NCBI GenBank assembly: GCA_946892665.1
Contig: CAMPOT010000001.1
Location: 1,612,001 to 1,676,000 of the forward strand
Length of the DNA stretch: 64,000 bases
DNA from: Chryseobacterium sp. Marseille-Q5410
GTDB lineage: Bacteria; Bacteroidota; Bacteroidia; Flavobacteriales; Weeksellaceae
Direction of reading: 5' to 3'
The position numbers and the translations under genes were made by a program. Under the pieces are notes generated by a model, which saw nothing but the letters and a program-made list of their open reading frames with translations, had not been told where the DNA came from and did not search any database. Shown piece after piece: positions 1-64,000 of this stretch. Every line of letters begins with the position of its first letter. Within the stretch, counting starts at the first letter, position 1.

Positions 1-90
1 GCCTGTAAAACAGTATTTTTTTTTACTTGTTTTTAGGTATTTTTTTGATATTCATCTCTTTTTATTTTTGATTAACTTTAAATCAAATTA

Positions 91-2064
91 ATGCTTATGA
101 TGTGCAGGGTTCTCATTTTTAGTACGCTAGTCTTAATTAACCTCGTATTTGCGCAAAAAGCCGACAGCCTGCTGCGTATTGCTGCCATGGAGAAAGATCC
201 GGTTAAAAAAGCGGAAGTTTATCTGAAATTGGTCACGTTTACCGCAAAAAGCGATTCGTCTAAGGCTCTTTCTTATCTGAAAAAGGCGGAAGATCTAACC
301 CCAAAACACCATAAAGTAGGACAGGCAAGAATACAAAATTCGTGGGGCTTCTATGAAATGCCTAAAAATCCAAAAAAAGGAAAAACACATCATTTGAAAG
401 GATTGGAAATTTTAGGAAACGAAAATTCTGAGGAGGCACAAAACCTCCGCGCTATGCTGTGGACCAATGTAGTAGCCGATGAGCAGCGCATGGGAAATGC
501 ACACGAGGCCATGAAGCTGATGATGAACCACGCAATACCCGCATCTAAAAAAGCAGCCGACAAATCTTTTCTTGCCAACAATTATCTTACAGCAGCGATC
601 ATTTTCTACAACGACGAAAATTTGGACAAGGCTTTACAATATGCGGAACACGCCATCAATACAGCGAACCTGAAGGGGAATTCCGCTCAGGCAAAGATTG
701 TTGCGGAAACAGCGCAACTGCTCTCTGCAGAAATCTTTTTGAAAAAAGAAGACTATGCCAATGCAAAACGCAAACTGGATCTGATGCAAAAATCCTTATC
801 CGAAAATAAAAATCCCGATTTCCACATTGAACTGCTGCACCTACAAAGTATTTATTTCCTATATACAGGCAATGCAGCTGAATCTTTAAAAAAGGCTTCG
901 GAAGGCTTGAGCTTGGCAGAAAAAAGTCAAAACCCCTACCACCTCACACGCCTCACCTTTATGAAATCGAAGGCACAGGCAAATTTGGGACTTTATAGCG
1001 AAGCTTCTGCAACGCTGAAAAAACTTCTACAAAATAAAGTTTATGTGCAGAACTATGCCGACAACCTTACCACTATTTATGACGAACTGTGGATGCTCGA
1101 GGAACAACAGGGGAATTTTAGAGATGCATTTCATTACGCCAAAAAAAGAATTGCTGTTTCAGACAGCATGAGGATTATTGACCAAAACAAAGCCATCAAC
1201 GAAATGGAGACCAAGTTCCGCACCGCCGAAAAAGAAAAACAGTTGGCGGTTCAGGAGCTTGAAATTAACAAAAAAAACCAATATATGTGGACGTTTATCA
1301 TCACCACACTAATCTTTTTGGGAAGCGGCCTGTATACCTTTTTTTATTACCGCAACAGAAAAAAACTTTCGAAGCAGCGCGAAATCAATCTTCAGCAAAA
1401 ACTCAGGGAAAAGGAACAGATCGAAGAACTGAAAGTCACCAAAGCCATTCTCGACGGTGAGGAGCGCGAGCGTGAGCGCGTAGCAAAAGACCTTCACGAC
1501 GGGCTTGGCGGAATGCTCGCCGGTGTTAAAATCAATCTTTCAACTTGGAGCAACAACCATTTGGAAGAAAACCAGTACGAAAGTTTCCATAAAATTCTAA
1601 ACCAGTTGGATTCCTCGGTTTCCGAATTGCGGCGCGTCTCCAGAAACTTGATGCCGGAAAGTTTGCTGAATTTCGGTTTGGAAATCGCACTGAAAGACCT
1701 GTGCGAATTTTATTTGAATGACGGTTTAACCATCGATTTTCAGCCGATTAATATCCAGAAGGATTTACCGCTGAATCTGCAGGTTAATATTTACAGGATC
1801 GTTCAGGAACTTTTAGCCAACGCTGTGAAACACTCCAATGCTAATAATATTTTGGTGCAGTGTTCGCAAAACGGGAACGAATTTTACATCACCGTCGAAG
1901 ACAACGGCAAAGGCTTCACTGAAGACGAAATGAAGAAAGTGAAAAGTCTCGGCCTGAAAAACCTGCAGAACCGAGTAGATTTTCTGAAAGGAAAAATCGA
2001 AATCCAAACCGCGCAAAACCAGGGAACATCTGTAAATATCGAATTGAACACCCATGTCGCATAA
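91..2064 (+). CDS. TPR-containing sensor histidine kinase (NarL/LuxR-type pair)
   Basis: Membrane histidine kinase that would phosphorylate the response regulator encoded just downstream. The first ~20 residues look like a signal peptide. Residues ~25-370 are helical TPR-like repeats, expected in the periplasm. One membrane helix lies at ~395-418, followed by a short coiled coil. The HisKA_3 dimerisation domain has an H-box with His469 in KDLHDGLGG, and a C-terminal HATPase_c domain carries an N-box (ELLANAVKH) and G-box (DNGKGF). The length of 657 aa is usual for Flavobacteriia kinases of this type. The stop codon overlaps the regulator start by 11 bp, so the two are translationally coupled. 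ATG codons at 97 and 100 are alternative starts. The signal is unknown. Confidence 0.9.
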   Translation: MLMMCRVLIFSTLVLINLVFAQKADSLLRIAAMEKDPVKKAEVYLKLVTFTAKSDSSKALSYLKKAEDLTPKHHKVGQARIQNSWGFYEMPKNPKKGKTHHLKGLEILGNENSEEAQNLRAMLWTNVVADEQRMGNAHEAMKLMMNHAIPASKKAADKSFLANNYLTAAIIFYNDENLDKALQYAEHAINTANLKGNSAQAKIVAETAQLLSAEIFLKKEDYANAKRKLDLMQKSLSENKNPDFHIELLHLQSIYFLYTGNAAESLKKASEGLSLAEKSQNPYHLTRLTFMKSKAQANLGLYSEASATLKKLLQNKVYVQNYADNLTTIYDELWMLEEQQGNFRDAFHYAKKRIAVSDSMRIIDQNKAINEMETKFRTAEKEKQLAVQELEINKKNQYMWTFIITTLIFLGSGLYTFFYYRNRKKLSKQREINLQQKLREKEQIEELKVTKAILDGEERERERVAKDLHDGLGGMLAGVKINLSTWSNNHLEENQYESFHKILNQLDSSVSELRRVSRNLMPESLLNFGLEIALKDLCEFYLNDGLTIDFQPINIQKDLPLNLQVNIYRIVQELLANAVKHSNANNILVQCSQNGNEFYITVEDNGKGFTEDEMKKVKSLGLKNLQNRVDFLKGKIEIQTAQNQGTSVNIELNTHVA

Positions 2065-2686
2065 CATCAATATCATCATTGTAGACGATCATCCCATCGT
2101 GATTCAAGGTCTGAAAATGATGCTCGAAAATCAAAAATTTTTCCATATTGCCGCTACTTTTAATGATGGTGCCGGAATTCGGAATTTCATTAAAACCAAT
2201 GATGCGGATATTGTGCTGCTGGATATTACACTGCCCGATTCCAACGGTATAGAACTATGCGCGGAAATTAAGAAAATTTCGCCCAAAACATCGGTTATAA
2301 TGCTCAGCAACCGATCGGAACGAAGCATCATCATGCAGTGTATACAAAACGGAGCCAGCGGTTATCTGCTGAAGAATGCTACCATTGAGGAACTTCATGG
2401 CTGCATACGTGGCGCGCTTTCGGGCAACATAGTTTTCTGCAACGAAGTGAAAGAAATCATCAGCAAACCGTGTCAACGTGAGCTTTCGGGTATTCCCCGC
2501 CTTACCAAACGGGAAAAGGAGATCTTGAAACTTTTAACCGAGGGAAAAACCAGCATCGCCATTGCCGAAGAACTTTTTTTAAGCCCGCTCACCGTTGATA
2601 CCCACCGCAAAAACATCATCCACAAATTTCAGGTGAAAAATGTCGCCGAACTCATCAGTGTGGCGAAACAGAATAATTTGATTTGA
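2054..2686 (+). CDS. LuxR/NarL-family response regulator
   Basis: DNA-binding response regulator, cognate partner of the overlapping kinase. The receiver domain (residues ~5-120) has the acidic pair Asp11/Asp12 and the phospho-acceptor Asp57 in LLDITLPD. A LuxR-type HTH lies at ~149-205 (LTKREKEILKLL then TVDTHRKNI). The length of 210 aa is standard. The start overlaps the kinase stop by 11 bp. Target genes are not evident; the nearest candidate is the DUF2911 gene downstream, which has a palindrome upstream, but this is inference. Confidence 0.93.
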   Translation: MSHNINIIIVDDHPIVIQGLKMMLENQKFFHIAATFNDGAGIRNFIKTNDADIVLLDITLPDSNGIELCAEIKKISPKTSVIMLSNRSERSIIMQCIQNGASGYLLKNATIEELHGCIRGALSGNIVFCNEVKEIISKPCQRELSGIPRLTKREKEILKLLTEGKTSIAIAEELFLSPLTVDTHRKNIIHKFQVKNVAELISVAKQNNLI

Positions 2687-2704
2687 ATTTTTTGGGTTTC
2701 TCAA

Positions 2705-2727
2705 ATGCAAATTTTGCATTATCTTTA
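2705..2727 (+). promoter_or_regulatory. Palindrome and -7-like box before the DUF2911 gene
   Basis: A perfect 15-nt inverted repeat (ATGCAAATTTTGCAT, 2705-2719) directly abuts TATCTTTA (2720-2727), one base off the Bacteroidota -7 consensus TAnnTTTG, 15 bp before the DUF2911 start. The palindrome could be an operator; its regulator is unknown. Confidence 0.4.
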
Positions 2728-2741
2728 CCAAAAGTAATTTT

Positions 2742-3338
2742 ATGAAAAGACTCCTTATTACAGCCTTGCTTGCGATTTCTGTTTCTGCTTATTCCCAATT
2801 TACACTTCCGGCGGCTAGTCCGAGACAGAAAGTTGAACAACAATTCTCAATGTCGAAAATCACTGTAGATTACGGAAGACCGGGAGTAAAAGGTAGAAAA
2901 ATCTTCGGAGACCTAGTTCCTTTCGGAAAAGTTTGGCGTGCAGGAGCTAATTCCTCAACCAAAATTACCTTTGAACAATCGGTGAATTTTGGTGGAAAAA
3001 TCGTTGCAGCAGGAACTTACGGATTGTTTGCGATTCCTACAGAAAAAGAATGGAAAGTGATTCTCAACAAAGATTCTCAGCAATGGGGCGCTTACACCTT
3101 CGACGAAAAACTTAATGTGGTTGATGTAACTGTTCCGGTTCAAAAACTTGCTGAAAAACAAGAGTGGTTCGAAATTGAGCTTAATCCTGTTGATGATAAT
3201 TCAGTGAATTTAGTAATGAAATGGGATCTTACCAAAGTAGAACTTCCATTGAAAACGGGCAAGCCAGAAACCGTTGCTAAAATTGTCGAAAAACTAAAAG
3301 AAATAAAACAAATCGAACGCGATGCAGCGAAAAACTAA
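2742..3338 (+). CDS. DUF2911 domain secreted protein
   Basis: Exported protein of the DUF2911 family, common in Bacteroidota and of unknown biochemical role. The signal peptide (residues 1-19, MKRLLITALLAISVSAYSQ) is followed by the conserved DUF2911 core: PRQKVEQ, ITVDYGRPGVKGRKIFG, VWRAGANSSTKITF and AAGTYGLFAIP. The length of 198 aa suits the single-domain version. It stands alone, with a possible operator upstream and a clear terminator downstream. The start codon is the only one that gives an intact signal peptide. Confidence 0.9.
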   Translation: MKRLLITALLAISVSAYSQFTLPAASPRQKVEQQFSMSKITVDYGRPGVKGRKIFGDLVPFGKVWRAGANSSTKITFEQSVNFGGKIVAAGTYGLFAIPTEKEWKVILNKDSQQWGAYTFDEKLNVVDVTVPVQKLAEKQEWFEIELNPVDDNSVNLVMKWDLTKVELPLKTGKPETVAKIVEKLKEIKQIERDAAKN

Positions 3339-3342
3339 ATTG

Positions 3343-3368
3343 AAGTGAACTACGGTTCGCTTTTTTTT
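3343..3368 (+). terminator. Rho-independent terminator after the DUF2911 gene
   Basis: An 8-bp stem (AAGTGAAC / GTTCGCTT, one G-U pair) with loop TACG is followed by an eight-T run. Confidence 0.75.
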
Positions 3369-3393
3369 GCAAAAATACTTGTCAATTTTTCGG

Positions 3394-3424
3394 TTGCAAA
3401 GTTTTCTTTCCGAACCTAAATTTG
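3394..3424 (+). promoter_or_regulatory. Bacteroidota-type promoter of ada
   Basis: TTG at 3394-3396, a 20-bp spacer and TAAATTTG at 3417-3424 match TTG-N19/20-TAnnTTTG exactly. The start codon is 15 bp downstream, so the leader is very short. Confidence 0.7.
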
Positions 3425-3439
3425 CTTTAAATTTACAAA

Positions 3440-4483
3440 ATGGAACTTTCTCCCGAAATCATGTATCAGGCTTCGCTCAACAAAAATCCCGATTTTGAAG
3501 GCGTTTTTTGGATGGGTGTGAAAACCACCGGAATTTTTTGTCGCCCGATTTGTCGCGCCAGAAAACCAAAACCAGAAAATGTCGAATTTTTTTCTTCTAC
3601 AAAAGCAGCGATCTTAAAAGGTTACAGACCTTGTAAAATATGCAAACCACTGGAAAATCCAGATGAAACTCCGCAATATATTCAAGAGATTTTAGAAGCA
3701 TTAAGAGAAAATCCCGCACAGAAATTCAAAGATTACGATTTGGTAAAACGTGGAATTGAGCCGGCAACAATGCGAAGATGGTTTCAGAAAAATCATGGAA
3801 TGACTTTTCAAGCTTTTCAACGAATGTTCCGATTGAATACCGCTTTTAAAAAATTGCAACAGGGTGATAATATTATGGAAACAGCTTACGATAGTGGATT
3901 TGAGAGCTTAAGCGGTTTCAGTGAAAGTTTTAAAAATATCTTTGGAGTTTCACCAAAAAATTCAAAAGAACAGAGAATTATCGACCTGAAAAGAATTGAA
4001 ACCCCAATTGGAACGATGTACGCTGCTGCGGTGGATGAAGGAATTTGTATGTTGGAATTCACCGACAGAAAAATGCTCGAAACTGAATTTAAAGATTTAG
4101 CAAAATCGCTGAATGCGACCATTATTTTAGGCGAAAATCCTCATTTTAAGCTTTTGGAAAAGGAATTAAAATTGTATTTTGAAGGCAAGCTCAAAGAATT
4201 TTCGGTTCCGTTAAGTCCAGTTGGAACGGAATTTCAGAAAAGTGTTTGGAAAATTCTGCAACAAATTCCATATGGTGAAACTTGGAATTACCGGAAACAA
4301 TCGGAAGCGTTGGGCGACGCAAAAAAAGTTCGTGCGGTAGCAAACGCAAATGTGATGAACAAAATCTCCATTCTAATTCCATGTCATCGGGTGATAGGTA
4401 GTAACGGAACTTTGACCGGTTACGGCGGCGGAATCTGGCGCAAACAAAAACTGCTGGAATTGGAAAAAGCGATTCTTTTTTAG
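3440..4483 (+). CDS. ada: Ada: bifunctional AraC regulator / O6-methylguanine-DNA methyltransferase
   Basis: Repairs O6-alkylguanine and phosphotriester lesions by transferring the methyl group to its own cysteines, and acts as the transcriptional activator of the adaptive response. The N-terminal zinc domain has Cys34, Cys38, Cys65 and Cys68, equivalent to Cys38/42/69/72 of E. coli Ada. An AraC-type HTH spans ~80-175. The C-terminal methyltransferase domain carries PCHRV with acceptor Cys315. The length of 347 aa is normal for full Ada. It has its own promoter and probably regulates itself. No alkA is adjacent. Confidence 0.95.
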   Translation: MELSPEIMYQASLNKNPDFEGVFWMGVKTTGIFCRPICRARKPKPENVEFFSSTKAAILKGYRPCKICKPLENPDETPQYIQEILEALRENPAQKFKDYDLVKRGIEPATMRRWFQKNHGMTFQAFQRMFRLNTAFKKLQQGDNIMETAYDSGFESLSGFSESFKNIFGVSPKNSKEQRIIDLKRIETPIGTMYAAAVDEGICMLEFTDRKMLETEFKDLAKSLNATIILGENPHFKLLEKELKLYFEGKLKEFSVPLSPVGTEFQKSVWKILQQIPYGETWNYRKQSEALGDAKKVRAVANANVMNKISILIPCHRVIGSNGTLTGYGGGIWRKQKLLELEKAILF

Positions 4484-4540
4484 TAAAATTTGGAATATTT
4501 TTATTTAAAATTTAATTTTACTTTTATAGAAAATATATCC

Positions 4541-5065
4541 ATGAATTTCTCGATCCAACTGATTTTAGAAAACGAAAATTACAAGTTAATTCCATTAAAC
4601 GAAAACGACTTCGAAAGATTATTTGAAGTAGCTTCTGACCCTAAAGTGTGGGAGCAACATCCTAATAAAGACCGCTACAAAAGGGAGGTTTTCGAAAATT
4701 TCTTTAAAGGTGCTCTCGAAAGTAAAGGAGCTTTTCTGATTATTGATAAACAATCGAATAAAGTTTTGGGTTCCACAAGATTTTATGATTTTGATGAAGA
4801 AAAAAAATCGATTTTAATTGGTTATACTTTTTATGGAACGAATTCTTGGGGGAAAAAAATAAATCCACAAGTGAAAAAACTAATGTTGGATTATATTTTT
4901 CAGTTTGTTGAAACAGCGATTTTCCATGTCGGAAAAAATAATATCCGGTCGCAAAAGGCAATGGAAAAATTAGGAGCCAAAAAAATTGGCGAAGAAGAAA
5001 TTGCCTATTACGGCGAATTACCACGAATTAATATGATTTATGAAATCCAAAAAGCCGATTGGTAA
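4541..5065 (+). CDS. GNAT family N-acetyltransferase (RimJ/RimL-like)
   Basis: Predicted acetyl-CoA-dependent N-acetyltransferase of 174 aa. It shows the RimJ/RimL pattern: an N-terminal LIPLNENDFERL strand-helix, a central YTFYGTNSWGKKINPQVKKLML stretch forming the acetyl-CoA loop, and a C-terminal NIRSQKAMEKLGAKKIGEE helix and strand. The ATG at 4541 is preferred because an upstream in-frame ATG at 4490 adds 17 residues that do not align with the fold and lies only 7 bp after the ada stop. The substrate cannot be told from sequence. Close spacing to ada may mean cotranscription. Confidence 0.82.
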   Translation: MNFSIQLILENENYKLIPLNENDFERLFEVASDPKVWEQHPNKDRYKREVFENFFKGALESKGAFLIIDKQSNKVLGSTRFYDFDEEKKSILIGYTFYGTNSWGKKINPQVKKLMLDYIFQFVETAIFHVGKNNIRSQKAMEKLGAKKIGEEEIAYYGELPRINMIYEIQKADW

Positions 5066-5066
5066 A

Positions 5067-5228
5067 TTATTTTCCGGAGCAATCCTGAAAAATTTCAGCA
5101 CCGAAATAAAAAACGAAAAGCCACGCAATTCCTTTTAATGTAAAAAAGATTAAACCACCGATTCCCACTCGCTTGAACCAGGTTTTAAACTTGGATTTTT
5201 TGTCATTCTCGGGTTGCTGATTTTCCAT
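5067..5228 (-). CDS. Small single-pass membrane protein
   Basis: Unrecognised 53-aa protein. A charged N-terminus (MENQQPENDKKSKFKTW) is followed by one hydrophobic helix (about residues 24-46, IGGLIFFTLKGIAWLFVFYF). The start at 5228 is chosen over an upstream in-frame ATG at 5252 because the longer version only adds a lysine-rich tail. The gene converges on the acetyltransferase with a 1-bp gap. Similar short proteins are frequent in Chryseobacterium-type genomes, but no function is known to me. Confidence 0.55.
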   Translation of the reverse strand: MENQQPENDKKSKFKTWFKRVGIGGLIFFTLKGIAWLFVFYFGAEIFQDCSGK

Positions 5229-5425
5229 TTTTCTTTTCTTTTCTTTTTTCAAAAATACTTAAATATTCTTAATTGACGATTTTTTTACAAATAATCCACC
5301 TATCTATAATAGGTATAAAATCTTTTATGAAATCACTGTTTTTTAGATTTTAATGCAATTGATTGGAGAAAATTTTCAGATTTGAGCAAAATTCTTATCT
5401 TTAAACACAACTCAAATTTAAATCT

Positions 5426-6976
5426 ATGTCCCAAATGAAAGATAATTTCGGAATTGAAAAAACACTCAAAAATTTAGGAATTTCAAAAGAAAATAACGGA
5501 GTCTCAACTGGTGGCGATTACTTTGCCAACGGAAATTTTATAGAAAGTTATTCACCAACTGATGGTCAGTTAATCGCAAAAGTGAAAACAGCCAATTCTC
5601 AGGATTATCAAAAAGTTGTGGAAACTGCAAAAGCGGCTTTTAAGGAATTTCGTATGATTCCGTCACCAAAAAGGGGAGAATTAGTTCGACAATTTGGATT
5701 GAAACTTCGGGAATATAAAGAAGATTTAGGGAAATTGGTTTCTTATGAAATGGGGAAATCTTTGCAAGAAGGTCATGGTGAAGTTCAGGAAATGATTGAT
5801 ATCTGCGATTTCGCAGTAGGTTTATCGCGACAGCTTCATGGCTTTACAATGCACTCCGAAAGACCTGGACATCGCATGTACGAGCAATATCATCCGCTGG
5901 GAATTGTGGGAATTATTTCAGCGTTCAATTTTCCGGTGGCAGTTTGGTCGTGGAACACGGCATTATCTTGGATTTGCGGCAATGTTACCATCTGGAAACC
6001 TTCAGAAAAAACACCACTTTGCGGAATCGCTTGTCAGAATATTATCAGTGAAGTTTTAAAAGAAAACAACCTACCGGAAGGAATTTCTTCAATGATTGTA
6101 GGCGATCACGAAATTGGAGATCAATTGGTAAAAGATAAAAATGTAGCGTTAGTTTCTTTCACCGGATCTACAAAAGTTGGAAGAATCGTTGGGAAAAATG
6201 TGGCTGAACGGTTCGGAAAATCAATTTTGGAATTAGGAGGAAATAACGCCATCATCATTACCGAAAATGCAGATTTAGATATGTCGATTATCGGTGCGGT
6301 TTTCGGCGCAGTGGGAACTGCCGGACAAAGATGTACTTCCACAAGACGTTTGATTATCCACGAATCTGTTTACGACGAAGTAAAAAACCGTTTGGTTAAA
6401 GCTTACGGACAATTAAAAATCGGAAATCCTTTAGACGAAAACAACCACGTTGGTCCACTCATCGATCAAGATGCAGTAAATCAATATTTGACTTCCATTG
6501 AAAAATGCAAAGCTGAAGGTGGAAAATTTGTGGTAGAAGGCGGCGTTCTCGATGGAGCACAATACGAATCCGGTTGCTATGTGAAACCGTGCATCGCCGA
6601 AGTTGCAAACTCTTTCGAGATTGTACAACACGAAACTTTCGCCCCGATTCTTTATATTATGAAGTATAAAAATCTCGAAGAAGCTATTGAAATGCAGAAT
6701 GATGTTCCGCAGGGTTTAAGTTCCGCAATTATGACGCAAAACCTTCGCGAAGCTGAACTTTTCCTTTCGCAATCAGGTTCAGATTGTGGAATAGCTAACG
6801 TCAATATCGGAACATCTGGCGCAGAAATCGGTGGTGCCTTCGGAGGTGAAAAAGAAACTGGCGGCGGAAGAGAATCCGGTTCGGATGTTTGGAAATATTA
6901 CATGAGAAGACAAACCAATACGATTAATTATACCACCAATCTTCCTTTGGCGCAAGGAATTAAATTTGATTTGTAG
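5426..6976 (+). CDS. ALDH7-type aldehyde dehydrogenase (aminoadipate semialdehyde/piperideine-6-carboxylate)
   Basis: NAD-dependent dehydrogenase of 516 aa that probably oxidises 2-aminoadipate 6-semialdehyde (piperideine-6-carboxylate) to L-2-aminoadipate. ALDH motifs are complete: [14 protein letters not shown]-binding FTGSTKVGR, general base Glu269 in LELGGNNA and catalytic Cys303 in GQRCTSTRR. The family is ALDH7/antiquitin by overall sequence, including the C-terminal [16 protein letters not shown] segment. The assignment is strengthened by the lysine 6-transaminase 395 bp downstream on the same strand, which makes its substrate. The spacer between them holds 7-nt repeats and a decayed four-helix-bundle gene. 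Confidence 0.88.
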
Positions 6977-6979
6977 AAG

Positions 6980-7021
6980 AGAACCAAGAACCAAGAACCA
7001 AGAATCAAGAACCAAGAAGAT
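6980..7021 (+). repeat. Heptanucleotide tandem repeat (AGAACCA-type)
   Basis: Six consecutive 7-nt units: AGAACCA three times, AGAATCA, AGAACCA, AGAAGAT. They begin 4 bp after the ALDH stop codon and end on the start codon of the four-helix-bundle relic. A 7-nt period is not coding-compatible. It is roughly inverse-complementary to the array at 7326-7360. Confidence 0.85.
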
Positions 7022-7312
7022 GCATAATTTTGAGAGTTTAATGTTTTGGCAGAAATCTATGGATTTGACTAAAAGTGTTTATTTTATCTCTGCAGAAATG
7101 AATTCAGATGAAAAATTTGGTTTGATTTCGCAAATTAGAAGGGCGTCCATTTCGATACCGTCAAATATTGTGAAAGGTTCTGCTTTCGAGCTACAAACAC
7201 AATTGATTTTGATTAAGAATCTAAAAATTATTGAGGAGAAGAAAATTTCATACATACTTGAAAATATGCTGAAATCCAAAAAATGATTTACAGTTTCAAA
7301 AATAAATTTTAA
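7021..7312 (+). pseudogene. Decayed four-helix-bundle (S23/IVS-like) protein gene
   Basis: The N-terminus (MHNFESLMFWQKSMDLTKSV, then FGLISQIRRASISIPSNI) is the start of the four-helix-bundle family named after the 23S rRNA intervening-sequence protein. Two lesions are visible. First, SIPSNI is followed directly by VKGSAFELQTQLIL, so about two dozen residues normally between these motifs are missing, in frame. Second, near 7268 the reading frame shifts by +1: the family-like end EIQKMIYSFKNKF-stop continues in the other frame to 7312, whereas the open frame ends at 7286 with an unrelated tail. The gene sits between two 7-nt repeat arrays, inside an otherwise conserved two-gene operon. Family members bind RNA or act as accessory proteins; this copy is probably dead. 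Confidence 0.7.
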
Positions 7313-7325
7313 ATAACAAGAAGAG

Positions 7326-7360
7326 AATCTTGCCTCTTGGCTCTTGACTCTTGAATCTAA
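7326..7360 (+). repeat. Heptanucleotide tandem repeat (CTCTTGN-type)
   Basis: Five 7-nt units: AATCTTG, CCTCTTG, GCTCTTG, ACTCTTG, AATCTAA. They end 11 bp before the transaminase start. The reverse complement matches the array at 6980-7021 in about 18 of 21 positions, so the two arrays could pair across the relic gene in mRNA. Confidence 0.8.
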
Positions 7361-7371
7361 AATTAATAAAA

Positions 7372-8706
7372 ATGAACGATACAATTTCATCTCAACCACC
7401 AACAGTTAATAAAGTAAAAGAAATTCTCGGGAAACATCTGTTAGCTGATGGATTCGATTTCGTGATGGATATCGAGAAATCCCACGGAAGCTGGATTCAC
7501 GACCGAAATACCGGGAAAGAATTCCTCGATATGTTTTCCATGTTCGGTTCCGCATCAATTGGTTACAACCATCCTTATTTAGTAGAAAAATCCGCATGGC
7601 TTGGAAAAATGGCGGTTAACAAACCGACTTTGGCCGATGTTTATTCGCAGGAATTTGCAGATTTCATGGAGGTATTCTCCAGAGTTGCGATTCCGGAAGA
7701 ATTGCAATATACTTTCTTTATCGAAGGTGGGACAATGGGCGTGGAAAATGCCATGAAAGCTTGCTTCGACTGGAAAACCCGTAAAAATTTCGAAAAAGGA
7801 ATTGATCATGAAGCCGGAATTTGCATCCATTTCAAACAGGCTTTTCATGGAAGAAGTGGTTATACATTGAGTTTAACGAATACTTCTGATCCACGGAAAT
7901 ATCAATATTTTCCAAAATTTGATTGGCCAAGAATTATCAATCCGCACTTGAGTTTCCCTATTACAGAGGAAAATTTACAGCAAACCATTAAAAATGAACA
8001 ACTGGCTTTGCTCCATATTCAGGAAGCGATATTGGCAAATCCGGATCAAGTAGCATGCATCATCATCGAACCGATTCAGGCAGAAGGTGGCGACCACCAT
8101 TTCCGTAATGAATTTTTTGTTGCTTTAAGAAATATTTGTGATGAAAATGAAGTACTTTTAATCTTTGACGAAGTACAAACAGGAATCGGAATTACCGGTA
8201 AAATGTGGGCTTTCCAACATTTCACCGCGAGACCTGATATTATTTCTTTTGGTAAAAAGACACAAGTTTGTGGAGTTTTGGCCAATAAAGAAAAGTTTGA
8301 TGAAATTCCGCAAAATGTGTTCAGAGAAAGCTCCAGAATCAATTCAACTTTCGGGGGCAATTTTATCGATATGTTGCGTTTTCAGTTGGTTTTAGAAGTA
8401 ATTGAAAAGGAAAATTTGGTAGATAATGCCAAAAATGTTGGCAATTATCTTTTGGAAGAACTTCAAAAATTGCAGCAACAATTTCCGGATAAAGTTTCAA
8501 ACGCAAGAGGAAGAGGTTTGATGTGTGCAATTGATTTGCCCAACGGTGCTGCGCGCGACAAAATTCGAGAATTATTGTACGAAGATGGTTTAATCATCCT
8601 TGCTTGCGGCGATCATTCGATTCGTTTCCGTCCACATTTGAATGTTTCGAAAGAAGAAATTCAAATTGCAGTCGATAAAATTGCAGCGGCAGTTCAGAAG
8701 ATTTAG
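7372..8706 (+). CDS. lat: L-lysine 6-transaminase
   Basis: PLP enzyme (class III aminotransferase, 444 aa) that transfers the epsilon-amino group of lysine to 2-oxoglutarate, giving 2-aminoadipate semialdehyde. The lysine-specific signature is seen: FIEGGTMGVENAMKACFDWK near the N-terminus, IIEPIQAEGGDHH, DEVQTGIG, and FGKKTQVCG with the PLP lysine at residue 295 (first of the pair). The ATG at 7372 is used; an upstream in-frame TTG at 7351 lies inside the repeat array. Together with the ALDH7 gene upstream it forms a lysine-to-L-2-aminoadipate pathway. Confidence 0.92.
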   Translation: MNDTISSQPPTVNKVKEILGKHLLADGFDFVMDIEKSHGSWIHDRNTGKEFLDMFSMFGSASIGYNHPYLVEKSAWLGKMAVNKPTLADVYSQEFADFMEVFSRVAIPEELQYTFFIEGGTMGVENAMKACFDWKTRKNFEKGIDHEAGICIHFKQAFHGRSGYTLSLTNTSDPRKYQYFPKFDWPRIINPHLSFPITEENLQQTIKNEQLALLHIQEAILANPDQVACIIIEPIQAEGGDHHFRNEFFVALRNICDENEVLLIFDEVQTGIGITGKMWAFQHFTARPDIISFGKKTQVCGVLANKEKFDEIPQNVFRESSRINSTFGGNFIDMLRFQLVLEVIEKENLVDNAKNVGNYLLEELQKLQQQFPDKVSNARGRGLMCAIDLPNGAARDKIRELLYEDGLIILACGDHSIRFRPHLNVSKEEIQIAVDKIAAAVQKI

Positions 8707-8804
8707 AGCCCTTTTTTCATAAGAATAATCACTTTTTTTTAAATTTAAGAAATGTTAACATGTAGTTTATTAAAATTTTTGTAATTTTAAGATTCAAAAT
8801 TGAA

Positions 8805-9068
8805 ATGAATAAGATTATGGAAAGAGAAACAAGAGTAAGTGTATTTGAAAGCGAAAATCCTGTGGAAATACAATTGATCAAATCAAAATTAACTCAGGGA
8901 AATATTACAAGTTTTTTGAACGATAAATACATGTCATTTACCACTACTCCTACAGCGAAAACCATCAGATTAATGGTGAATTTACAAGATGAGCAAAAAG
9001 CATTTGCAATTATCGATGCTTATCTGAAAGAAACGGATTTAGACCTTGCTATTAATTTAAAAAACTAA
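8805..9068 (+). CDS. DUF2007-type small protein
   Basis: An 87-aa protein resembling the DUF2007 (putative signal-transducing) family: a VSVFESENPVEIQLIKSKL opening, a central LND segment and a closing AFAIIDAYLKE helix. Function is not established. It stands alone, 98 bp after lat, followed by a strong terminator. An in-frame ATG at 8817 is an alternative start. Confidence 0.72.
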   Translation: MNKIMERETRVSVFESENPVEIQLIKSKLTQGNITSFLNDKYMSFTTTPTAKTIRLMVNLQDEQKAFAIIDAYLKETDLDLAINLKN

Positions 9069-9097
9069 GTTCATATTTTAAATTTTACGTTTTACAG

Positions 9098-9134
9098 AAA
9101 TCGGAGTCAAGTTTTTTTGGCTCCGATTTTTTTT
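9098..9134 (+). terminator. Rho-independent terminator
   Basis: Stem AAATCGGAG / CTCCGATTT with further pairing around a T-rich loop, followed by a T run. Nothing else is seen in the 9069-9388 gap. Confidence 0.8.
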
Positions 9135-9388
9135 CACTATCAAACATTTGAATCTTTTTTGTTTTAAATTTTTTTTAAATTGGCCACCCGTTTTGAATTA
9201 AAGATCGGTCTGGTAAGCAAAATAGAGCAGGTTTTTGACGATTTTTACTTTCCATTCCAAGCATTTTTTACTGTTTTTTTTGAAATTTTGTGCTGAGGAT
9301 TAAGGCCTATCAACCTGTTCTTGGATGCATGGACAAAGATTTTAAAGGTTAGTCATGATCTAATCTAGAAGGTTCTCTCAAATTTATT

Positions 9389-9396
9389 TATATTTG
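9389..9396 (+). promoter_or_regulatory. -7 promoter element of the E1 gene
   Basis: TATATTTG matches TAnnTTTG exactly, 17 bp before the ATG at 9414. No TTG is present at the expected -33 distance. Confidence 0.4.
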
Positions 9397-9413
9397 TGAA
9401 AATTCAGATATTT

Positions 9414-11843
9414 ATGGAGGCCACTTATATAGAAACGCAACAGATTTCTTTTCAGGATTTTAAGAAAAATGTTTTAGAAGATTACAAACTCGGAAGAATT
9501 TCGCGTGAAATGTCTTATCTCGGTAGAAGAGAAGTTTTAACTGGAAAAGCAAAATTTGGGATTTTCGGAGATGGAAAAGAGTTGCCACAATTGGCGATGG
9601 CAAAAGTTTTCAAAAACGGAGATTTTCGTTCAGGCTATTACCGGGATCAAACTTTTTCTTTGGTGATCGGTGCGGTTACGGTAGAAAGCTTTTTCGCACA
9701 ATTATACGCAGATACAAGTGTAGAACGCGAACCTGCTTCCGCTGGCCGACAAATGAATGGGCATTACGCAACAAGAAGTTTAAATGAAGACGGAACATGG
9801 AAGAATTTAATGCAACAAAAAAATATTTCATCAGACATTTCGCCTACAGCAGGACAAATGCCACGATTATTGGGACTTGCACAAGCTTCCAAAATATACA
9901 AATCTGTGAAATTTGAGGGCTCGGAAAAATTCTCCAACAACGGGAACGAAATTGCTTTCGGAACCATTGGTGATGCCTCCACAGCGGAAGGTCATTTCTG
10001 GGAAACTTTGAATGCTGCTTGTGCGCTGCAAGTTCCGATGATTGTTTCCATTTGGGATGATGGTTACGGGATTTCTGTACCAACTCAAAATCAAAGAGCA
10101 AAAGCGGATATTTCGGAAATGCTTTCAGGTTTTCAAAGAAGAGAAGGCGAAAACCAAGGTTGTGAAATTATTCAGGTAAAAGCATGGGATTATCCAGCGC
10201 TTCTGGATGCTTATGCAAAAGCGGAACATTTTGCCAGAACAGAAAGTGTTCCTGTCGTAGTACATGTTGTAGAAGTAACGCAGCCTCAAGGACATTCCAC
10301 TTCTGGCTCGCACGAACGATATAAAAATGAAGAACGCCTGAAATGGGAATCAGAATTCGATGGGCTTGTTCAGTTTAAAGAATGGATTTTGAATTATTCT
10401 ATTGAAATTGAAGGAAATGAGCAGCAATTGGCTACAGCAGAAGAATTGGAAAAGATAGAATCAGAGGCAAAAAAATTCGTAAAAGACGGTCAAAAGAAAG
10501 CATGGGAAAATTATCAGTCTACCATTCAGAATTTGAAGAATGCGGTTTTTCCATTAATTGAAAATTTAAAAACTCAAAATACTGAAATCGAAAATGAGAT
10601 TGAGAAATTCAAGAAAATCATTTCAGTTTCAAAGAAAGATATTTTTCATCTGGTAAGAAAAATTTTATTGCTAACTAGAGGTAATAATACTGTCGAAAGA
10701 GCAAATCTCCAGACGAAATTTAATGAGATTTACGCCGTAGAAAAAGATAATTATTCATCTCATCTTTATTCGCAATCTCAGTGGAGAGCGACGAATGTGA
10801 AAGAAGTTGCGCCGATTTACTCAGAAAATTCTGAAATCGTAGACGGCAGAGTAGTGGTGAGAAATAATTTCGATAAAATTTTCAGCAAATATCCTGAAAC
10901 TTTGGTATTTGGTGAAGATGCCGGAAATATTGGTGATGTGAACCAAGGTTTGGAAGGACTTCAGGAAAAATACGGTGAGCTAAGAATTGCAGATACCGGA
11001 ATCCGCGAAGCAACCATTTTGGGACAGGGAATCGGTATGGCGATGCGAGGTTTGAGACCGATTGCTGAAATTCAGTACCTTGATTATATTTTGTACTGTT
11101 TGCAGGGAATGAGCGATGATTTAGCAACGGTACAGTACCGAACAAAAGGTGGCCAAAAAGCGCCGGTAATCATTAGAACTCGTGGTCACCGTCTGGAAGG
11201 AATCTGGCATTCGGGATCTCCAATGGCAGGAATTATCAACCTATCCAAAGGAATTTTGGTTTTGGTTCCAAGAAATTTAACTAAGGCTGCCGGGTTTTAT
11301 AACACAATGCTTCAAACCGACGAGCCAGCCGTAATCGTAGAGTGTTTAAACGGTTATCGTTTAAAAGAAAAACAACCCGATAATTTAGGAGAATTTACAG
11401 TTCCTGTAGGAAAAATTGAAGTAACTAAAGAAGGAAAAGATGTTACCTTGGTGACTTACGGATCCACATGGAGATTGGTGATGGAAGCAGCAGAAGAATT
11501 GGAGAAAATTGGAATTTCAGCAGAAGTAATTGATGTTCAATCTTTAATTCCTTTCGATTTGGAACATGAAATCGCAGAAAGCGTGAAGAAAACCAACCGA
11601 TTGGTCGTTATCGATGAAGATGTGGAAGGCGGAACATCCGCATTTATTCTTCAGCAAGTCCTTGAAAAGCAAAAAGCATTCAAGTATTTGGATTCCGAAC
11701 CCGTAACCATTTCTGCGGAAAACCACCGTCCACCTTATGCAAGTGATGGCGATTATTTCAGTAAACCAAGTGTGGATGATATGGTAGAAAAAGTATATGC
11801 AATGTTCCATGAGAGCAACCCTGGAAAATTTCCTAAGATTTAA
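9414..11843 (+). CDS. 2-oxoacid dehydrogenase E1 component, fused alpha and beta subunits
   Basis: Thiamine-diphosphate E1 of a 2-oxoacid dehydrogenase complex, most likely branched-chain 2-oxoacid (or pyruvate) type, with alpha and beta subunits fused in one 809-aa chain. The alpha half (~1-330) has the ThDP motif GDASTAEGHFWETLN and the HSTSGSHERY phosphorylation-loop region. A linker of ~120 residues rich in Glu/Lys follows. The beta half (~470-809) has FGEDAGNIGDVNQG, IAEIQYLDYI, the transketolase C-domain and HRPPYASDGDYFSKP. The fusion is usual in Bacteroidota. ATG 9414 is chosen; GTG 9396 overlaps the -7 box. No E2 is nearby, but lpdA (E3) follows. Confidence 0.9.
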   Translation: MEATYIETQQISFQDFKKNVLEDYKLGRISREMSYLGRREVLTGKAKFGIFGDGKELPQLAMAKVFKNGDFRSGYYRDQTFSLVIGAVTVESFFAQLYADTSVEREPASAGRQMNGHYATRSLNEDGTWKNLMQQKNISSDISPTAGQMPRLLGLAQASKIYKSVKFEGSEKFSNNGNEIAFGTIGDASTAEGHFWETLNAACALQVPMIVSIWDDGYGISVPTQNQRAKADISEMLSGFQRREGENQGCEIIQVKAWDYPALLDAYAKAEHFARTESVPVVVHVVEVTQPQGHSTSGSHERYKNEERLKWESEFDGLVQFKEWILNYSIEIEGNEQQLATAEELEKIESEAKKFVKDGQKKAWENYQSTIQNLKNAVFPLIENLKTQNTEIENEIEKFKKIISVSKKDIFHLVRKILLLTRGNNTVERANLQTKFNEIYAVEKDNYSSHLYSQSQWRATNVKEVAPIYSENSEIVDGRVVVRNNFDKIFSKYPETLVFGEDAGNIGDVNQGLEGLQEKYGELRIADTGIREATILGQGIGMAMRGLRPIAEIQYLDYILYCLQGMSDDLATVQYRTKGGQKAPVIIRTRGHRLEGIWHSGSPMAGIINLSKGILVLVPRNLTKAAGFYNTMLQTDEPAVIVECLNGYRLKEKQPDNLGEFTVPVGKIEVTKEGKDVTLVTYGSTWRLVMEAAEELEKIGISAEVIDVQSLIPFDLEHEIAESVKKTNRLVVIDEDVEGGTSAFILQQVLEKQKAFKYLDSEPVTISAENHRPPYASDGDYFSKPSVDDMVEKVYAMFHESNPGKFPKI

Positions 11844-11867
11844 GTTTACTATTTTTCAAATAAACTA

Positions 11868-11896
11868 AAGCGGGCTTTTGGGCTCGCTTTTTTGTT
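11868..11896 (+). terminator. Rho-independent terminator after the E1 gene
   Basis: Stem AAAGCGGGC / GGCTCGCTTT (one G-U pair) followed by a T run. Confidence 0.75.
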
Positions 11897-12040
11897 TGAA
11901 TCTAAAAAAACTTAACGATTTTTTTTTTAATACCTTTTCTAGCTTTTAAGAATGATAATTTCAATGAAACTCTTGCATTCTTAAAAAAGGAAGATAATTC
12001 CATCGAAAAATTTCCGTAAATTCGCATCAAATTTTAAACA

Positions 12041-13432
12041 ATGAACTACGATATTATTGTCATCGGAAGTGGACCCGGTGGTTACGTTACCGCGATCAGA
12101 GCGGCACAATTGGGTTTTAAAACTGCCATTATCGAAAAAGAAAACTTGGGTGGAATTTGCTTGAATTGGGGATGTATTCCCACGAAAGCATTGTTGAAAT
12201 CTGCACACGTTTTCAATTATTTGAAACATGCCGAACAATATGGTTTAAATGCAGTTGAAAATCCAGGTTTCGATTTTACGAAAGTCATTGACAGAAGTAG
12301 AGGAGTTGCTAATAAAATGAGCGGTGGAATTTCTTTTTTGATGAAGAAAAACAAGATCGATGTGATCATGGGAACTGCTAAAGTTCAGAAAGGAAAAAAA
12401 GTAAGTGTAACCGATAAAGACGGAAATGCAACTGAATATTCTGGGGAGCATATCATCATCGCAACCGGAGCAAGATCCAGAGAATTGCCAAATATTCCAC
12501 AAGATGGGGTAAAAGTAATCGGATACCGACAAGCGCTTTCGCTTCCGCAGCAACCTAAATCAATGATTGTTGTAGGTTCTGGTGCTATCGGAGTAGAATT
12601 TGCTGATTTCTATAACACGATGGGAACCAAAGTAACCATTGTAGAATTTATGCCAAATATCCTTCCTGTTGAGGACGAAGAAGTTTCAAAACATGTTGAA
12701 AAATCTTTGAAAAAATCGGGAATTGAAATTATGACCAACGCTTCCGTAGAATCTATTGATACCAGCGGAAACGGTGTGAAAGCAATGGTGAAAACTGCTA
12801 ATGGAAACGTTACTCTAGAAGCAGATATGCTGTTGTCTGCAGTAGGAATTTCTGCAAATGTTGAAGGACAAGGGTTTGAAGAAGTAGGAATTCAAACTGA
12901 TAAAGGACGAGTTTTGGTGAACGAATGGTACGAAACTTCAGTTCCCGGATATTATGCGATTGGTGACCTTCTTCCAACTCAAGCTTTAGCACACGTTGCA
13001 TCTGCAGAAGGAATTGCTTGTGTAGAAAAAATAAAAGGTCTTCATGTAGATAAAATCGATTATGGCAATATTCCTGGTTGTACGTACTGTCATCCGGAAA
13101 TCGCTTCTGTGGGTTTAACTGAAAAACAAGCGAAAGAAAAAGGTTACGAAATCAAAGTTGGAAAATTCCCTTTCTCAGCATCCGGAAAAGCAACCGCAAA
13201 CGGCGATACTGATGGTTTCATCAAAGTAATTTTTGATGCGAAATATGGCGAATGGCTAGGTTGTCACATGGTAGGAGATGGTGTTACTGATATGATTGCG
13301 GAAGCAGTAGTGGCGCGTAAATTGGAAACTACCGGTCACGAAATTTTAAAATCTATTCACCCGCATCCAACCATTTCTGAAGCGGTAATGGAAGCCGTTG
13401 CAGCAGCTTATGGCGAAGTGATTCATATCTAA
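12041..13432 (+). CDS. lpdA: Dihydrolipoyl dehydrogenase (E3)
   Basis: FAD-dependent NAD-linked oxidation of dihydrolipoamide, the shared E3 of 2-oxoacid dehydrogenase and glycine cleavage complexes. The N-terminal FAD motif GSGPGGYVTAIRAAQLG is followed by the redox disulfide Cys40/Cys45 in GGICLNWGCIP. The NAD motif is VVGSGAIGVEFADF, and the C-terminal active-site HPHPTISE is present. The length of 463 aa is normal. It lies 197 bp after the E1 fusion but has an intervening terminator, so it is probably transcribed separately. Confidence 0.96.
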   Translation: MNYDIIVIGSGPGGYVTAIRAAQLGFKTAIIEKENLGGICLNWGCIPTKALLKSAHVFNYLKHAEQYGLNAVENPGFDFTKVIDRSRGVANKMSGGISFLMKKNKIDVIMGTAKVQKGKKVSVTDKDGNATEYSGEHIIIATGARSRELPNIPQDGVKVIGYRQALSLPQQPKSMIVVGSGAIGVEFADFYNTMGTKVTIVEFMPNILPVEDEEVSKHVEKSLKKSGIEIMTNASVESIDTSGNGVKAMVKTANGNVTLEADMLLSAVGISANVEGQGFEEVGIQTDKGRVLVNEWYETSVPGYYAIGDLLPTQALAHVASAEGIACVEKIKGLHVDKIDYGNIPGCTYCHPEIASVGLTEKQAKEKGYEIKVGKFPFSASGKATANGDTDGFIKVIFDAKYGEWLGCHMVGDGVTDMIAEAVVARKLETTGHEILKSIHPHPTISEAVMEAVAAAYGEVIHI

Positions 13433-13452
13433 TAATAAGCAGAATTTTACTA

Positions 13453-13485
13453 AAAACCACGTCTTTTGGATGTGGTTTTATTATT
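13453..13485 (+). terminator. Rho-independent terminator after lpdA
   Basis: Eleven-bp stem AAAACCACGTC / GATGTGGTTTT (one G-U pair) followed by a T-rich tract. Confidence 0.7.
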
Positions 13486-13504
13486 TTTAAATTAAATTTT
13501 TATC

Positions 13505-14278
13505 ATGAAAGAACATCAACTGGGATTGGTACTTTCCGGAGGCGGAACCAAAGGAATTGCTCATGCGGGAGTTTTAAAATTTTTAAAAGAAAAAAACATT
13601 CAGCCAGATATTTTAGCTTGTTGCAGTGCGGGTTCTATCGTTGGGAGTCTTCATGCAATTGGGAAATCTCCCGAAGAAATACTGGATTTTTTCAAGTCCG
13701 TTTATTTTTTTCATTGGAAACATTTTGCTTTCAATAAGCCGGGGTTGGTGTCATCGTCAATTTTTTCGACATACCTGAATCCTGTTTTTAAAGAAATGAC
13801 CGTAGGAGATCTAGAAATTGAACTTAAAATTATTGCAACAGAACTGGTATCCGGTGATCAGAAAATATTCAGCAATAAAGACAAAATTGTGGATGCAATA
13901 ATTGCTTCTTGCTCCATTCCCGGGATTACAACGCCTTATATTGTTGGAAACGACATGTTCAGTGATGGAGGTGTTTTGAATAATTTCCCGGCTGATATTA
14001 TCCACAATGATTGTAAAAAATTGATCGGAGTTTATGTTTCTTTACCTCAGGATGTGGAAGTTTCGAATCTGAATTCTATCAAAGCTGTTACAACTCGGGC
14101 TTACGAATTGCTTTCGCATCGGACGGAAATTCATAAATTTTCTTATTGTGACTGGATGATTAGCTCTAAAAAACTATCTCAATATGGAACTTTCGAGAAA
14201 AAAGCGAATCGTCTGGAAGAGATTTTTGAAATTGGTTATCAGGCGGCTAAAGATTCTTTTGAGAATGTAGATTTCTAG
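13505..14278 (+). CDS. Patatin-like phospholipase with a CxSxG nucleophile elbow
   Basis: Predicted serine lipid acyl hydrolase of 257 aa. The oxyanion motif is GGGTKGIAHAG (residues 12-22). The nucleophile elbow is Cys39-Cys40-Ser41-Ala42-Gly43, so the first Gly of the usual GxSxG is Cys. The dyad aspartate is Asp154 in SDGGVLNNFP. No signal peptide is present, suggesting a cytosolic or peripheral membrane enzyme. The last four bases overlap the convergent dgkA stop. Confidence 0.85.
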   Translation: MKEHQLGLVLSGGGTKGIAHAGVLKFLKEKNIQPDILACCSAGSIVGSLHAIGKSPEEILDFFKSVYFFHWKHFAFNKPGLVSSSIFSTYLNPVFKEMTVGDLEIELKIIATELVSGDQKIFSNKDKIVDAIIASCSIPGITTPYIVGNDMFSDGGVLNNFPADIIHNDCKKLIGVYVSLPQDVEVSNLNSIKAVTTRAYELLSHRTEIHKFSYCDWMISSKKLSQYGTFEKKANRLEEIFEIGYQAAKDSFENVDF

Positions 14279-14628
14279 AAAATATACTTCCAATAAATCA
14301 AAATTCCCACAAACACCGAAGCGATCGCCATCAATAAAACTGCTCCTGCAGCGCTATCTTTGATGATTTTTATCCTTACATCAAACTCTGGTTGTATGAT
14401 GTCGCACACTTTTTCGATGCAAGTATTGATGATTTCTAAACTTAGAACCGCAAAACAAACGATCAAAATAAGGGCAGTGTCGACGGCTGATAAGCGAAAA
14501 TAAACAATGAGAAAAAGGTTGATCAACAGCGCGAAAATTTCAAATTGAAAATTTCTTTCCGATTTCAGCATCCAAATCAGTCCCTTTAAAGAGTTCCACA
14601 AACTTTTATGAAATGCAGGTTTTCTCAT
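14275..14628 (-). CDS. dgkA: Diacylglycerol kinase / undecaprenol kinase family
   Basis: Small integral-membrane lipid kinase (117 aa, three hydrophobic helices). Family features: N-terminal SLKGLIWMLKSERNFQFE surface helix, central LSLEIINTCIEKVCDI with the catalytic Glu and Asn, and IKIIKDSAAGAVLLMAI. In non-proteobacteria this family usually phosphorylates undecaprenol. ATG 14628 is preferred over TTG 14634. The start codon shares one base with the stop of the M28 peptidase upstream (TAATG), indicating translational coupling. Confidence 0.87.
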   Translation of the reverse strand: MRKPAFHKSLWNSLKGLIWMLKSERNFQFEIFALLINLFLIVYFRLSAVDTALILIVCFAVLSLEIINTCIEKVCDIIQPEFDVRIKIIKDSAAGAVLLMAIASVFVGILIYWKYIF

Positions 14629-15992
14629 TACCAATTTTTATCGATCATGTAAACTAATTGTCCCATTACCACCGCTCCTAAATGCAATTCCCGATGATTC
14701 ACTTTATCAAAAGTGTCTTCTTCGGAATGGTGAATTTCAAAATATCGCTGGGAATCCGTAACCAGTTCAGCCAAAGGAACGCCCAATTTTTCCATAGGTT
14801 GGATATCGGTTCCTGCATATTGTAATTCAAAGTTATGCGCGCCGTAAGGTAGAAAAAGACTTCCCCAAGATTGGATTTGTTTTCTTTGTTCGGGGTTCAT
14901 CACAAGAGCTATTCCTCTTGGAGTGAAACCACCGCCATCACTTTCGATTGCGAAGATATGTTTTTCGTTTTTCTCCTGAATAGTATTGGCATAAGTGTTA
15001 CCACCACGCACGCCATTTTCTTCATTGGCAAAACAAACAACTCTGATGGTGTGATTATTTTTTAATCCCAATTTTTTGAAGGTTCGGAGGATCTCGATGC
15101 TTTGTACAATTCCGGCTCCGTCATCATGAGCACCTTCCCCAACATCCCAAGAATCAAGGTGACCACTGACTACTATTACGTTTTTGTCTTTATTACCAGT
15201 AATTTCTCCAATGACTGAATAGGATTTTTTTTCACCTTTCATTCCACAATTTGAATTAAGTTTAGCGAAAACTTTTTGCGTTTTTAGGGTTTGCTCCAAT
15301 TCATCAGCGCTTTTCGGACCAATCGCAACTGCCGGGATTTTTGCCGTGTCATCAGTATCGTACCGCATCATTCCGGTATGAGGAACATCGTCAACGGCCG
15401 AAGAAAGCGAACGGATAATCACGGCTTTAGCATCCTTTTTGCCGGCCCAGGAAGCTGCTGCGCGCCGATACATTCCTGCATCGCCATAAGCTTGACCCGT
15501 GTTGATGAATTTTTGGTTAAAAGCATAATTAAAGAAAACAATTTTTCCTTTCACTTGATCGGCAGAAAGTTGATCAAATTCCTGCTTATTTTTCACGAAA
15601 ATAATTTCTGCTTCCAGATTTTTACCTTTTGTTCCTTCGGAATTTCCTAATGAAAGCATTTTAAGTGTTTTCCATGTGCCATTTTGGGTTTTAATCTGAA
15701 GAGATTCTTTACCACGAATCCATACCGGAACTGTAACTTCTTCTTTCCAAACTTTATCTGCGCCTGCTTCTTTCAGTTTTTTTACCGCCCACTCGGTTGA
15801 TTTTTCATAAGTATCGGATCCGCTCAACCGATGACCGATATTTTTTGTTAAATCTCTCAGGTTTTCGTAGGCACGACCATTGGTCAAAATTTCATCGGAA
15901 ATATTTTTGAATTGGATAGAATCCCCTTGGTTTTGAGAAAATAAAATTCCGCCCAAAAAGAGCGGAAGTATGGTGATTAATTTGGCTGTCAT
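14628..15992 (-). CDS. Secreted M28-family zinc peptidase
   Basis: Exported co-catalytic di-zinc aminopeptidase/carboxypeptidase of the M28 family (454 aa). The signal peptide is MTAKLITILPLFLGGILFSQ. A PA domain lies at ~120-240. Zinc and catalytic residues are in SGHLDSWDVGEGAHDDGAG (His, Asp, Asp), FANEENGVRGG (Glu pair) and IHHSEEDTFDKV (His). ATG 15992 fits the signal peptide; the reading frame also opens at TTG 16013. It is coupled to dgkA downstream. Role: probably peptide scavenging in the periplasm or outside. Confidence 0.9.
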   Translation of the reverse strand: MTAKLITILPLFLGGILFSQNQGDSIQFKNISDEILTNGRAYENLRDLTKNIGHRLSGSDTYEKSTEWAVKKLKEAGADKVWKEEVTVPVWIRGKESLQIKTQNGTWKTLKMLSLGNSEGTKGKNLEAEIIFVKNKQEFDQLSADQVKGKIVFFNYAFNQKFINTGQAYGDAGMYRRAAASWAGKKDAKAVIIRSLSSAVDDVPHTGMMRYDTDDTAKIPAVAIGPKSADELEQTLKTQKVFAKLNSNCGMKGEKKSYSVIGEITGNKDKNVIVVSGHLDSWDVGEGAHDDGAGIVQSIEILRTFKKLGLKNNHTIRVVCFANEENGVRGGNTYANTIQEKNEKHIFAIESDGGGFTPRGIALVMNPEQRKQIQSWGSLFLPYGAHNFELQYAGTDIQPMEKLGVPLAELVTDSQRYFEIHHSEEDTFDKVNHRELHLGAVVMGQLVYMIDKNW

Positions 15993-16039
15993 AGATTGAT
16001 AATTTGAAACCAAATTTAAACAAATTTATTGATAAAAAA

Positions 16040-17284
16040 TTACTGTTTCATATCATACATTAACAAAGCAGTAACGAGTTTTGGTTCAATATAAGTACAT
16101 TTTGGAGGCATTTTGATGTTTTTGTCCGAAACTTTCAGCAAATCGTTGAAGCTTACCGGATAAATTCCGAATCCGACCTTATATTTCCCGGAGTCTACTT
16201 TTTCTTTAATTAAATTAATTCCTTCAATGCTCGAATTTCCTTTGCTGTAAGTGATTTTATCGGTGGTTTTAGGATTTTCAATTCCTAAAATATCTTTCAG
16301 GATATATTCTTCTAAAAGGAAATGATCCAAATCATTGAAATCGCTTTGCTGCTTTCTCAACTCATGTTTTACGTGAAGAGAATAAAATTTACCACCCAAA
16401 TACATTGATATATGGAATTTCTGCGAAGGATAGTACGGATTTTCGCCTTTTTCGTGGATAAGGAAGTTTTCTTCAATTTTCTTTAAAAATTCGGTTTCAG
16501 ACAAACCATTCAGATCTTCCAAAAGTCTGTTGTAATCATGAATTTTGATGGATTGATTAGAAACTAAAAAACTGAAGACATAGTTGTAATGCTCCGTTCC
16601 GTTGTGTTTTTTGTTTTTCTTTTGTTGGTTCTGAGCATTCAGAGCCGTAGATCCAATACGGTGATGTCCATCGGCTATGTAAAAAGAATCGATTTGTTCC
16701 AAAACTTCCTTGTACTGCATCATTTTCAATCGGTTATCGATACGCCAAACTTTGTGGCGAGTTCCGTTGTCCGAAACATAATTGATAATTGGGACATTTT
16801 TTTCCTCATGGTTCATGAGTAATTCAATTTTCGGATTTGCCAAATAGGTCAAAAGAACCGGCTCTGCCTGTAGATTTACTTTTTCTAAATAATAGGCGAG
16901 CTTTTCTTTTCTTTGGGTGATGGTGGATTCATGTTTCTTGATTTTTCCATTTCGGAAATCTTCCACACTTACCAATCCCATAAGTCCACGAAATATAGAT
17001 TTATTGGGCAAAACCTGCTCATAAAGATAATAGGAAGAATTGTCCTGAACAAGTTTTTTATCATCAAGCAATTCCTCGAAATTCGTTCGTATTTTCCGCA
17101 AATTTCGGTCGATATCTTTGGATTTACTTACGACATAAGGCTTAATCATTTGTATATAGGAGGAATCTTCCTGCGCCTTTTTGTTAATTTCCTCTTGCGT
17201 GAAACTATCTAAAGGGTGAGTAGGGAATTTGTCAACATAATCTTCGCTTGGTCTTATTCCCCGAAATGGCTTGAATATAGGCAT
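16040..17284 (-). CDS. DUF1015 family protein
   Basis: A 414-aa cytosolic protein of the DUF1015 family. The family signatures FKPFRGIRPSEDYVDKFPTHPLDSF at the start and YIADGHHRIGSTALN in the middle, with a C-terminal GFGIYPVSFNDLLKVSD, are clear. The activity is not established. Six bp separate it from serA upstream, so it is very likely cotranscribed with serC-serA and linked to serine metabolism; this neighbourhood is recurrent in bacteria. Confidence 0.88.
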   Translation of the reverse strand: MPIFKPFRGIRPSEDYVDKFPTHPLDSFTQEEINKKAQEDSSYIQMIKPYVVSKSKDIDRNLRKIRTNFEELLDDKKLVQDNSSYYLYEQVLPNKSIFRGLMGLVSVEDFRNGKIKKHESTITQRKEKLAYYLEKVNLQAEPVLLTYLANPKIELLMNHEEKNVPIINYVSDNGTRHKVWRIDNRLKMMQYKEVLEQIDSFYIADGHHRIGSTALNAQNQQKKNKKHNGTEHYNYVFSFLVSNQSIKIHDYNRLLEDLNGLSETEFLKKIEENFLIHEKGENPYYPSQKFHISMYLGGKFYSLHVKHELRKQQSDFNDLDHFLLEEYILKDILGIENPKTTDKITYSKGNSSIEGINLIKEKVDSGKYKVGFGIYPVSFNDLLKVSDKNIKMPPKCTYIEPKLVTALLMYDMKQ

Positions 17285-17290
17285 TTTTAT

Positions 17291-18250
17291 CTATAATTTC
17301 GTTTTAATATCTATGATTTGCATGGCAAGTTCCGCACCGATTTTTTCCTGGGCATCCAGTGTATTTCCACCTAAATGTGGGGAAAGTGAAAGGTTAGGAT
17401 TCATCAGCAACTGCAATTCCGGTGTGGGTTCGTTTTCGAAAACATCCAGTGCTGCACCTGCAACTTTTCCGGATTCGATATAATCGAGTAGGGCGACCTC
17501 ATTGATTACGCCACCTCTTGCAGTATTTACAATAAATACGCCATCTTTCATTTTCTCGAATTGAGGCGTGTCGATGATGTATTCGTTGGTTTTTGGAGTG
17601 TTGATGCTGATAAAATCGGTGTCTTTTAAAAATTCATCAAAATTATTGGTAGATGTAATTTCAAAGTTCAGTTTTTGACCATCAAAAAATTCTAAAGAAA
17701 TGGTTTCGGTTTTAGGTTTTCTGGTGAGGACTTTCACTTTCATTCCTAAAGAAATCCCCATTTTCACTACTTCTTTACCAATTCCACCAAAACCGATCAC
17801 TCCTAACGTTTTTCCCTCTAATTCAATCGCTTTTGAGAAGGATTTTTTCATTGCATTAAAATGTGTATCTCCTTCCAGTGGCATCAATCTGTTGGATTCG
17901 TGAAGAAATCTTGCCAATGAAAAGAAATGGGCAAATACGATTTCTGCAACGGATCTTGAAGAAGCATTTGGAGTGTTAATGACGAATAATCCTTTTTCAA
18001 TTGCATATTCCACGTCGATATTGTCCATTCCTACACCGCCTCTTCCGATAATTTTTAAGGAAGGACATTCGTCGATCAATTCCTGCGGAACTTGGGTAGC
18101 GCTTCTTACCAAAAGTACATCGATATGGTTTTCGTTGATGAAATCAGCGAGATGTTCCTGGGAAACTTTAGCTTCTACAAACTCAATACCGGCGCTGGTT
18201 AAAGCGTTAATTCCGGATTCTGAAAGACCATCGTTGGCTAATACTTTCAT
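17291..18250 (-). CDS. serA: D-2-hydroxyacid / 3-phosphoglycerate dehydrogenase
   Basis: NAD-dependent first step of serine synthesis (3-phosphoglycerate to 3-phosphohydroxypyruvate). The 319-aa form lacks the ACT regulatory domain. Features: the NAD-binding IGFGGIGKEVVKMG at ~150, GRGGVGMDNIDVEYA, NTARGGVINEVALLDYIESG with the catalytic Arg, and a C-terminal LSPHLGGNT with the catalytic His. It lies 42 bp downstream of serC and 6 bp upstream of the DUF1015 gene. Specificity for 3-phosphoglycerate is inferred from this linkage. Confidence 0.9.
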   Translation of the reverse strand: MKVLANDGLSESGINALTSAGIEFVEAKVSQEHLADFINENHIDVLLVRSATQVPQELIDECPSLKIIGRGGVGMDNIDVEYAIEKGLFVINTPNASSRSVAEIVFAHFFSLARFLHESNRLMPLEGDTHFNAMKKSFSKAIELEGKTLGVIGFGGIGKEVVKMGISLGMKVKVLTRKPKTETISLEFFDGQKLNFEITSTNNFDEFLKDTDFISINTPKTNEYIIDTPQFEKMKDGVFIVNTARGGVINEVALLDYIESGKVAGAALDVFENEPTPELQLLMNPNLSLSPHLGGNTLDAQEKIGAELAMQIIDIKTKL

Positions 18251-18292
18251 AATGATTTTATAAGTAATTAATGATGATAAATTGGTAACGGA

Positions 18293-19354
18293 TTACAAGT
18301 TTTTCATGACATCTACCAAAACCTGAACACTTTCTAGAGGCAAAGCATTATACAAACTTGCGCGGTATCCACCGATACTTCTGTGACCATTCAAACCGCT
18401 GATTCCTGCAGTTTTCCAAGCGTTGTCAAAGGTTTCTTTCTTGGATTCATCTAATAATCTGAAGGAAACATTCATCAGCGAACGATCTTCTTTTTTGCAG
18501 AAAGTTTCGAAGAGCGGATTGCGGTCGATTTCTTCATACAGGAGTTTTGCTTTGGCTTCGTTTCTAGCTTCTGCTGCTGCAATTCCGCCATTGTTTTCTA
18601 AATGTTGCAAGGTGAGAAGTGAGGCATAAACCGGGAAAACAGGAGGTGTATTGTACATGGATTCCTTAGCGATATGCTGAGAATAATCGAGGATTGAAGG
18701 GATATCGCGACCTGATTTTCCTAAAATTTCTTTCTTCACTACAACTAAAGTAACTCCCGCCGGACCCATATTTTTCTGAGCGCCGGCATAGATTAAATCA
18801 AATTGAGAAAAATCCAATTCACGGGAAAAAATATCAGAGCTCATATCACAAACCATCAAAGTATCAACTTTGGGAAAAGTTTTCATCTGGGTTCCGTAAA
18901 TGGTATTATTGGATGTGCAGTGAAAATAATCGTATTCGCTCCCAACGTTGTAATCTTTCGGAACATAGCTGTAATTATCTTCTTTTGATGAACCTACAAC
19001 ATCTACTGAACCGAATTTTTTCGCCTCTTTAATTGCGCCTGCAGCCCAAACTCCGGTATCGAGATAAGCGGCTTTTCCGTTTTCGGATTTCATCAAATTG
19101 AAAGGAACCATCACAAATTGCAAACTCGCTCCACCTCCCAAATACAGCACTTCATAATCATCATTCAGATTCATTAACCGCTTTACAATGGCTCTGGCTT
19201 CATCCATTACCGCTACAAAATCTTTACTTCTGTGGGAAATTTCGAGAAGAGAAAGGCCGATTCCGTTGAAATCCAAAATGGCTTGAGCAGATTTTTCGAA
19301 AACTTCTTGCGGAAGAATACAAGGACCTGCGCTGAAATTGTGTTTTTTATTCAT
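18293..19354 (-). CDS. serC: 3-phosphoserine/phosphohydroxythreonine transaminase
   Basis: PLP enzyme (353 aa) converting 3-phosphohydroxypyruvate to phosphoserine, and acting in PLP synthesis where that route exists. Seen: N-terminal HNFSAGPCILPQEVFE, LLEISHRSKDF, LGGGASLQFVMVPFNL, and the PLP lysine in IYAGAQKNMGPAGVTLVVV. The C-terminal GLNGHRSIGGYRASLYNALP is also diagnostic. It is first gene of the serC-serA-DUF1015 cluster. Confidence 0.96.
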   Translation of the reverse strand: MNKKHNFSAGPCILPQEVFEKSAQAILDFNGIGLSLLEISHRSKDFVAVMDEARAIVKRLMNLNDDYEVLYLGGGASLQFVMVPFNLMKSENGKAAYLDTGVWAAGAIKEAKKFGSVDVVGSSKEDNYSYVPKDYNVGSEYDYFHCTSNNTIYGTQMKTFPKVDTLMVCDMSSDIFSRELDFSQFDLIYAGAQKNMGPAGVTLVVVKKEILGKSGRDIPSILDYSQHIAKESMYNTPPVFPVYASLLTLQHLENNGGIAAAEARNEAKAKLLYEEIDRNPLFETFCKKEDRSLMNVSFRLLDESKKETFDNAWKTAGISGLNGHRSIGGYRASLYNALPLESVQVLVDVMKNL

Positions 19355-19426
19355 TTTTAATTTTTAATTTAAGAGATTTGAAAAGATTACAGCGAACCGC
19401 ATAGATGATTTTTGAGAAAAATATCT

Positions 19427-19452
19427 AAAAAAAAAGCCCACAAAAAGTGAGC
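19427..19452 (-). terminator. Rho-independent terminator after the ferredoxin gene
   Basis: On the minus strand, stem GCTCAC / GTGGGC (one G-U pair) with a T-rich loop, followed by a T run of nine. Confidence 0.65.
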
Positions 19453-19461
19453 GGAAAAGTT

Positions 19462-19812
19462 TTATTCCCCATGCAGGAATGCTTTTTTCTGAAGTAAGCT
19501 TTCTTCTGATTCTACATGTTCATCATCTGGAACACAGCAGTCTACAGGGCAAACTGCAGCACATTGTGGCTCTTCGTGGAAGCCTTTACATTCAGTACAT
19601 TTATCTGCAACGATAAAGTATACATCATCGCTTATGGGTTCTTGAGGAGCGTCTGCATCGATGCTTAAACCAGATTTCAAAACAACTCTTCCTTTTAGCG
19701 CGGTTCCGTCGGAAGCTTTCCAATCTACAGCGCCTTCGTAAATCGCATTATTAGGACATTCCGGTTCACAAGCTCCACAATTGATACATTCATCTGTTAT
19801 TTTGATAGCCAT
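19462..19812 (-). CDS. Ferredoxin, two [4Fe-4S] clusters
   Basis: A 116-aa electron carrier. The first cluster motif is Cys9-x2-Cys12-x2-Cys15-x3-Cys19. The second half carries Cys72, Cys75, Cys84, Cys88 and Cys92/93, with a longer x8 spacing (CTEC to CAAVCPVDCC) as in the Allochromatium-type long ferredoxins. The insert of ~50 residues between clusters is typical of the Bacteroidota form. In related genomes a LuxC-like acyl-CoA reductase lies next to this gene; here the topoisomerase IB gene intervenes. Confidence 0.93.
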   Translation of the reverse strand: MAIKITDECINCGACEPECPNNAIYEGAVDWKASDGTALKGRVVLKSGLSIDADAPQEPISDDVYFIVADKCTECKGFHEEPQCAAVCPVDCCVPDDEHVESEESLLQKKAFLHGE

Positions 19813-19834
19813 TGCTACTTTATTTTAAATTTCC

Positions 19835-19842
19835 ACAAAGAT
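19835..19842 (-). promoter_or_regulatory. -7 promoter element of the ferredoxin gene
   Basis: TATCTTTG on the minus strand, 22 bp before the start codon. No TTG is at the expected distance. The 19843-20037 gap shows nothing else. Confidence 0.4.
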
Positions 19843-20037
19843 AAATAATTTTCTCTGGATTGTCCTGATTTTGGTTCAATTATTGATGCCCAGGAACTAA
19901 TTTTTTTTACGTACTTACACTAAAGTCCTTCAACGACATCCCATGAAGATTTTACTAATCTTTTTGCGCTAAGGGGCGCTGTTAAATAACGCATTCATTG
20001 CAATTTTTTTGAAAAAAAAATTAATTCTCCCGATGAA

Positions 20038-21144
20038 TCATCTTAGTTTTTCGTTTTCTAAAATTCGCATTACTGCTTTTTCCTCTGATATTAATCCGGA
20101 AATTCCATCATTGATTTCTATTTGGTCTAATTCCTCTAAGTATTTTTTGATGGAGTTGTTTTCGTACAAATTTACGATCAGCGGGTGAACATAATATTTT
20201 CTGCAAACAGTTGCTGTATTTCCCAAGTGGGATGCAACATTTTCTAATGCTGTTTTTACTTTTGATTTTACCTCTTTCTCATTTTCAGCCAGACCTATTT
20301 CTTTAAATGCGATAAAAGCATTGACCGTACCGCTCCAAGTTCGGAAGTCTTTTGCTGTAAAATCTTCACCACTAATTTCCTTTATGTATTCATTTACCAT
20401 TCCACTGTCAATGGTATTTCGCTGTTTGTTTTCATCATAATACTGAAAAAGTTCTCTGCCGGGGATCTCTCTACATGCTAGAACTGCTTTTGCAAGTTTC
20501 TTATTTCGCAAACTGATGTCATGATACACTCCTTTTTTTCCTTTAAATGAAAAACTGATTTTTTCGCCTTTAATATCCACATGTTTATCTTTTAGGGTTG
20601 TCAATCCAAAAGAGCCATATAATTTTTCATAAACGTTATTTCCGATCCGGATATTTGTCCTTTCCATTAAACTTACGATTAGTGCTAAAACTTTTCTCTT
20701 TTCTAAATTGCGTAATGCTAAATCTTTTTCTAACTGCAGCCTAATTTTCGGTAAGGCGTTGCCAAACTGCAACATTCTATAAAACTTGGTGTGATTGCGC
20801 AAAGCATTCCAAAGCGGATGATAGCGATATTGCTTCCGTTTCTTTCCATCTATGCCGGTAGCTTGTAAATGACCATTTTCTAATGCACAAATCCAAACAT
20901 TTTCCCAAGCAGGAGGTATTGCCAATTTATTTATTCTCCGAATGGTTTCTTTGTCTTTTATTCTCATTCCATTCTGGTAATAAGCAATTTTATTACGGTA
21001 CATTTTTCTTGTAAACCCATCCATGGACTGGTCAGTCGTATAGACCAGATTCACCGCTTCCGCAGATTTTTCTGGATCTTTCATGATTTTGAGTATCTTT
21101 TTTGGAGATAATTTTTGAATAGGGTCTACTGATGTTTTTTCCAT
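20038..21144 (-). CDS. DNA topoisomerase IB
   Basis: Bacterial poxvirus-like type IB topoisomerase (368 aa) that relaxes supercoils through a 3'-phosphotyrosine intermediate. Seen: N-terminal AIPPAWENVWIC and KKRKQYRYHP, the catalytic Arg in LMERTNIRIGN, the active-site Lys region FKGKKGVYHD, DFRTWSGT with the second Arg, and CRKYYVHP with catalytic Tyr318. It is monocistronic, and the ferredoxin gene follows on the same strand. Type IB enzymes are accessory in bacteria and often acquired by transfer. Confidence 0.92.
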   Translation of the reverse strand: MEKTSVDPIQKLSPKKILKIMKDPEKSAEAVNLVYTTDQSMDGFTRKMYRNKIAYYQNGMRIKDKETIRRINKLAIPPAWENVWICALENGHLQATGIDGKKRKQYRYHPLWNALRNHTKFYRMLQFGNALPKIRLQLEKDLALRNLEKRKVLALIVSLMERTNIRIGNNVYEKLYGSFGLTTLKDKHVDIKGEKISFSFKGKKGVYHDISLRNKKLAKAVLACREIPGRELFQYYDENKQRNTIDSGMVNEYIKEISGEDFTAKDFRTWSGTVNAFIAFKEIGLAENEKEVKSKVKTALENVASHLGNTATVCRKYYVHPLIVNLYENNSIKKYLEELDQIEINDGISGLISEEKAVMRILENEKLR

Positions 21145-21894
21145 GTGAGATAATTTTAAATCGAAATTAATTTCAAAAAAAGGATGGCTAAAAATCGGGA
21201 TGTTTAAATATGATTAATAATGATGGCACGAAAAATTGAATTCAGTCTTGTAATCATTCCGGTTAAAAAATCAATGACAAAAATGCTTACAATTGGTAGG
21301 ATATAATTTCTAGTTATTTATTTAAAGTCTTCAACTGCAAGTTTTTTCAGCATTCCGCGGCAGATGAGTCCGTGGAAATATATAACGCATCAAAAAGTAC
21401 AGAAGCCGTGTTTAAGTACTTGTCTTCACCTCAATTTCCCTTCTTTCACGATGGCAAATCATAAGCCATTTTAAAATCTATTGAATTATTTTTTTTGTAA
21501 AATTTTCGTCCGAATGAACAGATAGTACTAAAGATCTATCATTTTCATTTCTTTTTAAAACTCCAATTCATTTTAATAGTTCATCAATGCGGTTGATTTC
21601 GTTTTAATTTTCTTGCGCATAGAGAATTGTGCTTTATAGTGATTGCTTTATTGAAGGGTAGAGTAGAAGACGTAATTTTTAATTACCGTTGCACCTACTT
21701 GCACTCCGTTCGACAATTAAGTATCTTTGCCATCGCAAAAGATGCACGATCATTCAAAATTTCTTGCGCTGTTGAAATGCCGTATCTGTATGCAACGAAA
21801 ATTAGAAAGAAATAGACGCTTGTTTTTTAGATGATTTTGAATGATTTATCTGACCTGCGCAAAATGATCAAAAATCAGCCAATATTTCCATACC
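21145..21894. other. Non-coding gap with one strong promoter
   Basis: About 750 bp without a convincing gene. A good promoter (TTG 21699-21701, 20-bp spacer, TATCTTTG 21722-21729, plus strand) probably drives the acyl-CoA reductase gene. An ATG at 21742 opens a 29-codon frame (MHDHSKFLALLKCRICMQRK and nine more residues) almost at the predicted transcript start; whether it is translated is unknown. A 62-codon frame at 21627-21815 overlaps the promoter and is judged spurious. Confidence 0.5.
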
Positions 21895-22929
21895 ATGAAT
21901 AAAGAAAAACAAATTTCAGGACTTTGCCAACTGAGCGCATATCTCTTGAGTTTTTTAGATAAAAATCCCGAAAATTATACTGAAGATGATGAAAAAATTT
22001 TATCACTTTTAAGGAAATCGGAAATCGAAAATTCTTGGTTTACCCTGGAAAATCAAAAATTTGCTTTAAGACAATGGGCGAATTTATTGAGGGACGAAAA
22101 ATTAAATCAATGGCTTTCCAATTATCGTACGCCGTTTCATTCTAAAAAAGTAGGATTAATTCTTGCCGGAAATATCCCAATGGTCGGATTTCATGATGTA
22201 ATTTCTGTGGTTCTGAGCAATCATATTCCACTGATTAAATTATCTTCCAAAGACCGACAATTACTGCCTTTTCTACTGAAAAAATGGAATGAATTCGCTG
22301 AAGGAACGGTTCCGTATCAGTTGGTCGAAAAACTTGAAGATTTCGATGCGGTAATTGCCACCGGAAGCAACAATACAGCGAGATATCTTGAATATTATTT
22401 TAAAAATCATTTGAGCATTATCCGCAAAAACAGAACTTCGATCGCGGTTCTGAAAGGCGACGAAACCGAGGCAGAATTGCAACTTTTAGCTGAAGATATT
22501 TTCAGGTATTATGGTTTAGGATGCAGAAACGTGACGCGACTTTTTATCCCTGAAGAGATGAAAGTTGATATTCTTTTTGAAAATTTCTTGAATTTCAAAG
22601 AAGTCATCAACCACCATAAATACGCTAATAACTACGAATACAACCGTGCGGTTTACCTGCTTAATCAAGTGAAATTCTGGGATAATAATTTTGTGATGCT
22701 GAAGGAAGACAATGAATTATTTTCTCCGCTTTCGGTGATTAATTTTTCAAGATATTCCGCGATCGAAGAAGTAGAGCAATTTATTCGTGAAAATGACGAA
22801 AATATTCAGGCAGTTGTTGCAAAACCAGCATTGGGATTGGATTCCATCTCCTTTGGCGAAGCACAGAATCCGGGATTGGAAGTGTATGCTGACAACGTCG
22901 ATACGATGAAATTTTTAGAAGTAATTTAA
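21895..22929 (+). CDS. LuxC-like acyl-CoA reductase
   Basis: A 344-aa protein of the LuxC/acyl-CoA reductase family, predicted to reduce acyl-CoA or acyl-carrier thioesters with NAD(P)H. Seen: KKVGLILAGNIPMVGFHDV (Rossmann region), IATGSNNTARYLEYYF, the catalytic cysteine region YYGLGCRNVTRLFIPE and a C-terminal GEAQNPGLEVYADNVDTM. No luxD, luxE or luciferase is nearby, so bioluminescence is not implied. The aldose-epimerase gene follows after 12 bp. Confidence 0.87.
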   Translation: MNKEKQISGLCQLSAYLLSFLDKNPENYTEDDEKILSLLRKSEIENSWFTLENQKFALRQWANLLRDEKLNQWLSNYRTPFHSKKVGLILAGNIPMVGFHDVISVVLSNHIPLIKLSSKDRQLLPFLLKKWNEFAEGTVPYQLVEKLEDFDAVIATGSNNTARYLEYYFKNHLSIIRKNRTSIAVLKGDETEAELQLLAEDIFRYYGLGCRNVTRLFIPEEMKVDILFENFLNFKEVINHHKYANNYEYNRAVYLLNQVKFWDNNFVMLKEDNELFSPLSVINFSRYSAIEEVEQFIRENDENIQAVVAKPALGLDSISFGEAQNPGLEVYADNVDTMKFLEVI

Positions 22930-22941
22930 AACCAAAATATC

Positions 22942-23793
22942 GTGCGAAATATTACAATAAAGAATGAACTTCTGAAGGCAGAAATCTGCCAAAAAGGAGC
23001 AGAATTGGTTTCGGTTTATAAAGGTCAGGAAAATTTTCTATGGGAAATCGACCGTAATTTTTGGGATAAAACTTCGCCTGTTCTATTTCCGATTGTTGGC
23101 GGATTAAAGGATGGTTCCTATGAATTTAATGGAAGTAAATATCAATTGCCAAGACATGGTTTTGCTAGAGATTATGTTTTTGAGATTACTGAAAAGACGG
23201 AAGAATCTGCTACATTTACTTTAAAACACTATCACCATACGATAGAAATTTATCCATTCGAATTCACTTTAAGTATAAAATATTATCTTATTGAAAATAA
23301 ATTGTTTATTCAATATATCGTAACCAATACTTCAAGCGTTAATATGTATTATTCGATTGGTGCTCATCCAGCTTTTTCGATTGTTGGAAGTTTCGAGGAT
23401 TATAGTTTGGAATTTGATCGAGCAGCTAATTTAACTACTTATAAATTATTCAACAATTTATTTTCCGGCGACACGACTGAAATTGTTTTGGATGACAATA
23501 TTCTTCCTTTGAATTATTCGTTATTCGAGCAGGATGCTATCGTTTTAAAAAACTCAACCACTTCTCATTTAACACTACTTAAAAATATGGGTCCAAAATT
23601 TAAAGTGAGTTTTCCTGATTTTCCATTTCTAGGAATTTGGACCAAGAAAAATGCCCCTTTTATCTGTATCGAACCATGGCTTGGACTCGCAGATTCTCAT
23701 CACGCTTCTGGTAAAATCGAAGAAAAAGAGGGAATACTTTCCTTAAGTTCAGGATCCACTCAATCGCATGAGTGGAATGTAGAATTCTATTAA
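22942..23793 (+). CDS. Aldose 1-epimerase family protein
   Basis: Galactose-mutarotase-like beta-sandwich protein (283 aa), of the LacX/YeaD-like subgroup. Seen: FPIVGGLKDGSYEFNG, LPRHGFARDYVFEI with the conserved Arg-His, YYSIGAHPAFSI with the catalytic His, and a C-terminal FICIEPWLGLADS with the catalytic Glu. It starts at GTG 22942, 12 bp after the reductase stop. The last four bases overlap the convergent DUF4286 gene. The sugar substrate is unknown. Confidence 0.86.
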   Translation: MRNITIKNELLKAEICQKGAELVSVYKGQENFLWEIDRNFWDKTSPVLFPIVGGLKDGSYEFNGSKYQLPRHGFARDYVFEITEKTEESATFTLKHYHHTIEIYPFEFTLSIKYYLIENKLFIQYIVTNTSSVNMYYSIGAHPAFSIVGSFEDYSLEFDRAANLTTYKLFNNLFSGDTTEIVLDDNILPLNYSLFEQDAIVLKNSTTSHLTLLKNMGPKFKVSFPDFPFLGIWTKKNAPFICIEPWLGLADSHHASGKIEEKEGILSLSSGSTQSHEWNVEFY

Positions 23794-24110
23794 TCGAAGT
23801 TTGTTTTTTGTTTCGGATTGAGCAATGTAACAAACACCATTACTTCGTCTCCGAACTGGCCTTGGATTCTTTCGGTGATATTTTGCAGCTCAATCTCAAT
23901 AAATTCTTGGCGTTTCTCGCTGTTATCAAAAATCAATAAAAGATTGGTGTTTTGACCCTCGTTAATCATATCGGTTTCTACATCGGAAAGAATGTATTTT
24001 TCAACATCCATCAGATTTTCGATCATCTCAAAAAGCGTGTTTTGCGTGTAGTGCTCCCATGAAGAATTGATGTTGGTGGTTGAATGAAAAGTAAGACTTA
24101 AAACGCTCAT
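23790..24110 (-). CDS. DUF4286 family protein
   Basis: A 106-aa protein with the ferredoxin-like pattern of DUF4286, a family of unknown function found in Bacteroidota. The N-terminal strand (VLSLTFHSTTNI) is followed by a WEHYTQNTLFEMIENL helix; the middle has a strand LLLIFDNSEKRQEFI and the end has VMVFVTLLNP. It is divergent from gyrA, with a shared 150-bp promoter region. No role can be given. Confidence 0.75.
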   Translation of the reverse strand: MSVLSLTFHSTTNINSSWEHYTQNTLFEMIENLMDVEKYILSDVETDMINEGQNTNLLLIFDNSEKRQEFIEIELQNITERIQGQFGDEVMVFVTLLNPKQKTNFD

Positions 24111-24260
24111 TTTTTTTAACTTTTTTTAAGATTTATTGTTGATAATTCTAGTACAAAAATCGGTAAAATTTTCGTAAATTAGCCCGTTCTTAAATGTAGA
24201 AAAAAAAGAATAATTAGGCGTTTTTATAAATGTTTGATTTTCAATTCATTAAAATAGATT

Positions 24261-26924
24261 ATGCAAAAAGAAGGAGAAAGGTTAATACCTATCAACATTG
24301 TTGATGAAATGAAATCCTCTTATATCGATTATTCGATGTCGGTAATTGTTTCCAGAGCTTTACCCGATGTAAGAGATGGCTTAAAGCCCGTTCACAGAAG
24401 AGTTTTATATGGTATGTACGGATTGGGGGTATTTTCGAATAGGAAATATTTGAAATCGGCAAGAATCGTGGGGGATGTTTTAGGTAAGTACCATCCACAT
24501 GGGGATTCCTCGGTATATGATGCAATGGTGCGTATGGCACAACCGTGGAGTTTGCGTTATCCACAAGTTGATGGACAGGGGAACTTTGGTTCCATGGATG
24601 GGGATCCGCCTGCAGCAATGCGTTACACGGAAGCAAGATTGAAAAAGATTTCCGACGAAATTCTAGCGGATTTGGATAAAGAAACCGTTGATTTCCAAAA
24701 TAACTTCGACGACTCGCTGACAGAGCCAACCGTAATGCCTACAAAAATCCCAAATCTTTTGGTGAATGGTACTTCAGGTATCGCGGTAGGTATGGCGACC
24801 AATATGGCACCTCATAATCTTTCAGAAAGTATCGATGCGATTGTTGCCTATATCGATAATAACGAAATCACCATCGACGAGTTGATGAAACACATCATCG
24901 CTCCCGACTTCCCAACTGGTGGTATTATTTACGGTTACGATGGAGTTCGCGATGCTTTTCATACAGGAAGAGGGCGTATAATTCTTCGTGCTAAAGTAAA
25001 CTTCGAAGAGGTAGGCAACAGAAATGCCATTGTCATTACGGAAATCCCTTATCAGGTGAATAAAGCCGAAATGATTGCAAGAACAGCAGAACTGGTGAAA
25101 GACGATAAAATTCCGGGAATCTATGAAATCCGTGATGAATCTGACCGAAGTGGTTTAAGAATCGTGTACGAATTGAAGAACGATGCAATCCCGAATGTTG
25201 TTCTCAATATGCTTTACAAATATACGTCGTTGCAAACTTCTTTCAGTGTCAATAATATTGCATTGGTAAAAGGAAGACCAGAGCAGTTGAATTTAAAGGA
25301 AATCATTCATCATTTTGTAGATCACCGTCACGAAATCATCATCAGAAGAACCGAATACGAACTCAGAAAAGCCAAAGAAAGAGCGCATATCCTCGAAGGC
25401 TTCATGAAGGTAATCGGAACTCAGGATGATTTGGATACTGCCATTGCCATTATTCGTCACAGTTCGAATCCAGCTGAAGCGAAAGAAGGATTAATGAAAG
25501 AATTTGATCTTTCCGAAATTCAGGCGCAAGCGGTATTGGATTTAAGATTGGCGAGGTTGACAGGAATGGAGCTCGACAAAATCCGTGCGGAATATGAAGA
25601 AATTATGAATTTAATTAGAGATTATGAAGATATTCTGTCCAACGAACCGCGACGTTACCAGATCATTAAGACCGAGTTATTAGAGGTTAAAGAAAAATAC
25701 GGCGACGAGAGACGTTCCGAAATCGATTATTCAGGAGGCGAAATGTCGATTGAAGATCTCATTCCAGATGAAAAAGTAGTTCTTACCATTTCTCACGCTG
25801 GTTATATTAAAAGAACATCTCTATCCGAATATAAAATTCAAAGTAGAGGCGGCGTAGGAAACCGTGCTGCAACAACCAGAGACGAAGATTTCTTAGAGTA
25901 CATCGTGGCGGCGACCAATCACCAATACATGTTGTTTTTTACCGAAAAAGGTAAATGTTTCTGGCTAAGAGTATTTGAAATTCCTGAAGGTTCTAAAACA
26001 GCAAAAGGACGAGCGGTACAAAACTTAATTAACATTGAACCCGATGACAAAATTAAAGCGTACATCCGAACCAATGATTTGAAAGATCTCGATTACATCA
26101 ACCAAATGAATGTAGTGATGATTACCAAGAATGGTACCATCAAAAAAACTTCTCTGGAAGCGTATTCTAGACCAAGAACGAACGGGGTAAATGCCATTGA
26201 AATCCGAGATAATGACCAATTATTAGGAGCAAGATTAACCAATGGAAATTCCGAAATCATGATCGCTACCAAAAACGGAAAATGTATCCGTTTCCCTGAA
26301 GAAAAGGCAAGAGCTGTCGGTAGAGGATCCATTGGAGTTCGCGGAATTTCTTTGGAAGATAATGATGAAGTTATTGGTATGATTGTTGTGAACGATGTGC
26401 AGAATGAAACCGTTTTGGTGGTTTCCGAAAAAGGATACGGTAAACGTACCGCAGTAGAAGATTACCGTGTTACCAACCGTGGCGGAAAAGGGGTTATTAC
26501 CTTAAATATTACCGAAAAAACTGGTAACTTGATCGCCATACAAAACGTAACCGATGATGATGGATTGATGATCATCAATAAATCCGGAGTTGCCATAAGA
26601 ATGGGGATGAATGAAATGCGCGTGATGGGCAGAAATACTCAGGGTGTAAAAGTAATCAACCTTAAAAACAACGATTCTATTGCGGCAATTGCCAAAGTGG
26701 AAATGGATAAAGATGTAGAAGAAGTCGAAGAAACAGAAAATCCGGAAGCTGAACTTCCAGGTGCTGTAAAATCGGTACTTCCTGAATTTAAAGATGCTCC
26801 TCAAACCGGTAATAACGCCATCAGTAACATGGGCGACCCAGAATATCTGAAGAAAATCGAAGAAGAGGAAGCTGTAAACAATAAGAAAATAGAAAATGAA
26901 AATGATTCTGAGGAATCAGAATAG
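24261..26924 (+). CDS. gyrA: DNA gyrase subunit A
   Basis: Breakage-reunion subunit of gyrase (887 aa). The catalytic tyrosine is in [10 protein letters not shown]. The quinolone-resistance region reads [18 protein letters not shown], keeping Ser and Asp at the positions equivalent to Ser83 and Asp87 of E. coli, so no classical resistance substitution is seen. The C-terminal beta-pinwheel carries the gyrase box ([10 protein letters not shown]). An acidic tail rich in Glu/Asn ends the protein. The gene is followed after 28 bp by a TPR gene on the same strand. Confidence 0.96.
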
Positions 26925-26952
26925 TACAAACCATTTTTTTAATTTAAATATC

Positions 26953-28341
26953 ATGAAAAAAATATTTTTAAGCATTGCTCTAGTTTCAGCAACCATAGCA
27001 TTTGCACAAAAGAAAGAAATCGCTGCTGCTGTAAAAGCAATTGATGCAGGAGATGCTGCTACTGCCACTGCACAGATCTCAGCAGCCGAGTCGGCAATGG
27101 CAGGCAAAACCCATCTGTTGGAGCCTTCCGTGCTGGAGCAATATTACTATGCCAAAGGTTTAGCACTATTAAAATCCGGTAAAAATGCCGATGGTGCAAC
27201 TTATCTTGCAAAGATGAGCGACTTGGGTAAAGAAAAAATTTACAGCGGAAAAGATGCTTCTAAAAACAAAGTATATTTCGTGGGAAAAGCTGCAGCTGAC
27301 CAATCCGGAATCCAAGGTTTGAAAGAAGAATCGTATACCAATATTTTAACAGGGAAAATTGGTAACACCATCAATCCACTGATCGATGCTGCCAACAAAG
27401 CAGCAATGGACGCGTATAATGCTAAAAACTACGCTGCCGCTGCACCTAAATTTAAAGAAGTTTACGACTTGCTGAAAGCTGGTGGACAAGATAATAAACA
27501 ATACCTTTATTATTCAGGATTAAATTATGCTTTGGCAGACAAAAAATCTGAAGCAATCGCAATGTATAATGACTTGATCGATTCTGGTTACACCGGTGTA
27601 AATACCACGTATACTGCAAAAAACAAAAAAACAGGATCCGTAGATTCTTTAGATAAAACTTCTTGGGATCTGTATAAAAAAATGGGTGCAACTGCGGATT
27701 ACACCGATTTTAAGACTGAAACTTCTCCAAGCATCGAGAAAGAGTTGTATGAAACTAATGCGGCTTTATTGATCGAAGCAGGTAAAACCGATGAAGCTTT
27801 AACATTAATCGAAAAAGGATTGAAAAAATTCCCTTCAAGTGCAAAACTTTCAGAACTTCAGGGAACTGCGTACTACAAATCAGGTAAAACGGATGCTTTT
27901 GTGGCAAACTTAAAAAGTCAGACAGAAAAAAATCCTACCGATGCTAACAATTGGTACAACCTTGGAGTACTTCAAAGTAAAGATCCTGCAACAGTGAATG
28001 ACGCGATCGCATCTTACAAAAAAGCGGTTGAATTGAAACCAAATTTTGCACAAGCTTGGCAAAACCTTACTTATATAACAATGGGAGACGATGCTAAAGC
28101 AATTGAGGAGTACAACGCAGCGAAAAAAGCTGGTAAAACTGATGCTGCCAACAAAATTATCGAAGCTAGAAGAGCTAGATTGGCTTCCGCTTTGCCTTAC
28201 GCCGAAAAATGGTACGAAAATGAGCCAGAAAATATCGATGCGGTGAGTTTGTTGAAAGGTCTTTATTTATCCAATAAAAAGGAAGCTAAATTCCAGGAAT
28301 TTAAAGCAAAAGAAGCTGCAATGAAGGCTGCCGGAAAATAG
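26953..28341 (+). CDS. Secreted tetratricopeptide-repeat protein
   Basis: A 462-aa exported protein with signal peptide MKKIFLSIALVSATIAFAQ. Alanine-rich helical TPR-like repeats fill the chain; the clearest are near residues 250-330 (ALTLIEKGLKKFP) and 335-375 (NNWYNLGVLQSKD, then ASYKKAVELKPNFAQAWQNL). ATG 26953 is chosen since it starts the signal peptide; the frame is open from 26896 inside gyrA. Likely a periplasmic scaffold. It is probably cotranscribed with gyrA and ended by the terminator at 28372. Confidence 0.85.
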   Translation: MKKIFLSIALVSATIAFAQKKEIAAAVKAIDAGDAATATAQISAAESAMAGKTHLLEPSVLEQYYYAKGLALLKSGKNADGATYLAKMSDLGKEKIYSGKDASKNKVYFVGKAAADQSGIQGLKEESYTNILTGKIGNTINPLIDAANKAAMDAYNAKNYAAAAPKFKEVYDLLKAGGQDNKQYLYYSGLNYALADKKSEAIAMYNDLIDSGYTGVNTTYTAKNKKTGSVDSLDKTSWDLYKKMGATADYTDFKTETSPSIEKELYETNAALLIEAGKTDEALTLIEKGLKKFPSSAKLSELQGTAYYKSGKTDAFVANLKSQTEKNPTDANNWYNLGVLQSKDPATVNDAIASYKKAVELKPNFAQAWQNLTYITMGDDAKAIEEYNAAKKAGKTDAANKIIEARRARLASALPYAEKWYENEPENIDAVSLLKGLYLSNKKEAKFQEFKAKEAAMKAAGK

Positions 28342-28371
28342 TCCGTAAAAGTTCTTTATCAATTTAATACC

Positions 28372-28407
28372 AAGTGTGCTGAACTCTGTTTCAGTGCACT
28401 TTTTTTG
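28372..28407 (+). terminator. Rho-independent terminator after the TPR gene
   Basis: Twelve-bp stem AAGTGTGCTGAA / TTCAGTGCACTT (two G-U pairs), loop CTCTGT, then a seven-T run. Confidence 0.85.
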
Positions 28408-28519
28408 TTGGTAGAACCTAATGAAATTCTGATGAATACTTAATTTTATGAAAAAATTAGGTCGTAAAACCATCTTGAATTCTGCTTTTCTTCGTAAATT
28501 CACGCCAAATTTAACGATT

Positions 28520-30292
28520 ATGAATTCCCTAGAAAAAATATCGGCATTGCGCCAAAAAATGACAGAAAACCACATCGATGCCTTCATTGTATATTCCGCA
28601 GATCCTCACATGAGCGAATATTTGCCCAAAGAATGGCAAGAGCGCAGCTGGATTTCCGGATTTACGGGTTCGGCGGGTTTTGTAGTTTTCACCAAGGATA
28701 AAGCAGGTTTGTGGACGGATGGTAGATATTTCGTTCAAGCTGCTGCAGAACTTAAAGATTCCGGAATTGAACTGATGAAAATGGGTGAAGAAAACACTCC
28801 GGATTATATCGACTGGATTATTTCGCAACTTCCAAACGGTGGAAAAGTCGCTGTAAATGCAGTAGCAACATCACATGCCAACTGGGAAGATCTTTACCAA
28901 AAATTATCTCGAAAAAATATTGAATTGCTCGATTTACCTTTGTTAAAAGACGTTTGGACCAACCGTAATGCTGACGCTCAGAAAAATCCAGTGTTTGTAC
29001 ATCCTGTGGAAAGAGCCGGGAAATCTGTTGTCCAAAAATTAATGGATATTCGTCAGAAAATGGAAGAATTGGAAGCTTCTGTGCATGTGATTTCAAGTTT
29101 GGATGATGTGGCGTGGACTTTAAATTTACGAGGAAGCGATGTAGAATCTAATCCTGTGTTTTTAGGATATATTGTACTGACCAAAAATGAAGCAAAACTC
29201 TTTGTGGATTTAGAAAAAATGGATACTGATGCCAGAAAACAAATGGAGGATTCGCAGGTGAAAATGTTGCCTTATGAAGATTTTTATACGGAACTTCAAA
29301 CCATCCAAAATGAAAAAGTTTTGGTTTCTCCAAACAGCAATCAATTGATTTTTGAGGCTTTAAAAGAGAAAAATACCTTGATCAAAGCGCCTGTTCCCGG
29401 GAATTTAATGAAAGCCATTAAAAACGAAACCGAATTACAGGGTTTCCGCACGGTCATGCAGCGCGATGGAGTAGCGATGGTGAAATTCCTCTACTGGCTC
29501 ACGCAACAAGCCGGAAAAGAACCGATGACCGAATATTCCATTGGTGAAAAATTATATGGTTTCAGAAAAGAAGGGAAGAATTTCGTTGGCGAAAGTTTCG
29601 GAAGCATCATTGGTTATAAAGAAAATGGGGCGATTATGCACTATTCTGCACCGAAAGAAGGCAGTAAATCTGTGACCAATGATTCCTCAATTTTAGTAGA
29701 TTCCGGAGGTCAGTATTTGGAAGGAACTACTGATATTACCAGAACTTTGGCTTTAGGAGCGGTTTCCGATGAATTCAAGCGCAATTCCACACTGGCATTG
29801 AAAGGATTAATTCAGCTTTCTATGGTGAAATTTCCTAAAGGAACTCGCGGCGTTCAGTTGGATGCTTTTGCGAGACTTGCGCTTTGGAAAGAAGGAAAAG
29901 ACTATAACCACGGTACCGGACACGGTGTCGGAAGTTTTATGAATGTGCATGAAGGTCCCCAAAACATCCGCAAAGACATGAATTTCCAGGAACTGATTCC
30001 GGGAATGGTTCTTTCCAACGAACCTGGTTTCTATCTTGAAAATCACTACGGAATCCGTCATGAAAACTTAATTGCCGTAAAAGAAGTGGAACAAACCGAA
30101 TTTGGAACTTTTTATGAATTCGAAACCCTTACCATTTGTCCATTTGACCGTAATGTCATTGATGTTTCTTTGCTTACTGAACCCGAAATCAACTGGCTCA
30201 ATGCCTACCACGATTGGTGTAAAGAGAAATTGGCCGAGGATTTGGATGGTGAAGTGAAAGAATGGTTTTTAGAACTGGTAAAACCTCTATAA
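28520..30292 (+). CDS. Aminopeptidase P family (Xaa-Pro aminopeptidase)
   Basis: Di-manganese metallopeptidase of family M24B releasing N-terminal residues before proline. The 590-aa size matches the long, three-domain form (two creatinase-like N domains plus the pita-bread catalytic domain). Metal ligands are visible: VDSGGQYLEGTTDITRT (two Asp), GTGHGVGSFMNVHEGP (His), LSNEPGFYLE (Glu) and a late ENL region. ATG 28520 fits the family start (MNSLEKISALRQKM); an upstream ATG at 28448 adds a basic stretch. No signal peptide, so cytosolic. Confidence 0.92.
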   Translation: MNSLEKISALRQKMTENHIDAFIVYSADPHMSEYLPKEWQERSWISGFTGSAGFVVFTKDKAGLWTDGRYFVQAAAELKDSGIELMKMGEENTPDYIDWIISQLPNGGKVAVNAVATSHANWEDLYQKLSRKNIELLDLPLLKDVWTNRNADAQKNPVFVHPVERAGKSVVQKLMDIRQKMEELEASVHVISSLDDVAWTLNLRGSDVESNPVFLGYIVLTKNEAKLFVDLEKMDTDARKQMEDSQVKMLPYEDFYTELQTIQNEKVLVSPNSNQLIFEALKEKNTLIKAPVPGNLMKAIKNETELQGFRTVMQRDGVAMVKFLYWLTQQAGKEPMTEYSIGEKLYGFRKEGKNFVGESFGSIIGYKENGAIMHYSAPKEGSKSVTNDSSILVDSGGQYLEGTTDITRTLALGAVSDEFKRNSTLALKGLIQLSMVKFPKGTRGVQLDAFARLALWKEGKDYNHGTGHGVGSFMNVHEGPQNIRKDMNFQELIPGMVLSNEPGFYLENHYGIRHENLIAVKEVEQTEFGTFYEFETLTICPFDRNVIDVSLLTEPEINWLNAYHDWCKEKLAEDLDGEVKEWFLELVKPL

Positions 30293-30312
30293 ATAGATTT
30301 TAAAATCCTTTG

Positions 30313-30340
30313 AAAGTGCAGCATTTGTTGCACTTTTTTT
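30313..30340 (+). terminator. Rho-independent terminator after the aminopeptidase gene
   Basis: Stem AAAGTGCA / TGCACTTT with an 8-nt loop, followed by a T run. Confidence 0.8.
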
Positions 30341-30409
30341 GTGTATCATTAAAACTAAACCTGCAAAATTCAAAGAAACAGGTCGCGAAGTTTTGATTAA
30401 ATTTGCAAC

Positions 30410-31795
30410 ATGAACAAAGACACCATCTGCGCTTTAGCAACAGCCAACGGAATAGGAGCACTCGGAATCATCCGCCTTTCCGGGGAAGAAGCGGTAAGTA
30501 TTGCCCAAAAATCTTTCAAAGGTAAAAATCTGGAAAAACAGAAAAGCCATACCGTGCATTACGGCTACATGGTGGATGGTGAAGAAATCATTGATGAAAT
30601 TATGGTTTCGGTTTTTTTGGCTCCAAAAACTTTTACTACAGAAAATGTGGTGGAAATTTCCTTCCACGGTTCGCCTTTCATTGGGAAAAGAATTCTTGAA
30701 GTTTTAATTAAAAACGGCGCAAGAATGGCCAAAGCCGGCGAATTTACCATGCGTGCATTTATGAATGGTAGAATTGATCTCTCTCAAGCAGAAGCGATTG
30801 CAGATATAATTGCCAGCGAAAATGAAGCATCCAGAAAAGTGGCAATTAATCAGCTGAAAGGTGGAATTACCAATGAAATTTCGATTCTAAGAACCGATTT
30901 GCTCAATTTTGTATCGTTAATAGAACTTGAACTGGACTTCGCAGAAGAGGATGTGGAATTTGCTGACAGAACAGCACTTATCGGACTTTTAAAAAGAATC
31001 GAGGAGAAATTAAAATCACTTATTGAAAGTTTCCAGTACGGGAATGCGGTGAAAAATGGAGTAGCAGTGGCGATTTTAGGGAAACCTAACGCCGGAAAAT
31101 CAACGCTGCTAAATGCCCTGCTGAAAGAAGAGCGCGCCATTGTAAGCAATATCGCAGGAACTACCCGCGACACTATTGAAGAATTGCTGCACATTAAAGG
31201 AAATGCTTTCCGACTGATTGACACCGCTGGTTTACGGGAAACTACCGATGAAATCGAGAAAATCGGTGTTAAAAAAGCCATTGAAAAAGTGGAGCAGGCG
31301 GAAATCCTGATTTACCTCATCGATTCGGCAACCAATGATTTTACCGAAGATTTATTGATGATCAAGCCCTTGCTTCGTAACGATTTAAAACTCATCGTTT
31401 GCGCCACCAAAATTGATGAAGTGTTGCCATCACAGCATGAGAAAATGGAAGCTTTGCTAAGACAAGAAATCGCACTGGAATTTGACTTTATCAAAATATC
31501 TGCACTCGAAAACCAAAATCTTCAAGATCTGAAAAACGAGCTATCCTCCTATGTTGAAGAGCTTAAAACACAGGAAAACAACGTCGTAATCACCAATCAG
31601 CGACACTTTCAGGCATTGCAAAAATCCCTGGAATCCGTTCAGAAAGTAGAAGAAGCGGTACACACCAAAATCTCCACCGAACTCTTGGCCTATGAACTTC
31701 GTAACGCCCTAGAATACCTCGGCGAAATTTCCGGAGAATTCACCAACGACGAAGTTTTAGGAAATATTTTTTCTAAGTTTTGTATCGGCAAATAG
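30410..31795 (+). CDS. mnmE: tRNA uridine-5-carboxymethylaminomethyl(34) synthesis GTPase
   Basis: MnmE works with MnmG to modify wobble U34 of tRNAs, using a formyl-THF-binding N domain and an inserted G domain. Seen: MNKDTICALATANGIGALGI start, GRIDLSQAEAIADII, P-loop GKPNAGKSTLLNALL (~residue 226), switch II DTAGLRET, CATKID, and the obligatory C-terminal FCIGK with the catalytic cysteine. The length of 461 aa is normal. The 3' end matches the sequence reused at 42271-42291, and an integrase gene lies just downstream, so this end appears to be an integration site (see findings). Confidence 0.97.
   Translation: MNKDTICALATANGIGALGIIRLSGEEAVSIAQKSFKGKNLEKQKSHTVHYGYMVDGEEIIDEIMVSVFLAPKTFTTENVVEISFHGSPFIGKRILEVLIKNGARMAKAGEFTMRAFMNGRIDLSQAEAIADIIASENEASRKVAINQLKGGITNEISILRTDLLNFVSLIELELDFAEEDVEFADRTALIGLLKRIEEKLKSLIESFQYGNAVKNGVAVAILGKPNAGKSTLLNALLKEERAIVSNIAGTTRDTIEELLHIKGNAFRLIDTAGLRETTDEIEKIGVKKAIEKVEQAEILIYLIDSATNDFTEDLLMIKPLLRNDLKLIVCATKIDEVLPSQHEKMEALLRQEIALEFDFIKISALENQNLQDLKNELSSYVEELKTQENNVVITNQRHFQALQKSLESVQKVEEAVHTKISTELLAYELRNALEYLGEISGEFTNDEVLGNIFSKFCIGK
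31778..31795 (+). other. attL-like site at the 3' end of mnmE
   Basis: TTTTGTATCGGCAAATAG encodes the last mnmE codons and its stop. It matches 14 of 18 bases of the sequence at 42274-42291. The 3' end of mnmE (trmE/thdF) is the known integration site of SGI1-type islands in Proteobacteria. The role here is inferred from position, the repeat and the neighbouring integrase. Confidence 0.55.
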
Positions 31796-31861
31796 TTACC
31801 CTTCATTTATTTTCTAACAGCTTGTCTTTGTAGTAGTTATAAATTAAAATTCTTCTCTTAT

Positions 31862-31930
31862 TTGTTGCCTAATAGTGTTTTTTCGTGTATATTGTTGCCC
31901 AGATGTTGCTCAAGCAACAAATTTGTTGCC
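31862..31930 (+). repeat. TTGTTGCC arm-type repeats, left end
   Basis: Three direct copies of TTGTTGCC at 31862, 31892 and 31923, plus a small palindrome (GTTGCTCAAGCAAC, about 31904-31918). The same octamer recurs near the other putative end at 42217-42235. Such clustered repeats next to a tyrosine integrase gene are typical integrase arm-binding sites; this is inference. The rest of 31796-32012 has no gene. Confidence 0.5.
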
Positions 31931-32012
31931 CAAAAGCATAACAAATTCAAAGTGGCGAGTTTCTGCACCATGCAGCACCACACAGCTACAAACAGCACCA
32001 TCTGGCACCAAG

Positions 32013-32409
32013 ATGAAAACCAGAATCCAAATTCCAAAACACTGTCAGCTTTGCGGGCAGGCATTCGTAGCACAGACGACTACCACAAGATTGTGGAGAC
32101 AACTGTGCGAAACGCGCGTACAAATTGCGGAAAAAAGAAGGAAAGATTCAGCATGCACTCAATGTAGAGATTTCTGCAAATGATGCAAAACCGCAGACCT
32201 TGCAAAGTCTGCAAACTGTGCAACCTCATCTCAACCTTAACACAAAAGAATTTCTCAGTGTTCAGGAAGCAGCAGATCTTCTCGGAGCAAGCCGGTGGAC
32301 CATACAAAGACTGGTGCAGAGAAACGTCCTGAATGCAGCCAAACTTGGACGCAGAACAATTATACAACGATCCGAAATAGATAACCTTTTTAAAACTGAT
32401 GGAAAATGA
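32013..32409 (+). pseudogene. Frameshifted zinc-ribbon / HTH (excisionase-like) gene
   Basis: Two reading frames together give one Bacteroidota mobile-element protein. Frame one starts at ATG 32013: MKTRIQIPKHCQLCGQAFVA then TTTTR, with the first Cys pair of a zinc ribbon. At ~32091 the frame shifts (+1 or -2); frame two continues with CGDNCAKRAYKLRKKEGKI, supplying the second Cys pair, then an MerR/excisionase-type HTH (FLSVQEAADLLGASRWTIQRLV) and RRTIIQRSEIDNLF. With two missing T bases restored the join would read TTTTRFCGDNCAKRAY, the expected family sequence. The stop overlaps the integrase start by 4 bp. Either a true lesion or a sequencing error; no slippery site is obvious. Confidence 0.7.
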
Positions 32410-33257
32410 AAGTAACATTAAGGCAACGCAAGAAAGGAAATAAAATTTCTCTTTATCTGGATATATATGACAAAGGAAAAAGGGAATATGAGTATTTAGG
32501 TCTGTATCTGAAGCCAACCCCCGAAAAAGGTTCTTTAAGCAAAGCACAGAAAGACGAAAACAAAAAGATCCTGGATCTGGCGGAACACATTCGGAGTAAA
32601 AAGCATCTGGAAGCTCAAAACAATTTTTACGGATTCCGAGATAAAGAAAAACAGAAAGGTAAATTCTATGAATTTTTTGATGTCTTAACAGAAAAGAAAA
32701 ACGAAAGTCTCGGAAACTATGGAAACTTGAATGCCGTACGGATCATGCTGAAAGAGTACGACCCCAAAGAGGTAACTTTCGAGCGGCTTAACCGTGAATG
32801 GGTGCAAGGACTTAAAGATTACTTGAATACCCAAGCCAAAACCAAAACCGGCGAACCGATTTCCTTAAACACCAGATACAACTATTTCAACCAACTACGT
32901 GCAGCACTGAAACAGGCAGTAAAAGAAGGACTGTTGCAGTCAAACCCCGCAGATTATGTTGAGCCTTTCAAGCAAGACGATGTGCAGCGTGAATTCCTTA
33001 CCCTGGAAGAAGTTCAGAAATTAGCAAACACCCATTGCCGGAATGAAACCCTGAAAAAGATGTTGTTATTTTCCTGCCTTACAGGTTTAAGGTGGTCCGA
33101 CATCGAAAAACTCAAATGGTCCGAAATCCAGTTTTCAGAAAATTTAGGTAATTTTATCAGGTTCGGCCAAAAGAAAACAAGCGGAGCAGAAACGCTGCCA
33201 ATTGCGGAAGAAGCCAGGGCACTTTTAGGCGAACAGAAAGGTGCAGATGAAAGATGA
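32406..33257 (+). pseudogene. Truncated tyrosine-type site-specific integrase
   Basis: Phage-like integrase of Bacteroidota islands, 283 aa left of about 400. The arm-binding and SAM-like core-binding domains are intact (~1-200), and the catalytic domain begins with the first Arg in TGLRWSDIEKL and the beta-hairpin Lys in GQKKTSGAETLPI. After GADER the frame stops; the HxxR box, second His and the Tyr nucleophile are missing. The following DNA is unrelated fragments. The protein cannot be an active recombinase. It is coupled to the HTH relic upstream, and is the probable former integrase of the island at mnmE. Confidence 0.85.
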
Positions 33258-33398
33258 TTTATTGCGTAAATTGGTGCCGGATGTACTGGAGAAGATTAAA
33301 GATGGCTTCTACAAAAAACGGTAATGCATAACCTTAGAATTTTAGCTATATTTGGTTTTGTATATCTTTTAACAAATTGTAAGATTTATTCAGAATAA
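33247..33398 (+). other. Two micro-ORFs at the integrase break point
   Basis: Frame one, 33247-33324, encodes MKDDLLRKLVPDVLEKIKDG and five more residues; it looks like the C-terminal scrap of a larger protein. Frame two, 33324-33398, starts on the overlapping TAATG and encodes MHNLRILAIFGFVYLLTNCK and four more residues, resembling a lipoprotein signal peptide with lipobox LTNC, then stops. Both may be debris of deletions; neither is recognised. Confidence 0.3.
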
Positions 33399-33433
33399 TA
33401 TATTGACATAATTTCCCCTATTTAAAAATATCC

Positions 33434-33542
33434 GTGAATCAGGAATTAGTAAAAACACTTTGGGCTACTGCCGACAAATTACGCAACAATATGGATGCGG
33501 CCGAATACAAGCATGTAGTTTTGGGGCTCATTTTCTTAAAAT
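33434..33542 (+). pseudogene. hsdM: 5' stub of a type I methyltransferase gene (hsdM)
   Basis: From GTG 33434 the frame reads [20 protein letters not shown] then [16 protein letters not shown], the characteristic N-terminus of type I restriction-modification HsdM (N6-adenine methylase). After 36 residues the IS982-related element begins and supplies a stop codon. No further hsdM, hsdS or hsdR sequence is seen anywhere in the window, including beyond the second IS copy, so a type I system was lost here. Confidence 0.8.
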
Positions 33543-33920
33543 AACCCGTAGTGCATTATAAAAAAGGTTACTCATAATACGAAAATTTCGTATATTGTAT
33601 TGACTATCAATCTAATACATTATGAATAACCTAGATGCAATTTACGATTTTATTTTAAAGGAATTAAGAAAATTAACGATCAAAGAAAATTTTATTTCAA
33701 ACCAATTAAACCAAAATTATCTGATTTAGAACTCATTGCAATAAATATTTCTGCAGAATATTTATCGAAACAATTACGCAAAATCTTTTAACGGTTTTTA
33801 AAACAAGGGTATTGAGCAAAATAACAGCATTAACTTTCATTCAGTTTGTAAATGTTTTTGTTTTCAATAGAAAAATGAATAGTCTTAAAATTGAATTAAT
33901 TTAATAATGCACTACGAGTT
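33543..33920 (+). mobile_element. IS982-family element, internally deleted copy
   Basis: A 378-bp derivative of the element at 39404-40382. Both outer ends are kept (AACCCGTAGTGCATTAT left; ATAATGCACTACGAGTT right). The transposase N-terminus starts at 33622 (MNNLDAIYDFILKELRKLTI), has a 1-base deletion near 33690, and loses the middle: sequence jumps from GAATATTTATCGA to AAACAATTACGC near 33770, with a short shared GA at the junction. It keeps both inverted repeats and so could have moved as a MITE-like passenger. Confidence 0.85.
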
Positions 33921-33950
33921 TTAGGAATTAAAACGGACAATCATAAAATT

Positions 33951-35252
33951 TTATTGGTTTAAAAGCATTTCTTTCAATGCATCAAATTCAGGTTGAATAA
34001 CGATTGATTTCTTTTCTTGTTGCATTAATGAAATTAATTCTTCAGGAATTTCAACATCAATTTGAATGGCTTTTTCTACTGCTTTCGGAAATTTAACCGG
34101 ATGCGCAGTTTCCAAAATCAATCCTTTTTTATCTGGATTATTCTGTAAAAATTCATCTAAAACCGAATACGCAACCGCACCATGAGGTTCCAAAATATAA
34201 CCAGTTTTTTCATACACCTCAGCAATCGTTTGCAAAGTTGTTTTATCAGAAACCGAAGTTGAACTGATTAGGTTTTTCAATTCATCAAAATCCTCATGCA
34301 ACAATTCTAAAATTCGTACAAAATTACTCGGATCTCCAACATCCATAGCATTGGAAAGCGTGGCTACAGCTTCTTTTGGTTCGTATTTTTCAGTTTGTAA
34401 AAAATTCGGAATAACATCATTCGCATTACAAGCTGCAATAAAATGCTCCGCAGGAATTCCTCTGAAATAGGCTAAAATTCCTGCACAAATATTTCCAAAA
34501 TTTCCACTCGGAACACAAATTACAGGTTTTTCAGAATGTTTTTGCTTCCATTGTTTATAAGCTAACAAATAATAAATCTGCTGCGGAAGCCATCTCGCAA
34601 CATTAATGGAATTAGCTGAAGTTAATAAAATTTTCTCATTGGTTTCTTCATCAGAAAATGCTTGTTTTACTAGTTTCTGACAGTCATCAAAACTACCTTC
34701 CACTTCCAAAGCTTTTATATTTTCACCCAATGCAGTCAGTTGTTTTTCCTGAACCGGACTTACCCGATTTTTGGGATACAAAATCACCACTTCTACATTG
34801 GGAACTTTATAAAATCCGTTTGCAACAGCACCACCAGTATCACCGGAAGTTGCCACCAAAACGGTCACTTTTCGGGTTTCATCTTTCAGAAAATACGACA
34901 AACAACGACTCATAAATCTAGCGCCGACATCTTTAAAAGCCAACGTTGGTCCATGAAAAAGCTCCAATACATCGATGTTTTCAGAAATAGGTTTTAATGG
35001 AATATCGAAAGCAATGGTTTCTGAAACGATTTTACGAAGTTCCGGTTCCGGAATTTCGTCTCCCACAAAATCTTTCAAGCATTGAAAAGCGATTTCTTCA
35101 TCGGAATATTTCTCAATATTTTGAACAAAATCTTCTGACAATTGCGGAATATTTTCAGGGAAAAACAAACCTTTGTCTTTGCCTTGTCCTTTTATGGTTG
35201 CTTCTTTAAAATTGACGACTTCGTCTTTATGTTTAAGGTTGTAGAATTTCAT
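33951..35252 (-). CDS. thrC: Threonine synthase
   Basis: PLP enzyme converting O-phosphohomoserine to threonine, last step of the pathway (433 aa). Seen: MKFYNLKHKDEVVNFKEA start, LELFHGPTLAFKDVGARFMS with the PLP lysine, VATSGDTGGAVANGF phosphate loop, and SANSINVARWLPQ. ATG 35252 is the family-like start; another in-frame ATG at 35282 adds ten basic residues. It is the third gene of thrA-thrB-thrC, separated from thrB by a spacer of 7-nt repeats. An IS982 derivative ends 30 bp beyond its stop. Confidence 0.95.
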   Translation of the reverse strand: MKFYNLKHKDEVVNFKEATIKGQGKDKGLFFPENIPQLSEDFVQNIEKYSDEEIAFQCLKDFVGDEIPEPELRKIVSETIAFDIPLKPISENIDVLELFHGPTLAFKDVGARFMSRCLSYFLKDETRKVTVLVATSGDTGGAVANGFYKVPNVEVVILYPKNRVSPVQEKQLTALGENIKALEVEGSFDDCQKLVKQAFSDEETNEKILLTSANSINVARWLPQQIYYLLAYKQWKQKHSEKPVICVPSGNFGNICAGILAYFRGIPAEHFIAACNANDVIPNFLQTEKYEPKEAVATLSNAMDVGDPSNFVRILELLHEDFDELKNLISSTSVSDKTTLQTIAEVYEKTGYILEPHGAVAYSVLDEFLQNNPDKKGLILETAHPVKFPKAVEKAIQIDVEIPEELISLMQQEKKSIVIQPEFDALKEMLLNQ

Positions 35253-35310
35253 TTTTTTATTTTTGGAATTTGGGAATTTCATTTGTGAGAATTATGTTTT
35301 TAAAATATTT

Positions 35311-35371
35311 CGAAGTTCAAACTTCGTGCTTCAAGCATTCGTCTTCTGACATTTGACATCTAACTTCTTTC
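35311..35371. repeat. Heptanucleotide periodic spacer between thrB and thrC
   Basis: Nine degenerate 7-nt units (plus strand): CGAAGTT, CAAACTT, CGTGCTT, CAAGCAT, TCGTCTT, CTGACAT, TTGACAT, CTAACTT, then CTTTCTT running into the thrB stop. Units end in TT or AT and share the period seen at 6980, 7326 and 36399. Confidence 0.7.
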
Positions 35372-36292
35372 TTAATCAACAATTTGAATTCCGGAATTAT
35401 TTATTTTTGAAACATACACATAGTTTTCAACACCAATTTCATTGAATTCAAATTCCATCATTTCGCCCACTTCTTTCGCAGTTTCTTCCGTTTCGCTCAA
35501 CATAAAAATAGAAGGGCCAGAACCGGAAATTCCACCTCCAAGTGCGCCTAAACCAAAAGCTTTAGTTTTAATTAAATCGAATTTAGGAATTAAAATACTT
35601 CTAACCGGCTCTACAATTACATCCATCAAACTTCTACCAATCAAATCAAAGTCATTTTTCAAAATTCCGGCAACTAAACCGGCAATATTTCCCCATTGCG
35701 TCACCGCATCTTTTAGTTGAATATTTTTTTTCAGGATTTGTCTTGCATCAGCAGTTTTTACTTCCACTTGCGGATGAACAGCTGTTACAAATAAATTCGG
35801 TGAACTAAGCGGAATAATATCCAAAGGATGTGAAGATTTCACGAGCGTAATGCCGCCATAAATACAAGGCGCAATATTATCCGCATGTTGAACTCCGGAA
35901 GCCAACTCTTCTCCAAACATGGCAAATTTTACCAATTCTTCATTGGAAAGTGGTTTTCCCAACAATTCATTAATTCCAAAAGCGGCTCCAGCTGCACTTG
36001 CAGCACTGGAACCCAATCCGCTTCCCGGTTTTATATTTTTATGAATACGGACTTCGACTCCCTTATCATATCCCAAAGCTTCAAAAATCTTGAGAATAAC
36101 CACTCCGGCTACATTTTTTTCCGCAGCTTCGGGTAAACCAAAATCATCGGTATGCGTAATTCGAACGCCTGGAATTTGACTCAATTCAAACTCCATTTCA
36201 TCGAAAGGTGCATTAATTGCCATTCCTAATATATCGAAACCACAAACCAAATTGGCAACCGTTGCCGGTGCCTGGATTTTTATTTTTTTCAT
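35372..36292 (-). CDS. thrB: Homoserine kinase
   Basis: GHMP-family kinase (306 aa) phosphorylating homoserine to O-phosphohomoserine. Seen: N-terminal IKIQAPATVANLVCGFDILG, the ATP loop PGSGLGSSAASAAGAAFG, and a C-terminal GALGGGISGSGPSIFML. It lies between thrA (142-bp spacer) and thrC (119-bp spacer) in one operon. Confidence 0.95.
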   Translation of the reverse strand: MKKIKIQAPATVANLVCGFDILGMAINAPFDEMEFELSQIPGVRITHTDDFGLPEAAEKNVAGVVILKIFEALGYDKGVEVRIHKNIKPGSGLGSSAASAAGAAFGINELLGKPLSNEELVKFAMFGEELASGVQHADNIAPCIYGGITLVKSSHPLDIIPLSSPNLFVTAVHPQVEVKTADARQILKKNIQLKDAVTQWGNIAGLVAGILKNDFDLIGRSLMDVIVEPVRSILIPKFDLIKTKAFGLGALGGGISGSGPSIFMLSETEETAKEVGEMMEFEFNEIGVENYVYVSKINNSGIQIVD

Positions 36293-36398
36293 CTTAAATT
36301 TTTGCTACCAATATTCCGCAACTTCGTTGCTTCTTATTAATTTGAAAATATTTTTTTTTAAGCCCTTCGTTTCCGAAATCAAAAATTAACACATTTTT

Positions 36399-36434
36399 GA
36401 AGCTTCGGATATCCGACTTCAAACTTCAAACTTT
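36399..36434. repeat. Heptanucleotide periodic spacer between thrA and thrB
   Basis: Five 7-nt units on the plus strand (GAAGCTT, CGGATAT, CCGACTT, CAAACTT, CAAACTT) ending on the thrA stop codon. The array sits on the stop-codon side of thrA, like the array that abuts thrB. The remaining 36293-36398 is AT-rich without a gene. Confidence 0.65.
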
Positions 36435-38876
36435 TTAAACCGTTCTCATAATATCGGCAAACACACCACTTGCAGTAACTTCTGCTCCTGCTCCTGCTCC
36501 TTTCACAACCAATGGTTGTTCCGAGTATCTCAATGTTTTGAAAATCACAATATTATCTTTTCCATACAAATGAAATAAATCACTTTGCGGTTCAATTTTT
36601 TGAAGTCCGACTTTGGCTTTTCCATCGGAGAATTCCGCTACATATTTCAAAATTTGCCCTTCGGATTTCGCATCTTCAAAAAGTTGTTTAAAGTGAGATT
36701 CATACTTCGTCATCGCTGTATAAAAATCATCAACACTTCCTTGCATACATTCTTCCGGAAGGAAACCGATGTTTTCAATTTCATCAAATTCCAGTTGGTA
36801 ACCGGCTTCTCGAGCCAAAATTAAAATCTTTCTGGCAACGTCTGTTCCTGCTAAATCCAAACGTGGATCAGGTTCTGTAAAACCTTCATTTTGGGCATCT
36901 TTTACGACTTCGGAAAAGGTTTTTGTTCCATCATAATTGTTAAAAACAAAATTCAGTGTTCCGCTTAAAACTGCTTTAATAGAAATAATTCTGTCTCCAC
37001 TTCCAATCAAATCATTAATGGTTCCGATAATTGGTAAACCTGCTCCAACATTGGTTTCAAAGAAGAATTTACAGTTATGATTTTTAGCTAAATTTTTTAA
37101 ATTTTTATATTGAGCATAACTAGAAGCAGCGGCAATTTTGTTACACGCAACAACACTTATACTCTTTTTAAGAAGTTCTTCGTAAATATGAACCACTTCT
37201 GCATTGGCTGTTACGTCTACAAAGACGGAATTTCTTAAGTTTCGACTAATAATTTCGGTAGCGAATTTTTGAGGTGAAGATTCAGTTCCGTTTTCTGTCG
37301 TTTCCACGAAATCGGATTCTTGAATTCCTTTATCATTAAAACTCATTTTCCGACTGTTGGAAATTCCCGCAATACGAAGGTTCATTAATAGATTTTCCTG
37401 CAAAAATTGGTTTTGATGATAAATCTGCTGAACCAGTTTAGACCCGACATTTCCGATTCCACAGATATATAAATGGAGGTGCTTGATTTCGGACTCGAAA
37501 AATTCTTCATTAAGAACATTCACCGCTTTTCTGACATCATTTTCTGCAATCACGGCAGAAATATTTTTTTCTGAAGAACCTTGTGCAATGGCACGAATAT
37601 TCACTCCATTATGTCCAAGTGCGCTGAATAATTTTCCGCTAACTCCGCTTCGGTTTTTCATGTTTTCACCGACCAAAGCGATGATGGAAAGTCCGGTTTC
37701 AATTTGTACCGGATTTATTCTCTTCAAAAATAAATCATCATCAAATGCTGCATTGATGGCATTTTCCGCGTGTTCTACTTCATGTGCATTAATCGCAATC
37801 GTGATGGAATGTTCCGATGAACTTTGGGTGATGAGAATCACATTAATCTTTTCATCACTCAAACATTTGAAAAGTTTGGCTGAAATTCCGGGAATTCCGA
37901 CCATTCCCGCTCCTTCCAAAGTCAACAAAGCGATTTTACTCATATTGGAAATTCCAACCGCAACCTGATCGAAATTTACTTCCGCATCATCGGTAATTAA
38001 TGTTCCAAGATCTTCCGGAGCAAAAGTATTTTTGATTTTCAGACGAATATTTTTATTCATCACCGGTTGAATAGTTGGTGGATAAATGACTTTCGCACCA
38101 AAATGTGAGAGTTCCATTGCTTCCTGAAAAGAAATATGAGGAATAACCTTCGCGTTGGAAACCAAACGTGGATCAGCCGTCATCATTCCGCTAACATCGG
38201 TCCAAATTTGTAATTCTTCTGCCTGAATTGCGGAAGCAATAATGGATGCGGTATAATCCGAACCTCCTCTTCCCAACGTCGTTGCTTCACCGGAAAAGTC
38301 TGTTGAAATAAATCCTGGAAACAAAAAAATCTGATTGGAATGAGTCTGAAAAAATTCCTTTAATTTCTGATTGGTTTCTTCAAAATCGACTTTCGCATTT
38401 GTAAAATTAGAATTGGTTTTGATGTATAACCTCGAATCCGCCCAAAACACATCTGCATCTTCATTTTCTAATTTTGCAGCAATGATATTGGAAGATAAAT
38501 ATTCACCGTAAGATGCCACTTTATCCCGAATTCTGTCGGTAAATTCACCCAAGACAAAAATTCCGTTGCAGAGATCTTCAATGTCGTTGCATTGTTTTTT
38601 CACGAAACTTAACCATGAACTTTGGTTGGAAATCGGGATGAGTTCTTTCACCGCGTCCAAATGTTTTTGTTCAATTGTTTGAAGAATGTCTTGGTATTCT
38701 TCATTTTTTTGGGAAGCTAATGCTGACGCTTTTAAAAGTAAATCTGTAACTCCTGAAAATGCGGAAACCACCACTGCTATTGGTTGATTTTGAGCTTCAT
38801 TTCGGACAATTCTGCTCACCAATTCGATATTTTGTGCGTTGGCAACAGAAGTTCCTCCGAATTTGAGAACCTTCAT
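36435..38876 (-). CDS. thrA: Bifunctional aspartokinase / homoserine dehydrogenase
   Basis: Fused enzyme (813 aa) catalysing the first and third steps from aspartate to homoserine. The kinase domain starts MKVLKFGGTSVANAQN and has TLGRGGSDYTASI. Two ACT-type regulatory segments follow (LTLEGAGMVGIPG and ALVGENMKNRSGVSGKLF), usual sites of threonine feedback. The dehydrogenase part has ICGIGNVGSKLVQQI (NAD), VDVTANAEVV, VVACNKIAAASS and ETNVGAGLPIIGT. First structural gene of thrABC, preceded by the leader peptide described separately. Confidence 0.96.
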   Translation of the reverse strand: MKVLKFGGTSVANAQNIELVSRIVRNEAQNQPIAVVVSAFSGVTDLLLKASALASQKNEEYQDILQTIEQKHLDAVKELIPISNQSSWLSFVKKQCNDIEDLCNGIFVLGEFTDRIRDKVASYGEYLSSNIIAAKLENEDADVFWADSRLYIKTNSNFTNAKVDFEETNQKLKEFFQTHSNQIFLFPGFISTDFSGEATTLGRGGSDYTASIIASAIQAEELQIWTDVSGMMTADPRLVSNAKVIPHISFQEAMELSHFGAKVIYPPTIQPVMNKNIRLKIKNTFAPEDLGTLITDDAEVNFDQVAVGISNMSKIALLTLEGAGMVGIPGISAKLFKCLSDEKINVILITQSSSEHSITIAINAHEVEHAENAINAAFDDDLFLKRINPVQIETGLSIIALVGENMKNRSGVSGKLFSALGHNGVNIRAIAQGSSEKNISAVIAENDVRKAVNVLNEEFFESEIKHLHLYICGIGNVGSKLVQQIYHQNQFLQENLLMNLRIAGISNSRKMSFNDKGIQESDFVETTENGTESSPQKFATEIISRNLRNSVFVDVTANAEVVHIYEELLKKSISVVACNKIAAASSYAQYKNLKNLAKNHNCKFFFETNVGAGLPIIGTINDLIGSGDRIISIKAVLSGTLNFVFNNYDGTKTFSEVVKDAQNEGFTEPDPRLDLAGTDVARKILILAREAGYQLEFDEIENIGFLPEECMQGSVDDFYTAMTKYESHFKQLFEDAKSEGQILKYVAEFSDGKAKVGLQKIEPQSDLFHLYGKDNIVIFKTLRYSEQPLVVKGAGAGAEVTASGVFADIMRTV

Positions 38877-38918
38877 ATAATTGTATGTTTTTGTAAAATT
38901 AGTAAAAAGCTTTGTGAA

Positions 38919-38978
38919 CTCTTTAAAAAGAGCATCATGGAATGGATGATATGTGAAAATTTACCCCAAAAACGGGGT
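38919..38978 (-). promoter_or_regulatory. Candidate attenuator structures of the thr leader
   Basis: Three short hairpins in the leader RNA: ACCCC-GTTTTT-GGGGT over the last leader codons (38963-38978), ATCAT-CCATTCC-ATGAT (38934-38950), and CTCTTT-TT-AAAGAG (38919-38932), the last followed by a T-rich stretch. A classical GC-rich stem with a long U run is not seen, so which pair is terminator and anti-terminator is not settled. Confidence 0.4.
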
Positions 38979-39071
38979 TGTAATTGTAATCGTGATAATA
39001 ATTGAAGTAGCAGTTCCGAAAATAGAATTTTCGGTTACAAATGTTTGGATATTTCTTTCTGCTATTGGCAT
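38961..39071 (-). CDS. thrL: Threonine operon leader peptide
   Basis: A 36-codon frame 84 bp upstream of thrA. It starts at ATG 39071, ~10 bp after a consensus -7 box, and its last third is SIIITITITTPFLG: in the 13 codons from residue 22 to 34 there are five Thr and five Ile. This is the codon composition of the E. coli thrL leader, where ribosome stalling at Thr/Ile codons relieves transcription attenuation. The peptide ends inside a small hairpin. Sequence, place and composition are seen; the regulatory role is inferred. Confidence 0.75.
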   Translation of the reverse strand: MPIAERNIQTFVTENSIFGTATSIIITITITTPFLG

Positions 39072-39081
39072 CACGATGAAA

Positions 39082-39089
39082 CAAATATA
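39082..39089 (-). promoter_or_regulatory. -7 promoter element of the thr operon
   Basis: TATATTTG on the minus strand, an exact TAnnTTTG, 10 bp before the leader-peptide start. No clear TTG at -33. Confidence 0.5.
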
Positions 39090-39155
39090 GACATTATATT
39101 TTACACCTCCTCTACATTTTGGGCATTAGTTTTCAAAAAAATAAAGGTTCATTTT

Positions 39156-39403
39156 TTAATCACCACTGCCGCAACCTCCACAACCGCCTCCACATGAACT
39201 TCCACAAGATCCACCAGCACTATCACTACTTCCACAACTTGCAGCTGATCCTCCAAAATAAGCATCCGAAGCAACTTTTTTTGTAAAAGACATATTGGCA
39301 AAAGCTAAGAGTCCAACTGCGAGCGTTCCTTGAAGAAAATAATTGATTTCCGTATTTTCGGAAGATTCTTCATGAGATTTTTTTACAGAATAATATTGCT
39401 TAT
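39156..39403 (-). pseudogene. 3' stub of a Gly/Cys-rich membrane protein (TIGR04222-like)
   Basis: On the minus strand the frame entering from the IS edge reads YKQYYSVKKSHEES, then NYFLQGTLAVGLLAFANMSF, and ends in a Gly/Ser/Cys tail (GGSAASCGSSDSAGGSC, CGSSCGGGCGGCGSGD). This ending is typical of TIGR04222-type membrane proteins. The N-terminal part is missing because the IS982 copy at 39404 replaces it. The gene would have pointed the same way as thrA and lies just upstream of the thr promoter. Confidence 0.6.
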
Positions 39404-40382
39404 AACCCGTAGTGCATTATAAAAAAGGTTACTCATAATACGAAAATTTCGTATATTGTATTGACTATCAATCTAATACTTTATGAATAACCTAGATGCA
39501 ATTTACGATTTTATTTTAAATGAAATAAGGAAATTAACGATCAAAGAAAATTTTTATTTCAAACCAATTAAACCAAAATTATCTGATTTAGAACTCATTG
39601 CAATAAATATTTCTGCAGAATATTTATCGATAGATTCAGAATATCAGTTGTTTAGATACCTCTCTAATTCAAAACTAAAGGGAATGATTGAGAGAAGTGT
39701 GTTTAATCGCAGAAAAAGAAAGCTTTTCTTACACTTGGAAAATATTAGAAAACTTATGGTTGCTAAATTTAATGAGATGGAAACCACTTTTATTGTAGAT
39801 TCGATGCCTTTAGAAATCTGCAAAAACGCAAGAGCGAACCGCTCTAAAATTTGTAAGGAAAAATGAATTTTCGTTTCCCAGCAAAGGTTATTGCGCTTCT
39901 CAATCGAGTTATTATTATGGTTACAAATTACATGCAGTTTGTTCTGTTTCCGGAGTTTTCCAAAGTTTTGATATTTCTACAGCAAGCATTCATGATATTC
40001 ATTTTTTCCAAGATATCAAGCATCAAATGAACAATTGTACGTTGATTGGAGACAGGGGTTATTTATCCACCCAAGTGCAAACAGATTTGTTCAATTATGC
40101 GAATATAAAGCTGGATACACCCATGAGAAACAACCAAAATAATTATCAATAACAGAAATATATTTTCAGAAAATCCAGAAAAAGAATTGAGACTTTATTC
40201 TCTCAACTTTGCGACCAATTTAAAATCAGAAACAATTACGCAAAATCTTTTAACGGTTTTTAAAACAAGGGTATTGAGCAAAATAACAGCATTAACTTTC
40301 ATTCAGTTTGTAAATGTTTTTGTTTTCAATAGAAAAATGAATAGACTTAAAATTAAATTAATTTAATAATGCACTACGAGTT
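39404..40382 (+). mobile_element. IS982-family insertion sequence
   Basis: A 979-bp element bounded by near-perfect inverted repeats: left AACCCGTAGTGCATTAT, right (reverse complement) AACTCGTAGTGCATTAT, one mismatch in 17. Size and transposase fit IS982. No convincing target duplication is seen at either copy. It is in the same orientation as the short copy at 33543-33920, and the two bracket the threonine operon. Confidence 0.88.
39483..40366 (+). pseudogene. IS982-family transposase, frameshifted and with a nonsense codon
   Basis: DDE transposase. The N-terminal frame (39483-39866) ends after RSKICKEK; one extra A in the run at ~39858-39862 causes this, since the next frame continues ENEFSFPSKGYCASQ, then YYYGYKLHAVCSVSG and TLIGDRGYLS (second catalytic Asp region). 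A second lesion is TAA after MRNNQNNYQ (40150-40152), before the C-terminal frame IFRKSRKRIETLFSQLCDQF, which carries the catalytic Glu. The element is therefore probably inactive on its own. Confidence 0.85.
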
Positions 40383-40729
40383 AATTACATATTTCCCAAC
40401 ACCTCCGCATCCAACCCACCGTAAAGAAAGTAGGTTACCATACACAAAAAATCAAAAAAAAGGCAGCAAAGATAGGGGGCTTCCTTAGCCAGCCGCCATC
40501 AGCTGTAAAGGTCACGCCTTCCGGGTTTTGTTGAAAAAATCTCCACCCTGCGGGTTGTATTTTTTCTCCAAAAACCTTGACAGCTTTTTCCGCGCCCCCT
40601 TTCAATTGGGCTTTCTTTTTTTTTTTTTTTCTTTGAAAATTTTTTCAGTCATATTTATTCCATAAAAGACTGATATATAAGCCCTATATAAAGCATATAT
40701 ATTTAACTATTATAATCAAATCGGTGCAG
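40383..40729. other. Non-coding stretch, locally GC-rich
   Basis: No gene is seen. The part at ~40470-40620 (AGCCAGCCGCCATCAGC, CACGCCTTCCGGG, CCACCCTGCGGG, CCGCGCCCCC) is much richer in G and C than its surroundings and looks like the non-coding DNA around transfer regions of Bacteroidota conjugative elements. That link is from memory and is weak. The rest is AT-rich. Confidence 0.35.
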
Positions 40730-40761
40730 AAAAAAGCAAAGCCCACTCGTGAGAATGGGCT
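40730..40761 (-). terminator. Terminator of the 267-aa gene
   Basis: Minus strand: GCCCA...TGGGC stem with an inner CTC/GAG pair, followed by TTTGCTTTTTTC. Confidence 0.65.
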
Positions 40762-40796
40762 GCTTCGATTTTCCGAATAAAATCTACTGATGGTTC

Positions 40797-41600
40797 CTAG
40801 AAAATTTTTGCTACTTTCATCGCATTCCCTTGCGTAAAAATGTAGTAGTTACTGTTCACTTCCTGATAAAACTCAACAGAGATAAGATTAATCACGGAAG
40901 AGTCCGCTGTAATTTCTGGTGAGTCTGGAATGGTTGTTACAATGTTGAGTGCAGTAGTAGGCACGTTCACTGGAAGATATCCCGAATCTGAAATAGCGGT
41001 TAGGCCATTAACGGCAGGATCCTTCGGCTCATAAGCTTTTGTGGTAGGATTATAAGCAAAGTCAGACAGAACCGTTATTGCATTAATGATTTTGAAATGC
41101 GTTGCTCCAGCCGGAATAAACATGTTGTCAAGAGGATTAAACGCCGGGATAGACAAATCCGATTCATCACGGTCCACCGATGGAGTAATGGTGTAAGGAG
41201 CATTGAAGACCCCACTGAAAGAATTAAACTTATTGAATTCAAAGCCGTCCAGATATTGCGGAGCAGCTGTAACCAGAATCGCCCTTTGACCTCTGGCTTC
41301 AGAACCATCTTCCAGGTTAATCTTTTTCATGACCGCAGTAATTCTACCTGTAACTCTGCTGTCGGCACTGTTCCGGATTAAATTGGCAATACTTGTACGG
41401 AATGAACGTCCCGCAGTAGCAGAACCTCCAAATTCATTCATGTTTTCACGGGTACGAACAAATGCAGGATCAGATGCAATTTGTTCACCGGTTGGGCCTC
41501 CCTTTAATCCAGCATAATAGCCTGGATTATTCTTGATTTTGAAGTGTCGAACTTCGCCCAGAGTTCCGACGTACTTAATGTGACCTTTTTGCCTTGCCAT
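40797..41600 (-). CDS. Protein of unknown function (267 aa)
   Basis: Not assigned to a named family. The N-terminus is basic and glycine-rich (MARQKGHIKYVGTLGEVRHF, then GYYAGLKGGPTGEQI); a helical segment RENMNEFGGSATAGRSF and TSIANLIRNSADSRV follows; the second half is beta-rich. No signal peptide or membrane helix. I recall similar proteins as common, unannotated genes in Flavobacteriia accessory DNA. It has a strong promoter, a 10-bp inverted repeat across that promoter, and its own terminator, so it is a monocistronic regulated gene. It shares this stand-alone layout with the DUF6266 gene at 51817. Confidence 0.75.
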   Translation of the reverse strand: MARQKGHIKYVGTLGEVRHFKIKNNPGYYAGLKGGPTGEQIASDPAFVRTRENMNEFGGSATAGRSFRTSIANLIRNSADSRVTGRITAVMKKINLEDGSEARGQRAILVTAAPQYLDGFEFNKFNSFSGVFNAPYTITPSVDRDESDLSIPAFNPLDNMFIPAGATHFKIINAITVLSDFAYNPTTKAYEPKDPAVNGLTAISDSGYLPVNVPTTALNIVTTIPDSPEITADSSVINLISVEFYQEVNSNYYIFTQGNAMKVAKIF

Positions 41601-41618
41601 AATTTTTTAATTTTAAAT

Positions 41619-41660
41619 TATTTGTCTTAAATTTACGTATAAGTAATTGGAAGACAAATA
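41619..41660 (-). promoter_or_regulatory. Promoter and palindromic operator of the 267-aa gene
   Basis: Minus strand: TTG (41655-41657), 19-bp spacer, TAAATTTA (41628-41635). A perfect 10-bp inverted repeat, TATTTGTCTT (41619-41628) and AAGACAAATA (41651-41660), has one arm on each promoter box, a layout expected for a repressor site. Confidence 0.6.
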
Positions 41661-41679
41661 GTTAAAAATATATAACCAA

Positions 41680-42171
41680 ATGCAAATTGATGCAAAGGAT
41701 CAGATTTTAAAGAAAATATACTACGAAGTAGTAAAAGTTGTTGACGGTGATGGTATAATTGTGCGTAATATTTTAACTAAAATAGAGGAGGAGATAAGGC
41801 TTTATGGAATCGATGCTCCTGAATTAACACCATGCAGAAAATTAAAACAGGATGAATCTGAAACCCAAATTGCCGGCAGTCTATTAATGAAACTAGCTTA
41901 CGAATCGTAAAATTATATGCGGTCTATTGTAAAGCCGGGAGATCAGGTTAATATCATCCAGGAACGAAATAATCTATCAGATAAATACGGCAGAACGTTA
42001 GCTTATGTTGAATTACAAGACGGAAGTATCCTAAATGAAATGATGGTTGCTGCAGGATATGCAAAAGCATACAATAAGATTCTCTGTTTAGAATTGCCAA
42101 AATACCAACAACTTTCTCTGAATGCTAAAACCAATAAAAAAGGCTTATATCTGTACGTCGATCAGTTCTGA
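41680..42171 (+). pseudogene. Thermonuclease (SNase-like) gene with an in-frame stop
   Basis: Two parts in the same frame. Part one (41680-41910) has YYEVVKVVDGDGIIVRN and EIRLYGIDAPEL, with the Asp and first Arg of the staphylococcal nuclease active site. TAA at 41908-41910 interrupts after LAYES. Part two (41911-42171) resumes NYMRSIVKPGDQVN and has LSDKYGRTLAYVEL with the second Arg, then MVAAGYAKAY. Without the stop the protein would be ~163 aa, a normal SNase size. No signal peptide. Likely inactivated by one substitution. Confidence 0.8.
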
Positions 42172-42216
42172 TTACTCAAGCCAACTTCTCTTATTTACCA
42201 CCCGATTTCACTCGTT

Positions 42217-42235
42217 TTGTTGCTTATTTGTTGCC
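42217..42235 (+). repeat. TTGTTGC arm-type repeats, right end
   Basis: TTGTTGC at 42217 and TTGTTGCC at 42228, same strand as the three copies at 31862-31930, about 40 bp inside the attR-like site. Upstream, CTTCTCTTATTT (42185-42196) also matches sequence beside the left array. Confidence 0.5.
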
Positions 42236-42273
42236 CCATTCTCGCAAAGCCCCATTAATAAACAAAAGTTAGA

Positions 42274-42291
42274 TTCTGTATCGGGAAGTAA
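42274..42291 (+). other. attR-like site, copy of the mnmE 3' end
   Basis: TTCTGTATCGGGAAGTAA, preceded by AGA, reads R-F-C-I-G-K-stop in frame, exactly the C-terminus of an MnmE protein, though no mnmE gene is here. It matches the mnmE end at 31778-31795 in 14 of 18 bases. It is the expected second junction of an element inserted at the 3' end of mnmE. Confidence 0.6.
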
Positions 42292-42375
42292 TCTATCAAA
42301 ACTTTTGCATAAAAATATTTCTTTTAAAATTTACATTATATTAATTATTTTTATTGAAGGCTTTTCTTAAATTCA

Positions 42376-42479
42376 AATTATATGCTTTAACCTGTATCTA
42401 TAATTTAATACAAATTATTGTATTTATTTGCATATAATTTTATACATTTGCTTTATATTTGTTGTAAAAGCATATAATT
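42376..42479 (+). promoter_or_regulatory. hipBST promoter with three GCATATAATT operators
   Basis: The 10-mer GCATATAATT occurs at 42430-42439 and 42470-42479 and inverted at 42376-42385. A -7 element TATATTTG lies at 42454-42461, 18 bp before the start codon; a TTG at 42428-42430 is 23 bp upstream, wider than usual. The repeats flank the -7 box as expected for autoregulation by the HipB-type HTH protein. Confidence 0.6.
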
Positions 42480-42692
42480 ATGTATCCTAATATTTCAAAT
42501 TTTGTAAAGCAAAAGCGTAAAGAAGCTCGTTTAACCCAAGAAGAATTTGCTGAGCGCGCAGGTGTTGCACTTACTGTTGTTCGAAAAATAGAACAGGGAA
42601 AAGAAAATTTGAGTCTGGCAAAAGTAAATCAGGTTCTTTTGATGTTTGGTAGTAAATTAATCCCTATGAACACTAAAGAAGTAGAAGAATGA
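42480..42692 (+). CDS. hipB: HipB-like HTH antitoxin/regulator
   Basis: A 70-aa XRE-family DNA-binding protein. The HTH spans residues ~8-60 (NFVKQKRKEARLTQEEFAER, then LTVVRKIEQGKENLS and VLLMFGSKL). It is first gene of a three-gene unit and its stop overlaps the hipS start by 4 bp. HipB proteins repress their own operon and bind the toxin; the repeated GCATATAATT upstream are the likely sites. In HipBST systems the HTH protein augments antitoxin action of HipS. Confidence 0.88.
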   Translation: MYPNISNFVKQKRKEARLTQEEFAERAGVALTVVRKIEQGKENLSLAKVNQVLLMFGSKLIPMNTKEVEE

Positions 42693-43024
42693 GACTGGGA
42701 AGGGTTTTTTATAATTCCATTTTTGCAGGGATTATTACCGAAACAGGCGATGGTGAATATACATTTTCCTACGATTCTACTTATATTCAAAAATATCCCA
42801 ATCAGTTGATTACATTTTCAATGCCTGTTTCTAGTAAAGTCTATAAAGAAAAAAGATTATTCCCATTCTTTGAAGGATTAATTCCCGAAGGATGGCTTTT
42901 AGACATTGCCTCCGATAACTGGAAAATTAATAAGAATGATCGCATGGGATTATTATTAGTTTGTTGTAAGAATTGTATTGGATCAGTAAGCGTTGAACCA
43001 ACTGAATTATCTGAAAATGAGTAA
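42689..43024 (+). CDS. hipS: HipS-like protein (HipA N-terminal subdomain)
   Basis: A 111-aa protein equal to the N-terminal subdomain 1 of HipA (couple_hipA): GRVFYNSIFAGIITET, then FPFFEGLIPEGWLLDIASDN and DRMGLLLVCCKNCIGSVSV. In classical HipA this is fused to the kinase; here it is separate, as in the HipBST system of E. coli O127, where HipS is the antitoxin. It overlaps hipB by 4 bp and hipT by 8 bp. Confidence 0.87.
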   Translation: MRLGRVFYNSIFAGIITETGDGEYTFSYDSTYIQKYPNQLITFSMPVSSKVYKEKRLFPFFEGLIPEGWLLDIASDNWKINKNDRMGLLLVCCKNCIGSVSVEPTELSENE

Positions 43025-43967
43025 ATGTCTGTTTTGTTATCAAGCTTTGAAAGACGATGAAATTGATTTTCATCCAAAATGCAGTAAAAAAATCTTTGGT
43101 ACTGCGGAAGCTCCATTGCTTAATTATACTTTAGACGAGATGGAAACTTTAGCAAAGGAGATTATCGAAACTTCTATTTCAGTTCCTGGTGTTCAACCCA
43201 AATTATCTCTAGGTTTTAAAAAAGAAAAGTTAGCAGATGGAACAAAAGGAAGATTAACGGTATTAGAAGCTTTAGGTGGTCAATTTATTTTGAAACCTCA
43301 AAATAAAACGTTTCCCGAAATGCCAGAAAATGAACACCTAACAATCAAATTAGCAGAATTGCTAAGAATACAGACCGTTGTATCTTCATTAATACGATTA
43401 AAATCGGGAGAGCTTTCTTACATCACCAAAAGAATAGACAGAACAACAAAAGGTGAAAAAATTCACATGTTGGATATGTTTCAAATTACTGAAGCATTTG
43501 ATAAATATCGAAGTTCTGTTGAAAAGGTAGGGAAAGCGGTTATTGACCATTCGTCCAATACCTTACTTGATGTTTTAAGACTTTATGAGATCATTATTTT
43601 TAGTTATATAACAGGGAATAATGATATGCATCTTAAGAATTTTTCATTGATTTTAAAGGATGAAAAATGGGCGCTTGCTCCTGCTTATGATTTGTTGAAT
43701 GTTCAACTGCATTTACCGGAAGATAAAGAAGAAACAGCTTTAACAATCGGAGGTAAAAAAAGTCGCTTAACAAAATCTGATTTTGTTATTTTGGGAACTA
43801 AACTTGGGCTATCGGAAAAACAAATTGAAAACGTATTCAAAAGATTTCTCAAAGCTGAGAAGAAAATGCTATTATTGATTGAGCAATCATTTTTGGGCGA
43901 TGCCAATAAAATTAACTATAAAGATTTATTCATAGAAAGAATTAGTTTGGTTAGTGGTCTAAACTAG
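43017..43967 (+). CDS. hipT: HipT-like Ser/Thr kinase toxin
   Basis: HipA-family kinase core (316 aa) lacking subdomain 1. ATG 43017 is chosen; an upstream in-frame ATG-like start at 42993 lies within hipS. It begins with a putative zinc knuckle, Cys4-x2-Cys7 and His19-x2-Cys22 (SKCLFCYQ, FHPKCSKK). The Gly-rich loop region ETSISVPGVQPKLS holds Ser53-Ile-Ser55, like the SIS autophosphorylation motif of HipT. Catalytic GNNDMHLKNFSL and the metal-binding Asp in LAPAYDLLNV are intact. HipT of E. coli phosphorylates tryptophanyl-tRNA synthetase; the target here is unknown. Confidence 0.87.
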   Translation: MSKCLFCYQALKDDEIDFHPKCSKKIFGTAEAPLLNYTLDEMETLAKEIIETSISVPGVQPKLSLGFKKEKLADGTKGRLTVLEALGGQFILKPQNKTFPEMPENEHLTIKLAELLRIQTVVSSLIRLKSGELSYITKRIDRTTKGEKIHMLDMFQITEAFDKYRSSVEKVGKAVIDHSSNTLLDVLRLYEIIIFSYITGNNDMHLKNFSLILKDEKWALAPAYDLLNVQLHLPEDKEETALTIGGKKSRLTKSDFVILGTKLGLSEKQIENVFKRFLKAEKKMLLLIEQSFLGDANKINYKDLFIERISLVSGLN

Positions 43968-44059
43968 GATATTGTCATAAATTTATTCTAAATAGTGTAT
44001 CTGAGTTTATGCAGTTGCAGTTTTACGAATATTGAATCATCAGTTTAAAAAATAAAATA

Positions 44060-44929
44060 TTGAAAACCACGGAAAACATAGTGAACGATCAGGAATCAGA
44101 ACTTCAGACGATAACGGTTTATACGGAAAAAGAGGTTTATGAACATATTCCTGTGGGGCATCCCTATCGACCGAAAAAATCAGCTATTTTATTTCTTAAA
44201 AAAGGAAAAATTATACTGAAAGAACAGATCAGTGTGGTAGAAATCCATGAAAATTCGGTGGCGCTTATCGATATGAAATCGGTTTATGAACTATTGGAAA
44301 TCAGCAATGATATAGAAATCCGCTCTATTGCCTACAATCGGTCGTTTATCGAAAAAGTATCACTGAAATTAAACAGACTCAATTTATACAACAACCTTAA
44401 AAAACAACTGAGCAGAAATTTCCCTCTTAAACCGGAAGAGTTTTCCATTTTGTGGGATAACACAGAACTTCTGAGCCAAACCCTCAAATCCCAAGATAAA
44501 ATAGAGTTTTCTCAGGAAATTTGGGTGAATTATTTGTCGATCATCATCTATTTTTTAATGAGTTTTGCTCCTTTTAGCGGTTACGAGCAACAGGGCAAGA
44601 TGAGCCGTTCGCAACAGATTGTTTATGATTTTATTATGCTGGTTTCGGAGCACTATCTTACCCATAAATCCGTACAGTTTTATGCTCAAAAGTTGGGCAT
44701 ATCAATGAGGCATCTAAGCAGTGTTCTGAAACAGGAAAACGGAAAAACAGCCAACGAAATCATTTCTGAGTTTATCCTCAATGAGGCAAAAGCGCAATTA
44801 TCCGGAACCTCAAAATCCATTAATACAATAGCTGATAATTTACAGTTCAGCGACTCATATTCCTTCTCTCATTTCTTTAAAAAACATCAAAAAATTAGTC
44901 CAATACAGTATAGAAAGCAATTTTTGTGA
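44060..44929 (+). CDS. AraC-family transcriptional regulator
   Basis: A 289-aa activator. The N-terminal ~190 residues resemble a cupin-like sensor (HIPVGHPYRPKKSAILFLKK). The C-terminal AraC HTH pair lies at ~190-285: VQFYAQKLGISMRHLSSVLK, then INTIADNLQFSDSYSFSHFF and KKHQKISPIQYRKQ. The start is TTG 44060 or GTG 44081; neither has a distinctive RBS. It stands immediately before the efflux operon, whose promoter region has an inverted repeat, so it may control that operon. Confidence 0.88.
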   Translation: MKTTENIVNDQESELQTITVYTEKEVYEHIPVGHPYRPKKSAILFLKKGKIILKEQISVVEIHENSVALIDMKSVYELLEISNDIEIRSIAYNRSFIEKVSLKLNRLNLYNNLKKQLSRNFPLKPEEFSILWDNTELLSQTLKSQDKIEFSQEIWVNYLSIIIYFLMSFAPFSGYEQQGKMSRSQQIVYDFIMLVSEHYLTHKSVQFYAQKLGISMRHLSSVLKQENGKTANEIISEFILNEAKAQLSGTSKSINTIADNLQFSDSYSFSHFFKKHQKISPIQYRKQFL

Positions 44930-44961
44930 TGAAATATCGTTTTTGAACATCTTTTACTGAA

Positions 44962-45001
44962 ATTCAATCATTTGTTTGAATTTTGAACTGCCGTAATTTT
45001 G
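44962..45001 (+). promoter_or_regulatory. Promoter of the efflux operon with inverted repeat
   Basis: TTG 44972-44974, a 19-bp spacer and TAATTTTG 44994-45001 fit the Bacteroidota promoter. ATTCAA (44962-44967) and TTGAAT (44976-44981) form an inverted repeat around the -33 element, a possible site for the AraC or TetR protein. The ATG is 13 bp after the -7 box. Confidence 0.6.
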
Positions 45002-45014
45002 TCCCATAAAATCA

Positions 45015-46340
45015 ATGGAACAAATGAAAAGTTCAAAGAGCATTCAGTTTATAACGGTATTTTCTATTTTTCTCTCGTGCGGGTCCGTATTTGGCCAGGC
45101 GCAGAAAGAATTAAATATCTCTCAGGCAATCAATCTTGCACTAGAAAATCACCAGCAATTAAAGATTTCTTCTGTAAGCAAAGAAATTGCAGAACAACAG
45201 ACCAGAGTGGCAAAACTGCAGCAGCTGCCCAATGCCACCGCTTCCGCCACTGCAGGGTACATCGGTGATGTGCTTATTCTGGACAAAGACTTCACAAAAG
45301 TGACCACCAAGGATATGCCGCATTTTGGAAATTCTTATGCTGTGCAGGCATCACAATTACTTTATAAAGGCGGACTCGTAAAAAAATCAATAGAACTTAT
45401 GGGAATCCGCGAGCAGCTTGCGGAACTGGATGAGGTGAAGGACCAACAGTCCATCAAATTCCTTGTCATCTCAAACTATCTGGATCTTTGCAAATTGATT
45501 AATCAGGAAAAAGTTTATCAGAACAACAGAAAACTGGCCCAGATTCGCCTAGAGAATGTAAGAAAGTATTACAAGCAAGGAATGATTACCCGAAATGAGG
45601 TCATTCGTGGTGAACTGGCTCTGCAGAATATAGATCAGGCAATCCTTGTGGTAAAAAACAATATTGCCATTCTAGATTATAATCTTTCCATTGCATTGGG
45701 ACTTCCTGATGATACCTCCATCATCCCTACAGAAAGCATTACGGAAAAATTACTGGAAGGGGACAAAAATTATTATTTTGATGTTGCTTACCAGAGCCAT
45801 CCCCAGCTAACTTCCATGAAGAAGAATGTAGAGCTGGCCGATAAAAACATAGAGATCATCAATACCGATAAATACCCTGCACTTTCAGCAATCGGTGGCT
45901 ACAATATGCAGCGACCGATAACCAACGTGAGCCCGGTTTTGGATATGTACTCCAATTCGTGGCAAGTAGGTCTTTCATTAAATTATAATATAGACAATCT
46001 CTACAAAACCAAAGAAAAATTAAAACTGGGCAATTTGCAAAAAACGCAGTTGATGTAGACTACCGTTTTGATGAAACAAAACATTCAAATGGGGGTAAAT
46101 GCTGCCTATGTCAAATATCAGGAAGCCGTACAAAATGCCAATATCTTGATGGAAAGCCAACGCCTTGCTCAAGAAAATTATAAGATAGTGGAGGCTAAAT
46201 ATTTAAATCAACTGGCCATTCAGGCTGAAATGACCGATGCCACCAATGCCAAGCTGGAAGCAGAACTGCAATATGCCAATGCAGAGATCAATGTCTTATA
46301 CCAATATTATAATCTCATAAAAACAACAGGAACACTATAA
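45015..46340 (+). pseudogene. TolC-family outer-membrane efflux gene with an amber stop
   Basis: Outer-membrane factor of a tripartite pump. Signal peptide at the start (IQFITVFSIFLSCGSVFGQ), then two OEP repeats (LNISQAINLALENHQQLKIS; later SYLDLCKL, NIQMGVNAAYVKYQEAVQNA and YLNQLAIQAEMTDATNAKLE). At 46056-46058 TAG interrupts the same frame after GNLQKTQLM, and the frame continues TTVLMKQNIQ to the normal C-terminus at 46340. A single substitution (GAG or CAG to TAG) would explain it. The full product would be ~441 aa; the first part of 347 aa lacks the last helices of the barrel-tunnel and should not fold into a trimer. Confidence 0.85.
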
Positions 46341-46341
46341 C

Positions 46342-47463
46342 ATGGAAAATACAGAAAATAAAGAAATGCCGAAAGATAAAAAAGCAAAAGATTCGGGAAT
46401 CGAGATCAATCCAAAACAGGCGGTCACTAAAAAAGGGATAAAAAAGGCCGTAATCGTCAATGTATTAACATTTGTGGTGATCGCCCTTTGTTTTTACTGG
46501 CTGATTGCCAAATATTTTCATATTGGCGACAAGGACTATACGGAATCTGCACAGGTCGAGGAATTTATCAATCCCATCAATACTAGAGTGTCTGCCTACA
46601 TCAAAGAAATCAAATTTATAGAGCACCAACAGGTAAAAAAAGGGGATACGCTGGTTATTTTGGACAACAGGGAAATCCTTACCCAGGTAGGGCAGGCCGA
46701 GGCAGCATATATGGCGGCAGCCGCTTCAAGAAATATGACATCGTCTTCCGTGAATACAGTTTCCAATAACGTAGCGGTGATGAATGCCAATATTGAAGGG
46801 GCAAAAGCAAGGCTGTGGAATGTGGAACAAAATTTAAGACGTTATAAAAATCTACTTCAAGCAGAGGCCGTTACCCAGCAGCAATATGATCAGGTAAAAA
46901 CGGAATATGACGCGACAAAAGCAGCTTATGAATCCTTATTAGGACAGAAAAATACCACCAAACTTTCCGTTTCGGAAGTACAGACAAGATTGGGGTTGAA
47001 TGACGCAGACATCCAACGAACCAAGTCGGCTTTGGATATGGCAAGGCTCAATCTTTCCTATACCGTTATTACCGCACCTTACGATGGGGTGATGGGTAGA
47101 AGACTCATCAATGAAGGCCAGCTTCTGCAACCCGGGCAACAGGTAGCGACTATCGTACTGAACGGCCAGAAATGGGTAACCGCCAATTTCCTCGAATCCC
47201 AGATGCCTAAAATAAAACTAGGCTCAAAAATAAAAATGAAGGCAGACGCCTTGGGCGGACAGGAATTTGAAGGAGTTGTTACAGCCGTTTCAGCAGCAAC
47301 CGGAGCGAAATATTCTAGTGTTCCTGTTGATAATTCCACCGGAAATTTTGTTAAAGTACAGCAGCGTATTCCTGTAAGAATTGAATTTACCGAAGCCAAC
47401 AAGAAAGAAAATGTTGAAAAGCTGAAAGCAGGGATGAATATGAACATCCAGCTGAAAGATTAA
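46342..47463 (+). CDS. HlyD/EmrA-family membrane fusion protein
   Basis: Periplasmic adaptor of 373 aa. A cytosolic Lys-rich N-terminus is followed by one membrane helix (~36-58, AVIVNVLTFVVIALCFYWLI). A biotinyl-lipoyl half (VSAYIKEIKFIEHQQVKKGD), a coiled-coil hairpin (~110-210) and the second half (LNLSYTVITAPYDGVMGRRL) follow, then a beta-barrel (VTANFLESQMPKIKLGSKIK). This is the EmrA type. It starts 1 bp after the TolC-like gene and 21 bp precede the transporter gene. Confidence 0.92.
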   Translation: MENTENKEMPKDKKAKDSGIEINPKQAVTKKGIKKAVIVNVLTFVVIALCFYWLIAKYFHIGDKDYTESAQVEEFINPINTRVSAYIKEIKFIEHQQVKKGDTLVILDNREILTQVGQAEAAYMAAAASRNMTSSSVNTVSNNVAVMNANIEGAKARLWNVEQNLRRYKNLLQAEAVTQQQYDQVKTEYDATKAAYESLLGQKNTTKLSVSEVQTRLGLNDADIQRTKSALDMARLNLSYTVITAPYDGVMGRRLINEGQLLQPGQQVATIVLNGQKWVTANFLESQMPKIKLGSKIKMKADALGGQEFEGVVTAVSAATGAKYSSVPVDNSTGNFVKVQQRIPVRIEFTEANKKENVEKLKAGMNMNIQLKD

Positions 47464-47484
47464 TGTTAAAAAAAAGAAAATACA

Positions 47485-49074
47485 ATGAGCCAATATAATC
47501 AGGGATTATTTCACAGCTGGGTTCCCAAGCCTATCATGCTTTTGCTTATAATGGTGATATCCATTGTACTTTTCGGAGTAACGGCGGTTTATACATCCAA
47601 TATACCCTTTTTGGTTGGTGCAACTGGTGCGCTTACAGAAGATTATATGTGGGCCTATTACGCAGGTGTTATCGGGATGGGATTGGCCATGCCACTGGTG
47701 ATACGGCTGAAAGCCCGTTTCCGAACCAAAGAAATCATGGTAACTACGCTTACGGGAATGGCTTTTTTGTTTGTGGTAATGGGGAATACGGACCAACCGG
47801 AAATTATTATTGGAGCCTCTTTTCTGATCAGTTTTTTAAGAATGGTAGGAATGATGGAGGTAATCCTGCCCCTAATGTTTATTTTGGGTGCAGACGGCAA
47901 CCGCGGAAGGTTTTATGCGGTATTTTATACAGGAGTTCTTGGCATCACCCAGGTTTCCTCTTATTATGTAGCTTCTTTGTCGATGGAGTACAGTTGGCAG
48001 TACGCTTATCTGCTTATTGCTGCAGTTTGCCTTGCAACAGCATTGATATGTGTGGTTTTTCAGCATAATCAGCGATTTATGAAAAAAGTGCCATTACATT
48101 ACATCGATTGGCTTGGGATGCTGCTCTTTGTCATCAGTTTTATGTTTCTGGGCTATATTTTTTCTTTCGGGAAACAACAAGCCTGGTTTGCATCAGACAA
48201 AATAAAGTGGGCTACCATTGCCTTTTCCGTCACCTTTTTATTATTTATTCTGAGAATGCAAATTATAAAAAGACCATTTATATCCCTTAAGGCATTTTCC
48301 AAAAGCAATGTACGCCATGGGATGCTGATGCTCCTTTTTCTTGGGATGTATTTAGGAACCACCACGCTCCAAAATATCTTTGCTGTCGGCGTTTTGGGCT
48401 ATAATCATTTGTCGAATGCTTCGTTAAACCTCATGATATTTCCGGGACTGTTGATCGGCGCGGTGGTTTCTGCAAAGTGGTTCAACCAATCAATGCATAT
48501 TAGAATGCTGATGTTTACAGGTTTTGCAGCATATTTAATGTACGTTATCGTGATGTACTTTTCTATGGTTCCGGAATTTAACTACGCAAGTTGGCTGCTG
48601 CCTATGTTTTTCAAAGGCTACGGCATGGGAGTACTGTTTATCGTGATCTGGTATTATACTTTTGATAAGCTGGGAATGACGGAACTGCTGTCTGCAATCG
48701 GCATTATTGTAGTGTGGCGTACCTTTATTACTGTTGGGATATTTTCGGCACTTTTTTCCTGGATGCAGTATCAGCTGCAGCTTCAGAGCCTCGGTAATCT
48801 GGCGGTGTATCTGGACGATGTTACCTTGCTCAGTCCCGGTAGCGGAGTTAACCTTAGAAGCATTCAGATTAATGCGGTTCTTGCTGCCAATAAAACGCTT
48901 TACGGCTATATTATTTTGGCGGGAATGGGCGTGTTGGTTTACGTGCTGTTCCATCATTTTGGTAAAATAAGATATAGGCTTTTACGAATCCGAATCGACA
49001 GGGCCGGCAAACTATGGATGAGTAGAAAAAACCTAAGACGAATGCAAAAAGAATTGGAAACAGGAGAAATTTAG
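47485..49074 (+). CDS. MFS drug-efflux transporter (EmrB/QacA-like)
   Basis: Inner-membrane proton-drug antiporter of 529 aa with about 14 hydrophobic helices. MFS-like features: an early WAYYAGVIGMGLAMPLVIRL with RLKARFRTKE loop between helices 2 and 3, and a basic C-terminal tail. It is distant from E. coli EmrB but sits in the same gene order: outer-membrane factor, adaptor, transporter. The substrate is unknown. The last gene of the operon, or followed by the TetR gene 26 bp on. Confidence 0.88.
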   Translation: MSQYNQGLFHSWVPKPIMLLLIMVISIVLFGVTAVYTSNIPFLVGATGALTEDYMWAYYAGVIGMGLAMPLVIRLKARFRTKEIMVTTLTGMAFLFVVMGNTDQPEIIIGASFLISFLRMVGMMEVILPLMFILGADGNRGRFYAVFYTGVLGITQVSSYYVASLSMEYSWQYAYLLIAAVCLATALICVVFQHNQRFMKKVPLHYIDWLGMLLFVISFMFLGYIFSFGKQQAWFASDKIKWATIAFSVTFLLFILRMQIIKRPFISLKAFSKSNVRHGMLMLLFLGMYLGTTTLQNIFAVGVLGYNHLSNASLNLMIFPGLLIGAVVSAKWFNQSMHIRMLMFTGFAAYLMYVIVMYFSMVPEFNYASWLLPMFFKGYGMGVLFIVIWYYTFDKLGMTELLSAIGIIVVWRTFITVGIFSALFSWMQYQLQLQSLGNLAVYLDDVTLLSPGSGVNLRSIQINAVLAANKTLYGYIILAGMGVLVYVLFHHFGKIRYRLLRIRIDRAGKLWMSRKNLRRMQKELETGEI

Positions 49075-49100
49075 CAAAGCACAAGCTTAAATGATAAGAT

Positions 49101-49763
49101 ATGAAATATTCAGGTACTGATAATACGGAAAAAAGAATAGAAACCGCGACAATACAGTTATTTTTCACCCGCGGAGTTGATGCTGTTTCTATACGGGACA
49201 TTGCCAAAGCTGCAGAATGCAACAGTTCAATGATCCACTATTATTTCAGGACAAAAGAAAAATTATTATACTTCATTGCTGAACGTACTACGGCTGATAC
49301 CGTCTCCATTATGGATGAGGAAATTAAACAAAAAAAATCTTCTGAACAGCTCAATGCTTTTATCGATAAGTTTTTTAACTGGGCTCTTTTGAACCGATAT
49401 GGATTTGATGTATTGTTTATAAATGGCATCTCTGGATATAAAGAATGCCTGTCGGATCTGATAAGGGAAAGAAGGGAGGTGGTATTCTCACAATATAAGA
49501 AAATTATAAAGCTATTATTTGCGATAAATGATCAGGAGCTACTTTTTTCATTTTATACTTTTTTAGGTACGATTAAAATGTACTTGCTTCTCGCTCCAGA
49601 AGGGGAAAAGAATCACTTGGAACAAAAAAATGAATTCAGGAAATATTTGCATAAGGTAATGGATAAAACAACCGGCGTATATCCTGAACAGTTTGCTTGT
49701 GCCCTTTTTGGATGCAGCATTAGAACTTTGGGGGAAAGGCGTGGCAGATCCACAAATCATTGA
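49101..49763 (+). CDS. TetR-family regulator with a foreign C-terminal tail
   Basis: Repressor-type protein. The N-terminal HTH is intact: RIETATIQLFFTRGVDAVSI, RDIAKAAECNSSMIHYYF, RTKEKLLYFIAE. The ligand domain runs to about residue 188 (KYLHKVMDKTT). The last ~30 residues (from GVYPEQFACALFGCS) are an out-of-frame reading of the 3-hydroxyacyl-CoA dehydrogenase fragment that begins here, so the natural end has been replaced. Placed after the transporter gene, it is a likely local regulator of the pump if it still folds. Confidence 0.82.
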   Translation: MKYSGTDNTEKRIETATIQLFFTRGVDAVSIRDIAKAAECNSSMIHYYFRTKEKLLYFIAERTTADTVSIMDEEIKQKKSSEQLNAFIDKFFNWALLNRYGFDVLFINGISGYKECLSDLIRERREVVFSQYKKIIKLLFAINDQELLFSFYTFLGTIKMYLLLAPEGEKNHLEQKNEFRKYLHKVMDKTTGVYPEQFACALFGCSIRTLGERRGRSTNH

Positions 49764-50010
49764 TAAAACCTGGATGGTGGCTACCGGAGCTCCGCTTGGG
49801 CCATTTGGATTTATTGATCTTATAGGAATCAATACCGCTTTTAATGTTCGAAAAATGAAAGCTGATGCTACACAAGACCCGGTAAAGATATTAACAGTGA
49901 AGAGGCTCAAAGAAGAATTCCTGGATTTGGGTAAGTTGGGTACATCCTCTGGCGAAGGTTTTTATCAATATCCCAATCCGGCGTATAAGGACAAAGATTT
50001 TCTAAAATAA
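49672..50010 (+). pseudogene. 3' fragment of a 3-hydroxyacyl-CoA dehydrogenase gene
   Basis: In the frame beginning near 49672, PAYILNSLLVPFLDAALELW, then GVADPQIIDKTWMVATGAPL, GPFGFIDLIGINTAFNV and LGTSSGEGFYQYPNPAYKDK-DFLK to the stop. This is the C-terminal domain of 3-hydroxyacyl/3-hydroxybutyryl-CoA dehydrogenase. The NAD-binding N-terminal two thirds are absent; TetR coding sequence lies there instead. Overlaps the TetR frame by ~90 bp. Confidence 0.85.
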
Positions 50011-50106
50011 AGTAATATTTGCAAATTTTTAAATAGAAAACCATTTTTAAATCCATCAATTTTTCTAAATTTATCGATCTTAGAGCAATCTTAAAATTTA
50101 AAAACA

Positions 50107-50550
50107 ATGAACAACGTCAATACCGAGAATTACAAATTTGCTATGCCGCTAAGCATCAGATGGAATGATCTGGATCCGCTTGCCCATGTAAACAATGTGT
50201 ATTATTTTGAATATTTCCAAATCGGACGCGGCCATTATATGCACGCCGTAAGCCAACAGTGGGACTGGCAGAAATACATGTTTGTGATTGCCCACATAGA
50301 ATGTGATTATTTAAAGGAACTGTCTTTGTCGGCAACAAATCCTACCATCAAAATGCGGACTTCCTCTTTGGGAAATAAAAGTTTTGAAATCGAATACCTG
50401 ATAACGAGTACCGCCAAAGACGGCTCAGAAATCCTGCACGCCAAAGGCAAAAGTGTTCAGGTAATGATAGACATCGCAGTGAAGAAACCTATTGAACTTC
50501 CCGAATGGTTGCGAAAAGATATCACTGCTTATGAGCCTGCACTCGATTAA
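50107..50550 (+). CDS. Hotdog-fold acyl-CoA thioesterase (4HBT/YbgC-like)
   Basis: A 147-aa single-domain thioesterase. The characteristic opening IRWNDLDPLAHVNNVYYFEY carries the Asp of the 4-hydroxybenzoyl-CoA thioesterase family active site, followed by the long helix and strands to VQVMIDIAVKKPIELPEWL. Cytosolic. Substrate unknown; the preceding fragment of a beta-oxidation gene hints at a former fatty-acid locus. Confidence 0.87.
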   Translation: MNNVNTENYKFAMPLSIRWNDLDPLAHVNNVYYFEYFQIGRGHYMHAVSQQWDWQKYMFVIAHIECDYLKELSLSATNPTIKMRTSSLGNKSFEIEYLITSTAKDGSEILHAKGKSVQVMIDIAVKKPIELPEWLRKDITAYEPALD

Positions 50551-50763
50551 TTCGTCAATAAATATATTTGAAATGCAGCGAATTTTAAATTAATTCGGAG
50601 AAGCCAGTGAAACACCGTTTTTAACTTTCAAAAAGAACTAGGGTCGAAGTGCCTTTATCCTGGGCTTTGACTGGGCTTTGCCTGCCTTCATCCTAGGCTT
50701 TGAATTTCTTCAAAGATGGCCTTTATTTTTTAAGTAAAAAAGCACAAGTTTCTCCAAATACTC

Positions 50764-50801
50764 AAACAGATCATCGGGCATTTCGATGATCTGTTTTTTT
50801 T
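50764..50801 (+). terminator. Strong Rho-independent terminator
   Basis: Perfect 13-bp stem AAACAGATCATCG / CGATGATCTGTTT with a 7-nt loop, followed by a T run. It lies 214 bp after the thioesterase gene, with no gene in between. Confidence 0.85.
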
Positions 50802-51378
50802 GAAGAATTGTTTTAATGGGTTCAAAAAATAGGGATCGTATCAAATCATACGCTCAACAATCCGTCCACCCAATACCATATCAGATATAATGATAGTGTA
50901 AGTGGCTTCTACTTCTGAAAAGAAAATAGAATTTTTTTAAACGTTTACCGGAAATGAGATACTGCCTCATTCCATTTGCTATGTTTAGCCAGCGAAATCC
51001 TTTCAGCAATCTAGCAATTCTGAGTGTTTCTTAAGGTGAAAACAAATGCATAAAAATCATGAAAAAAACAGCATCTGAATTGATCTTCTTATGCCTTCGA
51101 AATTGTTGATTAGAACAATGTTATCGAGGTTATTAGGAATTTATTTTTTAAGAAAAAACTCTATAACAGACTGTTTTTTTAGAGTGTTTAAATTTAATTA
51201 ATTAATAATCAGTATTTTAAACATTAATGTTTAACGGGTTTTAGTGGTTTAGTGGTTTTTTTCTATGTTTTGCCAAAAAAACTTAGTTGCATTGCGAGGT
51301 CTGTGTGAATGTGGAAAACTTTTTCTTCAAAAACGCTGTATTCATCGTGGTTGGCTATGAAAAACTATATGAAATTCA

Positions 51379-51386
51379 TATATTTG
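51379..51386 (+). promoter_or_regulatory. -7 promoter element before the small HTH gene
   Basis: TATATTTG, exact consensus, 80 bp before the start at 51467. The nearest TTG (51351-51353) is 25 bp upstream, wider than usual. Confidence 0.35.
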
Positions 51387-51466
51387 TGTATAAACCAAAA
51401 AGAAACCATTGATAAATAGGCCATTAGTGACCTATAGAAAAGAGTTTCTTTTGACAGATTTTTAAT

Positions 51467-51733
51467 ATGAACAGACGGAAAAAAAATGAACAAAGGCCAT
51501 CTTATCGAATACCGGATTTCGAGGACAAAACTAAAAGGCAAGCTGTAGAAAAGTTGTATTATGATACTGCTGATATGGCGACTCTTTTTAATGTTTCAGC
51601 TCGAACTCTACAACGGTGGCGGAATGAGGGTGTTTTTCCATTTAAGAGAATTCGAGGTAAAATCTATTACCTCAAAAGCAAGATCGATGAATACATGGAA
51701 AGAGAAGAAGGAGCTGACGAAGATCAGGAGTAA
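51467..51733 (+). CDS. Small helix-turn-helix DNA-binding protein
   Basis: An 88-aa protein of the excisionase/HTH_17 kind. HTH at residues ~32-75: YYDTADMATLFNVSARTLQR, WRNEGVFPFKRIRGKIYYL, KSKIDEYM. Basic N-terminus, acidic C-terminus. Proteins of this kind are regulatory or excision factors on Bacteroidota mobile elements. It is followed by a bidirectional terminator shared with the convergent DUF6266 gene. Confidence 0.82.
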   Translation: MNRRKKNEQRPSYRIPDFEDKTKRQAVEKLYYDTADMATLFNVSARTLQRWRNEGVFPFKRIRGKIYYLKSKIDEYMEREEGADEDQE

Positions 51734-51757
51734 TTTAAATGGTGAATACCAAAAATC

Positions 51758-51793
51758 AAAACCGCAGGAATGATACATTCCCGCGGTTTTTTT
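51758..51793. terminator. Bidirectional terminator
   Basis: Stem AAAACCGC...GAATG / CATTC..GCGGTTTT, with a T run on the plus strand and an A run (T on the minus strand) at the other side. Serves the HTH gene and the DUF6266 gene. Confidence 0.75.
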
Positions 51794-51816
51794 AGAGGTC
51801 AATTGGATTGATACCA

Positions 51817-52458
51817 TTATAGCAAATCCACCTTGCCTAAGTACGTGCTGTTGCACGCCTTGTCTTGTGTCGCATCCTGCAAAAATGCATACACATGAAC
51901 CGATTTTCCACTCCAGGTTGCAGGCAATGCTACGCTGGATGCTTGCGTGTCACGCTGATCCGGACCTTCCTGTACATTGAACACTCCCGATTCTTCCTCG
52001 AAAATGGCGGTACAGAAAATATCGGTGGATTTTGCCAGCGTTTCATCGCTGTTGTTGTCCCACTCGAAATTCAGGATTTCGCCTGCTGCTGCAGTAACAC
52101 TCAGATTCTGAAAACCTGTAACTTCCCCTTTGGTAACGATTACTTTGCTCATTACCAGCACGGCTTGCCCATTTTCTTCCGCTACCACTTCACGAAGCAG
52201 ATAGCTTGCTGCTAGATTCACCCGCGATTTCACTCCGGAATTTTCCCCATAGAGCCTGCTTTGCATAGCCCTAAGGGAGTTCTGAAATTTCATCGCCAGC
52301 GAAAACTTTTCCCGCTGCATCAGTTGTGCAACCGTAGGGTTGCTTCCTGATGATTTCGGACGGCTTCTGATCACGTCCATTCCGCGCCAATTTGCGCCTA
52401 CAACCGTTCCCACGGTTCCACTGAATCCTCCTAGGATTCCTTTCTTAATTGTACCCAC
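51817..52458 (-). CDS. DUF6266-like protein
   Basis: A 213-aa protein whose N-terminus VGTIKKGILGGFSGTVGTVV-GANWRGMDVIRSRPK is the hallmark of the DUF6266 family of Bacteroidota; function unknown. A helical middle (VAQLMQREKFSLAMKFQNSL) is followed by a beta-rich Ig-like half. GTG 52458 is chosen because it begins the conserved motif and lies 26 bp after an exact promoter; upstream codons in the frame run through the promoter. No signal peptide. Stand-alone gene with its own promoter and terminator. Confidence 0.75.
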   Translation of the reverse strand: MGTIKKGILGGFSGTVGTVVGANWRGMDVIRSRPKSSGSNPTVAQLMQREKFSLAMKFQNSLRAMQSRLYGENSGVKSRVNLAASYLLREVVAEENGQAVLVMSKVIVTKGEVTGFQNLSVTAAAGEILNFEWDNNSDETLAKSTDIFCTAIFEEESGVFNVQEGPDQRDTQASSVALPATWSGKSVHVYAFLQDATQDKACNSTYLGKVDLL

Positions 52459-52483
52459 TTTGTATTTATTTAAAGGTTCGATA

Positions 52484-52563
52484 CAAAAGTAAAACATTAA
52501 ATAACACAATGCAAGTATTTAATAATCAGTGACTTAAACTTACATAGTTTGACGTAGTTTGAC
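52484..52563 (-). promoter_or_regulatory. Promoter of the DUF6266 gene with upstream direct repeat
   Basis: Minus strand: TTG (52512-52514), 20-bp spacer, TACTTTTG (52484-52491), an exact match. Further upstream the 9-mer TAGTTTGAC (plus strand) occurs at 52545-52553 and 52555-52563, spaced 10 bp, one helical turn, as for an activator site. Confidence 0.6.
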
Positions 52564-53171
52564 TTTTATTTTCGTTTTTTTTCTTAGTATTTCTTTTTGT
52601 TTCCCCAATAGTTCCTTGTTGACTTTCCGAGTACCAAACTGGCTATCGAATTCTTTCATTGTAAGTGCGTTTCCACTAACGTCTGTCCCTATCCTAGATC
52701 ATCCTTTTTTTTCGGTGAGTGTCTTTGTTTGTGCCGGAATATCATCTTCTTTCATCGAAATTCATTGGTGGTCTTTCAAAGTCTTTCCATTTCTGCTGTC
52801 GTCATGTATTGTTGCAGTATTTCATGAAATGTCATTGAATGTCTATCCTTGTCACTTCCTTTCGCTTATTTACTTCCGTATTTCGGGCTTTGTTGCGGAA
52901 TTGTTTGGGAATCCTTGCGGTTTGTTTCCGAAAAGAGGCTTTTTTGGGAAGGAATCCGCAAGAAGGGTACAGGGAATTTGCAAGGGAAATAGCGAAATGG
53001 GTAGAGTAGGGATAAGATTAAATCCGAGCAACTTTAATATAATAGAGTTTACGATTTAGATTCTAAAATGAAGAGTTTGCTAAGTATTTATGGACATACA
53101 TCTAGAGGTCTACCAGAACAACTTAATGTAGAATTAATACTCTAAATTTAAACTGTCTAAAAGAAGCAGCC
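52564..53171. other. Intergenic region without a supported gene
   Basis: A 166-codon frame on the plus strand (52559-53059) has a composition very rich in Phe and Ser, no recognisable domain and overlaps the operator repeats; it is probably not real. On the minus strand a 39-codon frame near 52540-52659 (MKEFDSQFGTRKVNKELLGK and a Lys-rich tail) is possible but unsupported. Confidence 0.35.
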
Positions 53172-53530
53172 ATGTACCGTATTGTATCGTTTTTGTATGA
53201 TTTTTACGCAAAGTGGAAAATGGCGATTGTTCAGAAGTGGTAGTATGCACAGCCGAAGATTATTTAGCAGCAATAGAATTGATCAATATATATCTAAATC
53301 ATAGCATCTTAATGTTCAATAATCTAGCAAGCCAGTCAGAATCTATTACCTACAAAATGAACAATAACAATTAAGCTTTTTATGAAGCATTACCACAAGC
53401 ATTCCAACGTAAAGAAGCTATAGAATTAGGTGCAAATTTCAGTCTATCAGAACGTTCAGTTGATTTTCTTAGAAACTCTGTACCCGAATTATTGTTTAAA
53501 ATTAAAACAGGATGGTATGAAAAAGTGTAA
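53172..53530 (+). pseudogene. 3' relic of a DUF3987 (primase-helicase-like) gene
   Basis: Pieces in different frames resemble the C-terminal part of DUF3987 proteins of Bacteroidota mobile elements: MYRIVSFLYDFYAK, then after a frameshift near 53210 ENGDCSEVVVCTAEDYLAAI, ELINIYLNHSILMFNNLASQ, a stop after KMNNNN, then AFYEALPQAFQRKEAIELGA, NFSLSERSVDFLRNSV and a final FKIKTGWYEKV. The upstream, larger part of the gene is absent. Remnant of an integrated element next to the type III system. Confidence 0.65.
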
Positions 53531-53597
53531 AATTTTATCTCATTTTTCAAGATACTTCCAACTTAAAAATGTATTTTAGCTCCTTAAATCCGCTAAT

Positions 53598-53798
53598 ATG
53601 AATAGGATTAAAGAAGTATTAGAAACCAAAGGATTAACGCAAACGTGGTTAGCAGACCAGTTAGGTAAAAGCTACAATATGGTCAATGCCTACGTGCAAA
53701 ATAGGCAGCAACCACGTTTAGAAGTGCTATACAATATAGCAAAAATCCTTAAGGTTAACGTAAAAGAATTATTAATAGACAACGAGCTTACGAATTAA
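53598..53798 (+). CDS. XRE-family HTH regulator of the type III R-M operon
   Basis: A 66-aa Cro/CI-type protein made of little more than the HTH: KEVLETKGLTQTWLADQLGK, then SYNMVNAYVQNRQQPRLEVL and AKILKVNVKELLID. It begins 7 bp before mod and on the same strand, so the three genes form one operon. Likely a controller (C-protein-like) of expression of the restriction genes; this is inferred. Confidence 0.88.
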   Translation: MNRIKEVLETKGLTQTWLADQLGKSYNMVNAYVQNRQQPRLEVLYNIAKILKVNVKELLIDNELTN

Positions 53799-53804
53799 TA
53801 TACA

Positions 53805-55760
53805 ATGAGTACAGAACAAGACATCACCCACAATATACAAGCCATCAATCCTAATTTGGAGAAACTGAAACAAGCATTTCCACATTGTTTTGATAAGAAT
53901 GGAGCTTTTGATTTTGCGAAGTTTAAAGCCGAGTTAGATAGCAATGATATTAACATTGCCAAAGAAGGTTATAGTTTAGATTGGTTAGGCAAATCGTATG
54001 CAAGGGTATTGGCAAGCGATGCAGCAACAACTTTACTCAAAGAAGATGAAGCACACAATGCAAAACCAGAGAATGCCCATAGCCAAAACTTATTGATAAA
54101 AGGTGATAATCTGGAAGTGCTGAAACACTTATCCAATGCCTATTACGAAAAGGTGAAAATGATTTATATAGACCCGCCTTACAATACAGGTTCTGATGGT
54201 TTTGTGTATAATGACGACCGTAAGTTTACCGCTAAACAATTACAAGAATTAGCAGGTGTAAGTGAGGACGAAGCCAAACGCATTTTAGAGTTTACCCAAA
54301 GCAATAGCAATTCGCACTCGGCATGGTTAACCTTTATGTACCCACGCTTATACATTGCCAAACAACTTTTAAAAGATGATGGCGTTATTTTCATATCCAT
54401 AGACGATAACGAAGTAGCGCAATTACGTTTATTGATGGATGAAGTGTTTGGGGAGGAGAATTTTGTAACTTCTTTTATTTGGAGAAGAAGAAAAACACAA
54501 GCAAACCTATCTAAAAATGTTGCACCAGTACACGATTATATATTATGTTTTGGGAAAAATCAAGAAGTTTTAAATTTAAATAAATTAGATTTTACAGATG
54601 ATTTTATTAAAAAAACATTCTCCAATCCAGACAATGATCCTAGAGGTTTATATCAAACTGGACCTATTGCAAGGCCTAAAAACTCATCAAATAAAGAATA
54701 TGAATTAACTATGCCAAATGGTAGAGTTATAAAAGCTAAATGGTCTTGCTCTCAAGAAACATTTAATACTTATGTTAGTGAAAATAGACTAGTAATACCT
54801 CGTGATGGGGAGGGAATGCCTAGGATTAAAATTTTTCTGAATGAATTAGAAGGGAAACTACCAAATACTTGGTTAGATAATATTGCAACAAATGATGAAG
54901 CTAGTAAAGAAATAGAAGAAATATTTGGTTCAAACGCATTTTTTTCATCTCCAAAGCCGACAAAATTGATAACTCAATTAATGAAAATAGGTTCAAATAA
55001 AGATGATATTATACTCGATTTTTTCGCTGGTTCAGGAACAACCGCTCATTCAGTAATGCAACTCAATGCAGAAGATGAAGGTAATAGAAAATTTATTTTG
55101 GTGCAATTACCTGAATTAATAGATGCTAAGAAAAGTAAGGCTGCTTACGATTTTTTCAAAGATGAGTTAGGCGTTATCCCACCGACTATTTTCGAGATTA
55201 CAAAAGAACGTATTATTCGTGCGGCTAAACAAATTAATGCAGAAATAGATAGCAAAATAGAAAAACTAAAGAACGAATTACCTACTGAAGAGAACAAAGC
55301 AGAAATAGCTAAAAACTTAGCACTCAAAACTCAAAACGCATTTAAAATCTACGAAACCACACCTATTTGGGAAGATTACGATTTCAAAGCCGAGAAATTG
55401 GCGAATGCCGAGAAATTATTTGATGATGATAAGTTAACTGAAGCAGATGTAAAAGCTTTATTTACTACTTGGAAAACCTATGATGGTTGCCCGCTTACAG
55501 AGCCTGTACAAGAAGTTGATTTAGCTGGCTATAAAGCGTATTACACCAAACAAAAATTGTATCTCATGCACAAAGGTTTTAGTACAGTTACTTTAAAAGC
55601 ATTATTAGAACAGATAGATGCAGATGCTAACTTTAACCCAACGGCTATTATTGCCTTTGGTTATTATTTCGAAAGCAAAGCGTTGCGTGAAATAGCAGAA
55701 AACATCAAAACTTACAATAACAAAAAGAACATCGACATCGACTTTATTACACGTTACTAA
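53805..55760 (+). CDS. mod: Type III restriction-modification methyltransferase (Mod)
   Basis: Site-specific N6-adenine DNA methyltransferase of 651 aa. Beta-class order: DPPYNTG (Asp123-Tyr126) first, then the AdoMet motif DFFAGSGTT (residues 405-413). The central ~210-380 region would be the target-recognition domain. A Glu/Lys-rich segment at ~470-510 and a C-terminal domain follow. Next gene res starts 2 bp after the stop. The mod part between 54470 and 55000 appears more AT-rich than the ends, as expected for a swapped recognition domain. No simple-sequence repeat for phase variation is visible. Confidence 0.93.
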   Translation: MSTEQDITHNIQAINPNLEKLKQAFPHCFDKNGAFDFAKFKAELDSNDINIAKEGYSLDWLGKSYARVLASDAATTLLKEDEAHNAKPENAHSQNLLIKGDNLEVLKHLSNAYYEKVKMIYIDPPYNTGSDGFVYNDDRKFTAKQLQELAGVSEDEAKRILEFTQSNSNSHSAWLTFMYPRLYIAKQLLKDDGVIFISIDDNEVAQLRLLMDEVFGEENFVTSFIWRRRKTQANLSKNVAPVHDYILCFGKNQEVLNLNKLDFTDDFIKKTFSNPDNDPRGLYQTGPIARPKNSSNKEYELTMPNGRVIKAKWSCSQETFNTYVSENRLVIPRDGEGMPRIKIFLNELEGKLPNTWLDNIATNDEASKEIEEIFGSNAFFSSPKPTKLITQLMKIGSNKDDIILDFFAGSGTTAHSVMQLNAEDEGNRKFILVQLPELIDAKKSKAAYDFFKDELGVIPPTIFEITKERIIRAAKQINAEIDSKIEKLKNELPTEENKAEIAKNLALKTQNAFKIYETTPIWEDYDFKAEKLANAEKLFDDDKLTEADVKALFTTWKTYDGCPLTEPVQEVDLAGYKAYYTKQKLYLMHKGFSTVTLKALLEQIDADANFNPTAIIAFGYYFESKALREIAENIKTYNNKKNIDIDFITRY

Positions 55761-55762
55761 TT

Positions 55763-58645
55763 ATGAAGGGATTTAATTTTGAAAAAAATCTTGACCATCA
55801 AGCACAGGCGGTAGAAGCCACTATGCGTGTGTTTGAACACGTGAATAAAGTGTTGCCCGATGGTACAGATAAGCAGTGCATCAATCCATTATTAGATTAT
55901 AAAGATTTTCAGTATTGGAGAAATGTAAAGGAACTAGAAAAAAATAATTCATTAGATGGTGTTGTACACCACAAACGCACCAACATCATAGATATTATGA
56001 TGGAAACAGGTACAGGGAAAACTTATACTTATACCAAAACAATGTTTGAACTGAACAAGCATTACGGGATTTTTAAGTTTATCGTAGTAGTTCCTACTTT
56101 GTCTATTAAGGCAGGTACGATTAATTTCTTGAAGTCAGATTCTTCTCGTGAGCATTTCTATGAGCAATATGGCAAAACATTAAAATTGCACGTAGTAGAA
56201 AGCCAAACCAATAAGAAATCAAAGAAAAGCTATATTCCATCTGCCGTTAATAGTTTTGTGAAAGCGGGCGATTTTGATAAGAATAGCATACAAGTAATGA
56301 TTATCAATGCAGGTATGATTAATTCTAAAACGATGGCAGATAAATTTGATGTAGGTTTGTTTGATAAATACAACGTTCCGTTTGATGCCATTGCAGCCAC
56401 ACGCCCATTTATGATCATAGACGAGCCGCACAAATTTTCGCAAGACAATACCACGTGGAAAAATCTACTAAAGATGCAACCACAGATTATTTTGCGTTAT
56501 GGTGCGACGTTTACTCAAACCGAAAATTTAGTCTATACACTTTCGGCAGTAGATGCCTTTTCTAAAAACTTGGTAAAAGGGGTTATTGGTCATATCACCG
56601 AATTTGACGAAGGTAAAAATGCTTTAGTTAAGCTGATTGATACCGATGGTAAAGAAGCCTCGTTTGAAGTGAATGAGGGAACGACAAGAAAATCCATCAA
56701 AATTGGTAAAGGCGATAGTTTAAGTTGTGTGCATTCGCAAATGACAGATTTGTTCTTAGAGCAAATGAATAAATCTAAAATTGTTTTATCAAATGGCTTA
56801 GAACTGAAAAAAGGCGATAAAATCAATCCGTATTCTTACGCAGAAACCTTACAAGAACTAATGATTCAAAAGGCGATCAAAAAGCATTTTGAAATAGAAA
56901 AAGACTTGTTAACTCGTGAAGTTCGTATTAAGCCTTTAACCTTATTCTTTATTGATAATATTGATGAGTACAGACCAGAAGATAAATCTAAAAAAGGTAG
57001 TTTAGAATTATTAGTTGAATTATATATCCAAAATGAGATTAATTCACTACTAAATCAAGATATACCTAAAACATATAGGGAATTTTTAGAAAAGTCATTA
57101 AAGAATGTACATTTGACACACGGTGGTTATTTCTCGAAAGATAATTCAGATAAAGATGAAGCTATTGAGAAAGAAATCAATGAGATCCTACACGACAAAG
57201 AAGCGATTTTAGACTTGGATAATCCACGTCGTTTTATATTTTCTAAATGGACGTTGCGTGAGGGTTGGGATAATCCGAATGTATTTCAAATTTGTAAACT
57301 AAGAAGCAGTGGTTCTGAAATATCAAAGCTACAAGAAGTAGGTCGTGGTTTGCGTTTGCCTGTTAATGAATACGGTAACCGTGTAAAAGACGAGCAATTT
57401 TATTTAAACTACTTTGTAGACTTTACCGAATCCGATTTTGTAGATAAGCTAGTCAATGAGATCAACGAAAAATCGGGAGCTATTTCTATTGAAGCCTTTC
57501 CAGAGAAGTTAACTGAAGATATTATCAAAAAAATTACTGAAGCATACAGCATTTCGGAAGATGATTTATTGGAAATTTTAGATGAAAACAATTTAATAAC
57601 AAGAACTAATAAATTTAAAGAAGGCGGCTGGGATTATATCAAACAAAACTATCCAAATATCTTTCAAGGGGTTAATTCGTCTAAAATTCGTAAAGCTACT
57701 GATGCACCAAAGAAAATTTCTGTGCGTACAGAAAAGTATGCAGAACTAAAAGCCTTATGGGAAAAACTGAATGAGAAAGTAGTTTTAGAATATAAGTTTG
57801 ATGATGAAGCGCAATTCACCACTTTACTAAAAGACTTCTTTACAGACTTAAAGAGTAAGTTTAAGGTAGAAGGGTTACAGAATAGAACAAAAAAAATTAT
57901 AATACAAGACTATGAAGCGTTACTAGATGAAGAAGTGTCTATTTATGATGATGAAATTACGCCTGTTTCAACAATGTTATACAGTGATTTTATCAAAGAA
58001 TTGGCAAAGGTTTTAAATATCAATCTGAAAACTATTCATCAAGCATTTGTAGATGCTGATATAGAAATTGATCAATATCTGAATGCGTCAACCATTCGTA
58101 TCATCAAGCAAGGGTTTAATGAATTCTTGATGCATAATGCGATAGATAAGTTTTCTATTGGCTATCAAAAGGTAAATAACAGTATACATCCAACAAAGCT
58201 AACAGATGCACAAGGTAATCCGGTGGAAGAAATCAATGCAGGAGATATTGGCGTTCAATTCAGTGAGGATAAGGTAGCCGAGAACTATTATTTTGAAGAG
58301 TTATTTTACGATTCGGAATTAGAAAAGAAAAACATTACAGAAAAGATTAAAGAAGTTATAGTATTTACTAAAATTCCGAAGAATTCTATTAAAATTCCTG
58401 TGGCAGGTGGAGCCAGTTATTCTCCAGATTTTGCCTATGTGTTAGATTTTAAAGATGGCGAAAAACAATTGCATTTTATTGTAGAAACTAAAGATGTAGC
58501 GGGAGATAATAAATTGCGTGAGGAAGAAAAACAAAAAATCAAACACGCTGAAATATTATTTGATGGTGCAGTAAAGGTTTCCTTTAAATCGCAATTCAGT
58601 AACACTAAGATTACTGAACTGATAAAGGAAGTGTATAGAGGTTAA
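55763..58645 (+). CDS. res: Type III restriction enzyme, Res subunit
   Basis: ATP-dependent helicase-nuclease of 960 aa that with Mod cleaves DNA with unmethylated inverted sites. Walker A is METGTGKT (Lys86), motif II is DEPH (Asp220-His223) as usual for Res proteins, and motif VI is LQEVGRGLRLPVN. The C-terminal nuclease has the PD-(D/E)xK pattern: SPDFAY with Asp889 and FIVETKD with Glu908 and Lys910. All key residues are present, so the system looks intact. A terminator follows. Confidence 0.94.
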   Translation: MKGFNFEKNLDHQAQAVEATMRVFEHVNKVLPDGTDKQCINPLLDYKDFQYWRNVKELEKNNSLDGVVHHKRTNIIDIMMETGTGKTYTYTKTMFELNKHYGIFKFIVVVPTLSIKAGTINFLKSDSSREHFYEQYGKTLKLHVVESQTNKKSKKSYIPSAVNSFVKAGDFDKNSIQVMIINAGMINSKTMADKFDVGLFDKYNVPFDAIAATRPFMIIDEPHKFSQDNTTWKNLLKMQPQIILRYGATFTQTENLVYTLSAVDAFSKNLVKGVIGHITEFDEGKNALVKLIDTDGKEASFEVNEGTTRKSIKIGKGDSLSCVHSQMTDLFLEQMNKSKIVLSNGLELKKGDKINPYSYAETLQELMIQKAIKKHFEIEKDLLTREVRIKPLTLFFIDNIDEYRPEDKSKKGSLELLVELYIQNEINSLLNQDIPKTYREFLEKSLKNVHLTHGGYFSKDNSDKDEAIEKEINEILHDKEAILDLDNPRRFIFSKWTLREGWDNPNVFQICKLRSSGSEISKLQEVGRGLRLPVNEYGNRVKDEQFYLNYFVDFTESDFVDKLVNEINEKSGAISIEAFPEKLTEDIIKKITEAYSISEDDLLEILDENNLITRTNKFKEGGWDYIKQNYPNIFQGVNSSKIRKATDAPKKISVRTEKYAELKALWEKLNEKVVLEYKFDDEAQFTTLLKDFFTDLKSKFKVEGLQNRTKKIIIQDYEALLDEEVSIYDDEITPVSTMLYSDFIKELAKVLNINLKTIHQAFVDADIEIDQYLNASTIRIIKQGFNEFLMHNAIDKFSIGYQKVNNSIHPTKLTDAQGNPVEEINAGDIGVQFSEDKVAENYYFEELFYDSELEKKNITEKIKEVIVFTKIPKNSIKIPVAGGASYSPDFAYVLDFKDGEKQLHFIVETKDVAGDNKLREEEKQKIKHAEILFDGAVKVSFKSQFSNTKITELIKEVYRG

Positions 58646-58648
58646 TTT

Positions 58649-58675
58649 AAAGGCGCAAAAATTTGCTCCTTTTTT
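58649..58675 (+). terminator. Rho-independent terminator after res
   Basis: Stem AAAGG.GCAAA / TTTGC.CCTTT with one internal mismatch, followed by a T run. Confidence 0.7.
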
Positions 58676-58754
58676 ATATCCCTAAAATATTGTAAGTTAG
58701 TTGTATACATTCAGTACTGACGGTTAATAAAAGCGTTTTTGCACGGTAATAAAC

Positions 58755-61295
58755 TTAATTATTTTCAAACAATTTTTCTATACTTTTAAGCATATCGATT
58801 CCCTTTCTTAAAACAGGCTTGAAGAGGTCGCCTTTTTTTTCTAATCGTGATAATGCATTTTCGATGTTAAAATCGGTGGGTTGCAAACCTGGTTTCAGTT
58901 CGCTCCATTCAATGGGCATGGAAACAGGAGCGCCGTTTTTTGGTCTTAGAGAATAAACACTTGCCAAAGTTTGGCCGCGCCGGTTTTGAAGATAATCCAG
59001 ATAGATTTTATTTTTATCTCTTTTCTGCAGCGCACGCTCCAAAGTAGTGAGTTGCGGAAGTTCCTTCTGAACCAGCTGCATCAGAATATGCCCGAAATCT
59101 TTTACCTGCTCAAACGAATATTTTGCACCCATCGGAACATAAATGTGAATTCCCGAACTTCCCGAAGTTTTACAATAACCATCAATTTTTCCTCTGTCTA
59201 ATACATTTTTGACCATTTTTGCGGTTTCAATGACTTCATCAAACGTATTGTTTTCGGATGGATCTAAATCCAATACCAAATAATCCGGTTGATCAAGGGT
59301 ATTAATTTGACTTGTCCAGGTATTGAATTCGATGCAGCCCAAATTATTCAAATAAGCCATTGCTGCCTTGTCGTTACAAATAATGTAATTGATGTATTTC
59401 TCGGTAGATTCTGAAAAGATTTTTTGGGTTTCAATCCAGTCCGGAGTTTCTTCGGCGGCATCTTTTTGGTAAAAACTCATTCCATCAATTCCATTCGGAA
59501 ACCGATTCAGAGATTGTGGACGGTTTTTTAAATAAGGAAGTATATATTTTGAAATATTTTGATAAAAAGCAATAACATCACCTTTTGTTACTTGATCTTT
59601 CGGAAAATAAAGTTTGTTTTGGTTGGTGAGTTTTACTTGCTTTTGATCAATTTTCTGGAGTTGTTCATTTTTTCTTTCGGTCACTGATTTTTTTAGGGGT
59701 ACCAACGCTTCATTTGCGGTTTTTTTATTCTCGAAATTCAGTTCATGCGCATTAATATCTTCGCGTAAACCGAGAAAAACAGGATGTCGAAAAATGTTGT
59801 CATTCGTTAACTCGGTAAACTTAATTTCTGCAACCAGTTCGGGTTTTAGCCAGGTAGGTTTATCATTGGTTTTAGGAATGGTTTTAAATGGTGATTTCTC
59901 GATGATGAGCGGTTTCATTTTTTCATACAATTCAACCAAAGTTTTATCACTGAATCCAGTTCCGGTGTGCCCGCAAAATATAAGTTCCTCTCCGTTGTAT
60001 CGTCCTAAAATAAGCGAGCCAAATTTCTTTCTGCTTCCCTTTGGTGCTGTAAAACCACAAATGATTACTTCCTCTGTTTGTTGACTTTTTATTTTTAGCC
60101 AGTCGCTGCTTCGCATTCCTTCCCGATAGGTACTTTCGGTCTGTTTTGCCATCATTCCTTCCAACTCCATTTGTTCAATTAGGGTGAAAAACTTTTCGCC
60201 ATCTTCCAAAATATGGTCGTGATACTTCACCAATTCTGTTTCTACCAAAGCTTCTTTCAACAGTTCTTTTCTTTGAAGGTAAGTGAGGTTCTCGGTAGAA
60301 TGTCCGTTGAGCCAAAGTAAATCAAATACTTGATAGATCACCATAATATTGGGGTTGTCGCCAATTTTTTGTAACCATTGGAAATTTGGTTTCCCCGTGT
60401 CGTCATAGGCCACCAATTCCCCGTCGAGAATCATCTGATGCTGCTGAAGTTTTAATGAATTGGCAACTTTTTTGAATTTTTCAAGGTAGGAAAGTCCGTT
60501 GCGGGAGTAGAGTTGAAGTTCATTACGCAAATCGGCAATGGCACGATAACCGTCCCATTTTATTTCGAACGCCCAACCTTTTTTTGTAAAAGGTTTTTCG
60601 GAGCTTTCGGCAAGCATGGGAGTAATAAAATTTTTAAGTTTTTTCTCTCCTGAAAGAGCGGGTGCGTAGTTTTTAAATGATTTTGTTGATTCGTCTTGAA
60701 CTTGTTTTTTTTTGTTTTTCTTAATTTCTAAAGCTGCGGTAACTTTGGAATTCGGATCGGTGTTTTCTTCTGCATCGTAATATTCCAAAGCGAATTGGTC
60801 TCTATGTTTGATAAGCAACCACGCATTTTCATCTTTCGAGTTTTTAATTTTTACCAAAGCAAATTCCCCTTTAAGTTTTTTACCATGAAGAATAAATTTC
60901 ATTGATTCCCGGTGAAGCTCGCTTCTCATCACCAAATCATCGCTCTTTCCCTTGAGTTTTTCTAACGGCTCATAGGTTCCTTCGTCCCAAATTTCCACTT
61001 CACCGGCGCCATAATTTCCTTTCGGGATAGTTCCCTCAAAAGTTCGGTAAGAGTAGGGATGATCTTCCACCATCATTGCTAATCTTTTGTCATCAGGATT
61101 TAAAGAAGGACCTTTGGGAATGGCCCAACTTTTCAAAACACCATCCATCTCCAACCGGAAATCATAATGAAGTCGACTTGCTGCATGACGCTGAACCACA
61201 AATTTTAATTTTCCGTTAGAGCTTTCTGCTTTTCCTTCAGGTTCATCGGTTTTTGTGAAATCGCGCTTAGCGTTATACTGATCAAGGGAGTTCAT
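58755..61295 (-). CDS. ligD: DNA ligase D (PE-LIG-POL)
   Basis: Multifunctional end-joining enzyme of 846 aa. The N-terminal phosphoesterase has His37, His43, Asp45, Arg47, His79 and Tyr83, matching the Pseudomonas LigD PE active site in spacing. The ATP-dependent ligase follows, with nucleotidyl lysine Lys246 in EIKWDGYR. The polymerase (primase-type) is at the C-terminus with metal-binding Asp676 and Asp678 in LDLDPSEN. Linkers are Lys/Glu-rich. PE-LIG-POL is the usual order in Bacteroidota. It lies 61 bp downstream of ku, in one operon. Confidence 0.95.
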   Translation of the reverse strand: MNSLDQYNAKRDFTKTDEPEGKAESSNGKLKFVVQRHAASRLHYDFRLEMDGVLKSWAIPKGPSLNPDDKRLAMMVEDHPYSYRTFEGTIPKGNYGAGEVEIWDEGTYEPLEKLKGKSDDLVMRSELHRESMKFILHGKKLKGEFALVKIKNSKDENAWLLIKHRDQFALEYYDAEENTDPNSKVTAALEIKKNKKKQVQDESTKSFKNYAPALSGEKKLKNFITPMLAESSEKPFTKKGWAFEIKWDGYRAIADLRNELQLYSRNGLSYLEKFKKVANSLKLQQHQMILDGELVAYDDTGKPNFQWLQKIGDNPNIMVIYQVFDLLWLNGHSTENLTYLQRKELLKEALVETELVKYHDHILEDGEKFFTLIEQMELEGMMAKQTESTYREGMRSSDWLKIKSQQTEEVIICGFTAPKGSRKKFGSLILGRYNGEELIFCGHTGTGFSDKTLVELYEKMKPLIIEKSPFKTIPKTNDKPTWLKPELVAEIKFTELTNDNIFRHPVFLGLREDINAHELNFENKKTANEALVPLKKSVTERKNEQLQKIDQKQVKLTNQNKLYFPKDQVTKGDVIAFYQNISKYILPYLKNRPQSLNRFPNGIDGMSFYQKDAAEETPDWIETQKIFSESTEKYINYIICNDKAAMAYLNNLGCIEFNTWTSQINTLDQPDYLVLDLDPSENNTFDEVIETAKMVKNVLDRGKIDGYCKTSGSSGIHIYVPMGAKYSFEQVKDFGHILMQLVQKELPQLTTLERALQKRDKNKIYLDYLQNRRGQTLASVYSLRPKNGAPVSMPIEWSELKPGLQPTDFNIENALSRLEKKGDLFKPVLRKGIDMLKSIEKLFENN

Positions 61296-61356
61296 TTCTG
61301 GTGTATTTTCGGTATTTGAATTTTGGTGCGGGTTTAAAAGATTAATGTTACTCTAA

Positions 61357-62136
61357 TTAACCAGCCTTCATTTTTCCTGCATCCAAACTTGCTTTAAGCT
61401 GAGCCATTAAATCAGTTGCTGTTGTGGAAACTTCTTCTTTCGCCTCTGTTTTTTTGGTTTCGCCTTTGGCTTTAGCTTTAATGATTTTCATTAAATCCTC
61501 GTTATAGGTATTTTTAAATTTGGCTGGATCAAAGGTAGTTTGCAACTGTTTGATAAGCGATTCTGCCATCTTTAATTCTTCTGTCTGCGGCTTTTTTGCG
61601 GATGGCAATTTTAAATCCTCGAAACTGCGCAATTCTTCCGGATAACGCATTCGGTTAACCATCAATATTTTGTCTTCATACGGACGAACCAAACAAAGAA
61701 TCTCTTTTTCGCGTAAAATAAAAGTTCCTATTCCTGCCATTTTGGTTTTGATCAAGGCGTTCAGCAAAAGTCGATAAGCGTCTTCACCATTTTTTTGCGG
61801 TTCCAGAAAGTAGGAGGTTTCGAAATATGCACTGTCGATTTCCTGAATATTTACAAATTGTTTAATATTCAAAATTTTTGATTTTTCCGGACTTACTTCA
61901 TTGAAATCTTCTTCCGTTAGTACGATATATTGGTCTTCCAACTTGTAACCTTTTACAATGTTTTCGTATTTCACTTCCTTTCCGGTTTTTGCATTAATTC
62001 TTTTAAACTGAATATTGGAAAGATCCTCCTTATCTAACATATCCAAATCAAGATTACTTTCTTCGGTTGCAGAGTAGAGTTTTATAGGGATATTTACCAA
62101 ACCGAAACCGATGGCTCCGTTCCAAATTGCTCTCAT
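61357..62136 (-). CDS. ku: Non-homologous end-joining protein Ku
   Basis: Homodimeric ring protein binding double-strand ends and recruiting LigD (259 aa). Seen: MRAIWNGAIGFGLVNIPIKL start, FKRINAKTGKEVKYENIVKG, and LTEEDFNEVSPEKSKILNIK. The C-terminal Lys-rich tail (AKAKGETKKTEAKEEVST) is normal for bacterial Ku. First gene of ku-ligD. Confidence 0.96.
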   Translation of the reverse strand: MRAIWNGAIGFGLVNIPIKLYSATEESNLDLDMLDKEDLSNIQFKRINAKTGKEVKYENIVKGYKLEDQYIVLTEEDFNEVSPEKSKILNIKQFVNIQEIDSAYFETSYFLEPQKNGEDAYRLLLNALIKTKMAGIGTFILREKEILCLVRPYEDKILMVNRMRYPEELRSFEDLKLPSAKKPQTEELKMAESLIKQLQTTFDPAKFKNTYNEDLMKIIKAKAKGETKKTEAKEEVSTTATDLMAQLKASLDAGKMKAG

Positions 62137-62575
62137 ATTTTTTTTGTTAATGTTAGTGAATGGTTTTCAACTTTTCAATCAAAAGTTGTTCCGTCGGCTG
62201 GATAAGGAACTACAAATTATATACGAGATATCTCATTAAGACATTTTAAGGTTATTATTAAAGCATTAGAAGAATATCAAAATTGATCAGAATCGCCATC
62301 CTTAAAATCAGGTGAACCATTTTTTGGAACATTGGATAAGATTTTATAATAATAAGTGTGGGAATCTGCGAAGACCACATCACGTTGTTTAGGAATGATA
62401 ATTTACAAAAGAATCCAGTTATTTACTTCCCTGCAAGTTTCTTATGGGTTGGTGTGTTCAAAAAGAAATTAGCAACATTCGCTCAGGCGAATTACAAATG
62501 CTTTCTTCAAGAAATGCTAGAAATGTAACCTCAATACCATTTTCTATATTCTTCTTTCAATCATCAAAAATTTCC
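62137..62575. other. Intergenic region between ku and the SRAP gene
   Basis: About 440 bp. No gene with a supported start; a short open stretch (62391-62528, ending FKKKLATFAQANYKCFLQEM-LEM) has no start codon and is unrecognised, perhaps a gene remnant. Confidence 0.35.
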
Positions 62576-62583
62576 TACCTTTG
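62576..62583 (+). promoter_or_regulatory. -7 promoter element of the SRAP gene
   Basis: TACCTTTG, exact TAnnTTTG, 16 bp before the start codon. No TTG at -33. Confidence 0.45.
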
Positions 62584-62599
62584 AGTAAACCAAATCACA

Positions 62600-63244
62600 A
62601 TGTGCAACTACGTTAGTGTCGATTTTACACAAAAAGAACTGGAGAAAGCCTACCAATCGCAATACGTTGGAGAACCATACACAAAATCCGACAATATCAA
62701 TGGCTTTGCCAATCCCAAACTTCCGGTGATACTGGACCGTGATACAGACCATATTTTGGCTGCGCAGTGGGGGTTTCTTCCATCATGGGCCACCAATAGC
62801 GATTTCGCAAAGAAAACCCTGAACGCCAGAATGGAAGAAGTTCATCAGAAACCAACCTATAAAAACTACACCAACAACCGCTGTCTTATACTGGTCAGCG
62901 CATTTCACGAATGGAAATGGCTGGACGGCAGAGGGAAGAGAAAAGACCATTACCTCATCAAAATCAAAAACCAAGAAATTTTCGCAATTGGCGGACTGTA
63001 CAATATTTGGACTGATCCAGCGACCGATGAACAAATTCTTACCTGTACGGTGGGAACTACGGAAGCCAATCCGCTTATGGCAGAAATCCACAACACCAAA
63101 CACCGGATGCCCATTCTGCTTAACCGCGAAATCCAATATCGTTGGCTGGATGATATCCCGGTGGAAGATTTCCTTTATCCGAATTACAATCCCCAACTCG
63201 TTGCGGAAAACCTCAGCAATCTAGAAACCCCGACTTTATTTTAA
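62600..63244 (+). CDS. SOS response-associated peptidase (SRAP, YedK/HMCES-like)
   Basis: Forms a thiazolidine DNA-protein crosslink with abasic sites in single-stranded DNA. Active residues are seen: Cys2 (after Met removal the N-terminal nucleophile), Asn75 in LNARMEE, Glu104 in AFHEW and His168 in TKHRMP, equivalent to Cys2, Asn75, Glu105 and His160 of E. coli YedK. The length of 214 aa is normal. Divergent from ku-ligD, so two DNA-damage functions share this locus. Confidence 0.95.
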   Translation: MCNYVSVDFTQKELEKAYQSQYVGEPYTKSDNINGFANPKLPVILDRDTDHILAAQWGFLPSWATNSDFAKKTLNARMEEVHQKPTYKNYTNNRCLILVSAFHEWKWLDGRGKRKDHYLIKIKNQEIFAIGGLYNIWTDPATDEQILTCTVGTTEANPLMAEIHNTKHRMPILLNREIQYRWLDDIPVEDFLYPNYNPQLVAENLSNLETPTLF

Positions 63245-63450
63245 AGACAGATTTCGAAAAAAAATATTGATCTGTATTTTCACTGCTGTTTAAAATTGCA
63301 TTGATTGCCTTATTTAAGTTCAATGCAAGAACAGTTGAGAATTGACATGACCATCATTTTTGTTTAAAAATGGGGAGTCGTTTTACTTCTATTCAAAATC
63401 CAGATTAATATTTTTTTTCAGAAAAAATATCAACTATGAAGCTTTTATTT

Positions 63451-63458
63451 TATCTTTG
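63451..63458 (+). promoter_or_regulatory. -7 promoter element of cphA
   Basis: TATCTTTG, exact match, 46 bp before the cphA start. No TTG at -33. The rest of 63245-63504 shows nothing. Confidence 0.4.
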
Positions 63459-63504
63459 ATATGATTACTGAGCAACACGTTCACCAATAATAGAGAAAGA
63501 AACT

Positions 63505-64000
63505 ATGAAAATTGAGAAAATACAGGTTTTAAAAGGTCCGAATATCTGGAGCATCCGACGCAAAAAACTGATACAAATGCGTCTCGATTTGGAGGAAATG
63601 GAGCATTTGCCAACCAATAAAATTGATGGCTTCCGCGAAAGAATTGAGCTCCTGATTCCTTCTTTGTTTACTCACCGCTGTTCGGAAGGGGTAGAAGGCG
63701 GCTTTTTTAAAAGAGTAGAAATGGGTACCTGGATGGGCCATGTTATTGAACATATTGCTCTGGAAATTCAGACTTTAGCAGGAATGGAAACGGGTTTTGG
63801 CCGAACCCGGGAAACAAAAACTCCCGGCGTGTACAATGTTGTGTTCAGTTATCTAGAAGAAAATTCCGGCGTGTATGCCGCGGAACAATCGGTAGAAATC
63901 GTTAGATGTTTAGTAGAAGATCGCCCTTATGATATTCACGAATGCATTCAACAGTTGAAGGTGATCCGCGAGAGAGAGCGATTGGGACCCTCTACTGGAA
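63505..64000 (+). CDS. cphA: Cyanophycin synthetase (5' part)
   Basis: First 165 codons only; the gene runs past the end. The N-terminal domain of CphA is recognised: EKIQVLKGPNIWSIRRKKLI, HRCSEGVEGGFFKRVEMGTW, MGHVIEHIALEIQTLAGM, GFGRTRETKTPGVYNVVFSY, and RPYDIHECIQQLKVIRE. CphA polymerises arginine and aspartate into the storage polymer multi-L-arginyl-poly-L-aspartate with ATP. The expected ATP-grasp and Mur-ligase-like domains lie outside the window. A partner cyanophycinase is not visible here. Confidence 0.92.
   Translation, partial: MKIEKIQVLKGPNIWSIRRKKLIQMRLDLEEMEHLPTNKIDGFRERIELLIPSLFTHRCSEGVEGGFFKRVEMGTWMGHVIEHIALEIQTLAGMETGFGRTRETKTPGVYNVVFSYLEENSGVYAAEQSVEIVRCLVEDRPYDIHECIQQLKVIRERERLGPSTG

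What the first reader, a model, noticed from the sequence alone, without database searches (positions are those of the whole stretch)
31778..42291. Decayed genomic island at the 3' end of mnmE, with a displaced mnmE end as attR
The last codons of mnmE (FCIGK-stop, 31778-31795) recur ten kilobases away as RFCIGK-stop (42271-42291; 14 of 18 bases identical over the 18-mer) where there is no mnmE gene. TTGTTGCC repeats lie just inside both ends (three left, two right), and a tyrosine-integrase gene sits 610 bp inside the left end. The 3' end of mnmE/trmE/thdF is the integration site of SGI1-type islands in Proteobacteria; I do not know of the same use in Bacteroidota. The integrase is truncated, so the element is fixed.
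Basis: partly seen in the sequence, partly recalled or inferred. Interest (0 to 1): 0.85.

Follow-up and report, generated by a model that had tools for sequence, protein, structure and literature searches.

The report
Dead mobile island at mnmE's end
A Kaistella bacterium carries the wreck of a mobile DNA element inserted at the very end of the gene mnmE; integrase genes of the same lineage sit at that spot in many other Bacteroidota, and some viral sequences carry a copy of this gene end that would let them integrate there too.

Summary
The last 18 bases of mnmE (31778-31795) recur at 42274-42291 (14/18 identical); the degenerate core matches nowhere else in the 2.69-Mb genome. Apparently intact relatives (20-28 kb) lie at mnmE in four other genomes, two of them Kaistella montana and K. 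palustris, with the same anatomy: mnmE end, TTGTTGCC repeats, HTH/xis-like gene, tyrosine integrase, primase-helicase, variable cargo such as restriction-modification genes, a 267-aa gene, a nuclease gene, second mnmE end. An empty site behind a 99%-identical mnmE shows insertion. The window copy lost the integrase's catalytic end and most of the primase gene (about 4.65 kb), and an IS982-flanked threonine operon sits in its middle.

The larger result: this integrase lineage mostly serves mnmE in Bacteroidota. 72 of 80 named relatives lie directly behind mnmE, across several orders. Of 45 viral contigs with a related integrase, enough upstream sequence and no mnmE there, 31 carry an mnmE-end mimic upstream of it; three of these encode a terminase. 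I found no report of this for Bacteroidota in the searches listed. Kinship with SGI1 was not tested.

The parts
30410..31795 (+). mnmE (trmE, thdF), the target gene, 461 aa, still ends FCIGK
   Evidence: TIGR00450 E 3.2e-120; Pfam TrmE_N, MnmE_helical
31778..31795 (+). attL core TTTTGTATCGGCAAATAG, the mnmE 3' end
   Evidence: TAG stop as in the left cores of G149, G158, G083
31862..31930 (+). three TTGTTGCC direct repeats, predicted arm-type integrase sites
   Evidence: at 31862, 31892, 31923; two or more TTGTTGC[CT] in 64 of 72 leaders of related elements, at most 1 of 72 in any of 200 mononucleotide shuffles
32125..32409 (+). HTH_17 / excisionase-family gene, probably frameshifted (relatives have one 132-187 aa ORF here)
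   Evidence: PF12728 E 4.3e-11, TIGR01764 E 8.4e-12; relatives' ORFs; frameshift inferred from the ORF lists
32406..33257 (+). tyrosine integrase, cut at 283 aa; lacks the part that in 15 aligned full-length copies holds invariant H314, R317, H340, Y349
   Evidence: catalytic role of these residues recalled
33241..33318 (+). deletion scar: integrase homology ends 33240, tail of the BT4734/DUF3987 primase-helicase gene starts 33252; about 4.65 kb missing relative to G149
   Evidence: blastn against G149 and G158; domain of the intact gene
33434..33542 (+). first codons of what looks like a type I methylase (hsdM-like) gene, cut by IS982
   Evidence: translation by eye, and 80% over 40 nt (E 0.001) to G137's methylase-like gene
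33544..33919 (+). IS982 copy with internal deletion
33951..35282 (-). thrC, threonine synthase, secondary cargo
   Evidence: ORF; name recalled; relatives in 3 of 35 other genus genomes
35372..36292 (-). thrB, homoserine kinase, secondary cargo
   Evidence: ORF; name recalled; not searched for
36435..38876 (-). thrA, aspartokinase/homoserine dehydrogenase, secondary cargo
   Evidence: ORF; name recalled; relatives in 3 of 35 other genus genomes
39405..40381 (+). second IS982 copy, transposase gene broken
   Evidence: NF033520 on 39483-39863
40384..42273 (.). right-hand backbone of the element; blastn to G149 93.4% over 1913 bp (40382-42291), stops at the end of attR
40797..41600 (-). ORF267, gene of unknown function near attR
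   Evidence: 98% (G149), 93% (G158), 81% (G083), 33% (G007) identical copies at the same place; 750 homologues, no Pfam family
41680..42171 (+). staphylococcal-nuclease-like gene, broken into two ORFs; one ORF of 163 aa in G149
42217..42235 (+). TTGTTGCT and TTGTTGCC, predicted right-arm integrase sites
   Evidence: TTGTTGCC before the right core also in G149, G158, G083, G007
42274..42291 (+). attR core TTCTGTATCGGGAAGTAA, the displaced original mnmE end
42292..43967 (+). right flank: hipB (42480) and a split hipA
   Evidence: same flank right of the core in G137, 94% over 185 nt before hipB

Best explanation
The 10.5-kb stretch between the end of mnmE and position 42,291 is a decayed integrative element that its own tyrosine integrase likely inserted by recombining with the last 18 bases of mnmE, which left the original gene end stranded as the right-hand repeat. 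Shown: an empty site in a close relative, full-length relatives of the element with both junctions, and the two cores. Inferred: the integrase would bind TTGTTGCC arm repeats through its N-terminal arm domain and exchange strands inside the shared TGTATCGG block, so that the incoming copy restores the codons FCIGK-stop and the host keeps MnmE. Taking the left part of attL and the right part of attR gives an original site TTTTGTATCGGGAAGTAA, which is exactly the uninterrupted mnmE end of G140. Afterwards one deletion removed the integrase's catalytic end and most of the primase-helicase gene, IS982 cut a methylase-like gene, and an IS982-flanked threonine operon came to lie in the middle; the order of these steps is not known. 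Without the catalytic end the element is predicted to be fixed. The integrase belongs to a lineage that mostly sits at mnmE in Bacteroidota, and relatives of it occur in viral contigs, likely temperate phages, that carry the mnmE end as a probable attP.
For: Second core unique in the genome. Empty site: 1674 bp at 94.9% (G149) and 1266 bp at 95.7% (G168) lie directly behind mnmE in G140 and right of the second core in the others. blastn homology with G149 stops at attR's last base; the right flank of attR is G137's. Same gene order in four relatives. 28 of 29 relatives' loci fetched have mnmE within 1.4 kb of the integrase, the 29th is cut by a contig end. 72 of 80 named loci likewise. In the genus, of 22 listed integrase places (one more was not listed), 12 of 12 with open frames of 362-411 or 435 aa lie within 8.2 kb of mnmE (11 within 860 bp) and 0 of 10 with 415-417 aa do.
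Against: Excision, integration and arm binding were not measured. Four of 80 named loci (L103, L109, L112, L113) carry the integrase with arms but neither mnmE nor its core, and 14 of 45 testable viral loci lack the core, so the lineage is not strictly tied to the site. The right flank differs between G000/G137 and G140/G149/G168, so the window's own exact empty site was not found. The blastn alignment with G137 begins 36 bases before the core, not exactly at it. In G168 the flank breaks off after 1.27 kb and is partly repeated about 13 kb further, so that locus has been rearranged too. No target duplication marks the IS982 copies.
Confidence: 0.93

Rival explanations
1. The element was a prophage, not a plasmid-like island; only its integration module survives.
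For: Viral contigs carry related integrases with the mnmE-end core upstream (31 of 45 testable loci without mnmE); 3 of the 14 viral records tested encode a terminase.
Against: The relatives of this very element hold a primase-helicase and restriction-type cargo; among the 20 of their proteins that I scanned (13 of 24 listed ORFs of G149, 5 of 18 of G158, 2 of 25 of G007, none of G083) no capsid, portal or terminase family was matched (PHROGs for 10 of the 20). All 26 viral integrases in the tree form one separate starred branch.
Confidence: 0.04
2. The repeat arose by an IS982-driven rearrangement or segmental duplication that carried off a piece of mnmE.
For: Two IS982 copies in direct orientation lie inside the region.
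Against: The repeated part is only the core, neither copy touches an IS, and the same junction recurs in genomes with other contents.
Confidence: 0.02
3. Chance similarity: the sequence at 42274 has nothing to do with mnmE.
For: Only 14 of 18 bases agree.
Against: One extra match in the genome, just where homology to full-length elements ends and where G137's flank begins.
Confidence: 0.01

Closest known systems
SGI1 and relatives (e.g. MGIVchHai6), islands at the 3' end of trmE/mnmE/thdF in Gammaproteobacteria
   Same: Target is the 3' end of mnmE (PMC8409611 and PMC5704250, passages seen); tyrosine integrase and xis.
   Different: Other phylum. The window's integrase matches Arm-DNA-bind_5 and Phage_int_SAM_5. 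Backbone is BT4734/DUF3987 primase-helicase, ORF267 and SNase-like gene; no tra-, mps- or sga-type name came up among the 10 proteins scanned. Kinship of the integrases was not tested.
Canonical IMEs of Bacteroidota (NBU1, NBU2, Tn4399, Tn4555)
   Same: Integrase-bearing elements of Bacteroidota.
   Different: Those encode a MobP relaxase (PMC5704250, passage seen); no relaxase family was matched among the 13 of 24 G149 ORFs scanned, the rest were not scanned.
dusA-specific integrase family
   Same: One integrase family shared by islands and prophages at one tRNA-modification gene (PMC4482086: title, start of abstract and two passages seen).
   Different: Target dusA 5' end; the passage seen names thdF/mnmE only as the target of SGI1, and the word Bacteroidetes does not occur in its main text.

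Membership tests
mnmE-targeted tyrosine-integrase island | integrase gene next to the mnmE 3' end | tested here: met
   611 bases from the end of mnmE
mnmE-targeted tyrosine-integrase island | second copy of the mnmE end at the far junction | tested here: met
   42274-42291; no third match in the genome
mnmE-targeted tyrosine-integrase island | empty site in a relative | tested here: met
   G140 against G149 and G168; met for the site and the relatives' elements, the window's own flank is another
mnmE-targeted tyrosine-integrase island | functional integrase | tested here: not met
   283 of 368 aa, catalytic end absent: a dead member
SGI1 family | target 3' end of mnmE | tested here: met
SGI1 family | IncC-responsive mobilization genes (mpsA, traG, sgaCD) | tested here: inconclusive
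   no such name among Pfam and PHROG matches of 8 G149 and 2 G007 proteins; no SGI1 protein was compared
SGI1 family | integrase of common descent with SGI1 Int | not tested
   no SGI1 integrase was obtained
Bacteroidota IME (NBU/Tn4399 type) | MobP relaxase | tested here: inconclusive
   none among 13 of 24 G149 ORFs scanned with Pfam; the rest unscanned
IS982 composite transposon (thr segment) | two IS copies flanking the segment | tested here: met
   the only two places of this IS found in the genome
IS982 composite transposon (thr segment) | target-site duplication outside the two copies | tested here: not met
   flanks TTAAAATA and TAATTACA do not match

The most novel reading that the evidence does not exclude
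The last six codons of mnmE (FCIGK-stop) are a phylum-wide attachment site of Bacteroidota: one dedicated tyrosine-integrase lineage, with TTGTTGCC arm sites, brings defence and metal-resistance islands and temperate phages to it and restores the gene end each time, independently of the SGI1 islands that use the same codons in Proteobacteria. The block is shared across phyla because the protein's C-terminus is.
Probability: 0.6. Interest if true: 0.65.

Novelty: new variant of a known kind. Interest (0 to 1): 0.58.

Why it matters
It gives Bacteroidota a predictable address for islands and probably prophages: look behind mnmE, and the element is bounded by two copies of the gene end. The same codons are used in Gammaproteobacteria by SGI1, a spreader of drug resistance, so the site may be a common landing place across phyla. 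Full-length elements in environmental Kaistella strains make the reaction directly testable.

Tried and rejected
Chance repeat: rejected. IS-made duplication: rejected. The idea that the thr operon is native between mnmE and hipB: rejected, since G137 has hipB at the core without thr, and thrA and thrC relatives occur in only 4 of 36 genus genomes, the window's included; in G063, 87 kb from mnmE. ORF267 as a marker of mnmE elements: rejected, since the family occurs in 69 of 296 genomes and five times in this genome. Function of ORF267: a model of mean pLDDT 88 (the first 40 residues are weaker) gave no match at E 0.001 or better in the PDB or in viral structures. Comparison with the SGI1 integrase led nowhere: in E. 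coli, 776 of 5374 matching genomes have no single place covering 80% of the mnmE-tnaC stretch, and the three I opened hold one annotated gene there and no integrase. Paper searches: searches found no paper; 45 two, 46 two, 80 one, none a Bacteroidota case in the listings and passages seen; one held 171 papers of which 20 were listed, only one of them with mnmE; one held 16, 15 listed, seen as listings only; 22 listed 20 SGI1 papers. The library holds open-licence papers only. From PMC7449626 three passages were seen and not used. Rows left out: L008 from the integrase set (no start found); 54 of 80 viral integrases from the tree.
Full report
What is in the window. mnmE ends at 31795 and its last 18 bases recur, 14 of 18 identical, at 42274-42291. 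In the whole genome (G000, 2.69 Mb) the degenerate core matches only these two places. The host is a Kaistella: the same-genus relatives G149 and G158 lie on contigs of the same lengths as the records named Kaistella montana LZ_2022a and K. palustris DSM 21579.

Proof of insertion. G140, whose mnmE is 99% identical to the window's, had no integrase match at E 1e-20 and runs from mnmE straight into DNA that in G149 and G168 starts right after a second core, 28.2 and 17.1 kb away. In G168 that flank breaks off after 1.27 kb and is partly repeated about 13 kb further on. The window's own right flank, 94% identical over 185 nt before hipB, follows the second core in G137 too, where a different 13-kb island lies between the cores; the blastn alignment there begins 36 bases before the core. 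The original site read from attL's left part and attR's right part equals G140's mnmE end.

Full-length relatives. G149 (28.2 kb), G158 (20.1 kb), G083 (25.4 kb, another genus) and G007 (23.2 kb, another genus) hold the element at mnmE, with integrases 94, 85, 73 and 58% identical to the window's. Their ORFs show a common backbone: HTH_17 gene, integrase of 368 aa, one or two genes of unknown function, one or two further HTH-type genes, primase-helicase, variable cargo, ORF267 on the opposite strand, and an SNase-like gene (in G007 on the other strand and judged by eye). Domains were searched for 8 backbone proteins of G149 and 2 proteins of G007. Cargo differs: type I restriction-modification in G149 and G158 and a PrrC-like protein in G158; long efflux-type and P-type-ATPase-like proteins in G149 and G007 are named from recall. 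In G083 a second integrase of the family follows attR at once, a tandem.

Decay of the window copy. blastn homology to G149 covers 31703-33240 (93%), resumes at 33252-33318 with the tail of the primase gene, then at 40382-42291 (93%): about 4.65 kb are gone between the first two blocks. A methylase-like gene start (33434-33542) is cut by IS982. The nuclease gene is split, and the HTH gene seems frameshifted.

Threonine operon. thrC, thrB and thrA (33951-38876; names recalled) lie between two IS982 copies, one internally deleted; no others were found in the genome. Relatives of thrA and of thrC are found in the same 4 of 36 genus genomes, the window's included, the other three 47-75% identical, so most of the genus may lack this pathway. 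No target duplication was seen, so a composite transposon is a suggestion only.

A site used across the phylum. With an alignment of 15 integrases (A1), 80 named genome loci were fetched, the best of 579, all labelled Bacteroidota. mnmE lies directly upstream in 72 of 80, with gaps of 189-683 bases; in 2 more the contig begins at or just before the core (L151, L162); one is cut nearer (L107); one has a core-like sequence without mnmE (L085); four have neither (L103, L109, L112, L113). A core within 750 bases upstream is present in 74 of 80. A1 was built from mnmE neighbours, which favours such hits. The unbiased start was the window integrase alone: 28 of 29 relatives' loci beside mnmE (in L029 1.4 kb off), the 29th at a contig end; these are the 29 best genomes, not all 154 with a match. 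As a control inside the genus, of 22 listed places (a 23rd, in G137, was below the listing), 12 of 12 with open frames of 362-411 or 435 aa lie within 8.2 kb of mnmE, one of them 8.1 kb away in G155 behind another, while 0 of 10 with 415-417 aa do; the split by frame length was made after seeing the data. In one search the core matched in 279 of 296 family genomes and the backward control, counted by eye, in 22; among the places printed (the list was cut off) I count by eye 18 genomes with co-oriented cores 3.9-44 kb apart on one contig.

Arm repeats. In the 72 leaders between mnmE and integrase, 64 have two or more TTGTTGC[CT] in the first 250 bases and 43 two or more TTGTTGCC; in 200 mononucleotide shuffles the largest counts were 1 and 0. 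The four loci away from mnmE keep such repeats but not the core. That fits integrase-binding arms; no binding was measured.

Viral contigs. Of 80 IMG/VR loci with related integrases (39-47% identical to A1's first row), 12 hold an mnmE piece. Of 45 without mnmE in the fetched stretch and with 300 bases or more upstream, 31 carry an F-C-x-G-K-stop core (x encoded by RTN) within 400 bases upstream, 24 of them with more than 1 kb of contig before the integrase; 14 do not; 20 shuffles of each gave none. The other 23 are short upstream, 5 of them with a core. Of 14 records tested for one terminase family, three match (G300, G301, G304, behind L200, L202, L222, all with a core); 11 do not, and records may be fragments. 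Hosts of these contigs were not determined.

Tree. In a quick maximum-likelihood tree of 135 rows (the window, 134 of 188 integrases, viral ones thinned to 26 of 80), the viral rows form one branch, and near-identical integrases occur in different families, some of them MAGs, which suggests transfer. The label 'mnmE' needs 12 changes (shuffled mean 27.2); 12 rows are cut by contig ends.

Novelty. mnmE as a site is known for SGI1-type islands (PMC8409611, PMC5704250; passages seen). In the table passage that I saw the trmE site is listed only for gammaproteobacterial elements. I found no report for Bacteroidota.

Noticed in passing
33951-38876: A threonine operon lies between the only two IS982 copies found in the genome; thrA and thrC relatives occur in only 4 of 36 genus genomes, so most Kaistella may need threonine.
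   Followed up: partly
40797-41600: ORF267: 750 homologues, nearly all of the 120 listed exactly 267 aa, no Pfam family, AlphaFold model without a confident fold match; five copies in this genome.
   Followed up: partly
L103, L109, L112, L113: Integrases of the same family with the same arm repeats but after another core, away from mnmE: a possible switch of target site.
   Followed up: no
L052 2166-2597: G140 has an extra fragment of mnmE (residues 1-144, 94% identical) behind a second pepP-like gene about 4 kb upstream of the whole mnmE.
   Followed up: no
L054 2516-15579: G137's 13-kb island at mnmE has two cores, restriction-type genes and a HipA-like gene but no match to the integrase.
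   Followed up: partly
39160-39402: C-terminal end of a Cys/Gly-rich protein gene on the minus strand, cut by IS982, lying with the thr operon.
   Followed up: no
42689-43967: hipA is split into two ORFs (HipA N-terminal and C-terminal domains) right of attR.
   Followed up: no
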